The notes below the pieces were generated by a model. It was not told the DNA's origin, ran no database searches, and worked only from the letters and a program-made list of their open reading frames with translations. Source: an uncultured Rhodospirillaceae bacterium (GTDB taxonomy: Bacteria; Pseudomonadota; Alphaproteobacteria; UBA8366). Taken from it: DNA of 55,819 nt. Shown here piece after piece: positions 1 to 55,819 of the stretch (positions are counted from its first letter, which is position 1; each line of letters begins with the position of its first letter). The translations under genes were made by a program, and so were the position numbers. The stretch lies in contig CAJWLM010000016.1 in NCBI GenBank assembly GCA_913043025.1, forward strand, positions 1 to 55,819, read 5' to 3'.

Positions 1-1
1 C

Positions 2-34
2 ATCTGGGTCCTGGGCTTCCGGGCGCGCTTCTAA
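2..34 (+). CDS. C-terminal end of a probable outer-membrane beta-barrel protein (partial)
   Basis: Only the last ten codons lie in the window, in the frame that ends with TAA at 32-34. They read Ile-Trp-Val-Leu-Gly-Phe-Arg-Ala-Arg-Phe. The terminal Phe and the alternation of apolar residues at positions -1, -3, -5, -7 and -9 fit the C-terminal beta-signal recognised by the Bam machinery. A strong terminator starts 39 bases downstream. The other two forward frames also reach stops (42-44 and 58-60), so the frame choice is inferred. The protein family cannot be named from ten residues. Confidence 0.4.
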   Translation: MWVLGFRARF

Positions 35-72
35 TCGCACCTGATAAAAGAATAATATAAGACTTACTCAAT

Positions 73-99
73 AGCCCCGGGGTCTCCCCGGGGCTTTTT
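73..99 (+). terminator. Rho-independent terminator
   Basis: A perfect 10-bp GC-rich stem (AGCCCCGGGG, loop TCT, CCCCGGGGCT) is followed directly by a run of T. It ends the transcript of the partial gene at the window edge. It lies tail-to-tail with selO, whose stop is at 261. Confidence 0.93.
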
Positions 100-260
100 C
101 TTTGGCGCCGTAATGTTCTTCTATCTCAGTTACATTTTATGTCTACACAACTAGCCAATGCTAATTTCAGTCTAGCCTAGGGTTAGATGACCTCTGAAAT
201 ATGCCAGAAGCTTCCCATGGACTTTATGAATGCGATGATACAAACCAAACGGGCGTTTGT

Positions 261-1769
261 TTATGTCCCACAAAACGTTTTGTAGGGTACTGACGACACT
301 GGTGCTGGCATCGCGAATTCTTCATGCCCTTTTTCTTCATCAAAAGGAGTAGCCAAAAGAGCCAGCATGTTTTCAAACAACTTAAAATCACTATTGTTGA
401 TAGCTGCGGATAATACCTCTTCAACCTTATGATTTCTCGGGATGTAAGCAGGATTTATCTGATCCATTTGATTGGCGCACGTGTCCATTGAAATCGGCTC
501 TTTTTTGATTTGTTCGATCCAACGTTTTTCCCAGAGGTCGAATGTAGCAGGGTTTTGAAATTGTTTCCGAGCAGATCTTTTACCTTTGCGTAATGCGTCT
601 GAAAGATGTCTAAAGGTATTGGTGAAGTCTGCATTTCCCTCCTGCATTAATTCCAATAAATTACTAATTATATTAGTGTCGTTTTTATTATTGGAATTCA
701 AACCTATCTTTGCACACATTCGTCTGTCCCATTCCCTCTGGCATTGTGACGAAGCTTCGTCTATCGCCGAGGTCAGTAATCTTATTGCGCGATCTTCATC
801 GGTATCGGTTATGGGAATAAGGGTTTCTGCGAACCGTGCGAGGTTCCACGCCAAAATCGATGGCTGTTTGGCATAGGCATACCGTCCGTGAAGGTCAATT
901 GAACTAAACACGGTCATCGGATCATATCTATCCATAAAGGCGCAGGGACCATAGTCAATTGTTTCACCTGATATCGAGGTGTTATCCGTGTTCATCACTC
1001 CATGAATAAATCCAATGCTCATCCAATGCGCTACAAGCAACGCCTGAGCTTTCGCAACTGCTTTGAAAAAATCCAGGTAGACGTTTGAGCTATCTTGAAC
1101 AGCAGGGTAATGGCGTGATATCGCATAATCCGCTAATTTTTTGACCATTTCCGTATTTTGACGAGCGGCAAAAAATTGGAATGTACCGATGCGCAGGTGA
1201 CTGGCTGCAGTACGTGTCAGAACAGCACCAGGTATAGGCACTTCTCGATACACTGACTCGCCGGTTGTTACAGCGGCAAGTGCACGTGTAGTCGGTACTC
1301 CCAAGGCATGCATAGCCTCACTAACCAAATATTCTCGTAATACAGGCCCAAGCGCAGCCTTTCCGTCCCCACCTCGAGAGAACGGAGTGCGTCCTGACCC
1401 TTTCAACTGAACATCGTATCTATATCCTTGGGCGTTTACAATTTCTCCCAACAATAACGCCCGACCGTCACCAAGTTGGGGTGAAAAATTCCCAAATTGA
1501 TGTCCCGCGTAAGCCTGAGCCAATGGTGCAGCGCCGATTGGCACCTTATTGCCTGAAAAAATCTCGGTTCCCTGGGATGTTTCGAGTGCATCTACGCTCA
1601 ATCCTAGTTCTCTCGCCAATTTCCGATTGATCTTGATTAGGCTGGGATGTGGTACGATTTCAGCACTACAAGGCACCGCAAACTCAGTGAGTTGGCACGC
1701 GAATGTATTATCGAAACCAAAATCAATGTTTACTTCCTTTGTTTTATTCGAAGGTACATGATTTTCCAT
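261..1769 (-). CDS. selO: SelO/YdiU-family protein AMPylase (UPF0061), Cys form
   Basis: Pseudokinase-fold enzyme of the SelO family, which transfers AMP from ATP to protein hydroxyl groups and is linked to redox homeostasis. Family features include the N-terminal segment ending GNFSPQLGDGRA, then LKGSGRTPFSRGGDGKAALG and HGVMNTDNTSISGETIDYGP, which supplies the metal-binding Asn and Asp. The C-terminus reads TFCGT: the third-last residue, selenocysteine in animal SelO, is Cys here (TGT). The 502-residue length is normal. ATG at 1769 is preferred because the upstream in-frame start at 1796 is TTG and adds only nine unconserved residues. A hairpin lies about 40 bases upstream of the start, so the gene may have its own promoter in that gap or depend on read-through from the lipoprotein gene. 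Confidence 0.93.
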   Translation of the reverse strand: MENHVPSNKTKEVNIDFGFDNTFACQLTEFAVPCSAEIVPHPSLIKINRKLARELGLSVDALETSQGTEIFSGNKVPIGAAPLAQAYAGHQFGNFSPQLGDGRALLLGEIVNAQGYRYDVQLKGSGRTPFSRGGDGKAALGPVLREYLVSEAMHALGVPTTRALAAVTTGESVYREVPIPGAVLTRTAASHLRIGTFQFFAARQNTEMVKKLADYAISRHYPAVQDSSNVYLDFFKAVAKAQALLVAHWMSIGFIHGVMNTDNTSISGETIDYGPCAFMDRYDPMTVFSSIDLHGRYAYAKQPSILAWNLARFAETLIPITDTDEDRAIRLLTSAIDEASSQCQREWDRRMCAKIGLNSNNKNDTNIISNLLELMQEGNADFTNTFRHLSDALRKGKRSARKQFQNPATFDLWEKRWIEQIKKEPISMDTCANQMDQINPAYIPRNHKVEEVLSAAINNSDFKLFENMLALLATPFDEEKGHEEFAMPAPVSSVPYKTFCGT

Positions 1770-1810
1770 TATTGCTGCCCACAATGTTTTTAACAAACAC
1801 TCGTGATACG

Positions 1811-1835
1811 AAAAGGGCGACCCTAAAGGCCGCCC
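1811..1835 (-). terminator. Probable Rho-independent terminator of the lipoprotein gene
   Basis: On the minus strand an 8-bp stem (GGGCGGCC / GGTCGCCC, one mismatch) with a 5-base loop is followed by TTTT. It lies about 105 bases after the lipoprotein gene at 1942-2574 and just before selO on the same strand, so it either separates the two or partly attenuates read-through into selO. Confidence 0.65.
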
Positions 1836-1941
1836 AAATTCGATGTATGAGATAGCAAAGCATTAACCCATTCTTATTCCCATCACCATTAGCTCTGGAA
1901 AACTTTTCCGAATTTATACTCTACCAAGATCCGCGCAGGAC

Positions 1942-2574
1942 CTACTTTGCAACCCTCGTATGGTACTCATTGCCGCCAAAGGTAAATGATGCTTTTCCGG
2001 CCTTACGTGCTGCCGCAAAGGCGGCACCAAATCCGGTAGCAGGCGCTGCTGCTTTTGCACCAGATGGTTTGCCAAGGCTTGCCCAATATTTCTTTGCAGC
2101 TGACCTCAGGGCTTTGTTCATGGCTTTTTTACACGCCTTGATGTCTTTCCCTTGACCAATTTTCTCTTCGAGTTCCTGCATCATGCAGTCCCAACCCGCT
2201 TGAGCTCGTGCCATTTCAACTGGTGCGAACTTCATTCCGCCACGATCTTTCATCGCTCCTATGCGACGAAGGCCGCCTTTAGCTTTTTTCCAGTCTTTTT
2301 TACCAATCTGCCTTTGCTTGCGGGTATCAGGCTTAGGCGCCTTGCCGCTTGCAGCTTGGCTGGCTTTATTTGCAAAGTAAATGGCGTCCGGATGATCGCC
2401 TTCTTTGTTTTCTGCAACAGCAAGCTTAATATATTCTTTGTGTAAAGTCCGTTCAAATTGACCGCCCTTCACGCTAAGACCCGCTGCCGAGTCTATTTCG
2501 GTTTGCGACGTAATTGCGCATGCATTCAGGCTCGCCGCCAGAGCACCTGCCGCTAGAATTTTAGAGATTCGCAT
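1942..2574 (-). CDS. Predicted lipoprotein of unknown function
   Basis: A 210-residue exported protein. A short basic start (MRISK) and a hydrophobic run lead to a lipobox ending SLNAC, so Cys19 should be lipidated. The mature part is rich in Lys and Ala, with a Gly/Ala-rich stretch near residues 170-195 and a final FGGNEYHTRVAK. I chose the ATG at 2574 because GGGGGAAG lies just upstream; the in-frame ATG at 2589 would put this ribosome site inside the coding region and lengthen the signal n-region. Family not recognised with certainty. Small lipoproteins of this kind often precede OmpA-type genes in Alphaproteobacteria, but no such partner is adjacent here. Confidence 0.75.
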   Translation of the reverse strand: MRISKILAAGALAASLNACAITSQTEIDSAAGLSVKGGQFERTLHKEYIKLAVAENKEGDHPDAIYFANKASQAASGKAPKPDTRKQRQIGKKDWKKAKGGLRRIGAMKDRGGMKFAPVEMARAQAGWDCMMQELEEKIGQGKDIKACKKAMNKALRSAAKKYWASLGKPSGAKAAAPATGFGAAFAAARKAGKASFTFGGNEYHTRVAK

Positions 2575-2859
2575 GGATACTTCCCCCATTAAACTAAAGG
2601 TGTGTACCTAGACGATACACGGATAAAAAACACTTCTATTCGCTCCCAGAATGAATATCTCACGCCCGTCATGCAAAATCTAGAAAGAATCTTAGGTTCT
2701 AACCCACTTCGCCATTCGGAACACTGGACTTATTAGTTAAGTTTTTATCGTAATCCTTGTGGTTTTGCAATGAAATAGATCATTTTTGAATCTTGATTTT
2801 AAAGTTTGCAGAATTTATGTATAACACCCTCCAAGAATACTCCTAAGTAACTGTTATAA

Positions 2860-4137
2860 CTATGTATTTGGTTTGGTTGCAAATAACATTGCTATACAAA
2901 CAGTGAACAAAATTAGCCACCAAGAGGACCAAAAAGAAAAATTGTACAGGTTAGCGCTCCAAAACGCTGCAAAATAGCCGGTTAAAGCGACAGAGCCTGG
3001 AGTGTCCGCTCGCAGTCGCCGATAAATTGACCAGAGCAATGTTCCAATTCCTGCTGACACAGAGATGAGACCAAAAATACCGCTTTCCAGCCATATCTCT
3101 AGAAGAAAATTGTGCGGATGGGATGGAATGTATTCCTGATTGAATTGTGGGATGATTGCATTGGCTTGAGGTAGAAAATTTGATGTATTCAGTCCGATGC
3201 CAAACCAGAAATTTTCAACGATATTATTTAGGGTGAAGGCCCAGATCACCTGCCTATGATAATCGATGACAGACTTGGGAAAATAAAAGTCTGTGTATAA
3301 TTCCTGCGGGACACTCGGCAGGTTTGACAACACAAAGGATATTAGCGCTATCATCATAAAGCCGCACGAACAAAAAATAATCATAGCGGACTTACCGCTT
3401 AATTTTTTTAAAAAGAAAGCAAATAGCATTCCTGCCAGGCCGCAAAATAATGTTATGGTTGCCGCTTGTTTATTAGCACCAACGCCAATGATGTAAACAA
3501 ATGCGGGATATGCCAAACCAAAAGCACGCCACGTTCCTCCACGTATCCATGCCAGCCAACAAATAATGGGAACAAGGCAACTCATGACAACGCTATGTGA
3601 TTTTAACGCCAGTCGTGCAGTAGTGGGCGGAATGTCGGTTCCTTGCAGGGTAAGAAACCCTATAAGGCCGGGCCACGCATATAAAGATATCAGCGCAATA
3701 GTACCTGCAAACAATGTCGTTAAAAGAAGGAAATAGAATGCCAGCTGCAATTCAAATTTTCTGCTCGAAAAATATCCCCATATGATAATAGCGATAGCAA
3801 TATAAAAAATAGTTCTAAACCACACGCTTATGGACCGGATCGGCGCATCAGATATGAAAAGCCCAACCAGCGCGAACGCGAAAAATATTGCTGTTGCGAC
3901 CGCTGTCGGATTATGGAGCGTGCGGGTGCTTTCTGATATGATTGCAGCTACGTCCTGTCTCAAAAAGACTGAAGCAAGCAGAAAGGTACATGTTATTAGT
4001 GTAAAAAAGGCTATCGCATAGCTCGGCCCGGCGACAGTCATGGGCGCCATCGTCCCGCAAAAAAATGGAACTGCGATACCCCACCAACGCTCAAAGATCA
4101 TTTTCATGTGTTGTGCCGGTTTTTGTAGGCGCGTCAT
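2860..4137 (-). CDS. O-antigen ligase / polymerase-like membrane protein (Wzy_C family)
   Basis: A 425-residue integral membrane protein with about ten to twelve hydrophobic segments. The large loop near residues 290-350 contains HRQVIWAFTLNNIVENFWFG and then SHPHNFLLEIWLESG, the typical Wzy_C / WaaL periplasmic motif with its His. Such enzymes join polysaccharide chains to lipid A core or polymerise repeat units at the periplasmic face. No glycosyltransferases are adjacent, so it is an orphan here and could also attach glycans to protein. The start at ATG 4137 is uncertain: Met11 and Met13 are alternatives and no clear ribosome site is visible. Confidence 0.82.
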   Translation of the reverse strand: MTRLQKPAQHMKMIFERWWGIAVPFFCGTMAPMTVAGPSYAIAFFTLITCTFLLASVFLRQDVAAIISESTRTLHNPTAVATAIFFAFALVGLFISDAPIRSISVWFRTIFYIAIAIIIWGYFSSRKFELQLAFYFLLLTTLFAGTIALISLYAWPGLIGFLTLQGTDIPPTTARLALKSHSVVMSCLVPIICWLAWIRGGTWRAFGLAYPAFVYIIGVGANKQAATITLFCGLAGMLFAFFLKKLSGKSAMIIFCSCGFMMIALISFVLSNLPSVPQELYTDFYFPKSVIDYHRQVIWAFTLNNIVENFWFGIGLNTSNFLPQANAIIPQFNQEYIPSHPHNFLLEIWLESGIFGLISVSAGIGTLLWSIYRRLRADTPGSVALTGYFAAFWSANLYNFSFWSSWWLILFTVCIAMLFATKPNT

Positions 4138-4177
4138 ATGGCTGTTCTAACACAATAAGTCACTATTAGAATTCAAC

Positions 4178-4211
4178 AAAAAAAGCACCCAACGCAATTT
4201 ACGTTAAGCAC
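4178..4211 (-). terminator. Terminator of the tRNA-Lys gene
   Basis: On the minus strand GTGCTTAACG and CGTTGGGTGC pair over ten positions (four of them G-U) around a 7-base loop, followed by seven T. It starts about 11 bases after the 3' CCA of the tRNA. Confidence 0.75.
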
Positions 4212-4221
4212 TTGTTTTCGT

Positions 4222-4297
4222 TGGTGAGTCGGCAGGGATTCGAACCCTGGACCTATTGATTAAAAGTCAATTGCTCTACCAGCTGAGCTACCGACTC
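4222..4297 (-). tRNA. tRNA-Lys (anticodon TTT)
   Basis: A complete 76-base cloverleaf on the minus strand. The acceptor arms GAGTCGG and CCGACTC pair fully. The D-arm is GCTC...GAGC, the anticodon arm is ATTGA-CTTTTAA-TCAAT, and the T-arm is CAGGG-TTCGAAT-CCCTG. The discriminator A and the CCA end are encoded. Anticodon TTT reads AAA and AAG lysine codons. Confidence 0.97.
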
Positions 4298-4678
4298 TAA
4301 CGAAGCTCATGTCAGGAATTTAGGGAACCAAGCCGATGGGGTCAATCTAAGAAAACGAAAACTTTCCAATTTCGGGATATTAAATTACGCCGTTAAAAAA
4401 ATTGAAGGCGCAATAATGTCCGACGCTAGCGGGAAAAGTTAGAACAATACCGGCATTTTCATGCCAATTTATAATGTGTACGGCTTTTTGACTACAAAAA
4501 GCGGAATGGCGATTAAGATTGCTTTCACCGCAAGCATATGCAGCCCCTTCCTTTCTTTTTTCACTGATTAAGAATTCGACTCAACTATAGGATCAATATC
4601 ACAATATGGGGTTTAAAAGTTTGTTGCAGTGATCTGGATAACAATCTTACAAACTGTCGGTAACAATATTTCCGACTA
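4298..4678. other. Intergenic stretch with no gene seen
   Basis: About 380 bases between the tRNA and the end of the Crp-like gene. It must hold the tRNA promoter. An 8-bp inverted repeat (GCTTTTTG, loop ACTA, CAAAAAGC) lies at 4483-4502 but has no T-run consistent with termination. No open frame with a credible start was found. Confidence 0.6.
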
Positions 4679-5377
4679 TTAAATGCCGCGGAAGTCTTCT
4701 ACCATCTCTTGCAAAATCACCATGTCATGTATTAGCAACGCATCTCCCTCACGCCGAATGAGTTGTCGCTTAGAAAGGTCGCTAAAGACACGTGCTACTG
4801 TTTCACGGGTTGTGGAAACACGGCTTGCGACCTCGTTGTGTACTGGTATCGGTTTAATTATTGCACTGTTTCCGTTCGAGCCGCAGGAATGGGCCAAACG
4901 CAGCAGTTCTGCGAGAACCCTATTATTGGCGCCGAGAGTGCTTAAATCCATAATCCGGTCGGTAGAAATACGAATGATTTGTGCCATTTCTACCAATAGC
5001 TTTAACGATATTTCCGGATAGCTCAACAATAACTCTTTGAATGGTGTTCTACCTAAAGATGCTAAGAGTGTATCCTCAACTGCTATTACGTTTGCAGAGC
5101 GAGGCTGGTTATCGAGAGCCGCCAGTTGTCCAAAATATTGCCCGCTCCCCATATCGTCGAAAGTGATTTCTCGGCCAGACATCGAGTAGTTTGCTACTCG
5201 AACCCGTCCAGATACTACAAAGTATATTTCTGAGCTTTCAGATTGCCTATCAAGAATGACTTCATTTTGTTTTACATTTCTCCATCTGCAGCGTTGCTCA
5301 AGTTTAATTCTGTGCTCTTTTTGCATGGGTTTAAGTAGATTAATAATAGCGAGTGATTGCTTTTTATGCTTTTCCAT
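4679..5377 (-). CDS. Crp/Fnr-family transcriptional regulator
   Basis: A 232-residue regulator. A cyclic-nucleotide-binding beta-roll covers about residues 15-125 and a winged HTH covers about 150-225, with recognition segment NEVASRVSTTRETVARVFSDL. The phosphate-binding loop reads YFGQLAALDNQPRSA: Arg93 and Ser94, the usual phosphate contacts, are kept, but the Glu that contacts the ribose of cAMP in E. coli CRP is Gln84 (codon CAA). There is no N-terminal Cys cluster, so it is not an Fnr-type iron-sulfur sensor. It stands alone, divergent from the DUF502 gene. Ligand unknown; a class III cyclase is encoded about 20 kb away, but no link is shown. Confidence 0.9.
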   Translation of the reverse strand: MEKHKKQSLAIINLLKPMQKEHRIKLEQRCRWRNVKQNEVILDRQSESSEIYFVVSGRVRVANYSMSGREITFDDMGSGQYFGQLAALDNQPRSANVIAVEDTLLASLGRTPFKELLLSYPEISLKLLVEMAQIIRISTDRIMDLSTLGANNRVLAELLRLAHSCGSNGNSAIIKPIPVHNEVASRVSTTRETVARVFSDLSKRQLIRREGDALLIHDMVILQEMVEDFRGI

Positions 5378-5554
5378 GGCGAGAGTGCTTTACATTGTGA
5401 AAACAGTAGGTGGCTCTGGCGTTATGGTGATCTCCAAACGAAGATAATCAGCTTGATCGCACATTTAAACTAAAATGGTTGGCTATTCGTTACCGTAACA
5501 TATATCACTTCGTTGCTCATGATCGGGCAAAAATAAATTATAATTGCGGTAGCT

Positions 5555-6382
5555 ATGAGCAAAAATAAACGGGATCCAAAAGCGACATCGACTGATAAAC
5601 CAAACGGCAAACGCAGAGCGCGATTATTCAGGCGTATTCGCGGTTATTTTTTCGCAGGTATACTCGTTACGATGCCGCTTGCTATCACTTTTGCTGTGGC
5701 GCGTTGGTTTATACTCTTTGTTGACAGCCAAATAGTACCAATAATCCCCGCTGCATGGAACCCTGATACCTATTTGAAGGAGGTTCTTGGGTTCGAAATC
5801 GGCTTGCCGGGGTTAGGTGTAGTCATACTACTCATAACAATTACTTTGATAGGCACGTTAGCAGCAGGTTTTGTTGGACGCTATGTCGTCAATTTAGGCG
5901 AGAATATTCTTGCGCGCATGCCGGTGATCCGGAGCGTTTACAGTTCGATTAAGCAAATTCTTGAGACCGTTTTGCAGCAACAATCTCAGGCATTTCGTCA
6001 GGCCGTGCTTGTTGAGTACCCACGTCGTGGGATATGGGCGGTCGGCTTTATAACAGGAGAGACAGAAGGTGAGGTGCAAAACCTTACGAATGAGGAAGTG
6101 TTAAATATCTTTCTACCCACCACTCCCAATCCTACTTCAGGCTTTTTGCTTTTTGTTCCCCGCGAAGATTTGGTAATTTTAAGCATGAGTGTCGAGGAGG
6201 CTGTAAAAATGGTAATTTCTGGCGGGATTGTTACTCCTCCAGACAGGAGGCCTTTAAGTGACCAGAAAGTCGCTGTCGTCTCTTCACGTACGTACGAAAA
6301 CCTTGATTTAGATAGGGAAAAAAATGGTGGGACGCGGCTTTTAAAAGGTAAAAAAAATAATACCCATTCGTCATCCGATTAG
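5555..6382 (+). CDS. DUF502 family inner-membrane protein
   Basis: A 275-residue protein with a basic, Lys/Arg-rich N-terminus and two membrane segments (about residues 28-52 and 80-107). The region ENILARMPVIRSVYSSIKQI is typical of DUF502. The C-terminal half is soluble and ends in a charged, Ser-rich tail. Function is not established for the family. It converges on recG, overlapping its stop by four bases. An 11-base near-palindrome GTTACCGTAAC lies about 56 bases upstream of the start at 5489-5499. Confidence 0.9.
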   Translation: MSKNKRDPKATSTDKPNGKRRARLFRRIRGYFFAGILVTMPLAITFAVARWFILFVDSQIVPIIPAAWNPDTYLKEVLGFEIGLPGLGVVILLITITLIGTLAAGFVGRYVVNLGENILARMPVIRSVYSSIKQILETVLQQQSQAFRQAVLVEYPRRGIWAVGFITGETEGEVQNLTNEEVLNIFLPTTPNPTSGFLLFVPREDLVILSMSVEEAVKMVISGGIVTPPDRRPLSDQKVAVVSSRTYENLDLDREKNGGTRLLKGKKNNTHSSSD

Positions 6383-8457
6383 CCAGAACGCAGGAAGGTC
6401 ACTGCTTCATCTCTTTCAAAAAGGTATAGAAGGTCTCTTAGGGCTTTTCCTCGGTCGGTCTCTAATTCAGGATCTTTTTGCAGTATAAGCTTAGCGTCAT
6501 CCTGTGCAACAGCAAGCAAGTCGGAATGTACCTGTAAATCTGCAAGCCGGAAGGCTGGGATGCCACTTTGGCGAGTGCCTAAAATTTCACCACCCCCCCG
6601 AAGTTCTAAATCTTTTTCTGATATAAGAAACCCATCGTCAGTGTCTCTCATTATCGACAGTCTTGCGCGTGCAGTCTCACCTAAAGGAGATGCGTAGACT
6701 AGCAAACAAGTGGATTGTTCCTTACCTCTGCCGACGCGCCCTCTAAGTTGATGAAGCTGGGCGAGCCCAAACCGTTCAGCATGTTCAATCACCATAATGG
6801 TAGCTTCTGGAACATCGACGCCTACCTCAATAACTGTCGTTGCTACCAATATCGATGCGGGCCCGGAAATAAACCGAGACATTGCTGCATCCTTTTCAGA
6901 AGCTTTCATTCTGCCGTGAATAAGCTCTACTTTCTCATTAAATTGATTTTCAAGGGACGAATAACGCGCTTCGGCATTGGCAAGATCAATTGTTTCTGAT
7001 TCTTCAACCAGAGGACAAATCCAATACACCTTCGCATTTTTTTGAATAGCCCGCCCGACACTTGAAATTATATCGGGTAACCGGTTGTTTGGTATGATAC
7101 GAGTATCAACAGGTTTTCGCCCTGGGGGCTTTCCCATTAAACGTGAGCAATCAAGATCGCCATACGCAGTGAGTAATAGTGACCTAGGAATAGGAGTTGC
7201 AGTCATCACGAGTGTATCGACGCCATGCCCCTTTCTTGCAAGGCCAAGCCGTTGATGTACGCCAAACCTGTGCTGTTCATCTATGACGGCCAGCAAGAGA
7301 TTTTTGTAAATTACATCTTTTTGAAAAAGCGCATGAGTGCCTATAATTAGTGACAGTGACCCATCCATTAATTCTGTTAATATATCATTTCGTGTTGAAC
7401 CACGGTCGCGTCCAGTTAAAACACTTACTTTGATGTCGGTAACTGAGAGTAAGTCTCTAAAAGTATTGAAATGTTGGCGAGCAAGAATTTCCGTTGGCGC
7501 CATCAATGCGACTTGACCACCGTCTTCTATCGCTGTTAGGGCTGCAAGTAGGGCGACTACAGTTTTCCCACTTCCAACATCTCCTTGCAATAAACGAAGC
7601 ATTCGGCCCGGCTGCATCATATCGTTATTAATTTCGGCCAATGCCGTTTTTTGTGCATCAGTTAATTCGAAAGGCAATGACGAAAGAACTTGCCGTCTAA
7701 ATCTCCTATTACCATTTATAGATCTGCCAGGAAGTTTACGGGATGCGCGCCGAATCAAAGCTAAGGCCAATTGGTTTGCGAGTAATTCATCATAGGCGAG
7801 ACGGCTACGGTATGCATTGTTCGGATCAAGATCTTTATGGCCCTGCGGAGAGTGAATTTTTTGCACAGCGTCATTCCAAGATGGCCACCCACGTTGTTTC
7901 TGCAAAGCAGGATCCAACCATTCAGTTAGATTTGGTAACTTTTCGATAGCGCCTCGTACCGCTTTTCCTAATGTTTTAACTGTCAAGCCCGCAGTGAGCG
8001 GATAGACAGGCTCAACGGAAGGAAGCGTTTCAGCATCCTCAATTTTCAAAATATAGTCTGGATGTGTTATTTGTTTACCATCGTTGAATTGCTCTACAAT
8101 GCCACTCACCAATCGTTGTTCCCCTAAAGGCAAGACACGCAAAAGATAATCTTCCTTGGGATGAAAAAAAATTAACGTAATCGTTCCGGTTTTATCACTA
8201 CAACGAACTTTATATGGGCTGCGTTTAAAACCTTTTTCATGTTTTTTGACTGTGAGAGTAAGTGTGCACACCGAACCCACAGGGGCGTCCGATACGGTGG
8301 GCTTCAGTCGACGATCAATTATTTCGCGCGGCATATGCCAAATAAGATCAACCAAATTTGGCCCGGCCAAAGCATCAATCGACTTCGCAATACGCGGCCC
8401 AACACCTTTCAAGGTAGTGGCAGGAGCGAAAAGGGAGAATAGTTTTTTTGGGCGCAC
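6379..8457 (-). CDS. recG: ATP-dependent DNA helicase RecG
   Basis: A 692-residue superfamily 2 helicase that remodels stalled replication forks and branch-migrates Holliday junctions. The N-terminal wedge / OB-fold spans about residues 10-145. Walker A GDVGSGKT is at 292-299 and the DEQH box at 393-396. The TATPIPRSLLLTAYGDLD segment is motif III, and the C-terminal helicase motifs include QLRGRVGRG. The length matches the family. It is divergent from sdhE-mfd, a common alphaproteobacterial arrangement, and its stop overlaps the convergent DUF502 stop. Confidence 0.97.
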   Translation of the reverse strand: MRPKKLFSLFAPATTLKGVGPRIAKSIDALAGPNLVDLIWHMPREIIDRRLKPTVSDAPVGSVCTLTLTVKKHEKGFKRSPYKVRCSDKTGTITLIFFHPKEDYLLRVLPLGEQRLVSGIVEQFNDGKQITHPDYILKIEDAETLPSVEPVYPLTAGLTVKTLGKAVRGAIEKLPNLTEWLDPALQKQRGWPSWNDAVQKIHSPQGHKDLDPNNAYRSRLAYDELLANQLALALIRRASRKLPGRSINGNRRFRRQVLSSLPFELTDAQKTALAEINNDMMQPGRMLRLLQGDVGSGKTVVALLAALTAIEDGGQVALMAPTEILARQHFNTFRDLLSVTDIKVSVLTGRDRGSTRNDILTELMDGSLSLIIGTHALFQKDVIYKNLLLAVIDEQHRFGVHQRLGLARKGHGVDTLVMTATPIPRSLLLTAYGDLDCSRLMGKPPGRKPVDTRIIPNNRLPDIISSVGRAIQKNAKVYWICPLVEESETIDLANAEARYSSLENQFNEKVELIHGRMKASEKDAAMSRFISGPASILVATTVIEVGVDVPEATIMVIEHAERFGLAQLHQLRGRVGRGKEQSTCLLVYASPLGETARARLSIMRDTDDGFLISEKDLELRGGGEILGTRQSGIPAFRLADLQVHSDLLAVAQDDAKLILQKDPELETDRGKALRDLLYLFERDEAVTFLRSG

Positions 8458-8583
8458 GGTTCTTATTAAACTTTAATCTAGCTCAAATTATTATGAAAAG
8501 TATACGACATTTGGCATCCTACAAAATATGTAGTCTACAACCAACAATTTACGAAATGAGCAAAGCGCTCTATATGTCATCAT

Positions 8584-8862
8584 ATGGAACAAATAAATGA
8601 TATTAAAGTGAGGCGTAAGCGGTTGCGATTTCGCTGTTGGCATCGCGGAACAAAAGAAGCTGATATGCTCCTCGGACGCTTTGCAGATGCGCATATTGAA
8701 AAAATGGAACCGGCAGAGCTCGATCAGCTTGAACTTATTCTTGGGCATAATGATCTGGATCTTTACAATTGGATATCTGGTAATACCCCATGGCCTGCGA
8801 ATGTGGTGAGTGACTTGACAGAACGTTTGAGCGTATTTTGTGCTGAGGGCGGGCATCGCTAG
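8584..8862 (+). CDS. sdhE: Succinate dehydrogenase assembly factor SdhE (CptB/YgfY family)
   Basis: A 92-residue protein needed to attach FAD covalently to the SdhA flavoprotein. It shows the hallmark RGxxE motif (RGTKEAD) near residues 21-27, the LxxF segment, and a helical bundle with LDLYNWISG near the C-terminus. Length is typical. The gene runs into mfd, the last 23 bases overlapping the annotated mfd start. It lies divergent to recG. Confidence 0.93.
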   Translation: MEQINDIKVRRKRLRFRCWHRGTKEADMLLGRFADAHIEKMEPAELDQLELILGHNDLDLYNWISGNTPWPANVVSDLTERLSVFCAEGGHR

Positions 8863-11800
8863 AGTTGTGGTTGCGAAAAAAGAAAGACGGATAGGCGGTG
8901 TGCCGGAGGGCTATGATGCCTTTTTATTATCGCAGTCTGCCCATAACGCAGTGGCGCCTATCGTGCACATATGCCGCGATGATGCCCGTCTCGATACGCT
9001 GCTTAAGGCACTCGCCTTTTTCGCGCCTGAGCTTAAGGTGGCAGATTTTCCTGCATGGGATTGTTTGCCATATGACCGGGTGTCTCCGATCACTGACATA
9101 ACAGCGCGTCGTCTGACCACTCTGAAAAACCTCATAAATGAAGCGGATCCCCCAAAGATCGTTTTAACAACGGTAAATGCTATCACACAACGAATACCAC
9201 CAAGGTCATTTATAAAAGATAGCACTATGCGAATTGCGGTTGGAGGGACCGTTGATCGAGATGCATTAGTTCAATTTTTTGTAAGGAATGGGTATCTGCA
9301 TGCAGAAACCGTCCGTGAAACCGGCGAGTATGCAATTCGAGGTGGTATAATCGATATTTTCTGTCCAGGTGAACACGACCCACTTCGTCTAGATTTTTTT
9401 GGGGAGCAGGTGGAGTCAATCAGGTGCTTCGATGCTGTTACCCAGCGATCAAAAATGAAACGCGAACATTTAACGTTACAGCCGATTAGTGAAGCATCGC
9501 TTGATAACGATAGTATCGCCCTTTTTCGAGCTCGCTACAGGAGTGTTTTCGGTATTCCTTGCGAAAATGACGTTGTGTATGAGGCGGTGAGTGCAGGTCA
9601 ACGTCCACCAGGGTTTGAACATTGGCTCCCGTTTTTTCATGAAAAATTAGAAACTCTTTTCGACTACTTACCTAATTCAGCACTATCGTTTGACCATCAA
9701 TGGGACCATGCTTTTCAGGAGCGTCAGGACACAATCAACGATCATTACAATGCTCGCATCGATTTTCTGCCCTCCAATCTGCGAGAGGCCACAAGTCAAA
9801 ATGATCCCGTTTATCGCCCGGTGGAACGAAAGGACATGTTTCTTGGAGTGGCAGATTGGGATGACGCGATAGGGCATAATCAGTGTATTTTTTATTCCCC
9901 ATTTGAGGAAGGGGGAGAGACGGCAAAGGCACGGGCCTCCGCCGATTTCATTGAAGCTAGGCAGCGTGAAGACATCAACCTTTTTCATGAGGTTGAGAAT
10001 GTTATCAGGGACGCGGGACGCACTAAGCCGGTGATAATTGCAGCGGCAAGTATTGGTTCTCGGGATCGCTTAGGTAAGCTCATCACCAGTGCTGGCACCA
10101 CGGCGCTCGTCAATATAGACAGCTGGTCCGATGTTCAGGGAATGCTAAAGGCCAATGAGGCATATATCACAGTTTGGGAAACCAACCACGGATTCAACGC
10201 GTCTGAACTTCTCGTTTTAAGTGAGGAAGATATCCTTGGCGAGAGATTGGCCCGTACTGCGAAGCGCCGTCGACACGCGAAAGAATATATTTCTGAAGTA
10301 GGTTCGCTGGAGGTTGGCGATCTCGTTGTTCACATTGATAACGGTGTCGGTCGATATGATGGACTAGAAAGCCTTACTGTCGATGGTGCTCCTCATGACT
10401 GTGTGCGTTTAATTTATGCAGGCGAAGATCGCCTTTTCATTCCAGTTGAAAATATCGATACGTTGTCGCGCTACGGTGCAGAAAAATCAAATGCCTTTCT
10501 TGACAGACTTGGGGCAGTTTCGTGGCAGGCGCGTAGGGCAGCTGTCAAAGAGCGGATCAACGACATGGCAGAGAAATTGATGAAGCTTGCGGCCGAACGC
10601 GCACTTGCCCAAGCTCCGGCAATTTCACCGCCGCCCGGCGCTTATGAAGAGTTCTCTGCCCGTTTTGCATGGACTGAGACCGAGGATCAACGGCATGCGA
10701 TTGAAGACGTGATTTCCGATCTCGGGCAAACGCATGCCATGGATCGATTGATATGTGGTGATGTTGGTTTTGGGAAAACAGAGGTGGCTATGCGTGCCGC
10801 TTTTGTAGCTGCGTCAAATGGATATCAAGTGGCGGTTGTGGTGCCTACCACGCTGCTGGCGTTTCAACATCATGAAACCTTTAAACAGCGTTTTGCTGGT
10901 CTGCCAATAAACGTTTCACAGCTTTCACGTTTAGTTGGCGCCAAAGATGCGAGAACGACCAAAGAAGAATTGAAGAACGGCGGGGTTGATATTGTTATCG
11001 GCACGCATGCACTTCTAGCGAAGGATGTTGAATTTAATAATATTGGATTACTTGTCGTTGATGAGGAACAACATTTTGGTGTTTCCCAAAAAGAACGTCT
11101 CAAAGATTTGCGGCGCGATCTTCATGTTTTAACGCTCACAGCCACTCCTATTCCTCGAACCCTTCAATTGGCTCTTGCTGGGGCACGCGACATGAGCATG
11201 ATAGCCAGCCCGCCTGTCGATCGCTTAGCAATCCGCTCATTTGTATTGCCATTTGATCCGGTAGTTATTCGGGAAGCAATTAATAGAGAGCGCCATCGTG
11301 GGGGGCAGGTTTTTTATGTATGCCCAAGAATTGCCGACATAGAACGCTTAGCAAAGCGTCTTTCCGAACTTGCGCCGGACGCTAAGGTTGCCATCGCACA
11401 TGGTCAGATGGCTCCTCGGGTTCTTGAAGCGGTTATTAATGACTTCAATCAACGCAAGGCCGATATTTTATTATCAACCAACATAATAGAGGCCGGCATC
11501 GATATTCCTAACGCCAACACAATGTTAGTGCATCGTGCTGATCGATTTGGCCTTTCCCAACTCTATCAATTAAGGGGGCGTATTGGTCGTGGCAAAGCAC
11601 GGGCTTATGCATATTTCACTTTGCCTTCAGGACAAATTTTATCCAGCTCTGCGCAAAAACGCCTTTCTGTCATGCAAACATTGGACACCCTCGGCGCCGG
11701 ATTTACATTGGCAAGTCACGATCTTGATATTCGTGGAGCAGGAAATCTTCTCGGCGGAGAACAATCTGGGCACATCAAAGAAGTAGGGGTTGAGCTTTAT

Positions 11801-12334
11801 CAACATATGCTGGAAGAAGCTGTTGCTGAATTGCGGGAAGAGAAGACGGGCGTGTCAGTGCGCAAGGATAACTGGTCCCCACAAATATCGTTGGGTGTGG
11901 CTGTGTTGATACCTGATGAATACGTTGCAGATCTCGGACTGCGATTAGGTTTGTACAGAAGGCTCTCGAAGATAGGGTCCTCTAATGAGATTGAAGCATT
12001 TGCATCAGAGTTGATAGACCGTTTTGGTCCGATACCTAAACCAGTTGAAAACTTGTTGAAAGTCATGGAAATCAAAAATCTTTGTCGCATGGCTGGAGTA
12101 GAAAAGGTAGATGCTGGAACCGGCGGTGCTTCCGTTGTGTTGCGAGAATCCCGATTTGCCAATCCGTTAGCACTCGTCGGATATATTCAGCGGCATCCTA
12201 CAAATGTAAAAATCCGGCCCGATCAAAGTCTTGTGTTTCGTTCGGACTGGCCAATGCCTGACCAAAGATTAGATGGTGTAACAAAAATAGCGCGTGAATT
12301 AGCTGATCTCGCAACGAGAGAAGCGGCCGAATAG
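8840..12334 (+). CDS. mfd: Transcription-repair coupling factor Mfd
   Basis: A 1164-residue ATP-dependent translocase that displaces RNA polymerase stalled at lesions and recruits UvrA. The N-terminal UvrB-like region includes FPAWDCLPYDRVSP. The RNA-polymerase-interacting CarD-like domain lies near residues 490-560 (GDLVVHIDNGVGRYDGL). Walker A GDVGFGKT is at about 640-647 and the DEEQ box follows in VVDEEQHFGV. The RecG-like motif QLRGRIGRG and the C-terminal TRCF domain follow. The start shown is GTG at 8840, overlapping sdhE; GTG at 8867 is an equally simple choice. It is probably co-transcribed with sdhE. Confidence 0.96.
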   Translation: MLRAGIARVVVAKKERRIGGVPEGYDAFLLSQSAHNAVAPIVHICRDDARLDTLLKALAFFAPELKVADFPAWDCLPYDRVSPITDITARRLTTLKNLINEADPPKIVLTTVNAITQRIPPRSFIKDSTMRIAVGGTVDRDALVQFFVRNGYLHAETVRETGEYAIRGGIIDIFCPGEHDPLRLDFFGEQVESIRCFDAVTQRSKMKREHLTLQPISEASLDNDSIALFRARYRSVFGIPCENDVVYEAVSAGQRPPGFEHWLPFFHEKLETLFDYLPNSALSFDHQWDHAFQERQDTINDHYNARIDFLPSNLREATSQNDPVYRPVERKDMFLGVADWDDAIGHNQCIFYSPFEEGGETAKARASADFIEARQREDINLFHEVENVIRDAGRTKPVIIAAASIGSRDRLGKLITSAGTTALVNIDSWSDVQGMLKANEAYITVWETNHGFNASELLVLSEEDILGERLARTAKRRRHAKEYISEVGSLEVGDLVVHIDNGVGRYDGLESLTVDGAPHDCVRLIYAGEDRLFIPVENIDTLSRYGAEKSNAFLDRLGAVSWQARRAAVKERINDMAEKLMKLAAERALAQAPAISPPPGAYEEFSARFAWTETEDQRHAIEDVISDLGQTHAMDRLICGDVGFGKTEVAMRAAFVAASNGYQVAVVVPTTLLAFQHHETFKQRFAGLPINVSQLSRLVGAKDARTTKEELKNGGVDIVIGTHALLAKDVEFNNIGLLVVDEEQHFGVSQKERLKDLRRDLHVLTLTATPIPRTLQLALAGARDMSMIASPPVDRLAIRSFVLPFDPVVIREAINRERHRGGQVFYVCPRIADIERLAKRLSELAPDAKVAIAHGQMAPRVLEAVINDFNQRKADILLSTNIIEAGIDIPNANTMLVHRADRFGLSQLYQLRGRIGRGKARAYAYFTLPSGQILSSSAQKRLSVMQTLDTLGAGFTLASHDLDIRGAGNLLGGEQSGHIKEVGVELYQHMLEEAVAELREEKTGVSVRKDNWSPQISLGVAVLIPDEYVADLGLRLGLYRRLSKIGSSNEIEAFASELIDRFGPIPKPVENLLKVMEIKNLCRMAGVEKVDAGTGGASVVLRESRFANPLALVGYIQRHPTNVKIRPDQSLVFRSDWPMPDQRLDGVTKIARELADLATREAAE

Positions 12335-12345
12335 GCAAATCAGTG

Positions 12346-12687
12346 TTAGGGTAGATCCAAACGGACATCAATTGCAGCACTTGCAATTACTGTTGGGTCC
12401 TCTCGCGCATCGTCTGGAACATCCAAGCCGCCTAGTACTGCGGAGACTGACACAGTACCAACTGGTAGTATTTTCTTAACAGCTTCTATGTCAACTTGAT
12501 CTGGCTTCTGAACACCCACAGTAACGTCGACTCTTACATCATTTTTATTAATGCCAAGCGTCCGTATCATTGTTAAAGAGCTATGATGGAGGGCATCTTC
12601 AACAGCGCGAATTGCGGCCTTGGTGTAATCGCTGCCATGTAGGTCGTTGCCAGAACCCATTTCTAAGATTACTCGTTTTAAGGGCAT
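12346..12687 (-). CDS. Lin0512 family protein (copy 2)
   Basis: A 113-residue protein of the Lin0512 family, an uncharacterised group. Family features are the start KRVILEMGSGNDLHGSDYTKAAIRAVEDALHHSSL and the central DVTVGVQKPDQVD. GAGGAG is placed well before the ATG. It sits 11 bases downstream of a paralogue of identical length, so the two are co-transcribed and arose by tandem duplication; they may form a hetero-oligomer. It converges on mfd. No function is known to me. Confidence 0.85.
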   Translation of the reverse strand: MPLKRVILEMGSGNDLHGSDYTKAAIRAVEDALHHSSLTMIRTLGINKNDVRVDVTVGVQKPDQVDIEAVKKILPVGTVSVSAVLGGLDVPDDAREDPTVIASAAIDVRLDLP

Positions 12688-12698
12688 GTATTGCTCCT

Positions 12699-13040
12699 CT
12701 AAGCTAGGTCTAGGCGCACTACAGCAGCAGCATGCGCGATGAGAGTGTTATCATCACTGTCATCTTTGGGAATTTTTAAACCTCCCTCAACCACATTTAT
12801 TGTACCACTACCGTGAGGAAGAACAGCTAATACTTCGTCTCTGTCAACGCGATCAGGGTCTGGAACTCCTATAGTAACCTCTGTGATCATTGAGTCAGTA
12901 TCCATGTTAAGCGCTTTCGCAATGCTAAGTGAATTATGCCAAAGCGCATCGCGTAATGCGCGCACCGCGGCTTTTGTTGGGTCGCTGCCTCTAATGTCAG
13001 TGCCCATCCCAATCTCTAGCACCACACGTTTCATTGCCAT
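12699..13040 (-). CDS. Lin0512 family protein (copy 1)
   Basis: A 113-residue protein clearly homologous to the next gene along its whole length: both have the GSDPTKAA / GSDYTKAA core, the TIGVPDPDRVDRDEV / TVGVQKPDQVDIEAV segment and a VRLDL C-terminus. The sequence between is diverged enough that the duplication is old. GGGAGA precedes the ATG. It is divergent from the acyl-CoA ligase operon; the 217-base gap probably holds both promoters. Confidence 0.85.
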   Translation of the reverse strand: MAMKRVVLEIGMGTDIRGSDPTKAAVRALRDALWHNSLSIAKALNMDTDSMITEVTIGVPDPDRVDRDEVLAVLPHGSGTINVVEGGLKIPKDDSDDNTLIAHAAAVVRLDLA

Positions 13041-13257
13041 GTAAGGTTTCTCCCAGATATAAGTGGCATAACACTCACCACATTTTAACTAGTACTGGCT
13101 GCGATAGATAGTTAGATGCTAAAGCGTGACAACTCTGTTAACCTACGTCTTAAGCAAACGCTAACCTATTTTTGGTACTATAGGTGTAGGGATAATAACT
13201 TTGATGGTGACTAATCTAGGTTAGAGTTTTTTAGTCTGGCTATTTTGAGAAAAATAC

Positions 13258-14895
13258 ATGGCGAGTGTCATTTCTAAATATGATGAAAACCTTGAAAAAT
13301 GTCCGGCGAATTATCAATCACTCACGCCGATCAGTTTTCTGGAGAGGTGTTCTCTAACCTTTCCTAATAAAATTGCTGTGATTGATGGCGCGAAAAGTTT
13401 TAACTACCAACAATTTTTTGTGCGTTGTAAGCGGCTCGGGTCTGCGTTGCGTAAATACGGCGTCGGAAAAGGCGACACGGTCTCGGTAATGGCGTCTAAT
13501 GTGCCAGCCCTGCTTGAGTCCCATTACGGTGTCCCAATGATCGGCGCCGTAATCAATGCGATGAATACTCGGCTAGATGCAGATGCCATTGCCTTTATCC
13601 TCGCTCATGCCGAAACAAAAGTCTTATTAACTGATCGAACCTTTTCATCAACTATCGAGGTTGCTCTCGAAAAAGTTGACCATAAAATAATGGTGGTTGA
13701 TATCGATCATCCGCAAATTTCAGATGGAAAATTACTTGGTAAAATTGATTATGAGGGTCTCCTCAACGAGGGAGACCCTCACTTTGAATGGCAACGGCCC
13801 GATGATGAATGGGATGCCATTGCTCTTAATTACACATCTGGAACGACAGGAGACCCGAAAGGTGTGGTATACCATCATCGAGGTGCCTACTTAAATGCGA
13901 TGGGTTCGTCTTCGGCATTTGGTTTTACTCCGGATACCACCTATCTTTGGACACTTCCTATGTTCCATTGCAATGGTTGGTGCAATACATGGGGACTCAG
14001 TGTTGTGGGTGGCACTCATGTGTGCCTGCGTACAGTCGATCCGGCAGAAATTTTTAAACTCATAAAGAAGCATTATGTAACTCACTTAGCGGGTGCGCCA
14101 GTTGTTCTCAATATGCTGATACATGCACCAAATGTGGTAAAAGACGAATTCAGCCACGGCCCCATAGAGATAGCCACTGGTGGTGCCGCCCCTCCAAGTT
14201 CGGTTCTTTCGGGTATGCAAGAGATGGGGTTCAATGTGCGTCACCTATATGGATTGACCGAGAGCTACGGACCGTCGACTGTATGTGTTTGGCAGTCTGA
14301 ATGGGATGACTTGGGATTTGATGCGCAAGTTGCTAAGGTCGCGCGCCAAGGAGTACGGACAATAAGTATGGAGGATCAAAAGGTGGTGGATCTTAATACG
14401 CAAAAAGAGGTTCCGTTTGATGCTGAAACTGTTGGTGAAATAGTCCTGAGAAGTAATACCATTATGAAAGGGTATTTAAAAAATGCACATGCGACAAAGA
14501 TGGCATTTGAAGAGGGGTGGTTCCATACGGGTGATCTCGCAGTTGTCCATCCAGACGGCTATGTAGAGATTAAGGACAGGGCGAAGGACATAATTATTTC
14601 CGGTGGAGAAAATATTTCTAGTCTCGAAGTTGAAGAGATTCTTTATCGCCATCCCTTAATAATGGAAGCCGCAGTTGTCGCGGTATCTCACGATAAATGG
14701 GGTGAAACACCTTGCGCTTTTGTGACCTTGGTAGCGGATGCAGGTTGTATTACCGAGGAAGAGCTCATTGTATATTGCCGAGAAAATATGGCTAACTTTA
14801 AAGTCCCTTCTCAGATCGTATTTGGTGAGCTTCCTAAGACATCAACCGGCAAAATTCAAAAGTTTGCGCTTCGCGAACTAGCAAAAAAGAGGTGA
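13258..14895 (+). CDS. AMP-forming acyl-CoA synthetase (LvaE-like)
   Basis: A 545-residue enzyme that activates a carboxylic acid to its CoA thioester via an acyl-AMP. The P-loop YTSGTTGDPKG lies at residues 192-202. The acyl site region includes LPMFHCNGW, and GWFHTGDLAVVHPDGYVEIKDRAKD marks the hinge. The C-terminal catalytic lysine is Lys532 in KTSTGKIQK. It is the first gene of a tight operon with an SDR, NIPSNAP, acyl-CoA dehydrogenase, APH-type kinase and DUF6285 protein, the same set as the Pseudomonas lva genes, so a 4-keto or 4-hydroxy acid is the likely substrate. Medium-chain fatty acids or a DmdB-like role remain possible from sequence alone. Confidence 0.88.
   Translation: MASVISKYDENLEKCPANYQSLTPISFLERCSLTFPNKIAVIDGAKSFNYQQFFVRCKRLGSALRKYGVGKGDTVSVMASNVPALLESHYGVPMIGAVINAMNTRLDADAIAFILAHAETKVLLTDRTFSSTIEVALEKVDHKIMVVDIDHPQISDGKLLGKIDYEGLLNEGDPHFEWQRPDDEWDAIALNYTSGTTGDPKGVVYHHRGAYLNAMGSSSAFGFTPDTTYLWTLPMFHCNGWCNTWGLSVVGGTHVCLRTVDPAEIFKLIKKHYVTHLAGAPVVLNMLIHAPNVVKDEFSHGPIEIATGGAAPPSSVLSGMQEMGFNVRHLYGLTESYGPSTVCVWQSEWDDLGFDAQVAKVARQGVRTISMEDQKVVDLNTQKEVPFDAETVGEIVLRSNTIMKGYLKNAHATKMAFEEGWFHTGDLAVVHPDGYVEIKDRAKDIIISGGENISSLEVEEILYRHPLIMEAAVVAVSHDKWGETPCAFVTLVADAGCITEEELIVYCRENMANFKVPSQIVFGELPKTSTGKIQKFALRELAKKR
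13752..13781. repeat. Perfect 11-bp inverted repeat inside the acyl-CoA synthetase gene
   Basis: TGAGGGTCTCC and GGAGACCCTCA flank an 8-base spacer. The repeat lies wholly in coding sequence, around codons 166-175. No T-run follows, so it is unlikely to terminate. It could be chance, an mRNA structure or a protein-binding site. Confidence 0.6.
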
Positions 14896-14898
14896 TTT

Positions 14899-15645
14899 GT
14901 GGGAGTGCTTGATGGAAAGACTGCACTTGTAACCGGAGGCTCTGGAAGGCTGGGCGCTTATTTTGCGCGTTTGTTGGCCGGTGAGGGTGCGAACGTGGCA
15001 GTTGCTGCAAGGCGACTTGACAGGCTTGAGAATTTGGCAAGCGAAGTGCAGGGTATAGTGCCGATAAAAATGGATGTGACTAACGTTGATAGTATTGAGA
15101 AGGGTATCCTTGAGGCTGATCGGAAACTAGGCGGCATATCAATCCTGATCAATAATTCGGGAGTGGCAAACTCAAGTGCTGCACTGGGGGTTGATGATGA
15201 AGAATGGGATGCCGTTATGGATACAAACTTAAAAGGTGCATGGTTGGTAGCAAAATCAGTAGCCGAGCGAATGATTGATAGCGGTAATGGTGGCACTATT
15301 TTAAACATAGCTTCCGTGCTTGCATTTAAAGTTCAAAAAGGCACGATGCCTTATGGAGTTTCGAAAGCTGGATTGGTCCAGCTGACGCGTTCGCTCGCTG
15401 CTGAATGGGCACGATATGGTATACGTGTAAACGCAATAGCTCCTGGATATATCGAGACTGATCTCAATAGAAACTATTTACAATCAGACGCGGGTCAATC
15501 CATGTTGAAATCTATTCCCCAAAGGCGTTTTGGTGAGCCGGAAGATCTTGGTGGCATAGTGGTGCTCTTAGCTAGCCATGCATCCGCTTATATCACGGGA
15601 GCTTTGATTCCCGTAGACGGCGGTCACACTCTTATGCTCGCGTGA
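14899..15645 (+). CDS. Short-chain dehydrogenase/reductase (LvaD-like)
   Basis: A 248-residue classical SDR. The cofactor motif TGGSGRLG is near residues 12-19, the NNSG motif near 85-88, and the catalytic residues are Ser139, Tyr152 and Lys156 (YGVSK). The C-terminal GALIPVDGGHT is typical. Start is GTG, three bases after the ligase stop, so translation is probably coupled. In the lva pathway the SDR reduces the 4-keto acyl-CoA to the 4-hydroxyacyl-CoA, and this is the most likely role here by context. Arg38-Arg39 after the second beta strand suggests NADPH preference, an inference. Confidence 0.88.
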   Translation: MGVLDGKTALVTGGSGRLGAYFARLLAGEGANVAVAARRLDRLENLASEVQGIVPIKMDVTNVDSIEKGILEADRKLGGISILINNSGVANSSAALGVDDEEWDAVMDTNLKGAWLVAKSVAERMIDSGNGGTILNIASVLAFKVQKGTMPYGVSKAGLVQLTRSLAAEWARYGIRVNAIAPGYIETDLNRNYLQSDAGQSMLKSIPQRRFGEPEDLGGIVVLLASHASAYITGALIPVDGGHTLMLA

Positions 15646-15687
15646 ACAAGCATCTCTCTCAATCATTGAAAAATCGGAGATATCCCT

Positions 15688-16017
15688 ATGATCATTGAGA
15701 AACGAACCTATAGTCTACGTCCCGGCGGTGTGGTGCAATATATGGAAATTTATAAAAAATACGGACTACAGGTTCAAACGAAGATACTAGGCGGTCTTGT
15801 TGGATGGTTTTACCCTGAGGTTGGAGAGCTAAACCAAATAGTGCATATGTGGGCTTACAAAAGCCTTTCCGAAAGAACGCGCAGACGTTCAAAATTGCAC
15901 AGAACAAAGGAATGGCAAACCTATCTTGCTAAGCAACGGAAGGCGGAACTCATTGTTAAACAAGACAGCCAAATTCTTACACCCGCGCCATGGTCTCCTG
16001 TTCCTAAAATAAAATGA
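15688..16017 (+). CDS. NIPSNAP family protein
   Basis: A 109-residue protein with the NIPSNAP start MIIEKRTYSLRPGGVVQYME and the conserved HMWAYKSLSERTRRRSKL. The fold is a dimeric alpha/beta barrel (ferredoxin-like) domain. Such small proteins are common next to acyl-CoA and hydroxyacid catabolic genes, with no single known reaction. It sits inside the operon, 42 bases after the SDR and 14 bases before the acyl-CoA dehydrogenase. The described Pseudomonas lva operon has no such member, so its job here is open: a lactone- or CoA-ester-handling accessory is one possibility. Confidence 0.85.
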   Translation: MIIEKRTYSLRPGGVVQYMEIYKKYGLQVQTKILGGLVGWFYPEVGELNQIVHMWAYKSLSERTRRRSKLHRTKEWQTYLAKQRKAELIVKQDSQILTPAPWSPVPKIK

Positions 16018-16031
16018 TACGGTAACGAAAA

Positions 16032-17228
16032 ATGGATTTTAACCTAACGGAGCGGGCAGAGGCATCGCGAGCGCAGATACGTAAAATCGTAGATGACCAC
16101 ATTATTCCGCTTGAGAGTGAAAGAGCTAATTTCGACGATCACGAAAATATTGCATCCGCACCCCTTGAAAAACTGAAAGAGCTTACAAAAAAGAATGGTT
16201 TATGGTCTTTGTCCCTTCCTGAAAAATGGGGAGGACAAGGGTTTTCCATGGCTGAAATAGCCTCGTGTTACGAAGAAATGAATCGTTCGGTCTTTGGCCC
16301 TGTTTGTTTCAATGCTTCAGCGCCCGATGATGGGAATATGCGAGTATTGACTCAAGTGGCTCGCCCCGATCAGCAGGAAAAGTGGCTGCCCGCCATTGCA
16401 GAGGGTAAAGTGCGCTCTTCCTTTATAATGACAGAGCCTCATCCTGGTTCTGGGTCCGACCCGTCGATGATGAGAACTCGAGCCGACCGAAAGGGAGATA
16501 AATGGATAGTCAATGGTCACAAATGGTACATCACGGGTGCCGGAGTTGCTGAACATTTTATCCTAATCGCCCGAACATCACAGGATCCGCGTAAAGGGTT
16601 GTCTGCCTTCTTGTTTCACCGCGACACACCAGGATGGAGGATTGAACGGCGCATACCGATCATGGGGCCAGAGGAGCATGGGGGGCATTGCGAGATTTTT
16701 TTCGAAGGTATGGAAATCCCGGACGAGGATCGACTAATGGATGTCGGGGACGGGCTTAAATTAACCCAAATAAGACTTGGTCCAGCTCGATTAACCCACT
16801 GCATGCGATGGCTGGGTCTTGCAAGGCGTGCATTAGAAATTGCGACTGAGTATGTAGGTAAGCGTGAGGGCTTTGGTGTCAAACTTGCCGATAGAGAAAG
16901 TGTTCAATGGCTGCTTGGCGAAGCAGCAATGGAAATCCAGATTGGCCGTATGCTTGTTATGAACGCGGCATGGAAGTTAGATCAGGGAGACTTCGCCCGT
17001 AAGGAAGTATCAATGGCTAAAATACAAGTTGCTGACACCCTTCATAAAGCTGTGGATACAGCCATACAGCTCAATGGAGCACGAGGTTATTCTAAAGACA
17101 CCGTACTTGAATGGATTTACCGTTATGCTCGTCAAGCAAGATTAGTCGATGGAGCTTCTGAAGTTCATAAAATGGTGCTTGCGAAAAACCTATACGCCGA
17201 TGGGTCGGACTTTTGGCATTGGGGTTAG
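16032..17228 (+). CDS. Acyl-CoA dehydrogenase, ACAD10/11-like (LvaC-like)
   Basis: A 398-residue FAD enzyme. It has the helical N-terminal domain, the FAD-binding beta domain with FIMTEPHPGSGSDPS and WYITGAG, and the C-terminal helical domain with QLNGARGYSKDTVLEWIYRYAR. At the catalytic-base position of medium-chain acyl-CoA dehydrogenase (Glu in EGT) it has Asp373 in VDGASEVHK, the pattern of the ACAD10/11 group (DGPDEVH in the human proteins). Those enzymes act on 4-phosphoacyl-CoA made by a kinase domain fused to them; here the kinase is the next gene. LvaC carries out the same step in levulinate catabolism. Its 3' end overlaps the kinase start by 16 bases. Confidence 0.9.
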   Translation: MDFNLTERAEASRAQIRKIVDDHIIPLESERANFDDHENIASAPLEKLKELTKKNGLWSLSLPEKWGGQGFSMAEIASCYEEMNRSVFGPVCFNASAPDDGNMRVLTQVARPDQQEKWLPAIAEGKVRSSFIMTEPHPGSGSDPSMMRTRADRKGDKWIVNGHKWYITGAGVAEHFILIARTSQDPRKGLSAFLFHRDTPGWRIERRIPIMGPEEHGGHCEIFFEGMEIPDEDRLMDVGDGLKLTQIRLGPARLTHCMRWLGLARRALEIATEYVGKREGFGVKLADRESVQWLLGEAAMEIQIGRMLVMNAAWKLDQGDFARKEVSMAKIQVADTLHKAVDTAIQLNGARGYSKDTVLEWIYRYARQARLVDGASEVHKMVLAKNLYADGSDFWHWG

Positions 17229-18238
17229 AAAAACTATCAGGGTTTCTCTCTGAAAAGGCTCAAGCCGATTGTTGCCGCATAACGCAGTATAAGAAGATGA
17301 GCGGCGGGGCTATACAGGAAAATTATGCCCTTGATGTAATATTCGATGGTGGTCTTCTTAGTGGGGCGCATGAATTAGTCTTGCGAACAGATGCGCCTTC
17401 AGTTGTAGAAGTGAGCCATACCCGTGCTCAGGAATTCGAGCTTCTCAGAGAAGCTTATGAAGCGGGTGTTGTGGTGCCGGAACCTTTATGGGTCTGCCTG
17501 GATTCCTCTGTCTTCGAGCGTCATTTCTACATAATGCGCCGGGTTAAAGGAGTGGCTGAGGGGCACATTTTGGTCAAGGATGAAGCAGTTAAAACAAATG
17601 CGGAAGGGTTACTTGAGCACTTGGGGGGGCAGCTTGCCAAAATTCACTCAATTACACCAGGCAGCCATTCTTTTGGTTTCCTCGAAATTCCCGATCCGAC
17701 GCCAGCCACAGCTGGAGTTGAATTTTTCAGGGAGTGTCTAGATAGATTGCCTGGAGCCTACCCATCAATTGAATGGGGTTTGCGGTGGCTCGAATTAAAT
17801 GCGCCCGAACATGTAACATTGGTTCTAAATCATCGTGATTATCGTATTGGGAACTTAATGCTCGATAATGGAGTACTTACAGGTATTCTGGATTGGGAAT
17901 TTGCTGATTGGAGCGATTACCATGAAGATATTGGATGGTTTTGTGCGCGCTGTTGGCGCTTTGGAAAAATCAGCCTTGAGGCTGGTGGTATAGGATCGCG
18001 AGAAGCATTTTACCGTGGCTATAGTGAGGTAAGCGGGAGGAGTATTGATCCGGTCCAGACCTTTTATTGGGAGGTGTTTGCTCATATGCGTTGGGCTGTG
18101 ATTGCTATTCAACAAGGTGAACGGCATGTGTCTGGAGGTGAGCAGTCCTTGCATTTAGCGCTTACCGGACGAGTTTGCGCCGAGTTAGAGTGGGAGTTAC
18201 TTCGGATGACTGATCCTAAAAATAAACAAAGAGGTTAA
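17213..18238 (+). CDS. APH/ChoK-type phosphotransferase (LvaA-like acyl-CoA kinase)
   Basis: A 341-residue kinase of the aminoglycoside-phosphotransferase fold. The Brenner motif is NHRDYRIGNLML with His207, Asp209 and Asn214, followed by the metal-binding Asp227 in GILDWEFADW. These features and the neighbours fit the kinase half of ACAD10/11 and LvaA, which phosphorylate the 4-hydroxyl of a 4-hydroxyacyl-CoA. Start is TTG at 17213, inside the end of the dehydrogenase gene, so expression is probably coupled. It is followed one base later by the DUF6285 gene. Antibiotic resistance is an unlikely role given the operon. Confidence 0.9.
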   Translation: MALGLEKLSGFLSEKAQADCCRITQYKKMSGGAIQENYALDVIFDGGLLSGAHELVLRTDAPSVVEVSHTRAQEFELLREAYEAGVVVPEPLWVCLDSSVFERHFYIMRRVKGVAEGHILVKDEAVKTNAEGLLEHLGGQLAKIHSITPGSHSFGFLEIPDPTPATAGVEFFRECLDRLPGAYPSIEWGLRWLELNAPEHVTLVLNHRDYRIGNLMLDNGVLTGILDWEFADWSDYHEDIGWFCARCWRFGKISLEAGGIGSREAFYRGYSEVSGRSIDPVQTFYWEVFAHMRWAVIAIQQGERHVSGGEQSLHLALTGRVCAELEWELLRMTDPKNKQRG

Positions 18239-18239
18239 T

Positions 18240-18611
18240 GTGGAACAAGATAGTCCAACTGCTAAGGATTTACTGGAGACAGCAATATCTCTTTTACGCA
18301 ATCAGGTTCTCCCAAATACGCCAGCTGCACAAAAATTAAATCTGCTTATGATTTCGAACGCTATGGCCATTGCGGCCCGTGAATTTAGAGGATCGATTGA
18401 GCTTGAGGTGGCGGCTATGTCAGATTTAAAGAGGCTTTATCCTAATAAAATGCGCGATGATTTCGCTGAATTGAGTGCTAATCTTTCTACTGATATCCGA
18501 TTTGGCAAATTTGATGATAGTGATTCTGTCTACTCAGTGCTTTTAGATAATACTCGAAGGCGTCTTAAAATTAGTAATCCCCGGCATCTGAGATCGTCAG
18601 AAAGCAAGTAA
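18240..18611 (+). CDS. DUF6285 protein (LvaB-like kinase partner)
   Basis: A 123-residue mostly helical protein. It shows the family layout: TAKDLLETAISLLRNQVLPN at the start, AAQKLNLLMISNAMAIAAREF, and the closing RRRLKISNPRHL. It starts with GTG one base after the kinase stop. In Pseudomonas putida the small partner LvaB is needed with LvaA for kinase activity, and DUF6285 proteins usually sit next to APH-type kinases, so a kinase subunit role is likely. It is the last gene of the tight cluster; the next plus-strand gene starts about 145 bases on. Confidence 0.82.
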   Translation: MEQDSPTAKDLLETAISLLRNQVLPNTPAAQKLNLLMISNAMAIAAREFRGSIELEVAAMSDLKRLYPNKMRDDFAELSANLSTDIRFGKFDDSDSVYSVLLDNTRRRLKISNPRHLRSSESK

Positions 18612-18756
18612 AAAAATAATGCTCCTGTCTATTGGATGTTTTTTCTAGCCTAACCAATCATCCGCGACCAACAAAATTGATATCAAGTGTTGATCCTGTT
18701 TATCTAAATTATTTAATAGTGATGTTTTTTTTTGCCAAGGCGATGTGGGAGGAATC

Positions 18757-19701
18757 ATGGTCGAAAAAATGTCAAAGCAATTACGCAATCTTGTCGAGCA
18801 GCCAGGTATTCTAGTTAAGCCAGGTGCCTATAACGCACTGAGTGCCAAAATTATTGAAGCGGCGGGTTTTCAGTGTTGCGGCATTTCCGGGTATGCAGTC
18901 TCTGTGAGTCTTCTCGGAAAACCGGATGTTGGCCTTGTAACATTGAATGAGCTTTCAATGATCACCAATTACGTAACCAGTGCAGTCGATATCCCTGTTC
19001 TCGTAGATGTGGATACAGGATTTGGCAACGCAATAAATGTCATGCGGACAACTGAAGACTTCATTAAGGCTGGTGCAGCAGCTATTCATATGGAAGACCA
19101 AGTTGCACCAAAAAGGTGCGGTCATGTTGCTGGAAAAGAGGTGGTATCCATAGAAGAGGCGGTTGGTAAAGTCCGCGCTGCGGCGAAAGTTCGTAACGAG
19201 ATGGATCCGGATTTTCTACTGCTAGCGCGTACCGACGCGCGCGGCGTGGCCGGAGGGACATTAGATGACGTAATCACGCGGGCCAAGGCTTATGCGGAGG
19301 CCGGAGCGGACATGATTTTTCCTGAGGGTCTAGTGTCTGAAGAGGAAATTGAACGTGTGTGTAAGGAGGTTTCAGTGCCTATTCACTATAATCGCACTGG
19401 CGTTTCTCCGATGATCTCCAAGGAAAAACTCCAATCCTATGGCGTCAAAATGGTCAGTAATGCCACCGGTGCCCTGCGAACAACTGCCCGGGCTATCTGG
19501 GATTACATGCACGATTTTGCCGAAAGTGATGTGGATTATGTGAGTCAATTTTTGTCAGAAGGCAAAGATCACCCGACAGGAGACCTTCATGCATTTGTGG
19601 GGTTTTCTGATATTAAGGCATTAGAGAGCGAGTATCTTCCCTCCGAAGATGTGCTGAGAAAGTATGACGGGTCGTTAGGTTTTCAGCCTAAGCGTGATTA
19701 A
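18757..19701 (+). CDS. Isocitrate lyase / PEP mutase family carboxyvinyl-carboxyphosphonate-type lyase
   Basis: A 314-residue TIM-barrel enzyme. Metal-binding motifs are VDVDTGFGN (residues 83-91) and HMEDQ (111-115), and the catalytic loop is KRCGH at 119-123, as in isocitrate and 2-methylisocitrate lyases. ARTDARG follows. Candidate reactions are 2-methylisocitrate or dimethylmalate cleavage; the family also includes oxaloacetate decarboxylases. Start is ATG 18757 with GGGAGGA four bases upstream; an in-frame GTG at 18745 would place that site inside the gene. It follows the lva-like operon, and a methylisocitrate lyase would suit a pathway releasing propionyl-CoA. Its stop overlaps the convergent dioxygenase stop. 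Confidence 0.85.
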   Translation: MVEKMSKQLRNLVEQPGILVKPGAYNALSAKIIEAAGFQCCGISGYAVSVSLLGKPDVGLVTLNELSMITNYVTSAVDIPVLVDVDTGFGNAINVMRTTEDFIKAGAAAIHMEDQVAPKRCGHVAGKEVVSIEEAVGKVRAAAKVRNEMDPDFLLLARTDARGVAGGTLDDVITRAKAYAEAGADMIFPEGLVSEEEIERVCKEVSVPIHYNRTGVSPMISKEKLQSYGVKMVSNATGALRTTARAIWDYMHDFAESDVDYVSQFLSEGKDHPTGDLHAFVGFSDIKALESEYLPSEDVLRKYDGSLGFQPKRD

Positions 19702-20588
19702 AACGGTACGTCCCCTTTAATAAGCAGCTTGTGCACACGACGCCGATACCCGTGATAATCGTTCAGCGCAAAATGAAGGCAGCAGCGATTATCCCACATG
19801 GTAATAGTGCCGACCTCCCATTTTATTCTGCAAGTATGGTGAAGCTGGCCATTATGGATTTTCAAATAATCCAGAAGTGCGGCACTTTCATCTTTTGTCC
19901 AGCCAGCAATTCTCTCCGTATGGGAACCAACATATAAAACTTTTCGCCCCGTTTCCGGATGTGTTCGAATAATAGGATGTTCCGAAATGGTAACAGCGTC
20001 ACCTGGGTCGATTTGGGGTATAGTACCCACTCCGGCTTTTTGGCGTTCCATCCGAGTGAGGCCGGAAGGGTGATTCTTGCTATCGCCGTTATTTATGCCC
20101 TTCAACCCAGCTAGTGTTTCTTTCATGCCATCAGATAAAGTCTCATAACCGCGATAGGTGCTAGAGAATGAGGTATCTCCGCCATGAGGTGGCATTTCGT
20201 GGGCGTATAGCATTGTCATTTTGGCTGGCTCTGGCCTGTATTGCTGATCCGTGTGCCAGCGTCCGCCATTATTGAGGGTTTCATTCTCTGTTTTAAGAAT
20301 TTCCGTGATTTCCGGATGACCCTCGATAGACTTGTTGAACACATGTGGTTGCAATTCACCAAAGCGGCGGCCAAATTCTTTTTGTTGCTCTGGGGTTAGC
20401 TTTTGATCTCTGATTGCAAGAACCTGGTATTGTAGCCAGGCTGCGTAAAGGTCATCAAAAGTTTCGTCATCAAGATTATTAACATCTACACCAACGATTT
20501 CAGCGCCTAGCGCTCCTGCAATGGGATTTAGTTCGAACCGGTCGTAAGTCCGATCTTCAAAAGATACTTTTCCTGCCGCTTCTGTCAT
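19698..20588 (-). CDS. TauD/TfdA-family 2-oxoglutarate-dependent dioxygenase
   Basis: A 296-residue non-haem iron enzyme that couples 2-oxoglutarate decarboxylation to substrate hydroxylation. The iron ligands are His112 and Asp114 (WHTDQQY) and His272 (NRCCLHFALNDY); the arginines in YRRRVHKL bind 2-oxoglutarate. The N-terminal FELNPIAGALGAEIVGVDV is typical. GGAGGA precedes the start. The substrate is unknown: the family covers taurine, alkylsulfates, phenoxyacetates and other small acids. It is convergent with the lyase gene and apparently monocistronic. Confidence 0.9.
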   Translation of the reverse strand: MTEAAGKVSFEDRTYDRFELNPIAGALGAEIVGVDVNNLDDETFDDLYAAWLQYQVLAIRDQKLTPEQQKEFGRRFGELQPHVFNKSIEGHPEITEILKTENETLNNGGRWHTDQQYRPEPAKMTMLYAHEMPPHGGDTSFSSTYRGYETLSDGMKETLAGLKGINNGDSKNHPSGLTRMERQKAGVGTIPQIDPGDAVTISEHPIIRTHPETGRKVLYVGSHTERIAGWTKDESAALLDYLKIHNGQLHHTCRIKWEVGTITMWDNRCCLHFALNDYHGYRRRVHKLLIKGDVPF

Positions 20589-20716
20589 GTTTATCCTCCG
20601 CCAATAGATGCATTATTTTTAGCTAGAAAACTCACAACTCAAATCTCCGTTATATCTTAACATTAAAAGCTAAAATTTTTAATATAGGAGGAGCAAAGGT
20701 AATATCCCTGCTTTCT

Positions 20717-21772
20717 ATGGCAACTACGAAGGGACTGCGCTATTTAAAACGTATGGATGATAAACACCCCATAATACCAAGTCCAAAGGTTGGAGTTCTG
20801 ATTATTAACTTGGGAACCCCCGATAGCACAGGCTATTGGGATGTTAGACGTTATTTGAGCGAATTTCTGAGCGATCGACGGGTTATTGAGATGAGCCCGT
20901 TGCTTTGGCAACCCATTCTTCAGGGAATAATATTATCTATACGCCCGAGCAGAAGCGCAAAAGCCTATAAGAGAGTTTGGAACAACGCGGCCGATGAGTC
21001 CCCACTTCGTACTATTACCCGCGATCAGGCTGGACGCCTGTCATCCTTAATGGAGGAAGATAATTTAATTGTGGATTGGGCTATGCGTTACGGATCGCCA
21101 TCCATAGCTAAAAAACTTTCAGATTTTAGAGATGTGGGTTGTGATCGTATATTACTAGCGGCATTGTATCCCCAGTATAGCGCCACAACGTCGGCAACCG
21201 CTTATGATAAAGCTTTTGAGGCACTTAAAAAGATGCGTTGGCAACCCGCTATCCGTACTTTGCCTCCTTACCACGATGATCCAGCCTATATAAGTGCATT
21301 GAAGATATCGGTGGAAAAACACTTATCGGATTTAGAGTGGGAACCTGACGTAATTTTAACGTCTTTTCACGGACTTCCTGTGAAATATTTTCGGGCGGGA
21401 GACCCTTATCATTGTCATTCTGCAAAAACCTCAAGATTGCTTGGCGAAAGTCTTGGGATGAGCACTGACAAAATTAAGCTGACGTTTCAGTCTCGGTTTG
21501 GCCCTGCTGCATGGCTGGAACCTTACACAGATGAGGTGCTCGCTCAGCTCGCAAAAGAGGGAAAAAAAAATATTGTGGTTATAACGCCAGGATTTTCAGC
21601 GGATTGTCTTGAGACATTGGATGAAATTGAAAATGAAAGCCGCGCTCATTTTATTGGTGCCGGTGGTAAAAATTTTTCAGTTATTCCGTGTTTGAATGCA
21701 AGCGATGAAAGTATTGCTATGCTGGAAAAAATTATAAAACGCGAATTGGAAGGTTGGTACCTTTCGACCTGA
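20717..21772 (+). CDS. hemH: Ferrochelatase
   Basis: A 351-residue enzyme that inserts Fe2+ into protoporphyrin IX in the last step of haem synthesis. Family marks are GVLIINLGTPDS, the catalytic His218 in LTSFHGLP, QSRFGPAAWLEPYT and Glu299 in PGFSADCLETLDEI. The start is uncertain: ATG 20717 has no good ribosome site, AGGAGGAG lies 25 bases further up, and an internal Met13 (20753) would still leave the conserved core whole. It appears to be a single gene, with no other haem gene adjacent. Confidence 0.95.
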   Translation: MATTKGLRYLKRMDDKHPIIPSPKVGVLIINLGTPDSTGYWDVRRYLSEFLSDRRVIEMSPLLWQPILQGIILSIRPSRSAKAYKRVWNNAADESPLRTITRDQAGRLSSLMEEDNLIVDWAMRYGSPSIAKKLSDFRDVGCDRILLAALYPQYSATTSATAYDKAFEALKKMRWQPAIRTLPPYHDDPAYISALKISVEKHLSDLEWEPDVILTSFHGLPVKYFRAGDPYHCHSAKTSRLLGESLGMSTDKIKLTFQSRFGPAAWLEPYTDEVLAQLAKEGKKNIVVITPGFSADCLETLDEIENESRAHFIGAGGKNFSVIPCLNASDESIAMLEKIIKRELEGWYLST

Positions 21773-21840
21773 CTAGTGCTATTTAGTCTACGTGTCCGCC
21801 GTGCAGTGTTTTTAACCTATCCAAAAAATGTCCTTAAAAG

Positions 21841-22155
21841 TTAGGGCAGCTTTCGATGCGACTTTTCTGATTTCCTTTTCAATTTGCTTTTGCGTCGCAG
21901 CCAGTAGATGGTGAAACCTAACAGTAAACCCGGTAAATTCAAAAGTAGTCCAAACACCCAGTACGCCCGACGCTCTTTATCCAAGCACACCCTCTCAAAA
22001 CTCACTAAAAATGTGAGAACGATTACAATTAAAACCAATGTAGTGGATAAATCATTTGAGCCTTCTGCATAGATAGCAAAAGCACTGTATGTCCACACCA
22101 TTCCGAGTACAAACAGCACTATTCGCAGATTTAAACCTTTCTTGTAACGTTTCAT
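21841..22155 (-). CDS. Small membrane protein of unknown function
   Basis: A 104-residue protein with three predicted membrane segments (about residues 10-30, 37-53 and 66-86) and strongly basic ends, the C-terminal tail being rich in Lys and Arg. No family recognised. It lies between hemH (convergent) and the hydroxyacid dehydrogenase gene on the same strand, about 46 bases downstream, so it may be co-transcribed with it. Confidence 0.6.
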   Translation of the reverse strand: MKRYKKGLNLRIVLFVLGMVWTYSAFAIYAEGSNDLSTTLVLIVIVLTFLVSFERVCLDKERRAYWVFGLLLNLPGLLLGFTIYWLRRKSKLKRKSEKSHRKLP

Positions 22156-22201
22156 TCGCTTATTTCCCGCATCCGTTCCGAGTATTCGTTGATCCTAAAC
22201 C

Positions 22202-23188
22202 TTAGTCTTGAAGATCAGTATTAATTATGGCCAGAGGTTTCTCCCCGCGAGATACCCTTTGAATATTTTCATAGGCAAAAGCGATTCTTCTGTAGGAGGT
22301 GTCTATAGTTGTTCCTGCCATATGGGGCGTCACCACTACGTTATCGCGTTTGAATAATTTATTATCGTTTGGGGTTGGCTCTTCTTCAAAGACGTCCAAT
22401 CCGGCACCGGCAATTTGACCTGTATCGAGCGCGTTGATGAGATCTGCCTCTACCGTTACCGGCCCCCGTGCTGTGCTGATAAATATCGCTGAATTTTTCA
22501 TCTGCGAAAAAGTATCTTTATTCATCATGCCGCGTGTTGCATCGTTGAGCGGGGTATGAACGGTAATCACATCTGAAGTTTCAAGGAGTTCCTTAAGGTT
22601 CATCTGGCTCGCTTTATATTCGTCTTTCACGGACTGCGAAATCTCGAGCGGATCGAAGAACGCCACCGTTGCCAGAAATCCATTAGCAATGCGCGCTACC
22701 TGTTGACCGATATGACCAAAACCTACAATTCCTACTTGTTTGCTGCGCAGTTCGCGCATTTCTAGTCCGTAGCGGTGGCCGATCCATTCTCCGTTATGGA
22801 GACCATTATGGTGGACCGGTAATTTTTTGAAGACCGAAAGCATGAGCATGATAGCGTGTTCAGCAACCGTCGGCGCATTAGCGCCCCCATTATTACAAAT
22901 GGGTATTCCCGCTTTCGTAAAAGCAGGAATATCGAAACGGTCAAAACCTGCGCTTAACACCTGAAATATTTTCGCCTTTGCTGCAACGTCAAAGTCGTCG
23001 AAGCCTCTGCCATAACAAATAAGATGATCCGCATTGGCGATCAATGTCCTGCGTTCTTCATCGCTGTGTTCTTCTGGTGAAAACGTCAGTGTGTATCCGT
23101 TTGGCACAGTTTTTAACGCATGATCAACGATCTCTTGGGGTATATGCCCAACACGATAAAGAAAGACGATTTTTTCTTCATTGCTCAT
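22202..23188 (-). CDS. D-isomer-specific 2-hydroxyacid dehydrogenase
   Basis: A 328-residue NAD(P)-dependent oxidoreductase. The Rossmann motif VGIVGFGHIGQQVA is central. The catalytic Arg lies in STARGPVTVEADL, Glu in DVFEEEPTPNDN and His in VTPHMAGTT. It should interconvert a 2-keto acid and a D-2-hydroxy acid; the specific substrate cannot be read from sequence. ATG 23188 is chosen because GTGGAG lies six bases upstream; that site would be coding if the GTG at 23200 were used. Confidence 0.9.
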   Translation of the reverse strand: MSNEEKIVFLYRVGHIPQEIVDHALKTVPNGYTLTFSPEEHSDEERRTLIANADHLICYGRGFDDFDVAAKAKIFQVLSAGFDRFDIPAFTKAGIPICNNGGANAPTVAEHAIMLMLSVFKKLPVHHNGLHNGEWIGHRYGLEMRELRSKQVGIVGFGHIGQQVARIANGFLATVAFFDPLEISQSVKDEYKASQMNLKELLETSDVITVHTPLNDATRGMMNKDTFSQMKNSAIFISTARGPVTVEADLINALDTGQIAGAGLDVFEEEPTPNDNKLFKRDNVVVTPHMAGTTIDTSYRRIAFAYENIQRVSRGEKPLAIINTDLQD

Positions 23189-23331
23189 ATGAAACTCCAC
23201 GGATAAGAAAAAACTTAATATAACTTTAAACGTTCTTCGCTTTCTGAGCCAGCTTGTTAAATTACGCTGTCTTTTTAAAACCTGCCAAACGCGCTAAACG
23301 TTATGAGCTTTAATAAACGGGGATATTAAAG

Positions 23332-24270
23332 ATGGGCCTTAAAATCGGTTATCTCTTACCGACACGTGAAAATATCATGGAGGGGCGCCCTGCTGCTGCG
23401 CCAATACTCTCGCTTGCTGAAAAAGCGGAAAGTTTGGGTTACGATTCAATTTGGATAGGTGACTCCATCCTTGCACGGCCAAGGCATGATCCAATAACTT
23501 TAATGGCTGCAGTTGCCGCTCGGACGTCTGAAGTAAAGATTGGTACGGCTGTTTTAATACCGATGCTTCGGAACCCAGTTGTACTTGCACATCAAATCGC
23601 GACTGTTGATCAAATATCGGAAGGAAGGATTATCCTTGGAATGGGCATAGCCTCCGATGTGCCAAATATACGCGCAGAGTTTGAAGCATGCGGAGTTCCG
23701 TGGGAAAAAAGAGTAGGTCGGTTTTTAGAAGGCATTAGGCTTTGCAAAGCATTGTGGTCTGGTAAAGAAATTGATTGGGACGGTATTTGGAAGATACAGA
23801 AGGGTAATATTGGCCCCACACCGTATCAAAAGAATGGGCCGCCCATTTGGGGAGGAGGCGCAGTCCCAGGTGCTTTAAAGCGTGCTGCGCGAAATTTTGA
23901 TGGTTGGTTTCCCACCGGACCCGACGCCGAAGGCTATGGTAAGTTGTTGAGAGCTGTGCGGCGGCTTACTGCAGATGAGGGGCGCAATCCTGACGAAGTA
24001 ACCGCCGCCATATATCTGACAATCGCCATTGATAATAACCCCCGTGTAGCAAACGAACGTATCGATGAGTATTTGTACAGCTATTACCACGCGCGGCCGG
24101 ACATTCTTAAAAAGAGACAAGCATGTTTTGGCGGCACTGTAGAGGGAGCTGTTGATTGGCTGCAGGAGTATGTTGACCAAGGCGCACAGCATATTGTTCT
24201 CAGATTCGCTGGAGATCACGAAAATAACATTACCAAATTAGCCCAGGTTAAAGAGAAGCTTAACGTTTGA
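23332..24270 (+). CDS. LLM-class (luciferase-like) flavin-dependent oxidoreductase
   Basis: A 312-residue TIM-barrel flavoenzyme of the bacterial luciferase family. Typical segments are LAEKAESLGYDSIWIGDS, VKIGTAVLIPMLRNPVVLAHQIATVDQ (positions about 70-95) and the SEGRIILGMG motif. Whether it uses FMN or F420, and its substrate, cannot be told. It is the first gene of a coupled three-gene unit: its TGA shares one base with the ATG of the coiled-coil gene, which is followed by a cyclase. Confidence 0.88.
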   Translation: MGLKIGYLLPTRENIMEGRPAAAPILSLAEKAESLGYDSIWIGDSILARPRHDPITLMAAVAARTSEVKIGTAVLIPMLRNPVVLAHQIATVDQISEGRIILGMGIASDVPNIRAEFEACGVPWEKRVGRFLEGIRLCKALWSGKEIDWDGIWKIQKGNIGPTPYQKNGPPIWGGGAVPGALKRAARNFDGWFPTGPDAEGYGKLLRAVRRLTADEGRNPDEVTAAIYLTIAIDNNPRVANERIDEYLYSYYHARPDILKKRQACFGGTVEGAVDWLQEYVDQGAQHIVLRFAGDHENNITKLAQVKEKLNV

Positions 24271-24821
24271 TGGTCAATCCGCAAAAAAGTGTCAGTATAG
24301 AGGAGGCCCTTCGCAGGTCGCAGCTCGATAGTGAACGACTGCGTGAAACAATAAAAGTTCTACGTGAGGAATTGGAAATTCTACAACATGATAATGAACG
24401 TAATATTCAAAAAATCTTTGCTAAAAACGCTGATGAGATACGACAGCTAAAAGATACCATAGTCTGCTTACGCGATAGTCTAGAAAACATTCAATTTGAA
24501 AAGGATGCCGAAGCGCAAGCGTCCGTCCAGGTTTTTTCCGATGAAATCAGACAGTTGCGAAAAACAGTTTCAACCCTGCGTGATGAACTCGAGAGCTTTG
24601 GCTACGAAAAAGACACAGCAGTTCAAAACACTCTTCGTAGCTCCTCGGACGAAATCCGGCAATTAAAAAAAACGGTTTCAACACTTCGCGATGCGCTCGA
24701 AAGTCAAAGATATGAATATGAGGCAAAAATACAAAAAATAGCGGTCGAAACGGTCGATGAGAAAAACCAACTAAAGAAAACTATTTCATCACTACGAGAT
24801 AAACTCGAAAAGAAATCCTGA
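24270..24821 (+). CDS. Repetitive coiled-coil protein upstream of a cyclase
   Basis: A 183-residue soluble, highly charged protein that is almost entirely predicted coiled coil. After about 18 residues it consists of four 36-residue repeats (residues 19-54, 55-90, 91-126, 127-162) and a partial fifth (163-183). The repeat core is DEIRQLKKTVSTLRDALES. A 36-residue period is not a multiple of seven, so the coil needs stutters, for example two heptads plus two 11-residue units. The ATG shares its A with the TGA of the LLM gene. AGGAGG for the next gene overlaps its end. No signal or membrane segment. A scaffold or regulator of the following adenylate cyclase is a reasonable but unproven guess. 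Confidence 0.8.
   Translation: MVNPQKSVSIEEALRRSQLDSERLRETIKVLREELEILQHDNERNIQKIFAKNADEIRQLKDTIVCLRDSLENIQFEKDAEAQASVQVFSDEIRQLRKTVSTLRDELESFGYEKDTAVQNTLRSSSDEIRQLKKTVSTLRDALESQRYEYEAKIQKIAVETVDEKNQLKKTISSLRDKLEKKS
24324..24821 (+). repeat. 108-bp coding tandem repeat (4 full units and a partial fifth)
   Basis: Units begin at 24324, 24432, 24540, 24648 and 24756. Units 3 and 4 are most alike, sharing the encoded core TVSTLRD. The first unit is most diverged, so the array grew by internal duplication followed by drift. It is a protein repeat, not a CRISPR array. Confidence 0.85.
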
Positions 24822-24831
24822 GGAGGCAAGA

Positions 24832-27198
24832 TTGACTACTAGGGTTCCAAAAAATGAAAAAGCGGTTGCCGGTGCAGACAGTGCTAGATCAGCAGAACAA
24901 CTAAGGACTTTATTAGAACGCACCTCAAGTAAGTTGCATCAGACTGAATTACTGCTGTCTGTAACGCGTAAAATTTCAGGGTTAAAAAATTTAAGTGATA
25001 TTTTGTGGGCACTGATCCAAATGACTACCGAAGAATTGGGTGCAGATCGAGGCAGTCTTTTTTTGAACGATCCGATGACTGGTGAGCTTTATACAAGAAT
25101 TGCTCAAGGCGATCTTACCCGTGAAATCAGAATTCTCAATAACACCGGCATTGCTGGAGCTGTTTTTCAGTCTGGGGTGAGTGAAATCATCCATAACGCT
25201 TATGACGATGACAGATTTCATAAGAAAGTTGATGAGCAAACAGGGTTTAAAACAAAAAACATAATTTGTGCTCCCATTAAGACGGCGAGGGGTGAGACGA
25301 TTGGTGTCATACAAATCCTCAATAAGAAGAAAGGGCGCTTTACTAAAAATGAGCTCCAATTAGTGGAAGGCATTACCTGTCAGGCGGCTATCTCCCTTCA
25401 GAATGCTCAGGGCATTGAGGAAATGGAAAGGTCGCGCGAAAAAGAAATGCAATTTCTTGACATTGTTTCTGATGTCACTGCTGAGATTGAGCTCGGAACA
25501 CTACTCCAACGCGTAATGGTTGAGTCTACCAAAATGCTCAATGCGGATCGTGCAACATTATTTTTGAACGATATCAAAACTAACGAACTATTTACTCGTG
25601 TTGCGATGGGCGAGGAAATAGGTGAGATCAGAATGCCCAACAATGTTGGCATAGCCGGCGCTGTATTTCAGTCACAAGAGACGATCAATATTCCCCACGC
25701 TTATGCTGATCTAAGGTTTAATCCCAGCTTTGATAAGAAAACTGGCTACTTTACCAGTTCCATTCTTTGTGTGCCCATAATCAATAAGGATGGAGAATGT
25801 ATTGGGTGTACACAGGCGCTCAATAAGAAGGGAGGAAGCTTCAATAAAGAAGATGAGTCTCGTCTTCAGGCCTTTACGCAACAGGTAGCTATTGCTTTAG
25901 AAAATGCAAAGCTGTTTGAAGACGTCGCTAAAGAGCGTGCTTATAACCACAGCATGCTTACCAGTATGTCCAACGCCGTCATCACTATCGATGATGAAGG
26001 AAAAATTATTACTTGTAATAAAGCGGGCTTGAAGCTTCTTAAAGTGCAACCGACTGATATTATTGGAAAAGGGGCAGATCAATTTTTTAAAGATGAACGC
26101 GCTTGGATTTTTGAGAAAATCAAAATCTGTGAAGAGACGAGAGAGAATGAATCCCTTATTGATGTAGAGTTTGAGGTTGGTGGTGAAATAGATGAGAACA
26201 TCGAAATAGTATCTGCAAATCTAAGTTTTCTACCTTTAGATAATCAGGACCCTGAAGGGAGAATGGATCAAGCGCAGGATCACCTAGGCACACTGATTGT
26301 CATTGAAGATATCTCTCAAGAAAAGCGTATGAAGTCCACCATGTCGAGGTACATAGATCCGGGGATTGCCGACCAACTAATGGACAAAGGCGCGGACATA
26401 ATGGGAGGCCAGGAGACTGAAGTTACGTTACTCTTTTCGGACGTACGAAGTTTCACGACGATAACGGAAAGCCTAGGGGCTCAAGGAACAGTTTCTCTTC
26501 TTAATGAGTACTTTAATATAATGGTTGAGGCAATCAGTGAGCAGGGGGGGATGGTCGATAAATTTATCGGCGATGCCATCATGGCCGGGTTTGGAATACC
26601 TGTTGCACATGACGATGATGAAGATCGTGCAGTACGTGCGGGTGTAAATATGATTAAAAGACTGTGGGAGTGGAATGAAATCCGCGAAAAAGAAGGCAAA
26701 ATGGCGGTGGATATGGGCTTGGGGCTTAACACGGACAATGTGGTGTCTGGAAATATAGGGTCTTCAAAGCGAATGGATTATACGATGATTGGAGACGGCG
26801 TAAATCTTGCAGCTCGTCTTGAAAGCGCTTGTAAGGCGTATTCTGCGCGCATTTTAATTAGCGATTTCACGTTTAAAAAATTGAAAGGCACTTACCAAAT
26901 CAGATACATCGATGATGTGATTGTCAAAGGAAAAACGGAGCCTGTGGGAGTTAGAGAGGTTTTAGATTACCACAATCAAAATAGCTTTCCAAATCTTATG
27001 GATACAGTTAACCATTTTAATGAAGGGCGTATTTCTTTTAAATCGGGAGATTGGAATAAAGGTATTAAATCCTTTAAGGAGTGTTTGAAGGCTAATCCAA
27101 GCGATAAATTATCTAAAACATACATTGAACGCTGCGAAATAATGAAAAAGAAAAATCCCAAAAAGTGGGATGGCATTTGGGTGATGAAATCGAAATAA
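24832..27198 (+). CDS. GAF-GAF-PAS class III adenylate cyclase
   Basis: A 788-residue soluble signalling enzyme. Two GAF domains lie at about 42-195 and 205-365, a PAS domain at about 372-495, the cyclase homology domain at 520-712, and a helical TPR-like tail at 720-788. Metal-binding Asp537 (LFSDVRSF) and Asp581 (FIGDAI) are present. Lys577 and Thr651 sit at the two base-selecting sites, indicating ATP rather than GTP, and Asn658 and Arg662 are the transition-state residues. It should make cAMP. Start is TTG with AGGAGG six bases upstream, overlapping the end of the coiled-coil gene. GAF ligands are unknown. Confidence 0.92.
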   Translation: MTTRVPKNEKAVAGADSARSAEQLRTLLERTSSKLHQTELLLSVTRKISGLKNLSDILWALIQMTTEELGADRGSLFLNDPMTGELYTRIAQGDLTREIRILNNTGIAGAVFQSGVSEIIHNAYDDDRFHKKVDEQTGFKTKNIICAPIKTARGETIGVIQILNKKKGRFTKNELQLVEGITCQAAISLQNAQGIEEMERSREKEMQFLDIVSDVTAEIELGTLLQRVMVESTKMLNADRATLFLNDIKTNELFTRVAMGEEIGEIRMPNNVGIAGAVFQSQETINIPHAYADLRFNPSFDKKTGYFTSSILCVPIINKDGECIGCTQALNKKGGSFNKEDESRLQAFTQQVAIALENAKLFEDVAKERAYNHSMLTSMSNAVITIDDEGKIITCNKAGLKLLKVQPTDIIGKGADQFFKDERAWIFEKIKICEETRENESLIDVEFEVGGEIDENIEIVSANLSFLPLDNQDPEGRMDQAQDHLGTLIVIEDISQEKRMKSTMSRYIDPGIADQLMDKGADIMGGQETEVTLLFSDVRSFTTITESLGAQGTVSLLNEYFNIMVEAISEQGGMVDKFIGDAIMAGFGIPVAHDDDEDRAVRAGVNMIKRLWEWNEIREKEGKMAVDMGLGLNTDNVVSGNIGSSKRMDYTMIGDGVNLAARLESACKAYSARILISDFTFKKLKGTYQIRYIDDVIVKGKTEPVGVREVLDYHNQNSFPNLMDTVNHFNEGRISFKSGDWNKGIKSFKECLKANPSDKLSKTYIERCEIMKKKNPKKWDGIWVMKSK

Positions 27199-27561
27199 GG
27201 ATAGCCGGGTTTTCGAATTTGGAGGGAGCAGAGCACGTTACTTTGAAAATTTCTGCTTACATTGAAAGTTCATCCTTTGATCACGGTTGTTAAAACTTTA
27301 ATAGTTTTGATTTCCAAACGAGGTGTGGGATCTGATTACCAGCGGTGCCCCTTTAAATGCGCTTTGGTCACGGGTTGTCTGGCTTGAAAAGTTAATGAAT
27401 AGTAGTATTTCAACTTATACGAGAGCAGAATAAGTTGATGGCCATGGCACCATTCTTAAGTGGAAAGTTTTTTCTAGGTGGAATAAATTATGGCAGGCAA
27501 TTGTAGGACTTAAAAGCCAAATTTCGACTGAGTGTCGGAACAAAGTGGGAGATAGTTAAAA
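27199..27561. other. Intergenic stretch with no gene seen
   Basis: About 360 bases between the cyclase and the molybdenum hydroxylase operon. It is fairly AT-rich, with no credible open frame and no clear hairpin with a T-run. It must hold the promoter of the following operon, but no distinct promoter boxes stand out. Confidence 0.6.
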
Positions 27562-28434
27562 GTGGCAGGATTACGTTACGAGGCACCTAATACGGTTGAT
27601 GCAGCCATCGGTTTGTTGTCAGAAGTCGCCGGCGCTAAAGTGCTTGCAGGTGGCACAGACTTGTTAGTTCAAATTCGTGAGGAAATGATCGATCCAGATT
27701 TAATTGTGGACATTAAACGCATTGACGAAACTAGAAGGATTGAAATTACGCCTGATTACGTAAAAATTGGTGCTGCCATGACGGGAGCCGAATTAGGAGA
27801 AAACGAAGAATTAGCGGCAATGTGGCCGGGAGTAATCGAGGCTGTCGAACTGATTGGATCATGGCAAGTGCAGGGAAGGGCTACAATTGGTGGTAATCTG
27901 TGTAATGCTTCGCCAGCAGCAGACAGTGTTCCAGCGATAATAGCATCCGGGGCAAAGATAGTGGTTGCAGGCCCTCAGGGTGTCAGGGAAATACCAGCAG
28001 AGGAATTCCCGAAAGCACCTGGCAGAACTGCTCTTGAGGCTAACGAATTTGTTGTTTCATTGGTGTTGCCGGTGCCGCCAAAGCGCTCTGGCGATGCTTA
28101 TCTTCGTTTTATTCCTCGAACAGAGATGGACATTGCGGTGGTGGGTGCTGGCGTTTCTGTGTCTCTAAATGAAGATGGGACATGCGCGTCCGCGCGCGTC
28201 GCATTAGGTGCGGTAGCCCCTACGGCATTGCTTGTAAAGGATGCTATAGATGCGCTTTTGGGAAGCAAGCTGGATGACGTCACGCTTGAGAAATTGGATA
28301 AGGCCGCAAGAGATGCGTGCAATCCGATTGATGATAAGCGAGGCACAATAGAGTATAGAACAAAAGTAGCTGGAGTATTAGTTCGGCGGACGGCGGCTAT
28401 TGCTTGGGAGAGGGCACAAAAACAAAATGGCTAA
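27562..28434 (+). CDS. Molybdenum hydroxylase FAD-binding subunit (CoxM/XdhB type)
   Basis: A 290-residue medium subunit of a xanthine-dehydrogenase-family enzyme. It carries FAD, which takes electrons from the iron-sulfur subunit. FAD-binding motifs are AGGTDLLVQI (about residues 30-39) and the TIGGNLCNASPAADS loop (about 107-121). The C-terminal CO-dehydrogenase flavoprotein domain ends with EYRTKVAGVLVRRT. Start is GTG at 27562. The gene overlaps the next by eight bases, giving the usual M-S-L order of three subunits. Confidence 0.93.
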   Translation: MAGLRYEAPNTVDAAIGLLSEVAGAKVLAGGTDLLVQIREEMIDPDLIVDIKRIDETRRIEITPDYVKIGAAMTGAELGENEELAAMWPGVIEAVELIGSWQVQGRATIGGNLCNASPAADSVPAIIASGAKIVVAGPQGVREIPAEEFPKAPGRTALEANEFVVSLVLPVPPKRSGDAYLRFIPRTEMDIAVVGAGVSVSLNEDGTCASARVALGAVAPTALLVKDAIDALLGSKLDDVTLEKLDKAARDACNPIDDKRGTIEYRTKVAGVLVRRTAAIAWERAQKQNG

Positions 28435-28906
28435 ACACTCCGTGACAACTACTATTAATGGCGATGAGACAGAGTTTAATTGTGATACGCACAATACGCT
28501 GATGGATGTGCTGAGGTCAGAACTCCATATGACTGGCACAAAAAATGGTTGTGGAACTGGCGATTGTGGAGCATGTACGGTCATAATGAATGGTCGCTCC
28601 GTTAATTCATGCTTAGTTCTCGGTGTTGAGGTTGATGGTGCTGAGATTGAGACTGTTGAGGGTATGGCACAGGGTGGCACCCTGCACCCACTTCAGCAAA
28701 AATTCCTCGACCATGCTGCGCTTCAATGCGGTATTTGTACCCCGGGTATCATAACGCAAGCTAAAGCGTTTTTAGAAAAAAATCCTGACCCCACCGAAAC
28801 GGAGCTTCGTTTTGGTTTGGCTGGCAATTTGTGCCGGTGTACTGGTTATGACAAAATTATCCGTGCAGTGCTTGATGCTGCAGCGGAGATGAGGGCAAAT
28901 AAATGA
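28427..28906 (+). CDS. Molybdenum hydroxylase 2Fe-2S subunit (CoxS/XdhA type)
   Basis: A 159-residue small subunit with two 2Fe-2S clusters. The plant-ferredoxin-type cluster uses Cys42, 47, 50 and 62 (GCGTGDCGAC then NSC). The second uses Cys101, 104, 136 and 138 (CGICTPG and LCRCTGY). It moves electrons from the molybdenum site to FAD. ATG 28427 is chosen, with GGGAGAGGG upstream, over an in-frame TTG at 28400. It overlaps its upstream neighbour, and its TGA overlaps the ATG of the large subunit. Confidence 0.95.
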   Translation: MAKHSVTTTINGDETEFNCDTHNTLMDVLRSELHMTGTKNGCGTGDCGACTVIMNGRSVNSCLVLGVEVDGAEIETVEGMAQGGTLHPLQQKFLDHAALQCGICTPGIITQAKAFLEKNPDPTETELRFGLAGNLCRCTGYDKIIRAVLDAAAEMRANK

Positions 28907-31200
28907 GCGATAATCAAAAAAGCGGAGTTGTCGGCGGAAACTATCGCTGGGTTGGCAATAATACGCGGCGTCCAGATGGCGTTGATAAGGTTACAGGGCG
29001 GGCCAGATATGGCGACGACATGGTTTTGCCCGGAATGCTGCATATGAGAATGTTGCGCAGCCCGCATGCACACGCGAGAATCCTTTCGATCGATACATCA
29101 GACGCTGAAGCTATGAAAGGTGTCAAAGCAGTAGTTACCCACAAAGACGTACCCGACCATCCGCCAGCAAAGCCGCCCTTTGGCCCTGCGGTAAGTGATT
29201 TTCATGATTTATCCCGTAATATTATGGCCCGAGAGAAAGTACTGTATGATGGACACGCTGTCGCTGCTGTAGCAGCTACAACCGAGTCCATAGCTAAGCG
29301 TGCGGTTCGGAAAATAAAAGTCGAATATGAAATTTTGCCACATGTTCTCGATCCCTATGAGGCAGCCCAGGCTGGGGCCCCTATCCTGCACGAACACCAG
29401 TTTACGCTTGGGTTAGAGCCAAAGCCCAAAGAGCCATCTAACCTCTTTCGTACCCTTGGGGGTGAGCAGGGTAATTTAGAACAGGGGTTTGAGAATTCAG
29501 ATTTGGTAATTGAGAGAGAATTTTCTTCACAGCCTGTTCACCAAGGTTATATTGAGCCGCTTGCCTGTGTAGCATCTTCATCTGAGGATGGTGCGGTAGA
29601 ATTATGGACCTCAACGCAGGGTCACTTTGTTGCGCGCACTCTATTGAGCAGGCTCTTAAATTTGGATATGAGTAAATTTCGGGTAACCGCATCAGAAATC
29701 GGAGGTGGTTTCGGAGGCAAAACCACCATATACCACGAACCCGCAGCAATTCTTCTCTCTATGAAAACTGGCAGGCCAGTTCGCAGTGTTATGACGCGCG
29801 GTGAGGTTTTGCGCGCCACAGGTCCTACGGTTGGCTCCGTGTGCCGTATTAAAATCGGAGCAAAGAAAGATGGTACACTAGTCGCTGCTGACGCAGAGAT
29901 TTGGTATCAAGCGGGAGCTTTTAAGGGGGGGCCGGTTGCTCGAGCCACAGATAGTTTTTTCTCTCCTTACAAAATTCCTAATGCTCGAACGGCGTGCCAC
30001 GACGTGTGCGTCAATCGTCCAAAAGCTGCAGCCTATAGGGCCCCCGGAGCCCCAATGGCTACTTGGGCGGCTGAAGCCGTAATTAATGAATTAGCAACTG
30101 AATTTGGATTAGATCCAGTCGAGATGAGGCTCAAGAATGCTGTCAAAGAGGGCGATACCTCCCTTATGGGGACAAAGCATGGCCGTATCGGTTGTATTGA
30201 AGTCCTAGAGGCTGCAAAAAATCATCCCCACTACAATGCACCATTGAAGAAAAACCAAGGTCGCGGATTTGCACTCGGTTATTGGTTGCATGGAGGTGGG
30301 TTAAGTAGCGCCAGTGCTAATTTGTTGGATGACGGCACATTAACTTTAGCTTTGGGAACGCCCGATATCGGAGGTTCGCGGTCGTCTATGAGGGCAATGG
30401 CAGCCGAGGAATTGGGTATTGATATTGAGCTTGTAAAGCCAGCGGTGGTTGACACGGCTTCGCTCGGGTATAATCATTTAACAGCGGGTAGCAGGACCAC
30501 GTATGCAACTGGAATGGCAGTTGTAAACGCTACTCGGGAAATCATTGAAAAATTATGTTCTTTAGCAGCTTTTAAGTGGGAAATTTCAGTAGAGGAGGTT
30601 CGGTGGGACTCTGGTGAGGCGCTTCCCGCAGATAAATATGCGGGTAAATTGAAACCGTTTAGCCTCAAACAGCTCGCAAAAATGGCCCCCGGAACTGTTG
30701 GTCCAATTGCTGGGCACTCTGAGATAAATGCAAAAGGTGCAGGTGCATCATTTTGCGCACAAATTAGTGATATTGAAATTGATCCTGAGACCGGTGGGAC
30801 TTCACCAGTTCGGCACACGGTCATTTTAGATGCGGGACGGGCTATATCGCCGGATTACGTTGAGGGACAGATGCAAGGTGGGGCGGTTCAGGGTATAGGT
30901 TGGGCGTTGAATGAAGAATATATTTATGACGATAATGGTCGGTTGCTCAATACTGGTTTTCTAGACTATCGCATGCCTGTTGCCTCGGATGTCCCAATGA
31001 TTGATACACTTATTGTGGAGGTGCCTAATCCAAAACACCCATACGGTGTTCGTGGAGTTGGTGAGCCTCCTCTAGTTCCTGCGCCAGCGGCTGTTGCTAT
31101 CGCTGTCGAAAATGCAATTGGGAGGCGTATGGGCGACCTTCCTATGTCCCCTCCAAAAGTCTTGGCCGCAATGGATGCTCAAAAATTAGCTGCGGAATAG
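28903..31200 (+). CDS. Molybdenum hydroxylase large (molybdopterin cytosine dinucleotide) subunit
   Basis: A 765-residue catalytic subunit. The N-terminal a/b hammerhead domain includes RPDGVDKVTGRARYGDD. The molybdenum-site regions are SEIGGGFGGK, the AYRAPGAP loop at about 377-384 and the catalytic Glu721 in GVRGVGEPPLVPAP. The loop is not the AYxCSFR of aerobic CO dehydrogenase, so CO is not the substrate. A hydroxylation of an N-heterocycle, an aldehyde or an aromatic acid is likely. No XdhC-type maturation or transporter gene is adjacent. ATGA overlap with the small subunit indicates coupling. Confidence 0.93.
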   Translation: MSDNQKSGVVGGNYRWVGNNTRRPDGVDKVTGRARYGDDMVLPGMLHMRMLRSPHAHARILSIDTSDAEAMKGVKAVVTHKDVPDHPPAKPPFGPAVSDFHDLSRNIMAREKVLYDGHAVAAVAATTESIAKRAVRKIKVEYEILPHVLDPYEAAQAGAPILHEHQFTLGLEPKPKEPSNLFRTLGGEQGNLEQGFENSDLVIEREFSSQPVHQGYIEPLACVASSSEDGAVELWTSTQGHFVARTLLSRLLNLDMSKFRVTASEIGGGFGGKTTIYHEPAAILLSMKTGRPVRSVMTRGEVLRATGPTVGSVCRIKIGAKKDGTLVAADAEIWYQAGAFKGGPVARATDSFFSPYKIPNARTACHDVCVNRPKAAAYRAPGAPMATWAAEAVINELATEFGLDPVEMRLKNAVKEGDTSLMGTKHGRIGCIEVLEAAKNHPHYNAPLKKNQGRGFALGYWLHGGGLSSASANLLDDGTLTLALGTPDIGGSRSSMRAMAAEELGIDIELVKPAVVDTASLGYNHLTAGSRTTYATGMAVVNATREIIEKLCSLAAFKWEISVEEVRWDSGEALPADKYAGKLKPFSLKQLAKMAPGTVGPIAGHSEINAKGAGASFCAQISDIEIDPETGGTSPVRHTVILDAGRAISPDYVEGQMQGGAVQGIGWALNEEYIYDDNGRLLNTGFLDYRMPVASDVPMIDTLIVEVPNPKHPYGVRGVGEPPLVPAPAAVAIAVENAIGRRMGDLPMSPPKVLAAMDAQKLAAE

Positions 31201-31383
31201 TGTTTATCTTGCAGACCTAATGGGATTATTGCGGTGGATTGTATTTTACGGTACCGCGGAATTGTCTTCAGTTGAAATGAGTCTGCCTTGCTTGCGGTAC
31301 GCACAAAATTTATTTCTTTCTCGACCGATCCGGAAGCGGGCAGCATACGTATTTTAAGTAATATTCATTTTGGAGTTATTGTT

Positions 31384-31674
31384 ATGAAGATACTCGTAAT
31401 TGCACTATCTATGGCACTATTCTCAATTGCACCGGTCTACGCTGGTAGCTGCGGCGGCGCACCACATTCACACGGTGTTTCTAAGGGAGAAGCAAAAAGT
31501 TATTTCGATAAAACCGATGCTAATAAGGATGGTAAGGTATCAAAATCTGAGTTTGACGCGTCACCTGCTTCCGCTAAGGTTAAATCTTTTGAAAAGTTGA
31601 AGCCAGGTGCTGATGGTTTAGTTAGCAAGCGTGAATTTATCGAAGGCTTTGCAAAACACGCTAGAAGCAACTAG
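31384..31674 (+). CDS. Secreted EF-hand protein
   Basis: A 96-residue exported protein. The signal peptide is MKILVIALSMALFSIAPVYA, cleaved before Gly-Ser-Cys. One canonical EF-hand loop follows (DANKDGKVSKSE, with Asp, Asn, Asp and Glu at ligand positions 1, 3, 5 and 12). A second EF-like segment (KPGADGLVSKRE) lacks the position-1 acid and is degenerate. It probably binds Ca2+ in the periplasm. The ATG at 31384 is chosen because it begins the signal peptide; the frame is open 96 bases upstream but that part is not protein-like. A strong terminator follows. Confidence 0.85.
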   Translation: MKILVIALSMALFSIAPVYAGSCGGAPHSHGVSKGEAKSYFDKTDANKDGKVSKSEFDASPASAKVKSFEKLKPGADGLVSKREFIEGFAKHARSN

Positions 31675-31760
31675 TTGGCCTTTGATCAAACCAAAAAAAA
31701 AGATTTTTTGAGTCGTATTAAATAGTTGCTGCGCTAGCTTGGCGCCCATTTTCTCGCGAG

Positions 31761-31794
31761 AAAAGCCTCCTTTGGATCGCCAAAGGAGGCTTTT
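31761..31794 (+). terminator. Strong Rho-independent terminator (bidirectional)
   Basis: A perfect 15-bp stem, AAAAGCCTCCTTTGG / CCAAAGGAGGCTTTT, with loop ATCG. It ends the EF-hand transcript and has A/T runs for both directions. Confidence 0.93.
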
Positions 31795-31874
31795 AGTGTT
31801 AAACCGGAAACTTTTTTATCATCGCATTACAGGATAACAATGACCCTAAACTCTTACGGATTATTGGCTTAATT

Positions 31875-32279
31875 ATGAAAAACTTATTCTTCGGTATATG
31901 TCTAGGTATGATGTTTTTTGCGGGTTTAGTGAATGCAAGTGATTCTTCTTTTGTACAAAAAAAACCAGGTAATAATATTTATGACGGTTTGTGGCATGTC
32001 ACATATAAGACACTGTGTTCTGGTGATATCACTTTCATTGCTAAAATAAAAAATAGTCAAATTACAGGTAATATGATGTCGAACGGTACTTCTGGAGAAT
32101 TCGAGATTACTGGAGAAGTGGATGTGGATGGCACATATGCTGTCGATTTAGATGGTGGGGATTATATTGGTGAGAGCGAGGGTACTTTGAGCATCTTGAC
32201 AGGTGAAGGTGAATATACCCCACCTCATAAATCCAGTTTTACGGGCTGTGACGGTACCTGGAGCTGGCGAAAAAAATAA
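31875..32279 (+). CDS. Small secreted protein of unknown function
   Basis: A 134-residue protein with a signal peptide of about 21 residues (ends LVNA). The mature part opens with YDGLWHVTYKTLCSGDITF and closes with GCDGTWSWRKK, so two Cys and two DGxW-type turns bracket a Gly- and Thr-rich beta-like middle. A small lipocalin-like or beta-sandwich fold with one disulfide is plausible. No family recognised. Confidence 0.7.
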   Translation: MKNLFFGICLGMMFFAGLVNASDSSFVQKKPGNNIYDGLWHVTYKTLCSGDITFIAKIKNSQITGNMMSNGTSGEFEITGEVDVDGTYAVDLDGGDYIGESEGTLSILTGEGEYTPPHKSSFTGCDGTWSWRKK

Positions 32280-32530
32280 AGGACATTTTGTGAAATTGAA
32301 GTTTCTAATCGAGAGGCAGTGACGGGAATACTGAAGCATTTTAATGCGACTCGTTTGTGTTGGTTCTTAATGTTTTAATATTATGCGGAGCTTATCTAGC
32401 GAGCTTTTAACTCTACCCGGTATTCCTAATACCTATGGCTGCTCTTACTTCGTACAGATTTATTTATTTAAAGATCCAAAATCAGAAGTTTTTTGTTTGT
32501 TCTCTAAATGTTCTCATTTATAATGCTGCA

Positions 32531-32803
32531 GTGGACATTAAAGAAACATTAGGCGATTACCGCGAAAAGAGGCTGGACCTACGCATTACCTGCCGTTGGT
32601 GCGGTACGATACGTCTTATGCCTATCGATCAGGCTATCGAGGCTGCCCGCACCAAACGGGGTGGAGCTTTTACTCATGTAACCGCATTTGCAGAGGAAGT
32701 GAAGTGTAGCAAATGCGGTTTTAAAAAGGCAACCATAGAGCCTGAAGATGGAGAAGTATCCGGTAGGACTAAAGCGGCGCCTGTAGAGCTTTTGTCTGTT
32801 TGA
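32531..32803 (+). CDS. Small two-CxxC zinc-ribbon protein
   Basis: About 90 residues containing TCRWCG and KCSKCG, spaced about 38 residues apart, which can bind one zinc. Conserved-looking parts are DIKETLGDYREKRLDLRI and PIDQAIEAARTKRGG. The start is uncertain: GTG 32531 begins the protein-like part, while an ATG at 32435 in the same frame would add 32 hydrophobic and aromatic residues with no ribosome site. Function not recognised. Confidence 0.6.
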   Translation: MDIKETLGDYREKRLDLRITCRWCGTIRLMPIDQAIEAARTKRGGAFTHVTAFAEEVKCSKCGFKKATIEPEDGEVSGRTKAAPVELLSV

Positions 32804-32909
32804 TTTTACGGATGTGAGGCTTTGTCTAGCTGCGCCAAATATTATATACCAACACAGTTGAAAACGTAAGTTGACACCTTTTGTTAATTTGCCTGGAATT
32901 GAGGTTTTA

Positions 32910-33224
32910 ATGGAAGATAAAAACCAATTGGAAGTGAAAATCACCAATCCAAAAATCAACTTGTTAGCTGCTATATCTTTGACTATTTCGTTGCTTGGCA
33001 TCCTTACTAATTTTGTTATTCCAATCATAGCTCAAGTAGGTGCGATCGTTTGTGGGCATATAGCAAGATACCAAGTTCGCCATAGCAATGGATCTCAAAC
33101 CGGCTATGGTATTGCTCTTGCCGGTTTGATAATCGGTTATTTAACTATTCTTTTCTCTATTATTGGGTACGGCATTGTGGGACTCGGATTATTGGCGTTA
33201 TTTAATACGGGAAAATTTGGATAA
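32910..33224 (+). CDS. DUF4190-like small membrane protein
   Basis: A 104-residue protein with two or three membrane segments. The motif GAIVCGHIARYQVRHSNGSQ followed by GYGIALAGLIIGYL is the DUF4190 signature. GAGG lies seven bases before ATG 32910; the in-frame TTG at 32871 is less likely. Function of the family is unknown. Confidence 0.75.
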   Translation: MEDKNQLEVKITNPKINLLAAISLTISLLGILTNFVIPIIAQVGAIVCGHIARYQVRHSNGSQTGYGIALAGLIIGYLTILFSIIGYGIVGLGLLALFNTGKFG

Positions 33225-33316
33225 CTGTTGCTAGTTTTGTTTTCAAAGTTTCCAAGCCTTCATATTGCCTTGCTGAGGGCTACATCTTACACGGTAACAA
33301 ATTTGTTGGGGTGGGT

Positions 33317-34312
33317 ATGTTTACTCAAACGAAATCACAAACTCCTAGCGTCTATATTATCCATGAAAATGCGGAATGGACGGCACCACTGTTCTCTGCG
33401 CTTGAAGGTTACCAAATTCCTTATCACGATTGGGATACCTCATCAGCTATTTTTGACCTTTCTGTTCCTGCCCCGAATGGTATTTTTTACAATCGAATGA
33501 GCGCTTCGTCTCATACCCGCGGAAACCGGTTTGCTCCTGAAATGACTACCGGAATTTTGGCATGGCTTGAGTCCCAAGGCAGGCCTACGCTGAATGGCCG
33601 GAGAGCACTCAATTTAGAAATTTCAAAATTAGTTCAGTATGCCGCGTTGGAGCGGGTCGGTTTGTCAACACCAAAGACTTTTGCGGTTTCATCGCGCGAA
33701 GATATTGTCAAAGCATATAAGGCTCTGCCTCTTGATGATGTGATTACAAAGCATAACCGTGCAGGCAAGGGGCTTGGTGTTCAATTACTGAAGTCAGAAG
33801 AGGCTGCAATCGAGCATATTAATAGCTCATCATTTGAAGATTCTGTCGACGGGCTAACCCTTGTTCAGCAATATATTAATGCGCCGGATAGTTCTATTAC
33901 TAGAGTTGAGTTTATAGGCCGTGAGTTTTTTTATGCGGTTAAAGTGGATGCTTCAAATGGGTTTGAACTTTGCCCTGCCGATGTTTGCGCCCTAGATGGT
34001 GGTTTTTGTGCGACTGAGGGAGATGAGAGGTTTCCTTTTAGTATCATTGATAATTTTCAGAATACTGATGCGGGTGGGTCCTTACTTCCAAAAATGAGGG
34101 CCGTCATGGAAAATGAAGGACTTGATGTGGCTGGTTTTGAATTTGTAACTGATGATATTGGCAATCACTATTGCTATGACATTAATACTAACACCAACTA
34201 TAACTCCGATGCGGAAAACCGATACGGTAGTTTTGCGATGCAGCGAGTTGCTCAATACTTAGGCGCTGAGCTTGCTGCCCACTATGGTGGAAATCTTAAA
34301 ATGACGGGGTAA
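33317..34312 (+). CDS. ATP-grasp family ligase (RimK-like)
   Basis: A 331-residue protein with an N-terminal pre-ATP-grasp region (residues 10-90) and an ATP-grasp domain. Visible ATP-grasp features are VITKHNRAGKGLGVQLL (nucleotide-binding Lys and Gly-rich loop), LTLVQQYI, and the metal-binding end DINTNTNYNSDAE. Enzymes of this fold join a carboxylate to an amine or thiol using ATP; RimK members add glutamate. The substrates cannot be inferred. ATG 33317 directly follows GGGGTGGG; GTG 33311 is an alternative. No biosynthetic neighbours are evident. Confidence 0.8.
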   Translation: MFTQTKSQTPSVYIIHENAEWTAPLFSALEGYQIPYHDWDTSSAIFDLSVPAPNGIFYNRMSASSHTRGNRFAPEMTTGILAWLESQGRPTLNGRRALNLEISKLVQYAALERVGLSTPKTFAVSSREDIVKAYKALPLDDVITKHNRAGKGLGVQLLKSEEAAIEHINSSSFEDSVDGLTLVQQYINAPDSSITRVEFIGREFFYAVKVDASNGFELCPADVCALDGGFCATEGDERFPFSIIDNFQNTDAGGSLLPKMRAVMENEGLDVAGFEFVTDDIGNHYCYDINTNTNYNSDAENRYGSFAMQRVAQYLGAELAAHYGGNLKMTG

Positions 34313-34584
34313 GGATTTTTAAACAAACGGCAATGGAACCGATACCGAGCAGTAGGTTGGCTCCTTAGAATTAAGAGGTGTCGTAATATTAGTGTGAGTG
34401 GATAATGCAAAATAAACAAAGTCTAAACCGTTTAGAAAATAGAATGTGTTAGGATATTTGTTGTTATTTGGTGTGCTATAAACATCATATTGGATCAAGA
34501 AAACAGATAGATCTAAGTGCGCATCTGATAGATGGGTTACAGAAGGTTTTATTTAGGAGGCGGCCTAATAACGGGAGTTTTAGA

Positions 34585-35310
34585 ATGGAAAAGTTTGCGG
34601 AGTCATACCTTCAACGAGGATTTGCTTCTGAATATTCGGTTTCGTTCGAATGGCCAAAATCAACTTGGTACAAAGGGATACACTGCCGCACACGCGGTAT
34701 AGCACCCACACAGTCATTTCTTCTTGGTTGCGTTTATGGTTTTGAAGATAAACACCTGGTTGAGGCCAAATTCAGTGCGAGCGCTAAGGGTATTGCCTAT
34801 AATTTTAGAGATCACGGCAGTAATCTTGACACCACAATCGACACACCAATCACGCCTGAGTTTTGTGATGAGATGGTGACGTTCTTCCAGGACGCAAAAG
34901 AAAGATGGATTAGAGAGCGGGCAGAAATCATAGCGAATGAGCTATTGAATAAAGAATTTCTTTCATACGAAGAAATACAGCATATTCTGGCAAAGAATGT
35001 TGGAAGAAGATACTGTTTGGGAAAATTTTCGCATAATTATGTTTTGACTTTTCTCGTTAGCAACAAGATGGCGAAAGAGTATCTGGTAAGAACTAAGACA
35101 GATAAGCGGACCCAAACCCTATATACCCGATACGAAAATCCAAACCTTCCCGATGGTGAAATACTTGAGCAGCCGCGGGAAGAACATGTAGTTGAGGCCC
35201 AACCAGGGCAAGAGCAGGGCTGCGGTGAGGAAATGAATGAGGACCAGATCTTAAAGGATCAGTCCATAGAAGAAATACCCGGCGAGGGGGAGAATAAAGA
35301 AGGAGATTAA
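34585..35310 (+). CDS. Hypothetical protein with acidic tail
   Basis: A 241-residue soluble protein. Residues 1-180 look folded, with FEWPKSTWYKGIHCRTRG and the helical stretch AKERWIRERAEIIANELLNKEFLSYEEIQHIL. The last 50 residues are a low-complexity tail rich in Glu and Gln with a net negative charge. ATG 34585 is chosen, with GGGAG upstream; the frame is open to a GTG at 34468, but the extra 39 residues show no conserved look. It is flanked by long spacers (272 and 147 bases). No family recognised. Confidence 0.6.
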   Translation: MEKFAESYLQRGFASEYSVSFEWPKSTWYKGIHCRTRGIAPTQSFLLGCVYGFEDKHLVEAKFSASAKGIAYNFRDHGSNLDTTIDTPITPEFCDEMVTFFQDAKERWIRERAEIIANELLNKEFLSYEEIQHILAKNVGRRYCLGKFSHNYVLTFLVSNKMAKEYLVRTKTDKRTQTLYTRYENPNLPDGEILEQPREEHVVEAQPGQEQGCGEEMNEDQILKDQSIEEIPGEGENKEGD

Positions 35311-35457
35311 GTGCAAAATAGCTAATGTTAATATTTAGCAATAGCTTACAGTAGGTTTTGAATATTTTAGTTGAAAAGCATTACCTGAATGTTTTTGTGT
35401 GCCTATTTAAGCTATTTGATAAATGGAGAGTGAATTTGTTGAGGGGTGAGCAGATTT

Positions 35458-35682
35458 ATGCGCGGTAGATACTACTGGACGCTGGTATTAGTGACAACGG
35501 TTGGGGCATTAACCGCGGCAGCTTGGGTTTATGATTCCGAATACAAACTAAAAATTTTTCCAAACTTTACAAATGGGTATGTTGTTTTTGTGCGGGCTGA
35601 CCATGTTAGAAAATGTGATGTTAGTGGCGGCGTGACAGTTTGTTATCAAGGCTGGGATCTTAAAGCTAATCGGCCAAAATAG
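35458..35682 (+). CDS. Small membrane-anchored protein
   Basis: A 74-residue protein with one N-terminal membrane segment (about residues 6-24, possibly an uncleaved signal), then a periplasmic part with two Cys (KCDVSGGVTVC) that could form a disulfide. ATG 35458 with GGGGTGAG upstream; GTG 35446 in frame is an alternative. A 16-bp tandem repeat begins at its last codons and spans the stop. Function unknown. Confidence 0.55.
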   Translation: MRGRYYWTLVLVTTVGALTAAAWVYDSEYKLKIFPNFTNGYVVFVRADHVRKCDVSGGVTVCYQGWDLKANRPK

Positions 35683-35706
35683 GCCCTCGTCAAAATAGGT
35701 CCTCGT
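35675..35706. repeat. 16-bp tandem repeat across a stop codon
   Basis: CAAAATAGGCCCTCGT is followed directly by CAAAATAGGTCCTCGT (one mismatch). The TAG stop of the small membrane protein gene lies in the first copy, and a second TAG in the copy would be read in another frame. It looks like a recent local slippage duplication. Confidence 0.85.
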
Positions 35707-35839
35707 ATAGACCCGCTTGTCCGTAAATTTGTTTTCGGATGTAACCTACCTACGCTATTTTTTTGGATCAGCTTACAAGTCAAACCAAGAAACTTTCGGC
35801 AATTGAATGTTTTCATGTTATCTGCCCAACTAGAATATA

Positions 35840-36736
35840 TTAGGTATCGAAACTCAGGATTTTTGTCCCAGCTGCGCGTTCAACAACCTTGACGATCTCG
35901 CTTAAGTCGCCGTCCCGTAGCCCCATCGCTAGGGCTTGTTGGATGGTTTGATAGGTTGCACTTCCAACCCCTTGCGGCACTTCTAGGCGTTCTGATTCCA
36001 TCCGCCATAAGAATGCATCTTTTTCTATAATGTGTAATGGTGCCTGTAGATTGAAACTTCCCTTCATTATGGAGTTAGGAATTTTCGACAAGGAAGCGCT
36101 ATTCTGGCCCGATCCAGAATTGATTACGTCAAGGACCTTGTGCGGATCGAGGCCGCCTTTTGATGCCAATGTTAAAGCTTCCAGGCCAATCACCAAATTA
36201 GTGAAAGACATGATGTTATTGCAGACTTTGGCTATTTGAGCCTGCCCCACCTTGTCACCCACGTAATGGATATCGCGGGCAAATGATTTCAAAAAAGACT
36301 CGACTTGGTCGTACACCCTTTGCGGGCCGGAAGTAATAACCGTAATGTCAGCGTCCCATGCTCGTTGCACCCCGCCGGTAATAGGGGCATCTAGCATCGG
36401 AATGCCATTTGCTGCGAGGGCTTTTTCCATATCAGTGACAGCTTCTGTGCCCATAGTGCCAAGATTGACGAAGGTTTTCATTTGTTTACCATTAAGGACA
36501 CCATTCTCTCCGGTGATGACCGTACGGAAGGTCTCGATGCTTGGCATACAGGCAAAAACAAGCTCAGATTCGTTTGCAACGGCAGCTGGAGAGCTGACAA
36601 TTCGTGCTTGCTTGTCAGCTAAACCTACAGTGGCTTCTGAGTTTATGTCATAGGCTATAAGAGATTTTTCTTGATTAAGTATGTTCGTCGCCAAAGGCTC
36701 CCCCATGCTACCGGTTCCTATAAATCCCGCCCTCAT
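35840..36736 (-). CDS. 3-hydroxyisobutyrate dehydrogenase-like NAD(P)-dependent reductase
   Basis: A 298-residue beta-hydroxyacid dehydrogenase. The cofactor motif GFIGTGSMGEPLA lies at the start, the substrate motif DAPITGGVQRA near residue 120, and the catalytic Lys in QIAKVCNNIMSF near 170. The family oxidises 3-hydroxyisobutyrate, tartronate semialdehyde and related acids; the substrate here is not fixed. ATG 36736 is chosen, with GGGAG about nine bases upstream; a start at 36766 would make that site coding. Confidence 0.9.
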   Translation of the reverse strand: MRAGFIGTGSMGEPLATNILNQEKSLIAYDINSEATVGLADKQARIVSSPAAVANESELVFACMPSIETFRTVITGENGVLNGKQMKTFVNLGTMGTEAVTDMEKALAANGIPMLDAPITGGVQRAWDADITVITSGPQRVYDQVESFLKSFARDIHYVGDKVGQAQIAKVCNNIMSFTNLVIGLEALTLASKGGLDPHKVLDVINSGSGQNSASLSKIPNSIMKGSFNLQAPLHIIEKDAFLWRMESERLEVPQGVGSATYQTIQQALAMGLRDGDLSEIVKVVERAAGTKILSFDT

Positions 36737-36998
36737 TTTTAATGCTCCCATGCGTTTTTGATGCATCCGACATGTGCAAAGTTATTTTAATCCAATGTTA
36801 ATCTCTTCAATAAAGAGTTAGTAGGATTTAAATACAGCGTTCCCAAAGTTAGGAGTAAATGTGATCCTTACAAAAAATATATTGTTTGAGATAACTGGTC
36901 ATAAAATTTAGGACGTGATGGCTAAAAAGCTTGGTACAGAATACACATGGTTGACCACGCTAGTATTTCCTGTGACCCTTCGAAATCAAAGCCTTCCC

Positions 36999-37298
36999 TT
37001 ATTTAGCCTTTAATTTTAATGCTCTTTCTGGATTAAGGAGCACGTCATAATAGGAAATAGAACATCCCATAGCTGGGGGTAAATTAGGATACTCAGATTT
37101 AATAGCCTCTTGCGCAAATGCACCGTTCGACAAACCTTTCAGCAACAGCCCTAAAAATGCCGCACCTTCCTTATTTTTATTTACGACTGTTAAGACCTTC
37201 CGCTCTAGAGCGGCACAGGATGATTCAGTGCCCTCTTGGATTTGGGGGTAAAATAACAAACCCGCAAAAATCAAAACTATTATCAGAAAAGTTTTCAT
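36999..37298 (-). CDS. Small exported or anchored protein of unknown function
   Basis: A 99-residue protein with an N-terminal hydrophobic segment (MKTFLIIVLIFAGLLFYPQIQ) serving as signal or anchor. The rest is small and helical, with two Cys (ESSCAALER and AMGCSISYYD). It stands alone on the minus strand. No family recognised. Confidence 0.55.
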   Translation of the reverse strand: MKTFLIIVLIFAGLLFYPQIQEGTESSCAALERKVLTVVNKNKEGAAFLGLLLKGLSNGAFAQEAIKSEYPNLPPAMGCSISYYDVLLNPERALKLKAK

Positions 37299-37655
37299 TA
37301 TGAACGTATTCTTTACACCAAAAACTTTATAATCTTCGTTGTTCGGTACTATATCACTAAAGTTTGAGATTTTGAAACGCAGAGCAAGTTTTGTTTTAGC
37401 TACGCATATTTGTGATGTGTTTAGATTTCGTTAGGTGCCACCTTTCCTGTTGTTGTAGCCATATGATGCTTGGGGTATGTGTACAAACTTACCACAGGAA
37501 ATGTGAAAACATATTGGTTGCGAAAATAGGTCTGCTCGTCAGTAGAATGGTGTTTTTCTCAACAGACAATTTTGGCATTGTGCGCTACGGAAACTTTTCT
37601 ATATAGGTAAGGTGTATATATTGTTTACCCAGTTTTTTTAAGGCGTAACTCAAAC
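37299..37655. other. Intergenic stretch with no gene seen
   Basis: About 360 bases between a minus-strand small gene and the plus-strand terB-like gene. It should contain two divergent promoters. An open frame at 37412-37606 exists but has an unbalanced Cys-rich composition and no ribosome site, so it is not called. Confidence 0.55.
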
Positions 37656-38126
37656 ATGATAAATGGTTTAAAAAATCTCATCTTCGGTAATGATGAAGAA
37701 GAAAGTGTCTCTGCTGGCTCACACAATGATGCAGCGCTCCATCATGCAGCTGCAGGCCTGCTGGTTGAGGCGGCTATGATGGATGGAACATTCGACACTA
37801 CCGAAAGAACTAAAATTTCAGACTTGCTTGTGAAGCACTTTAAGTTGGCGGAGGACGTGGTAGGGGAAATTATTAGCGCAGCGGAAGAGGCAAATGCCGA
37901 ACTTGTTGAACTCTACAATATTACAAAGGTTGTTCGTGATCATTTTGACGAGAGCGAACGAATTCGAATGATAGAAATGCTTTGGGAGGTCATTTACTCT
38001 GATGGAACCCTGGATGATTTCGAAACCAATATGATGCGCCGAGTTGGAGGCCTTTTATATGTATCTGACAGGGAAAATGGTGATGCAAAAAAGAGAGCTG
38101 CACAGCTAGCCAACGGGGAGAGTTGA
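37656..38126 (+). CDS. TerB-family protein
   Basis: A 156-residue helical protein. The TerB domain covers about residues 25-150, with AAAGLLVEAAMMDGTFDTTER and LWEVIYSDGTLDDFETNMMRRV, each carrying a D-G-x-(F/L)-(D/x) acidic loop typical of the family, which binds metal. Family members are linked to tellurite resistance, but in Alphaproteobacteria most are stand-alone with no known role. It is one base upstream of the DUF427 gene and probably co-transcribed with it. Confidence 0.88.
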   Translation: MINGLKNLIFGNDEEESVSAGSHNDAALHHAAAGLLVEAAMMDGTFDTTERTKISDLLVKHFKLAEDVVGEIISAAEEANAELVELYNITKVVRDHFDESERIRMIEMLWEVIYSDGTLDDFETNMMRRVGGLLYVSDRENGDAKKRAAQLANGES

Positions 38127-38127
38127 T

Positions 38128-38520
38128 GTGGCCAAAGGTATAAATCTCGCGGGACCCGCGCCTGGCTTCCTAAAAACGCCGGACTACAAGGTTACTGTAG
38201 AGAGAGAAGGTAGGAGAATTCGTGCATTGGTTATGGGTGAATGCATTGCAGACTCTATGCGTGCGTTCATAATGCGTGAGAGTAATCACACTCCTGTGTA
38301 TTATTTTCCGCCGGCTGATGTCCGTTCTGACCTAATTGAGAAGTCTGACCATGACAGTTTTTGACCATTCAAGGGCGTGGCGTCTTATTACTCGGTCAGG
38401 GTAAATGATAAATTCGAAAAAAATATCATATGGTCCTATGAAGTGCCTTTTGACGAGGGGAAGGAGTATGTGGGTTATATGGCATTCTTCGAGAACCGGT
38501 CCGAACTAAAAATTGGATAA
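38128..38520 (+). CDS. DUF427 protein with an in-frame TGA at a conserved Cys (selenocysteine candidate or nonsense allele)
   Basis: If the TGA at 38362-38364 is read through, the frame is open from GTG 38128 to TAA 38518-38520 and gives 130 residues, the normal size of a DUF427 domain. Before the TGA come VTVEREGRRIRALVMGECIA and PVYYFPPADVRSDLIEKSDH; after it come PFKGVASYY and NIIWSYEVPFDEG. Both halves are classic DUF427. Related proteins have Cys before P-(F/Y)-K-G, and the TGA takes exactly that place (codon 79). TGA differs from TGC or TGT by one base. The unchanged frame after the stop argues for read-through or a very recent mutation. Function of DUF427 is unknown. It lies between terB-like and PNPOx-like genes. 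Confidence 0.75.
38362..38398 (+). promoter_or_regulatory. Possible SECIS-like hairpin starting at the in-frame TGA
   Basis: TGACC (38362-38366) can pair with GGTCA (38394-38398). Within it AAGG (38371-38374) can pair with TCTT (38383-38386, one G-U), and C76-G82 can close a small G-containing apical loop (38377-38381). Bacterial SECIS elements are stem-loops just after the UGA with a G in the apical loop. The internal loops here are large, so this is only suggestive. Confidence 0.25.
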
Positions 38521-38562
38521 TTGGTATCAAAGTTCGGTCACTCTCTACAATAATGGAGTGTC

Positions 38563-39132
38563 ATGGTGGATAATTTTCCCAATCCAAGTTTAATTTACGA
38601 CGATATATGGCGCAACTTGGCAAGAGGCTCGAGCGACCCAAAATCTGAATATAGGTGGATGAATTTATCAAGCTCACTTGAGCATGAAGGGTCGTCCGTT
38701 CGTACTGTTGTTCTCAGGGAAACCCTAAAAGATGAACTGATACTCCGCTTCCATTCCGACCGCCGTGCTCAAAAAGTTATTCAAATTGAAAATTGTTCGT
38801 TTGTTATGGCCCACTTTCATGACCGTAAACGTGGAATACAAATCCGTATGACGGGAAATGCGTTGTTTGCCAGCCAATCAGTGCATCACGAGGCATGGTC
38901 GAAGCTATCAAAGCGTCAGCGGGAACTTTACCAATCAAACCAAGTCCCCGGGGATCCCAGAAAAAAGGTTAGAGCTTGCTCAAAAGAACGGGAAGAAACT
39001 GACAAAAATTTTTGTGTAATTGAGATTTCGGTTACCAAGATAGATTGGTTATCGCTCGATCGAGATGCGCATTTAAGAGCTATATTTCAGTGTGACACTA
39101 ACAGTATAAAAGCGGAATGGATAACGCCATAA
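38563..39132 (+). CDS. Pyridoxamine 5'-phosphate oxidase-like FMN-binding protein
   Basis: A 189-residue split-barrel flavoprotein of the PNPOx-like family. Typical pieces are SSVRTVVLRETLKDELILRFHSDRRAQKV and the C-terminal IEISVTKIDWLSLDRDAHLRAIF. True PdxH ends differently (a conserved C-terminal R-L-x-P segment), so this is a relative of unknown substrate. It begins 42 bases after the full-length DUF427 stop and may share its transcript. Confidence 0.85.
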   Translation: MVDNFPNPSLIYDDIWRNLARGSSDPKSEYRWMNLSSSLEHEGSSVRTVVLRETLKDELILRFHSDRRAQKVIQIENCSFVMAHFHDRKRGIQIRMTGNALFASQSVHHEAWSKLSKRQRELYQSNQVPGDPRKKVRACSKEREETDKNFCVIEISVTKIDWLSLDRDAHLRAIFQCDTNSIKAEWITP

Positions 39133-39256
39133 CCAATTAGTTTCTAGAGGTTGAGAGCTAGGTTTGTGCCAAGCAGCGATAACCTTTTACTGAGAAAACC
39201 AGTGGGCTTATGTGTGAAGCATTCGGGCATACAGACTTCGGTAACCGATTTTGAAT

Positions 39257-40522
39257 TTAGTATCCTAGTCTTTCTTTGATACTTGCAGGTATCATTAATG
39301 TTGCCTTTTCTCGTTGAGCACTCGTGAGAATATTACGCCAGTCATTGACCTTCCCGCTTCGGAAGTGTAATTCGCCCGGCTTAGGTTTCTCGATTTGCAA
39401 GTCTTTTAAGTTTTCAAGAGGTAAATCGTAAAAACGAAAAATTTGTTTGAAGTATTGTCTTTCGTCAAGAACGAAGTCTTCAAAAGTGGTAAATAGCACG
39501 TCCATACCGTCGTTAGGACTATCAGCTACTTTTTGCCAGTCCGCCAACCACTCGGCAGTAAATCTCATCCAGCCTGGCAAATGATAATCGATCTTTTTTT
39601 CGAGGCTCCAACCAGGATTGTAATCAGGGTCATGGTAAATATTTTTTTCTCGCTCGGTACGCTTGTCTAATTCGTTGTCCAAATGATAAATCCAAGAGAT
39701 GAGTGCTTGTCGAGGGTCGCGAACATGTACAATAATTTTGGTTAGACCTTCTTTGGCCAAGTTTTGAAAGTTGTAGGCTCTGGCAGATAAGTGATTGGTA
39801 ACTACACAGCCACCTCGCGCTGTGTTTTTTGCCCAGCCTGGGACTACATAGTCGCCTATCCTGTTTCCAAATCCACGCCCTACAGTTGCTTGAGGTGCGC
39901 GCAGAATTGTTTGTAACTTTGTATTGATGTAGTGACTTGCTGACTTCGGAAGAGCAAATAGTATGATTGGCGGTATTTTTTGCTCTATCGCACGCTGTTG
40001 TAAGTTATCACGGTTTTCATTTCGTAATGACATCAATACTTTGGCGGGTGGAAAAGAATTTGTTAAGTTGGTAAGTTCCGCGATTTCTTCTCTTTGTATC
40101 AGGACAGTACTCATCAGCTCTAACCATTTGTTTTCGCGGAGTTCCGGTGAGATCCTTTGCAACATTTCTTTCGCCGAAGAAAAAGCTTTTTGGGAAATAA
40201 AGTTCTCTGCGCTTTCGAAAATCTTTGCCTCTGAGAGTGGTGGAGGGGTGCTGAATAGCTGCTTGATAAAGCTATCGGGATCTCCAAGTTCCTCTGCCGT
40301 ATCTAGCTGCATTGCTGTTTTCCGCATTTGTTCAGCTTGTTTTGACGCGCCTTGATAATCAAGAGTTATCGAAAGAAGTGCAAATGCGGTTGCATCCAAT
40401 GGGTGTAATTTTACCAATTCAAAAAGCTTTTCAGCAGCCATTCCATACTCACCGTTGCTTATGAGGGTGCGAGCACTATCTATGGAGGCCTGTAATGGAG
40501 TTATATACTGATTTGCCGCCAC
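39257..40522 (-). CDS. TPR-containing sulfotransferase family protein
   Basis: A 421-residue protein. Helical TPR-like repeats fill residues 10-80. A PAPS-dependent sulfotransferase domain follows from about 180: the 5'-phosphosulfate loop is ALPKSASHYI and the 3'-phosphate motif is VHVRDPRQALISW. The family moves sulfate from PAPS to a hydroxyl of a glycan, lipid or protein. No PAPS-synthesis or polysaccharide genes are adjacent, so the acceptor is unknown. Confidence 0.85.
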   Translation of the reverse strand: MAANQYITPLQASIDSARTLISNGEYGMAAEKLFELVKLHPLDATAFALLSITLDYQGASKQAEQMRKTAMQLDTAEELGDPDSFIKQLFSTPPPLSEAKIFESAENFISQKAFSSAKEMLQRISPELRENKWLELMSTVLIQREEIAELTNLTNSFPPAKVLMSLRNENRDNLQQRAIEQKIPPIILFALPKSASHYINTKLQTILRAPQATVGRGFGNRIGDYVVPGWAKNTARGGCVVTNHLSARAYNFQNLAKEGLTKIIVHVRDPRQALISWIYHLDNELDKRTEREKNIYHDPDYNPGWSLEKKIDYHLPGWMRFTAEWLADWQKVADSPNDGMDVLFTTFEDFVLDERQYFKQIFRFYDLPLENLKDLQIEKPKPGELHFRSGKVNDWRNILTSAQREKATLMIPASIKERLGY

Positions 40523-40695
40523 AAGATCGCCTCTGAATTTGCATATAATTTTTCAAAAATTATAGGAAAAATAGCATGTGAGATAGATCGCTGAACATTC
40601 CGTAGATTTAGTAAACAATTCTGTAGCCGAAAAACTAAGCAAAAAGTGCGGATATGTCGGATCCACAATCTAAATACCCATTATTTAAAAAGTCG

Positions 40696-41970
40696 CTAGG
40701 CAGCGAGCTTTGGCTTTTTTCTGCGGTTCCGATTTCGGCGCCGATGACGACTTTTGCTACTTTGCTTCATTTTAACTTTATTAATTCCCGGAGCATGGGA
40801 TTTTTTATTTTTTGCCTCGTTCTTTGATGGCTGCTCGTCGTGGTAAGGGTGGTCGTTGGATACAGGCACTGTTTGCCGAATGACTTTCTCTATGCTCTTC
40901 AAATAATGACGTTCATTCACTTGGCAAAAAGATATTGCTACTCCTTGCCGGCCTGCACGGGCAGTCCGCCCAATACGATGCACATAGTTTTCGGGCTCGT
41001 TTGGTAAATCAAAATTAATCACATGGGTGATGCCTTCGACATCTATTCCTCGCGCGGCGATGTCTGTTGCGACTAATACCCGTATGCTACCAGTTCGGAA
41101 TTTATCGAGTGCTTTTTGCCGTGCATTTTGACTTTTATTTCCGTGTATTGCATCAGCATGGATGCCAGTCCGCGCTATTTTTTCCGAAATTCGGTTCGCC
41201 CCGTATTTTGTGCGTGCAAAAACGAGGGCGCGTTTAATTTGCTTATCACTCAGCATTTCGATGAGTAGTTGCATCTTCTTATTTTGCGGAACGAAGAGCA
41301 CCTGCTGCTCTATTTTTTCCACAGTAGTGGCTTGTGGTGTCACTTCAGCTAAAAAAGGATTAGTGAGGAGTTTATCAGCAAGACCCTTAACATTCCTTGG
41401 CATAGTAGCGGAAAAAAGGGCTGTTTGGCGGTGATCTGGCAATTGTGCAGCGATTTTTCTTACATCATGGATGAAACCCATATCGAGCATGCGGTCTGCT
41501 TCATCTAAAATAAAGATCTGAACTGAACGCAGAGATGCATGTCCCTGCTCCATTAAATCGAGTAATCGGCCTGGTGTTGCAACAAGAATATGAACACCAC
41601 GGTTCAATTTCTGCATTTGCGGTCGTATTGATACCCCCCCAACCGCAACCATAGAACGTAGTGGCAGTTCTTTGGAATAAGCATGAATGCTGTCAGTGAT
41701 TTGCCCGGCAAGCTCCCGGGTCGGGGCGAGTATTAGCGCTCTTGGTTCACGGCGTAGCGCTTTCTTAGCTCCGGTTGCTAGTAAATGGAGCGTTGGAAGT
41801 GCAAAAGCAGCGGTTTTCCCGGTACCGGTCTGTGCAATCCCCAAAAGGTCTTTTCGCTGCATCATCGGTGTAATTGCTTGATCTTGGATGGGGGTAGGAT
41901 CCGTGTAACCCTCGGATTCTAGTGCTCGTAATATTGGTTTTGCCAATCCAATACTTTGGAAGTCAGACAT
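40696..41970 (-). CDS. rhlE: DEAD-box RNA helicase (RhlE type)
   Basis: A 424-residue ATP-dependent RNA helicase. It has the Q motif (PTPIQDQAI), motif I AQTGTGKT, PTRELAGQI, TPGRLLDL, DEADRMLDMGF, SAT, and the C-terminal HRIGRTARAGR. The tail after residue 375 is strongly basic and low in complexity, ending RRRNRNRRKKPKLAA, and probably binds RNA. RhlE-type helicases help ribosome assembly and cold adaptation. Monocistronic, divergent from a small gene. Confidence 0.92.
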   Translation of the reverse strand: MSDFQSIGLAKPILRALESEGYTDPTPIQDQAITPMMQRKDLLGIAQTGTGKTAAFALPTLHLLATGAKKALRREPRALILAPTRELAGQITDSIHAYSKELPLRSMVAVGGVSIRPQMQKLNRGVHILVATPGRLLDLMEQGHASLRSVQIFILDEADRMLDMGFIHDVRKIAAQLPDHRQTALFSATMPRNVKGLADKLLTNPFLAEVTPQATTVEKIEQQVLFVPQNKKMQLLIEMLSDKQIKRALVFARTKYGANRISEKIARTGIHADAIHGNKSQNARQKALDKFRTGSIRVLVATDIAARGIDVEGITHVINFDLPNEPENYVHRIGRTARAGRQGVAISFCQVNERHYLKSIEKVIRQTVPVSNDHPYHDEQPSKNEAKNKKSHAPGINKVKMKQSSKSRHRRRNRNRRKKPKLAA

Positions 41971-42185
41971 AAATTATTTTCTTTCTGAGCGGGTCAGGCC
42001 CCTTTTGTCCTACTCACCAAGAGCAGAAAATCACGCGCACTAAATTAAATTCATATTTTTCTGTTAACTTAAAATCGCAGCGCTAATTGAAATATAAACA
42101 CGCAATATGCGTGCCTTTCGCTGTTACGTGTGCGTTTATTGAATGAAAGTCAAGCAACGAAGTAGTAGAGATGCGGAGTTATCCA

Positions 42186-42368
42186 ATGAGAGCAGATCAA
42201 TATCAGGAAGAATTACGCAAGCTTTTAACAGGCATGCCGGAAAAGAAAAGATTGGAATACTTGATTGAGGAGCGGGAATTAGTAGACGACGAGGCACCCG
42301 ACGAAATGTGTTTGCAGATGCTGGGGGTTATCGATGATGCTATTGCTGAAGTATTAAAAGCCTCATAA
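42186..42368 (+). CDS. Small acidic protein of unknown function
   Basis: A 60-residue helical protein starting MRADQYQEEL, with ERELVDDEAPDEMCLQMLGVIDDAIAEVL at its end. GGAG is seven bases before the ATG; an in-frame ATG at 42171 would make that site coding. It stands between the helicase gene and the small zinc-finger gene, 77 bases before it. No family recognised. Confidence 0.6.
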   Translation: MRADQYQEELRKLLTGMPEKKRLEYLIEERELVDDEAPDEMCLQMLGVIDDAIAEVLKAS

Positions 42369-42445
42369 TTATTGGTTACCAAATTTGTAAAATATAAATT
42401 TGGAACATCTTTATGTAGCCAGAATATTCTGAAGGTGGAGAGTTT

Positions 42446-42625
42446 TTGAGGGAACGATACAAGGATTGTGCTAGGTGCGGAAGAATGGCTGGTGTTCTTT
42501 TTCGTTGCAAATTCCAGAATATTACAGGCTGGGTGTTCCTGTGCGATGCTTGTTTAAATGTCGTAAAGAAAGAATGTCCTGACACGTATCACTATGGTGG
42601 TACGTGGAAGAGTAAAAAAAAATAA
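42446..42625 (+). CDS. Small zinc-finger protein, TTG start
   Basis: A 59-residue protein. It has two Cys pairs (KDCARCGR near residues 7-13 and FLCDACLN near 31-38) that make a four-Cys zinc finger, then YHYGGTWKSKKK, a well-formed closing motif. The conserved GGTWK ending suggests a real family, though I cannot name it. The start is TTG at 42446 with GGTGGAG five bases upstream; no ATG fits. It lies 77 bases after the small acidic gene and converges on the DNA ligase gene. Confidence 0.7.
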   Translation: MRERYKDCARCGRMAGVLFRCKFQNITGWVFLCDACLNVVKKECPDTYHYGGTWKSKKK

Positions 42626-42684
42626 AGCCAAACCACTTCCAGTTGTTGAATTTAAGATTTTTATGGCATTGTTACATAGCGTTT

Positions 42685-44262
42685 TTATACCAGTTGTAAT
42701 AAGCTTTCCACTCGATCTGCATCGTGAGCAGGTTTGTCCCACCTAATTCGATGAATCCTTGGGAAACGCATTGCGAGGCCAGACTTATGTCGACTTGAAA
42801 TGTGAACAGCATCAAATGCGACTTCAAAGACAAGTCCAACTTCAACCGCGCGAACAGGTCCAAAACGCTCTTTTTCGTTTGCCCGTACCCAACGGTCAAT
42901 CTCGACCAATTCAGTATTTGTAAAACCCGAATAAGCTTTCCCAACAGGAACCAGTTCATCAACTCCATCAACGGTATTGCGCCAACAACCGAAGGTATAA
43001 TCAGAATAAAAGGAGGATCGTTTGCCGTGGCCCCGCTGTGCGTACATAAGCACGCAATCAGCGACTAGTGGGTCTCTTTTCCATTTGAACCAAGGCCCTT
43101 TCGGTCGTCCAGGAAGGTAGGGACTATTTATTTGCTTCAGCATTAACCCTTCAATACCATTCGCCCGAGCTCGATCTCTAATGGCTGAAAGCTCTTCCCA
43201 ATTTGAAAAGTTTATTTGTGAGGAAAAGTCAATTTGGGTTGACGCTATAGCATCAACCCAATGTTTTAATTTTGTACGCCTATCGATAAGTGACTTCGAT
43301 CGCAAGTCTACGTCATGATTGAACAACATATCATATACCCGAAAATGGGCAGGATATTCTTCGAGCAGTTTTTTGCTGGGTTTTTTCCGACCAAGGCGTT
43401 TTTGCAAGTCGTTAAAGGGCGCGACAACACCTTCACGTACTACCAATAATTCGCCATCGACAACACCTCTGAACTTTGTTACGCGCACTATGTCTGGGAA
43501 GGCCTGTCCAATATCATCTCCTGTCCTCGAGTAAAGTTTACATTCCTTGCCATCACCCACAAGAATAGCTCTGATCCCGTCCCACTTCCATTCGGCAACA
43601 AAGTCTTGGTGTTTTAAATCCATAAGGGCGTCTTTTGTTATCGGATTTGCTAACATCAAAGGTCGAAATATTAATTTGTCATTAATGATTGGTGGCGGTG
43701 CTTTTGCCTCCAGCCATGCAAATAAATCTTGATAGGGAGGCTTAAGTCCGAACCACAGCTCCTCTATTTCTGAGGGCTGTTTATCGCCGTATTCGGCTAA
43801 TGCGAGCTTGACTAAGCGAGCAGATACACCAACCCTCAGATTGCCCATAATTAGTTTTAAAAATGCAAATCTTTCCGATGTATCTATTTTGTCTAGGGTG
43901 TTCCCAACCAGGTCATAAAAGGTTTTGCGGTTCGCTCTCTGCAAGTCTTTAATAACGTTTGTTAGATTGAGATGTGTCTTGTTGTTGCTAGTGTTTGGCC
44001 ATAAAAGCGATACTGTTTCTGCTAAGTCACCTACATATTCGTAAGACAGCTCGAATAACTTCTGGTCTGTTCGAGCAGAAATCAACCTTCGGATTACTGA
44101 TGTCTTTGCATTTGGTAATTCCAAGCCGCCTGTTAATATAGCGACTGCCCAACCACGGTTCGGATCTTGTTCTTTTTCAAAATAATTGATGAGTAATCGG
44201 ATGCGACCATTTCTTTGTGGAGTGCAATTCAGATTATCTAAAAGTTCTGAGAAGGCTCTCAT
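42685..44262 (-). CDS. ATP-dependent DNA ligase of the ligase-associated DNA damage response group
   Basis: A 525-residue ligase. The N-terminal helical DNA-binding domain covers residues 1-190. The nucleotidyl-transferase domain follows, with adenylated Lys226 in EWKWDGIR, VVDGELLVVREG and the VLMYAQRGHG segment; an OB-fold ends the protein. It seals nicks using ATP. It is coupled by an ATGA overlap to the exonuclease upstream. In many bacteria this pair belongs to a four-gene set with an Lhr-type helicase and the PdeM nuclease, but those two are not adjacent here. Confidence 0.93.
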   Translation of the reverse strand: MRAFSELLDNLNCTPQRNGRIRLLINYFEKEQDPNRGWAVAILTGGLELPNAKTSVIRRLISARTDQKLFELSYEYVGDLAETVSLLWPNTSNNKTHLNLTNVIKDLQRANRKTFYDLVGNTLDKIDTSERFAFLKLIMGNLRVGVSARLVKLALAEYGDKQPSEIEELWFGLKPPYQDLFAWLEAKAPPPIINDKLIFRPLMLANPITKDALMDLKHQDFVAEWKWDGIRAILVGDGKECKLYSRTGDDIGQAFPDIVRVTKFRGVVDGELLVVREGVVAPFNDLQKRLGRKKPSKKLLEEYPAHFRVYDMLFNHDVDLRSKSLIDRRTKLKHWVDAIASTQIDFSSQINFSNWEELSAIRDRARANGIEGLMLKQINSPYLPGRPKGPWFKWKRDPLVADCVLMYAQRGHGKRSSFYSDYTFGCWRNTVDGVDELVPVGKAYSGFTNTELVEIDRWVRANEKERFGPVRAVEVGLVFEVAFDAVHISSRHKSGLAMRFPRIHRIRWDKPAHDADRVESLLQLV

Positions 44263-45266
44263 TCGTTCTGCTCTTCGTAGCCTATCATGGATAGTGCCCT
44301 TGCTCTAATTCCTTTCGTTTCAGCGTAGTGAATTAGTGCTTCCTCACGCCCGTGCGTTACCCAAATATCCGGTGCTTCAACTTCTACTACGGTTTGTGTC
44401 AACTCATCCCAGTCTGCATGGTCAGAAATTATAAGTGGAAGTTCAACACCGCGTTGCCGAGTTCTCTGTCTAATTTGCATCCAGCCGGATGCAAAGCAAA
44501 TTATGGGATTAGTAAATCTTCGAGACCAACGATCCCTAGTGGCGCTTGGTGGTGCAATAACAATCTGCCCTATAAGGTCTTTTTTGTTTGCGTGCGAAAC
44601 ACTTTTCAATTCACCAAGCGGAACTCCGAGTTTCTTATACAAATCACAAACTTTGTTTATTGCGCCGTGCAAAAATATTGGGCTTTGATACCCTGCTTTT
44701 CTTAACAGAGCGATCACACGTTGTGCTTTGCCAAGTGCGTAGGCCCCTATCAAATGAGTACGATCAGGATTACGTTCTAAAGAGGCAAGTAATTTTTTAA
44801 TCTCAGTGTGATCGTCAGGGTGGCGGAATACCGGAAGGGCAAATGTCGCCTCAGTAATAAAAGCGTCACACTGAATAACCTTAAATTGGTCGCATGTTGG
44901 GTCTTGCCGGCGTTTGTAGTCGCCAGATACGACAACCCTAGAACCTTTGTAGGTAAGAACTACCTGGGCGCTCCCGATAACATGTCCGGCCGGCTCTAGG
45001 GAAATATCCACTCCATTAAACTTAAAATTTCTTCCGTATTTGAGTGGTTCTGTATTTTTCCATGTATTTATACCCATGCGCATTTTTGCTATTTCAATGG
45101 TCTCAGGCGTTGCGATCACCGCTTCATGGCCCGGACGGGCGTGATCGGCATGGCCGTGAGTAACGATTGCTTTCGGCACTGTTCTGATAGGGTCTAAATA
45201 AAAATCACCGGGCACACAGAATAATCCATGTGGTGTGACCTTAAGCCATGTCTCAGGTTTTGGCAT
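44259..45266 (-). CDS. Ligase-associated DNA exonuclease (metallo-beta-lactamase / beta-CASP fold)
   Basis: A 335-residue nuclease of the beta-CASP group. The metal motif THGHADHARPG carries H-x-H-x-D-H near residues 36-46. VVVSGDYKR supplies a later metal Asp, and the beta-CASP part contains LIGAYALGKAQRVIALL. It trims DNA ends before ligation by its partner. It is the upstream gene of a two-gene unit, its last bases overlapping the ligase start. The 298-base gap upstream has no visible gene and should hold the promoter. Confidence 0.93.
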   Translation of the reverse strand: MPKPETWLKVTPHGLFCVPGDFYLDPIRTVPKAIVTHGHADHARPGHEAVIATPETIEIAKMRMGINTWKNTEPLKYGRNFKFNGVDISLEPAGHVIGSAQVVLTYKGSRVVVSGDYKRRQDPTCDQFKVIQCDAFITEATFALPVFRHPDDHTEIKKLLASLERNPDRTHLIGAYALGKAQRVIALLRKAGYQSPIFLHGAINKVCDLYKKLGVPLGELKSVSHANKKDLIGQIVIAPPSATRDRWSRRFTNPIICFASGWMQIRQRTRQRGVELPLIISDHADWDELTQTVVEVEAPDIWVTHGREEALIHYAETKGIRARALSMIGYEEQNE

Positions 45267-45564
45267 AATCCAACACTTAAAAGGTAATGATATTCAGTCG
45301 GTTTGAAAATTCTGTTTATAGATTGTGATTTATGGTTTTCCTAGTAATAGGCAAGCAGTGCTGGCGCAGAGCCTATATGGATTGTTGATCTCCCACATTA
45401 CACCTGGTTAGGCCCTCCAAGATTTTTATACAAACTTCAAATTGTGCGAATGTCAGAAGACTGGTTAGATTTCATTCAAACACCTCGCAAAAAAATACTC
45501 ATGATTAGTAAATTATCCTATGGTCTTTTGGCTGGATGCAGTTTGGGCAGCTGGAGGAACACGT

Positions 45565-46518
45565 GTGCTAAATATCGTACGAATATGTGGCATCTTTATT
45601 GTTTTATTTATTGGAGGCTGCGTCTCGAACAGCTCCTTAGAAAACTCTGCTGCAAGGATACCCATGATAGATGCGCACAGTCAGGCCAGCAAATACGTTG
45701 ATCTGGATGACATTATTCCCCTGATGAACAAGGCTGGCGTTTCCCGTACATTGTTGTCCGCACGTCGCGGTTTAAGTTGGCGCAAAATTAGCAGTCTTGC
45801 ATTGGCCAATCCTGAACGGATCACAGCATCCATAAGAACAAAAGGTGGCATTTATCGCGATAATTCGCCGAGATATTATCGGCGTCTTAACAAGCAACTT
45901 CAGGATCCAACCTTTGGTGCTATGGCCGAAATTATGATTTACCATGCGGAAAAACGAAAGGGTGACGCACCTGAAATTGACGTGAATTTTGCCGAACCTC
46001 AGCCTGCTGCTGCAATCTCTGCTGCTCGGTCCAAAGGATGGCCCATTATTCTACATATTGAATTTGCGACGTTGCCTGGAGATGAAAAACGCAGGGCGGA
46101 ATTCATGGGCATGTTTGAGGAATTTCTTCGGTTGCAAAATGGATATCCTGTTGCACTGACGCATCTTGGTCAGCTACGAGCAAAGGAGGCTGGGAGACTG
46201 CTTGAAAATCATCAGAATTTACATCTGATCACATCTCGTTCAAATTGGTACGCAATTAATCAAGCGGGACAACCATGGACCGAAGTGGTCGCGGTTGGCG
46301 GATTAGTCCCAGCTTGGCGTGACTTAGTACTCAAGTATAGTGGCAGGTTCATTCTAGGTTTTGATAATGTTTGGCGAGAGGATTGGGGTTGGTTCTATAT
46401 AAATCAGGCTCATATCTGGCAAAAAGTTTTACAAAGCCTGCCTCCTGCCGTAGCTCACGCGGTTGCGCACCGGAATGCTGAGCGCCTATGGGGATTGCCG
46501 ACAGCTAATGTACCTTGA
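45565..46518 (+). CDS. Amidohydrolase-fold lipoprotein, degenerate metal site
   Basis: A 317-residue exported protein. The signal sequence MLNIVRICGIFIVLFIGGC leads to a lipobox with Cys19. The rest resembles amidohydrolase family 2 (TIM barrel): MIDAHSQ at the first strand, ILHIEFATLP, ALTHLGQL, and FILGFDNVWRED with the late Asp. The usual H-x-H of strand 1 is H-S-Q, so a metal ligand is missing. GTG 45565 is chosen, with GGAGG seven bases upstream; a start at 45520 would put residues before the signal. It may hydrolyse an unknown ester or have lost activity. Confidence 0.75.
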   Translation: MLNIVRICGIFIVLFIGGCVSNSSLENSAARIPMIDAHSQASKYVDLDDIIPLMNKAGVSRTLLSARRGLSWRKISSLALANPERITASIRTKGGIYRDNSPRYYRRLNKQLQDPTFGAMAEIMIYHAEKRKGDAPEIDVNFAEPQPAAAISAARSKGWPIILHIEFATLPGDEKRRAEFMGMFEEFLRLQNGYPVALTHLGQLRAKEAGRLLENHQNLHLITSRSNWYAINQAGQPWTEVVAVGGLVPAWRDLVLKYSGRFILGFDNVWREDWGWFYINQAHIWQKVLQSLPPAVAHAVAHRNAERLWGLPTANVP

Positions 46519-46564
46519 CGGACGTTTCTAGGCATATGATGGTTAGGTTGCAAAAATCAAACGC

Positions 46565-46577
46565 TTGAACCGTTCAA
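46565..46577. promoter_or_regulatory. Possible operator: 13-base near-palindrome
   Basis: TTGAAC-C-GTTCAA has two perfect 6-base arms around one central base. It lies about 90 bases upstream of the AtuA start, in the only regulatory gap before that operon. Chance cannot be excluded, and no regulator gene is adjacent. Confidence 0.35.
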
Positions 46578-46663
46578 TCGGGCAATGAGCTTATAGTGTA
46601 AATTGAGAAATTTATTTTGCTACACAAACGGGGCTGCTGATTGGTTGTAAGGAGAATTAAGCA

Positions 46664-47995
46664 ATGACTGAAAGCATTAAAATTGGAGGCGGAGCAGGGT
46701 TCCTTGACGATAGGTTGGAGCCTGCGTTGGATATTCTTGAAAATTCTAATGTTGATTTTCTCATGCTGGAGCACCTTGCCGAGCGTACGCTCGCGCTTCT
46801 TCAGGAAGCTAAGCGTTCAGGTAAGCCCGGACACGTAGCTAATTTACGGCATCGAATGGAAACACTTCTGCCGACTGCTGTAGAAAAAAAAGTCCGCATA
46901 GTTACAAATCTTGGTGGGGCTGATCCGATTGGTGCTGCGAAGTTAGTTTGCGACGTTGCCAAAGAGCATGGTTTAAACAACCTGAAGGTTGCTGCGATTA
47001 CGGGTGATGATATTACTGAGATGGTAAGAGAACTCGATCCTGTTTTGGCAGAAACCGGACGAAAGCTTTCAGACCTTGGCACACCGTTGATTTGTGCCAA
47101 CGCGTATATAGGAGCATTCGAAATGAAAGATGCCCTTGACCAGGGTGCCGATGTTGTCCTTGCGGGCAGAGTTGCTGATCCAGCATTAGCCGTTGCCCCC
47201 TTAGCTCACCATTTTGGCTGGGGTCCGGAAGACTATGATAAATTAGCCTTAGGTACCATGACCGGTCATATGCTTGAGTGCGCAGGGCACGCGACAGGAG
47301 GAAATTATGCAGACGGCGGGAAACGAGTAGTCCCCGACCTTGATCGCCTCGGGTTTCCGATAGCAGAAGTTAGCGATGAGGGTGTCATAATCACGAAGAC
47401 ACACGGGTCTGGAGGGCTTGTTGATCGGCATGTGGTTCGACAGCAACTCCTTTATGAGCTTGGCGATCCCGGTGACTATCGCACGCCAGACGTTGTTATG
47501 GATATTAACGAAGTTAAGGCAGAAGAGTTAGGAAAGGATCGTGTTCGGCTATCGGGCGTCCGAGGACGGAAACGTCCAGATCAACTTAAAGTGCTATGCG
47601 GCGTTGACAATGGCTGGCTCGGAGTTGCAGAAATTTCTTACGGTGGATGGAATGCTGCTGGTCGCGCTAAACTCGCAGGCGAAGTTGTTACTAAACGTCT
47701 GCGGCGCGATAAGACAGTATCGAATTTGCCATTGCGAGTAGACATCATTGGGGTAAATAGTGTCTTCTCGTTTGGAGAGCCTAACGAAGAAATGCTTGAT
47801 GCCCGGCTTAGGTTTTGTGTGCGGGCGCCTGATAAGGAGAGTGCTCAGGCAGCTTTGGCAGAGGCTGAAACATTAGCAACTAATGGCCCTGCTGGTGGCG
47901 GCGGGAAAACGCAATCGCTACGAAGAACTATTCGTACTTATGCTACCTATCTGCCACGGGAACAAATCCAACCTAATTGGCAGATGGTGCAATAA
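46664..47995 (+). CDS. AtuA-type acyclic terpene utilisation family protein (DUF1446)
   Basis: A 443-residue protein of the DUF1446 / AtuA family, first linked to acyclic terpene catabolism but widespread with organic-acid genes. Typical segments are IGGGAGFLDDRLEPAL, NLGGADPIGAA, GADVVLAGRVADPAL and the HATGGNYADGGKRVVPDL core. AAGGAG precedes the ATG. Its TAA shares one base with the ATG of the next gene, which encodes the C-terminal AtuA domain, so the two are likely subunits of one complex. No catalytic reaction is firmly known for the family. Confidence 0.88.
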   Translation: MTESIKIGGGAGFLDDRLEPALDILENSNVDFLMLEHLAERTLALLQEAKRSGKPGHVANLRHRMETLLPTAVEKKVRIVTNLGGADPIGAAKLVCDVAKEHGLNNLKVAAITGDDITEMVRELDPVLAETGRKLSDLGTPLICANAYIGAFEMKDALDQGADVVLAGRVADPALAVAPLAHHFGWGPEDYDKLALGTMTGHMLECAGHATGGNYADGGKRVVPDLDRLGFPIAEVSDEGVIITKTHGSGGLVDRHVVRQQLLYELGDPGDYRTPDVVMDINEVKAEELGKDRVRLSGVRGRKRPDQLKVLCGVDNGWLGVAEISYGGWNAAGRAKLAGEVVTKRLRRDKTVSNLPLRVDIIGVNSVFSFGEPNEEMLDARLRFCVRAPDKESAQAALAEAETLATNGPAGGGGKTQSLRRTIRTYATYLPREQIQPNWQMVQ

Positions 47996-48339
47996 TGGCA
48001 AGATTACGGCTCCACAAAATAGCGCACGGGCGTGCTGGTGATAAAGGCAATCGATCCAATATCGGGCTCATCCCTTATCGCGATGAGGATTATGATTTAT
48101 TGTCTGAACAAGTGACAGAAAAGGCAGTCAAAGATTATTTTGGTCATATCGTTAAGGGAAATGTAAAGCGGTTTGACCTTCCAACGCTAAAGGCCTTTAA
48201 CTTTATTCTAGAGGAAGCACTCGAGGGTGGCGTTAATGATGCCCTCGCGGTGGACACGCACGGTAAATCGAGAGCTTCAATATTACTGTGCATGGAAATT
48301 GAGGTTCCTGACGACCATTGGGTGTTTGCTGCATGTTGA
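47995..48339 (+). CDS. AtuA C-terminal ferredoxin-like domain protein
   Basis: A 114-residue protein starting MARLRLHKIAHGRAGDKGNRSNIGLIPY, the typical start of the AtuA-like C-terminal domain, with NFILEEALEGGVNDALAVDTHGK near its end. In many relatives this domain is fused to DUF1446; here it is a separate gene overlapping by one base (TAATG). ATG 47995 is preferred over TTG 47977. It probably works together with the upstream protein. Confidence 0.88.
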   Translation: MARLRLHKIAHGRAGDKGNRSNIGLIPYRDEDYDLLSEQVTEKAVKDYFGHIVKGNVKRFDLPTLKAFNFILEEALEGGVNDALAVDTHGKSRASILLCMEIEVPDDHWVFAAC

Positions 48340-48470
48340 AATAGACTGACCTCCATAACCATTAGTATAAATGAAATCAGCCCGACACGATAAATGGATT
48401 GATTGGGCGGATAAAAAAAATCTTCTGAAAAATGTACGCAAATCAATGTCGAATAATGGATTTTGAACCT

Positions 48471-48920
48471 ATGGACATAATGCTCAGGCCTTCTGCCTCC
48501 AATGATGCACCAGCTCTGGAGAAACTCTTTCTTCAACTGGGCTATGAAATAAATAGGACAGAAATTCAAAAAAAAACTTCCATGCTGGCAGGAATGCCCG
48601 GAACCCGCATGATAGTAGCTGAGATGGACACCAAAGTTGTTGGTTTTATCAGCCTACAAATTCTCCACTGGCCTCACGTTATCAATCCTGTTTCTCGAAT
48701 TACTACGTTAGTTATTGATGAGCAATGGCGCGGTAAGGGAGTGGGAAGTAAAATGATCAGCCACGTCGAAAAGCTGGCAATTTCTGATGGATGTTCTTTA
48801 ATGGAGGTCACTAGCGCGGCCCACCGCGCTGAGGGGGGAACACATACTTTTTATCACCAGCTCGGCTATAGAAACGCGGTGAATGAAACGACCTACTTCC
48901 GAAAAAATTTGGTAAAGTAA
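48471..48920 (+). CDS. GNAT-family N-acetyltransferase
   Basis: About 149 residues with the Gcn5-related fold. The acetyl-CoA loop is TTLVIDEQWRGKGVGSKMISHVE, then the C-terminal HTFYHQLGYRNAVNETTYFRKNL. The substrate is unknown. The start is unclear: in-frame ATGs at 48432, 48456, 48471 and 48480 are all possible, with none backed by a strong ribosome site; I use 48471 because the fold begins soon after. It is separate from the AtuA unit. Confidence 0.8.
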   Translation: MDIMLRPSASNDAPALEKLFLQLGYEINRTEIQKKTSMLAGMPGTRMIVAEMDTKVVGFISLQILHWPHVINPVSRITTLVIDEQWRGKGVGSKMISHVEKLAISDGCSLMEVTSAAHRAEGGTHTFYHQLGYRNAVNETTYFRKNLVK

Positions 48921-48923
48921 GGT

Positions 48924-49643
48924 TTACTCAACCGTCAGGATATCCAACACTGGGGCTACGCCTTCAATAAGCTCTACCAATGCGAAAGTGTGGCCTTTGC
49001 CTAAATTATCAGTAGGCGAGCCAGAGTAAGCCGCTATATTTGTGTCCGTAACTATTTCCATTGCAGCATGGTGATGCCCAAGGGCGACGTAGTCGCATGG
49101 GCTCTCTTCAACTTCTTGCAATGTGATAGGAGATGATCGTTCGCTGTTTTTTTCATTTCCAACAAATAATCCATGCCCCATGCCAAGATACCAATCACAA
49201 CCCTTTGGGCGAGCTGGACAACAGCTGAGCGGGCGATATTCGGGAGTATGAGATACCATTGCTTTTCCCCAAATTGCAACGCCATGGTCTTCGGCCCAAA
49301 CTATTTCCCCATTCGGGTTAGCTAACATTACAACGTTTTCAATAGCATTAAAGTCATGCCGTTCAAAAACACCATTTGGTTGCATACAGTCGTGATTGCC
49401 CGGTATGACAAATACTTTGAATGGCAGACTTTTAAGTGCACGCATCGCCCAAAGCACAATGGTATCATTAGCTCGATTACTATCGAAGAGATCCCCTGCA
49501 ATTAAGAGAATGTGTGGATCGGATCTCTTCATATTTTGAAGAGTTTTTTCAAATAAGACACTTGGACTTTGATTGTTTGGTGAATACGCATCTCCATCTA
49601 AATGCAAATCGGAGCAATGCGCTATTCTGAGTGGGTGCGGCAT
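48924..49643 (-). CDS. Calcineurin-like metallophosphoesterase
   Basis: A 239-residue two-metal phosphoesterase. Motifs in order are CSDLHLDGD, AGDLFDSNR, PGNHDCM and ALGHHH. The layout (SbcD/Icc-like) suggests a nuclease or a cyclic-nucleotide phosphodiesterase. It is not the PdeM nuclease of the ligase set. It is convergent with the GNAT gene, three bases apart. Confidence 0.88.
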   Translation of the reverse strand: MPHPLRIAHCSDLHLDGDAYSPNNQSPSVLFEKTLQNMKRSDPHILLIAGDLFDSNRANDTIVLWAMRALKSLPFKVFVIPGNHDCMQPNGVFERHDFNAIENVVMLANPNGEIVWAEDHGVAIWGKAMVSHTPEYRPLSCCPARPKGCDWYLGMGHGLFVGNEKNSERSSPITLQEVEESPCDYVALGHHHAAMEIVTDTNIAAYSGSPTDNLGKGHTFALVELIEGVAPVLDILTVE

Positions 49644-49751
49644 GAAGCTGACCTGCTAATTCGACTTTAGTGTATGTTGTAGCAAAATCAATAATTCAAC
49701 CATAAACACTGTTGCGTAATTACTTCTGTAGGGAAAATACCTGCTTTGGTA

Positions 49752-50231
49752 TCAATAACCCCCGTACGTGCCCGAGTTGTAGCTGGTGATTGCTTTTTGC
49801 AATTTTGTCAAATCGGGACAACCTCTTGGGCATAACTCTTGTAATTTTTTCCAATTCTTCTGGGCTTCGGCTGGTTTCTTTAAAGTTAAAAATAATTCTC
49901 CTTGATAATCCAGCGCCCCTTTATGATTAGGGTCGATCTGAAGGGCTTTATTGTATGCGTCCATTGATTTATCGAATTTCTCCATTTTTCTGTAGGCAAA
50001 CCCAAGATTATTATGGATGTCGGCGTTCTTAGCATCAGCTTCAAGTGCTTCTTTCAAAAAATAAATGGCACGATAGTATTTTTCTTTTTTAATTAATTTT
50101 TTCGCAGCAGCTAACTCCTGCGCTGCTTTCCCCTTCAATTGTTCCTCACTGAGAGGATCATCGGCGGCACGGACTTGGTTAGGTTGAGGAATGATCAAAA
50201 ACGCTAGAAACAGCAACCGTACGAATACCAT
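49752..50231 (-). CDS. Exported TPR-repeat protein
   Basis: A 159-residue protein with a signal peptide of about 22 residues (ends QVRA). TPR repeats cover residues 35-125 (ADIHNNLGFAYRKMEKFDKSMDAYNKALQIDPNHKGALDYQGELF). Two Cys lie near the end (CPRGCPDL). Probably a periplasmic adaptor for protein contacts. Monocistronic. Confidence 0.85.
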   Translation of the reverse strand: MVFVRLLFLAFLIIPQPNQVRAADDPLSEEQLKGKAAQELAAAKKLIKKEKYYRAIYFLKEALEADAKNADIHNNLGFAYRKMEKFDKSMDAYNKALQIDPNHKGALDYQGELFLTLKKPAEAQKNWKKLQELCPRGCPDLTKLQKAITSYNSGTYGGY

Positions 50232-50648
50232 CTAAATTTCTCCTGATATGAGTTGAGGTTAAACCCTTCACGACCCATATATATAGTTATGTTACATACA
50301 AAAACCAATTTTGTGGCGGCATAGGTACGAAAAACCGTGAGAGTTTATTGCCAGGAGTATGACAATCAATGTTATCACGGGGCTGCTGCGCGCTTCTCCT
50401 GGAGGCTTCGTTGAGTTGGTTTAGGGTTCGTAAATGTCAATTTAGAGTGTTAGAGTTTAGATTTGCCATGTTTTTATGTTTAAAAAAGTTAATAAAAAAC
50501 AGTTGTTTATTCATTATTTTGCCATTCAAAATTATACGGGCTTGCACCTACGGTTTCTCTCACTATATTGCAGAAAAAGTCGACGGAAAGGTCGTCTAAT
50601 GTCGTTTCTTCATCACGGATTGTTTTCCGTTTTTTGGCAAGGTTGGAA
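50232..50648. other. Intergenic stretch before the nuo operon
   Basis: About 417 bases with no credible gene; open frames here have no protein-like character. It should carry the promoter of the nuo operon and that of the divergent TPR gene. No clear regulator site was recognised. Confidence 0.6.
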
Positions 50649-51014
50649 ATGACGGATTTATTGAAAGAATACGTGCCGATTGTAATATTTCTAGCAATCG
50701 CTACAGGTATGGCTGCAGCAATGCTGCTTGCGAGTTACATTGTGGCTAGGCAGAAGCCTGACTCTGAAAAACTTTCAGCCTACGAATGTGGCTTTGAGGC
50801 ATTTGATGACGCGCGCAGTCAGTTCGATGTGCGATTTTATTTGGTCGCAATACTGTTCATAATATTTGATTTGGAAGTCGCTTTTCTGTTCCCCTGGGCA
50901 GTCGCCCTCGGCGACATCGGTGTGTTTGGATTTTGGTCAATGATTTTATTTTTAGGCATTTTGACCGTTGGTTTCATCTACGAATGGCGTAAGGGAGCGT
51001 TAGAATGGGAGTAG
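50649..51014 (+). CDS. nuoA: NADH-quinone oxidoreductase subunit A
   Basis: A 121-residue membrane subunit of complex I with three membrane helices. Family marks are [39 protein letters not shown], including the Asp/Glu of TMH2-3, and [10 protein letters not shown] at the end. ATG 50649 is chosen; an earlier in-frame start gives an unconserved head. First gene of the nuo operon; its stop overlaps nuoB by ten bases. Confidence 0.96.
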
Positions 51015-51544
51015 GGCTCAGCAACAGTCTGCCACCGTCAAACGACGGCTTTAACGGAGTTTTGACCGCCGTCACGGAAGAATTGACGGATAAGGGTTTC
51101 GTTGTTGCCAACTTCGATAAGTTGGTCAACTGGGCTCGTACGGGATCACTGTGGCCAATGACGTTTGGTCTTGCTTGTTGTGCGGTTGAAATGATGCATG
51201 CCTACATGCCGCGTTACGACCTCGACAGGTTTGGTGTGGTTCCACGGGGCTCTCCACGCCAATCCGACGTTATGATTGTGGCGGGCACACTCACAAATAA
51301 AATGGCTCCGGCTTTGCGCAAAGTTTATGACCAAATGGCCGAACCTCGCTGGGTTATCTCGATGGGAAGCTGCGCAAATGGGGGAGGGTATTATCATTAC
51401 TCCTACTCAGTCGTGCGTGGGTGCGATCGTATCGTGCCAGTTGATATTTACGTGCCAGGGTGTCCACCTACCGCCGAAGCATTAGTTTACGGTATTTTGC
51501 AGTTACAAAAAAAAATACGTCGGACTGGAACGATCGCTCGCTGA
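51005..51544 (+). CDS. nuoB: NADH-quinone oxidoreductase subunit B
   Basis: A 179-residue subunit that binds the terminal 4Fe-4S cluster N2, next to the quinone site. Ligands are the tandem Cys58-Cys59 ([11 protein letters not shown]), Cys123 (MGSCANGGG) and Cys153 (YVPGCPPT). Length is typical. Overlaps nuoA. Confidence 0.97.
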
Positions 51545-51587
51545 GCGTGCTGGACTAAGTAACAAATAGTGATAGTTGTTTCGTATT

Positions 51588-52220
51588 ATGGATGAAAAGA
51601 GCCAAACGTTATTAGAGCTTCAAGAGCACTTGATGCATCTTTGCCCCGCGGACATCAAAACCCGAGGTGTTGCAAATGGAGAGCTAACGATTAGCGTGGA
51701 ACCTTCTCAATTGATACAGGTTTTGCGAGTTTTGAAAGCAGATACTTCGTGTTTATTCCAAATTCTTGTGGATGTATGTGGTGTTGATTTTCCTCTCCGT
51801 AAGCCGCGGTTTGATGTTGTTTATAATCTGCTGTCGCTAAAACATAACTTTAGAATAAAAGTCAAAGTTGCTGTAGATGAGGAAGATTGGGTGCCAACGA
51901 TTTCTGGTATGTTCCCTGCCGCGGGCTGGTATGAACGTGAAGTTTGGGATTTATACGGAATATTTTTTAAAGACCATCCAGATTTGCGTCGAATACTTAC
52001 TGATTATGGATTTGACGGACATCCTCTTCGAAAGGACTTTCCGTTAACGGGGCACGTAGAAGTCCGCTACGATGATGAAGAGCGTAGGGTAGTTTACGAG
52101 CCAGTAAAACTTACACAGGATTTTCGAAATTTTGACTTCTTGAGCCCATGGGAGGGTATGACCCCAGATTTAACGGGAGACGAAAAATCTGACGCCAAGG
52201 ATCCCGAGGGAACATCATAA
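51588..52220 (+). CDS. nuoC: NADH-quinone oxidoreductase subunit C
   Basis: A 210-residue hydrophilic subunit (30-kDa family). The signature [27 protein letters not shown] lies near residues 115-142, followed by [11 protein letters not shown]. It is separate from nuoD, as is usual in Alphaproteobacteria. ATG 51588 is chosen over an in-frame TTG at 51576. Confidence 0.96.
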
Positions 52221-52221
52221 A

Positions 52222-53400
52222 ATGACTTCCGAACAAAAGCTCAAAACAATGACCATTAATTTTGGCCCGCAGCATCCGGCGGCTCACGGGGTGCTGCGAA
52301 TGGTTATGGAGATGGATGGTGAGATTGTGGAGCGCATTGATCCGCATATTGGGCTTCTGCATCGTGGTACAGAAAAGCTAATTGAGTATAAAACTTTTCT
52401 TCAGGCGATTCCTTATTTTGATCGCCTCGACTATGTGGCACCAATGAATCAAGAACATGCTTTTGTTCTCGCGGCAGAAAAACTTTTGAAACTTGAAGTT
52501 CCAAGACGAGGACAATTCATTCGGGTGCTATACGATGAATTGGGCCGTATTTTGAACCATCTTCTTAATTTAACGGCCTTTGCGCTTGATGTCGGGGCCA
52601 TGACGCCGATGCTCTGGGCATTTGAACACCGTGAAATACTCATGGAATTCTATGAACGTGCCTCAGGAGCTCGATTACATGCGGCCTATTATCGCGTAGG
52701 TGGGGTGCATCAAGACTTACCCGCTGGATTGTTGGAAGATATAGAAGAGTGGGCGTCTGGCTTCCCCAAATTTATTGATGATTTAGAAACGCTGCTTAAC
52801 GAAAATCGAATTTTTAAACAGCGGACTGTTGATGTAGGTATTGTTTCGGCGAAAGACGCTAAGGGTTGGGGGTTTTCTGGCCCTATGCTGAGAGGCTCAG
52901 GCATTCCCTGGGATCTTCGAAAATCCCAGCCTTACATGGTATACGACGAGCTAGAGTTTGATATTCCAATAGGTAAGAATGGCGATTGCTACGACCGATA
53001 TCTTTGCCGCGTTGAGGAAATTCGTCAAAGCCTGAGGCTAATTCACCAATGTATTGAAAAGATGCCCTCTGGTGACGTTTTGGCACGCGGGAAAGCGGCG
53101 CCACCGTCGCGTGGTGAAATGAAGCATTCAATGGAGGCATTAATACACCATTTTAAACTTTATACAGAAGGTTTTCATGTGCCGGATGGCGATACTTATA
53201 CTGCGGTTGAGGCTCCGAAAGGCGAGTTTGGTGTGTATCTCGTTGCAGATGGTACTAACAAACCTTATCGCTGCAAAATCAGAGCTCCGGGTTATGCTCA
53301 CCTTCAAGCGATGGACCATATTTGTAAGGGGCACATGTTGGCGGATTCAGTCGCAGTGCTTGGCTCCATGGATATCGTATTCGGCGAGATAGACCGATAG
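52222..53400 (+). CDS. nuoD: NADH-quinone oxidoreductase subunit D
   Basis: A 392-residue 49-kDa-family subunit forming the quinone-reduction cavity with NuoB. The start [18 protein letters not shown] carries the quinone-site His, then [14 protein letters not shown] and the C-terminal DIVFGEIDR. One base after nuoC. Confidence 0.97.
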
Positions 53401-53408
53401 GGTTAGTG

Positions 53409-53987
53409 ATGGGCAGTAATTTCACATTCATAGATGAATACGAGGGTGAGGTAAAACGCGCTTTGGCAAAATACCCCGAGGACCGCAAACAAAGTGCTGT
53501 TTTACCGCTGCTTGATTTAGCTCAACGCCAAATTGGCGGGTATGTTTCTGATGAGGCTATCGATGAAATATCAGCAATGCTTGAAATGCCGCGCATAAGG
53601 GTCATTGAGGTTGCAACATTCTACACCATGATCAATCTAAAGCCTGTTGGAAAGTTTCTGCTTCAATGTTGCACTACAACACCATGCTGGCTCAGGGATT
53701 CGTCTGCTGTTGTCGACGCTATTAAAAATCATCTAGGCATAGGAATGGGCGAAACTACTGATGACGGTGTGTTCAGTCTGATGGAGGTTGAGTGTGTCGG
53801 TGCTTGCGTTAACGCACCCGTGGTACAGATTAACGACGATCTCTACGAGGACTTGACGCCTGAGAATGTGATTGTTGTGCTGGATGAACTCAGGGCGGGT
53901 GGGGACCCAGCGGTCGGTTCGCAAGTTGGTCGAACTAGTTCTGAGCCGATCGAAGGGCGGACTACATTAATTGAGGCGGTGGAATAG
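53409..53987 (+). CDS. nuoE: NADH-quinone oxidoreductase subunit E
   Basis: A 192-residue subunit with a thioredoxin-like fold carrying the 2Fe-2S cluster N1a. Cys ligands lie in LLQCCTTTPCWLRDS and VECVGACVNAP. The last 30 residues are an extension common in Alphaproteobacteria. The start is ATG 53409; GTG 53406 is directly before it. Confidence 0.95.
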   Translation: MGSNFTFIDEYEGEVKRALAKYPEDRKQSAVLPLLDLAQRQIGGYVSDEAIDEISAMLEMPRIRVIEVATFYTMINLKPVGKFLLQCCTTTPCWLRDSSAVVDAIKNHLGIGMGETTDDGVFSLMEVECVGACVNAPVVQINDDLYEDLTPENVIVVLDELRAGGDPAVGSQVGRTSSEPIEGRTTLIEAVE

Positions 53988-55283
53988 ATGTTACAGGATA
54001 AAGATCGTATCTTTACTAACCTATACGGTTTTGAGGATTGGAAGCTAGAGGCGGCACGCTCTAGAGGCGTTTGGGACGAAACATCCGTCCTAATCAAAAA
54101 AGGCCGAGATTGGATTATTGAAGAGATGAAGGCCTCCGGTTTGCGCGGCCGTGGAGGGGCCGGTTTCCCGACGGGACTGAAGTGGTCTTTTATGCCTAAA
54201 GAGGAAAGTGAACGACCTCACTACCTGGTTGTGAATGCGGATGAGAGTGAGCCGGGAACTTGTAAGGATCGTGATATATTGCGCCATGACCCCCATAGGT
54301 TGATAGAGGGGTGTTTAGTTGCTGGATTCGCTATGGGCGCCCACGCTGCGTACATATATGTTCGAGGCGAATTTTACAATGAAGCAATGAGATTAGAAGC
54401 TGCTATTGCGGAGGCTTATGAGGCACGGTTATTGGGTGCAAATGCTGCTAATTCAGGTTGGGCCTTCGACGTGTATGTTCATCGTGGGGCCGGCGCCTAC
54501 ATATGCGGAGAGGAGACTGCATTATTAGAAAGTCTTGAGGGCAAGAAAGGTCAGCCGCGACTGAAGCCCCCTTTTCCAGCAATGTCTGGCCTGTATGGTT
54601 GCCCCACAACAGTAAACAATGTTGAAACCATTGCTGTTGCCCCAACAATTCTTCGACGTGGCGCATCTTGGTTTACTTCCTTTGGTCGCGAAAACAACCA
54701 CGGCACAAAGGTGTTTTGTATTTCGGGACATGTGAATCAGCCCTGTAATGTTGAAGAGGCCATGTCTACGCCTCTAAAAGATTTGATTGAAAAACATGCT
54801 GGAGGTGTTCGTGGCGGCTGGGATAATTTGCTAGCCGTGATACCTGGCGGTAGTTCTACGCCATGCATTCCACAAGAAGTTTGTGACGATATTCTTATGG
54901 ATTTTGATGCGCTTAAAGAAGCCCAGACTGGTCTCGGCACGGCCGCGATCATAGTGATGGATAAATCAACAGACATAATAAAGGCGATTGCTCGACTTGC
55001 TTATTTTTATAAGCATGAAAGTTGTGGCCAGTGTACACCTTGCCGGGAGGGTACCGGTTGGATGTGGCGAGTTTTGGAGCGTCTCGCTGCAGGCAACGCA
55101 ACGGTAGATGAAATAGATACTTTGTTAGATGTATCAAAGCAGGTCGAGGGGCATACAATCTGCGCGCTTGGTGATGCCGCCGCCTGGCCAGTTCAGGGTT
55201 TAATACGCCATTTCAGGCCAGTCATTGAAGAGCGTATTCTAAACGCGCAAGGTTCCTCAATAACAGCGCAAGCGGCCGAATAG
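53988..55283 (+). CDS. nuoF: NADH-quinone oxidoreductase subunit F
   Basis: A 431-residue NADH-binding subunit holding FMN and 4Fe-4S cluster N3. FMN/NADH loop [16 protein letters not shown] lies near residues 52-67; cluster ligands are in [15 protein letters not shown] and a later Cys in [13 protein letters not shown]. It begins directly after the nuoE stop. Confidence 0.97.
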
Positions 55284-55302
55284 GTGGATTGAAGGTTATA
55301 CA

Positions 55303-55819
55303 ATGCCGAAGGTTACGATTGATGGTAAAGAGTTAGAGGTTGAAGCGGGGGTTTCGGTGCTTCAAGCCTGTGAACAGGCAGGGGTTGAGATACCGCGCTT
55401 TTGTTACCACGAGCGGCTATCAGTTGCTGGTAATTGTAGAATGTGTCTTGTTGAGGTGTCCCCTGGGCCCCCAAAACCTCAGGCCTCATGCGCATTGCCA
55501 GTCTCTGATGGCATGGAGATTAAAACGGACAGCGATATGGTCCGTAAAGCCCGCAATGGTGTGATGGAATTCCTCTTGATAAACCACCCGCTTGATTGCC
55601 CGATTTGTGATCAGGGCGGCGAGTGTGATTTGCAAGACCAGGCTGTTGCATACGGACACGAGGGCAGCCGCTATGAAGAGAATAAGCGAGCAGTAAAAGA
55701 AAAATATATGGGCCCATTAGTGAAAACGATCATGACACGGTGCATACACTGCACGCGTTGTGTGCGGTTTTCATCTGAAGTTGCCGGGGTGGATTCTATT
55801 GGGTTGTTAAACCGAGGTG
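55303..55819 (+). CDS. nuoG: NADH-quinone oxidoreductase subunit G (partial, cut by window end)
   Basis: The first 172 residues of the 75-kDa-family subunit. Visible are the N-terminal 2Fe-2S motif [16 protein letters not shown], the His-coordinated 4Fe-4S motif [18 protein letters not shown], and [10 protein letters not shown]. The rest, with the molybdopterin-like domain, lies outside. The start is ATG 55303, 19 bases after the nuoF stop. Confidence 0.95.

Follow-up and report, generated by a model that had tools for sequence, protein, structure and literature searches.

The DUF427 gene on the forward strand of the window, by which we mean the whole stretch of 55,819 nucleotides that was analysed, very probably encodes a selenoprotein, and selenocysteine (Sec) would be inserted in the cell at an in-frame TGA that takes the place of the conserved Cys, as judged from the sequence and its relatives. 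The first-pass annotation had advanced the same reading, and it is now supported by recurrence of the TGA, by the presence of Sec machinery and by purifying selection 3' of the TGA. On translation, the frame opened by GTG 38128 runs through 78 codons to the TGA at 38362-38364 and continues for 51 sense codons until the TAA at 38518-38520 (Table 1). The PF04248 profile spans the TGA, matching over positions 1-92 of 93 with 93.4 bits and one TGA inside, and with the TGA taken as Sec the score is 99.2 bits over the same positions, the curated cut-off being 22.1. In translated Cys-bearing relatives the place of the TGA codon is taken by the Cys in the alignment of C-(P/G)-(F/Y/W)-KG, and the Sec motif here reads F-U-P-F-K-G. 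Thus, translation, the profile match across the TGA and the Cys alignment confirm the earlier description of a DUF427 frame interrupted by one TGA at the conserved Cys. It is the sole PF04248 match at E 0.001 in the genome (3.08 Mb, 65 contigs, 97.4% complete). GTG 38128 is a plausible start codon because of the GGGGAG at 38115-38120 and the upstream TerB-like frame that ends at 38126.

Table 1. Features in and around the DUF427 gene, in coordinates of the window.
Feature	Position	Strand	Details and basis
TerB-like gene (PF05099) upstream of DUF427	37656..38126	+	stop one base before GTG 38128
Likely ribosome-binding site GGGGAG	38115..38120	+	7 nt 5' of GTG 38128; sequence, inference
Predicted DUF427 selenoprotein CDS, 130 residues, Sec at 79	38128..38520	+	GTG start, TAA stop; translation and PF04248
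TGA predicted to be read as Sec, at the conserved Cys of DUF427	38362..38364	+	translation, relatives, motif scan, alignment
Candidate SECIS apical hairpin UUACUC-GGUCA-GGGUAA	38388..38404	+	loop 29 nt past UGA; 6 pairs
Pyridoxamine-phosphate-oxidase-like gene (PF12766) downstream of DUF427	38563..39132	+	profile match

We considered whether a one-base nonsense mutation, or a base error, affecting the Cys codon in a gene that is normal in all other respects could account for the TGA, an alternative that had been raised from the outset. The translated stop-free relatives carry Cys, from which TGC or TGT would reach TGA in a single step, and decayed DUF427 fragments with stops do exist in the same family, namely in G033 (with a TAA) and G034 (with one TGA, two TAG and one TAA). 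Such an event however fails to explain the recurrence of the TGA. Across 43 genomes of the order, PF04248 yields 53 matches in 34 genomes, of which 46 are stop-free, 5 hold a single TGA and 2 are decayed; the five single-TGA genes comprise all three genomes of the own genus and both of the sister genus g3, with the TGA at the same codon in 5/5. The two decayed fragments (L050 in G034 and L051 in G033) belong to a sister genus of the same family that has tRNASec.

Beyond the order, 84,980 species genomes were scanned with a DNA motif encoding U-P-(F/Y/W/C)-K-G-x-A-x-Y. This gave 28 matches, 25 of which lie in undamaged DUF427 frames whose Cys codon is TGA and reach other lineages, the two g3 genomes being met again among them (L072 and L085). 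The motif demands Pro after Sec, and other Sec forms would therefore be missed. The remaining three (L070, L074 and L084) were taken as chance, their frames being short. Adding the own genome (G000), G041 and G042 to the 25 scan genomes gives a set of 28 with the TGA form, labelled as 10 Acidimicrobiia (Actinomycetota), 6 Chloroflexota, 2 Gemmatimonadota, 2 Tectomicrobia and 8 proteobacteria, the latter being 5 alpha, 1 labelled beta, 1 labelled Bordetella and 1 labelled Lambda. Alignment of relatives at this codon, a check put forward in the first-pass annotation, hence shows that several species and phyla retain the TGA and that its flanks are conserved. PF04248 has 41 matches in these 28 genomes, 28 with exactly one TGA, 13 stop-free and none with TAA or TAG, although this absence is not an independent control because the genomes were picked for TGA; 19 of the 28 have no PF04248 match besides the TGA form. 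The TGA-form frames are without other damage. The form is rare, with the motif present in one of 385 genomes of the class sample, the own genome itself, and absent (0 matches) from the viral collection. One bin of the set, titled Bordetella parapertussis (L060, CAMDLH010000147.1), has a Sec-type DUF427 that groups with another, Betaproteobacteria-labelled bin, and its species label looks doubtful.

The codons after the TGA speak against mutation as well. We calculated dN/dS over the 42 codons 3' of the TGA for 14 pairs, of which 11 had usable dS, two being saturated and one having its sequence cut by a contig end. The ratio is below 1 in 11/11 usable pairs, nine of them at or below 0.13, with G000-G042 at 0.35 and L068-L071 at 0.63, and purifying selection acts on the region 3' of the TGA. 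In the 10 Acidimicrobiia, codons of invariant residues at +1 to +16 use a single codon in 9/12 cases vs 15/50 elsewhere (Fisher p 0.007, uncorrected, for a region picked by eye), and the A-ending TCA-GTA-GCA within +1 to +16 is present in 10/10. Considering in addition that the TGA form is associated with tRNASec, as detailed below, we judge a mutation or base error to be very improbable, leaving the selenoprotein as the strongly favored reading.

The genome indeed possesses the means for Sec insertion. The first-pass annotation had proposed a search for selA, selB, selC and selD in the same genome, and all four were found: selA (579 bits, cut-off 268) and selB (442 bits, cut-off 242) are arranged head to tail on contig C4, with tRNASec (71.2 bits; ARAGORN calls the same tRNASec) coming after them, and selD is placed on contig C2 (309 bits, cut-off 125) with a match free of internal stops. 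Formate dehydrogenase (TIGR01553) above cut-off was not found in the genome. At a distance of about 1.8 kb past tRNASec, beyond two intervening open frames, we recovered a member of the UGSC family (L018:10481-11029), a catalogued selenoprotein family. It has one in-frame TGA, reads AIGD-U-GSCTSCC, scores 149.5 bits against NF041046 (cut-off 125) and forms a hairpin of 8 pairs whose loop, UGUAU, lies 18 nt past the TGA. With the in-frame TGA, the NF041046 match and the hairpin, this second gene of the genome thus shows the same signs of predicted Sec coding. The two genes share the genome, the in-frame TGA and a subsequent hairpin with G and U in the apical loop; the families are however unrelated, UGSC having the UGSC motif, and the loop lies 18 nt past the UGA vs 29 nt in the DUF427 gene. 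The UGSC-family gene is missing from the ORF listing with its minimum of 120 aa. A further TGA-bridged open frame, on the minus strand antisense to selB (L018), looks like chance, and bridged frames alone are for this reason weak evidence.

The association with tRNASec extends to the other genomes with the TGA form. Defining a strong tRNASec as 60 bits or more, a threshold that falls within an empty range of scores from 55.8 to 64.9 bits, we detected one in 25/28 TGA-form genomes vs 19/142 of the class sample, a base rate that includes the own genome and applies to its own class only. The three without are G041 (84% complete, selA present), G057 (selA in pieces) and G055, where selA was not found. 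Within the order, 19/43 genomes have a strong tRNASec, distributed as 10/11 in the own family, 9/11 in f3, 0/14 in f2 and 0/7 in f4. Possession of Sec machinery is thus not enough to produce the Sec form, because f3 has tRNASec in 9/11 genomes yet all 15/15 of its PF04248 matches are stop-free, the 8 that were translated being Cys forms.

These data also bear on the possibility that the UGA is read through as another amino acid, by near-cognate readthrough or a suppressor tRNA. The identity of the inserted residue cannot be read from the frame by itself, but the placement of the TGA at the conserved Cys, the tRNASec in 25/28 TGA-form genomes and the UGSC-family gene with the same signs in the same genome all argue against another amino acid, and we give this alternative only a very small probability, similar to that of a mutation.

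Less uniform is the picture for the RNA element that would direct Sec insertion. The SECIS model described in the main text of PMC13188914 calls for a G in the first two loop positions, a loop of 3-9 nt, a stem of 4-16 pairs and a spacing of 16-37 nt, with a limit of -7.5; the hairpin of the own gene fits the loop, stem-length and spacing rules of that model as given there, with a constrained fold of -7.1 kcal/mol that falls just short of the limit. The hairpin pairs in 5/5 alpha genomes (30/30 cells). Structure with compensatory changes had been suggested as a sign of Sec insertion, and of this expectation the hairpin 3' of the TGA stands, whereas compensation does not go beyond one pair changed on both sides, a level of covariation that is matched by 128/500 shuffles; slid versions of the hairpin pair at 40-63%. 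The covariation of the hairpin is accordingly weak. Other lineages have hairpins as well, with GCUACU-GGUC-AGUAGC in the 10 Acidimicrobiia, GGCCAG-GUA-CUGGUC in 4 Chloroflexota and 2 Gemmatimonadota, and GUCGCUC-CGUGU-GGGCGAC in the beta-labelled pair. A best-energy hairpin of 6 or more pairs is present in 25/28 TGA genes vs 2/20 Cys controls, counts that are inflated by relatedness, and the TGA genes L068, L071 and L076 have 4-pair hairpins only. Synonymous shuffles are beaten at 0.05 by 8/28 TGA genes vs 1/20 Cys controls, with the own gene at 0.060. A permissive SECIS energy search fails to separate TGA genes (26/28) from Cys controls (17/20), and the folding z-scores of the 3' region, near zero for the own gene, do not separate them either; considering this lack of separation, both were left out as support. 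Aggregated, the RNA evidence for a SECIS element after the UGA is mixed and of moderate strength, and it is probable, with some reservation, that the hairpin of the own gene is used for Sec insertion.

To place the protein structurally, we turn to its AlphaFold2 model (mean pLDDT 87). A fold search with the model returned 3djm as the best match (Z 20.3, rmsd 1.2, 110 residues), which is also the one clear relative in a PDB sequence search (DUF427, E 3.6e-25; 8hbs_A is marginal at E 0.003). The next fold matches are Mis18/Yippee at about 10, YPEL5 and cereblon-like domains at 7-8, RIG-I CTD and MSS4 at about 6 and MsrB at 5.3, where Z values under 8 may mean little. The text of PMC4287342 assigns DUF427 to the beta-tent fold, and the modelled fold agrees with the assignment made there. 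In 26 aligned Sec forms E51, Y59, P80, K82, G83, A85, Y87, W102, Y104 and P107 are invariant, with P80, K82, G83, A85 and Y87 required by the scan motif, and the invariance of Sec79 given by the choice of rows. That the gene truly ends at the TGA with a functional 78-residue product, the only frame that standard, mechanical ORF reading lists, can practically be dismissed, as the invariant W102, Y104 and P107 and four of the ten strands listed in the model are encoded after the TGA, in codons that are under purifying selection.

Returning to the selenoprotein, we propose that UGA 38362 would be decoded by SelB and Sec-tRNASec, aided by the hairpin that follows shortly after it within the coding sequence, and that ribosomes would continue to yield a 130-residue beta-tent domain with its one conserved Cys as Sec. 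Sec79 may then act as the reactive nucleophile of a small one-Cys redox enzyme, re-reduced by an outside thiol. The one-Cys type is suggested because a second conserved Cys column is absent among the 26 aligned Sec forms. We consider a catalytic redox role of Sec79 rather likely, with somewhat less confidence than the use of the hairpin. Placed at the sole conserved Cys, Sec would mark the likely reactive center of DUF427, rendering its function testable as thiol/selenol chemistry.

For the history of the Sec form, we generated a domain tree of 64 rows, leaving out L040 (long branch) as well as L072 and L085, which come from the genomes already represented by L037 and L036. The Sec label changes 6 times on this tree (bootstrap 6-7), of which starred branches force at least 2, and the grouping of every Sec form into a single clade is not rejected (p-AU 0.105). 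Several origins of the Sec form thus appear likely from the tree. Tandem DUF427 proteins make up 7 of the 28 (L058, L068, L071, L073, L075, L077 and L083; 4 Chloroflexota, 2 Tectomicrobia and 1 Lambda); in these, Sec occupies the first domain whereas the second retains Cys. The broader proposition, that DUF427 is a one-Cys beta-tent redox family whose catalytic Cys gave way to Sec in several independent events, across at least five bacterial phyla, with tandems that place Sec first and Cys second, seems to us evenly balanced between holding and failing.

Compared with known systems, the protein is a full-length match above cut-off to DUF427/NTP_transf_9 (PF04248) with the same fold as 3djm from Rhodobacter sphaeroides, from which it differs by having TGA (Sec) in place of the conserved Cys. 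Some MsrB proteins are selenoproteins, and the DUF427 model shows a weak fold likeness to MsrB (7cto_D; Z 5.3, rmsd 4.1, 91 residues), a Z level that is common; in Pfam, however, the own protein matches PF04248 alone (E 0.001). DUF427 and MsrB are both grouped as beta-tent proteins in the text of PMC4287342, where DUF427 is described as without significant sequence similarity to the other beta-tent families. DUF523 and DUF466 (KCU-star), as presented in the main text of PMC13188914, likewise lack an assigned function and have a predicted Sec form, but they are other domain families, with the Sec motifs SxSUG and CU vs UPFKG in DUF427.

The earlier claim that no selenoprotein is described in DUF427 holds as far as these sources go. 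The 2026 review PMC13188914 catalogues, according to its main text, 119 prokaryotic selenoprotein families and subfamilies; DUF427, PF04248, NTP_transf and COG2343 were not found in that main text, nor DUF427 in its Table 1, and DUF427 is not among the nine new families named in the text of the deep-Sep paper PMC12013277. In the part of the open-access PMC literature that was covered, no Sec form of DUF427 is named. Furthermore, NCBIfam models give no match to any of the 26 aligned Sec forms at E 0.01. We rate the predicted Sec form of DUF427 as a new selenoprotein family, one that would extend the published list. It also points to a correctable annotation error, with the standard reading stopping at the TGA and NCBIfam models missing the Sec forms.

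A tblastn search of the plasmid collection returned 249 records, all under 60% identity. One of the plasmid sequences, Sinorhizobium meliloti pSymB (CP130056.1), has a DUF427 match in two pieces (L127:3001-3364) with no listed gene there; other strains have one listed DUF427 gene at the counterpart, and the locus is possibly frameshifted, with the gene table being incomplete.

Finally, the gene neighborhood was compared among 28 loci, for ORFs within about 4.5 kb. No neighbor common to the own genus and other lineages was found in this comparison, and the recurring neighbors elsewhere are lineage-specific or sporadic. The TerB-like and pyridoxamine-phosphate-oxidase-like genes are retained beside DUF427 in 3/3 genomes of the own genus, and only there.
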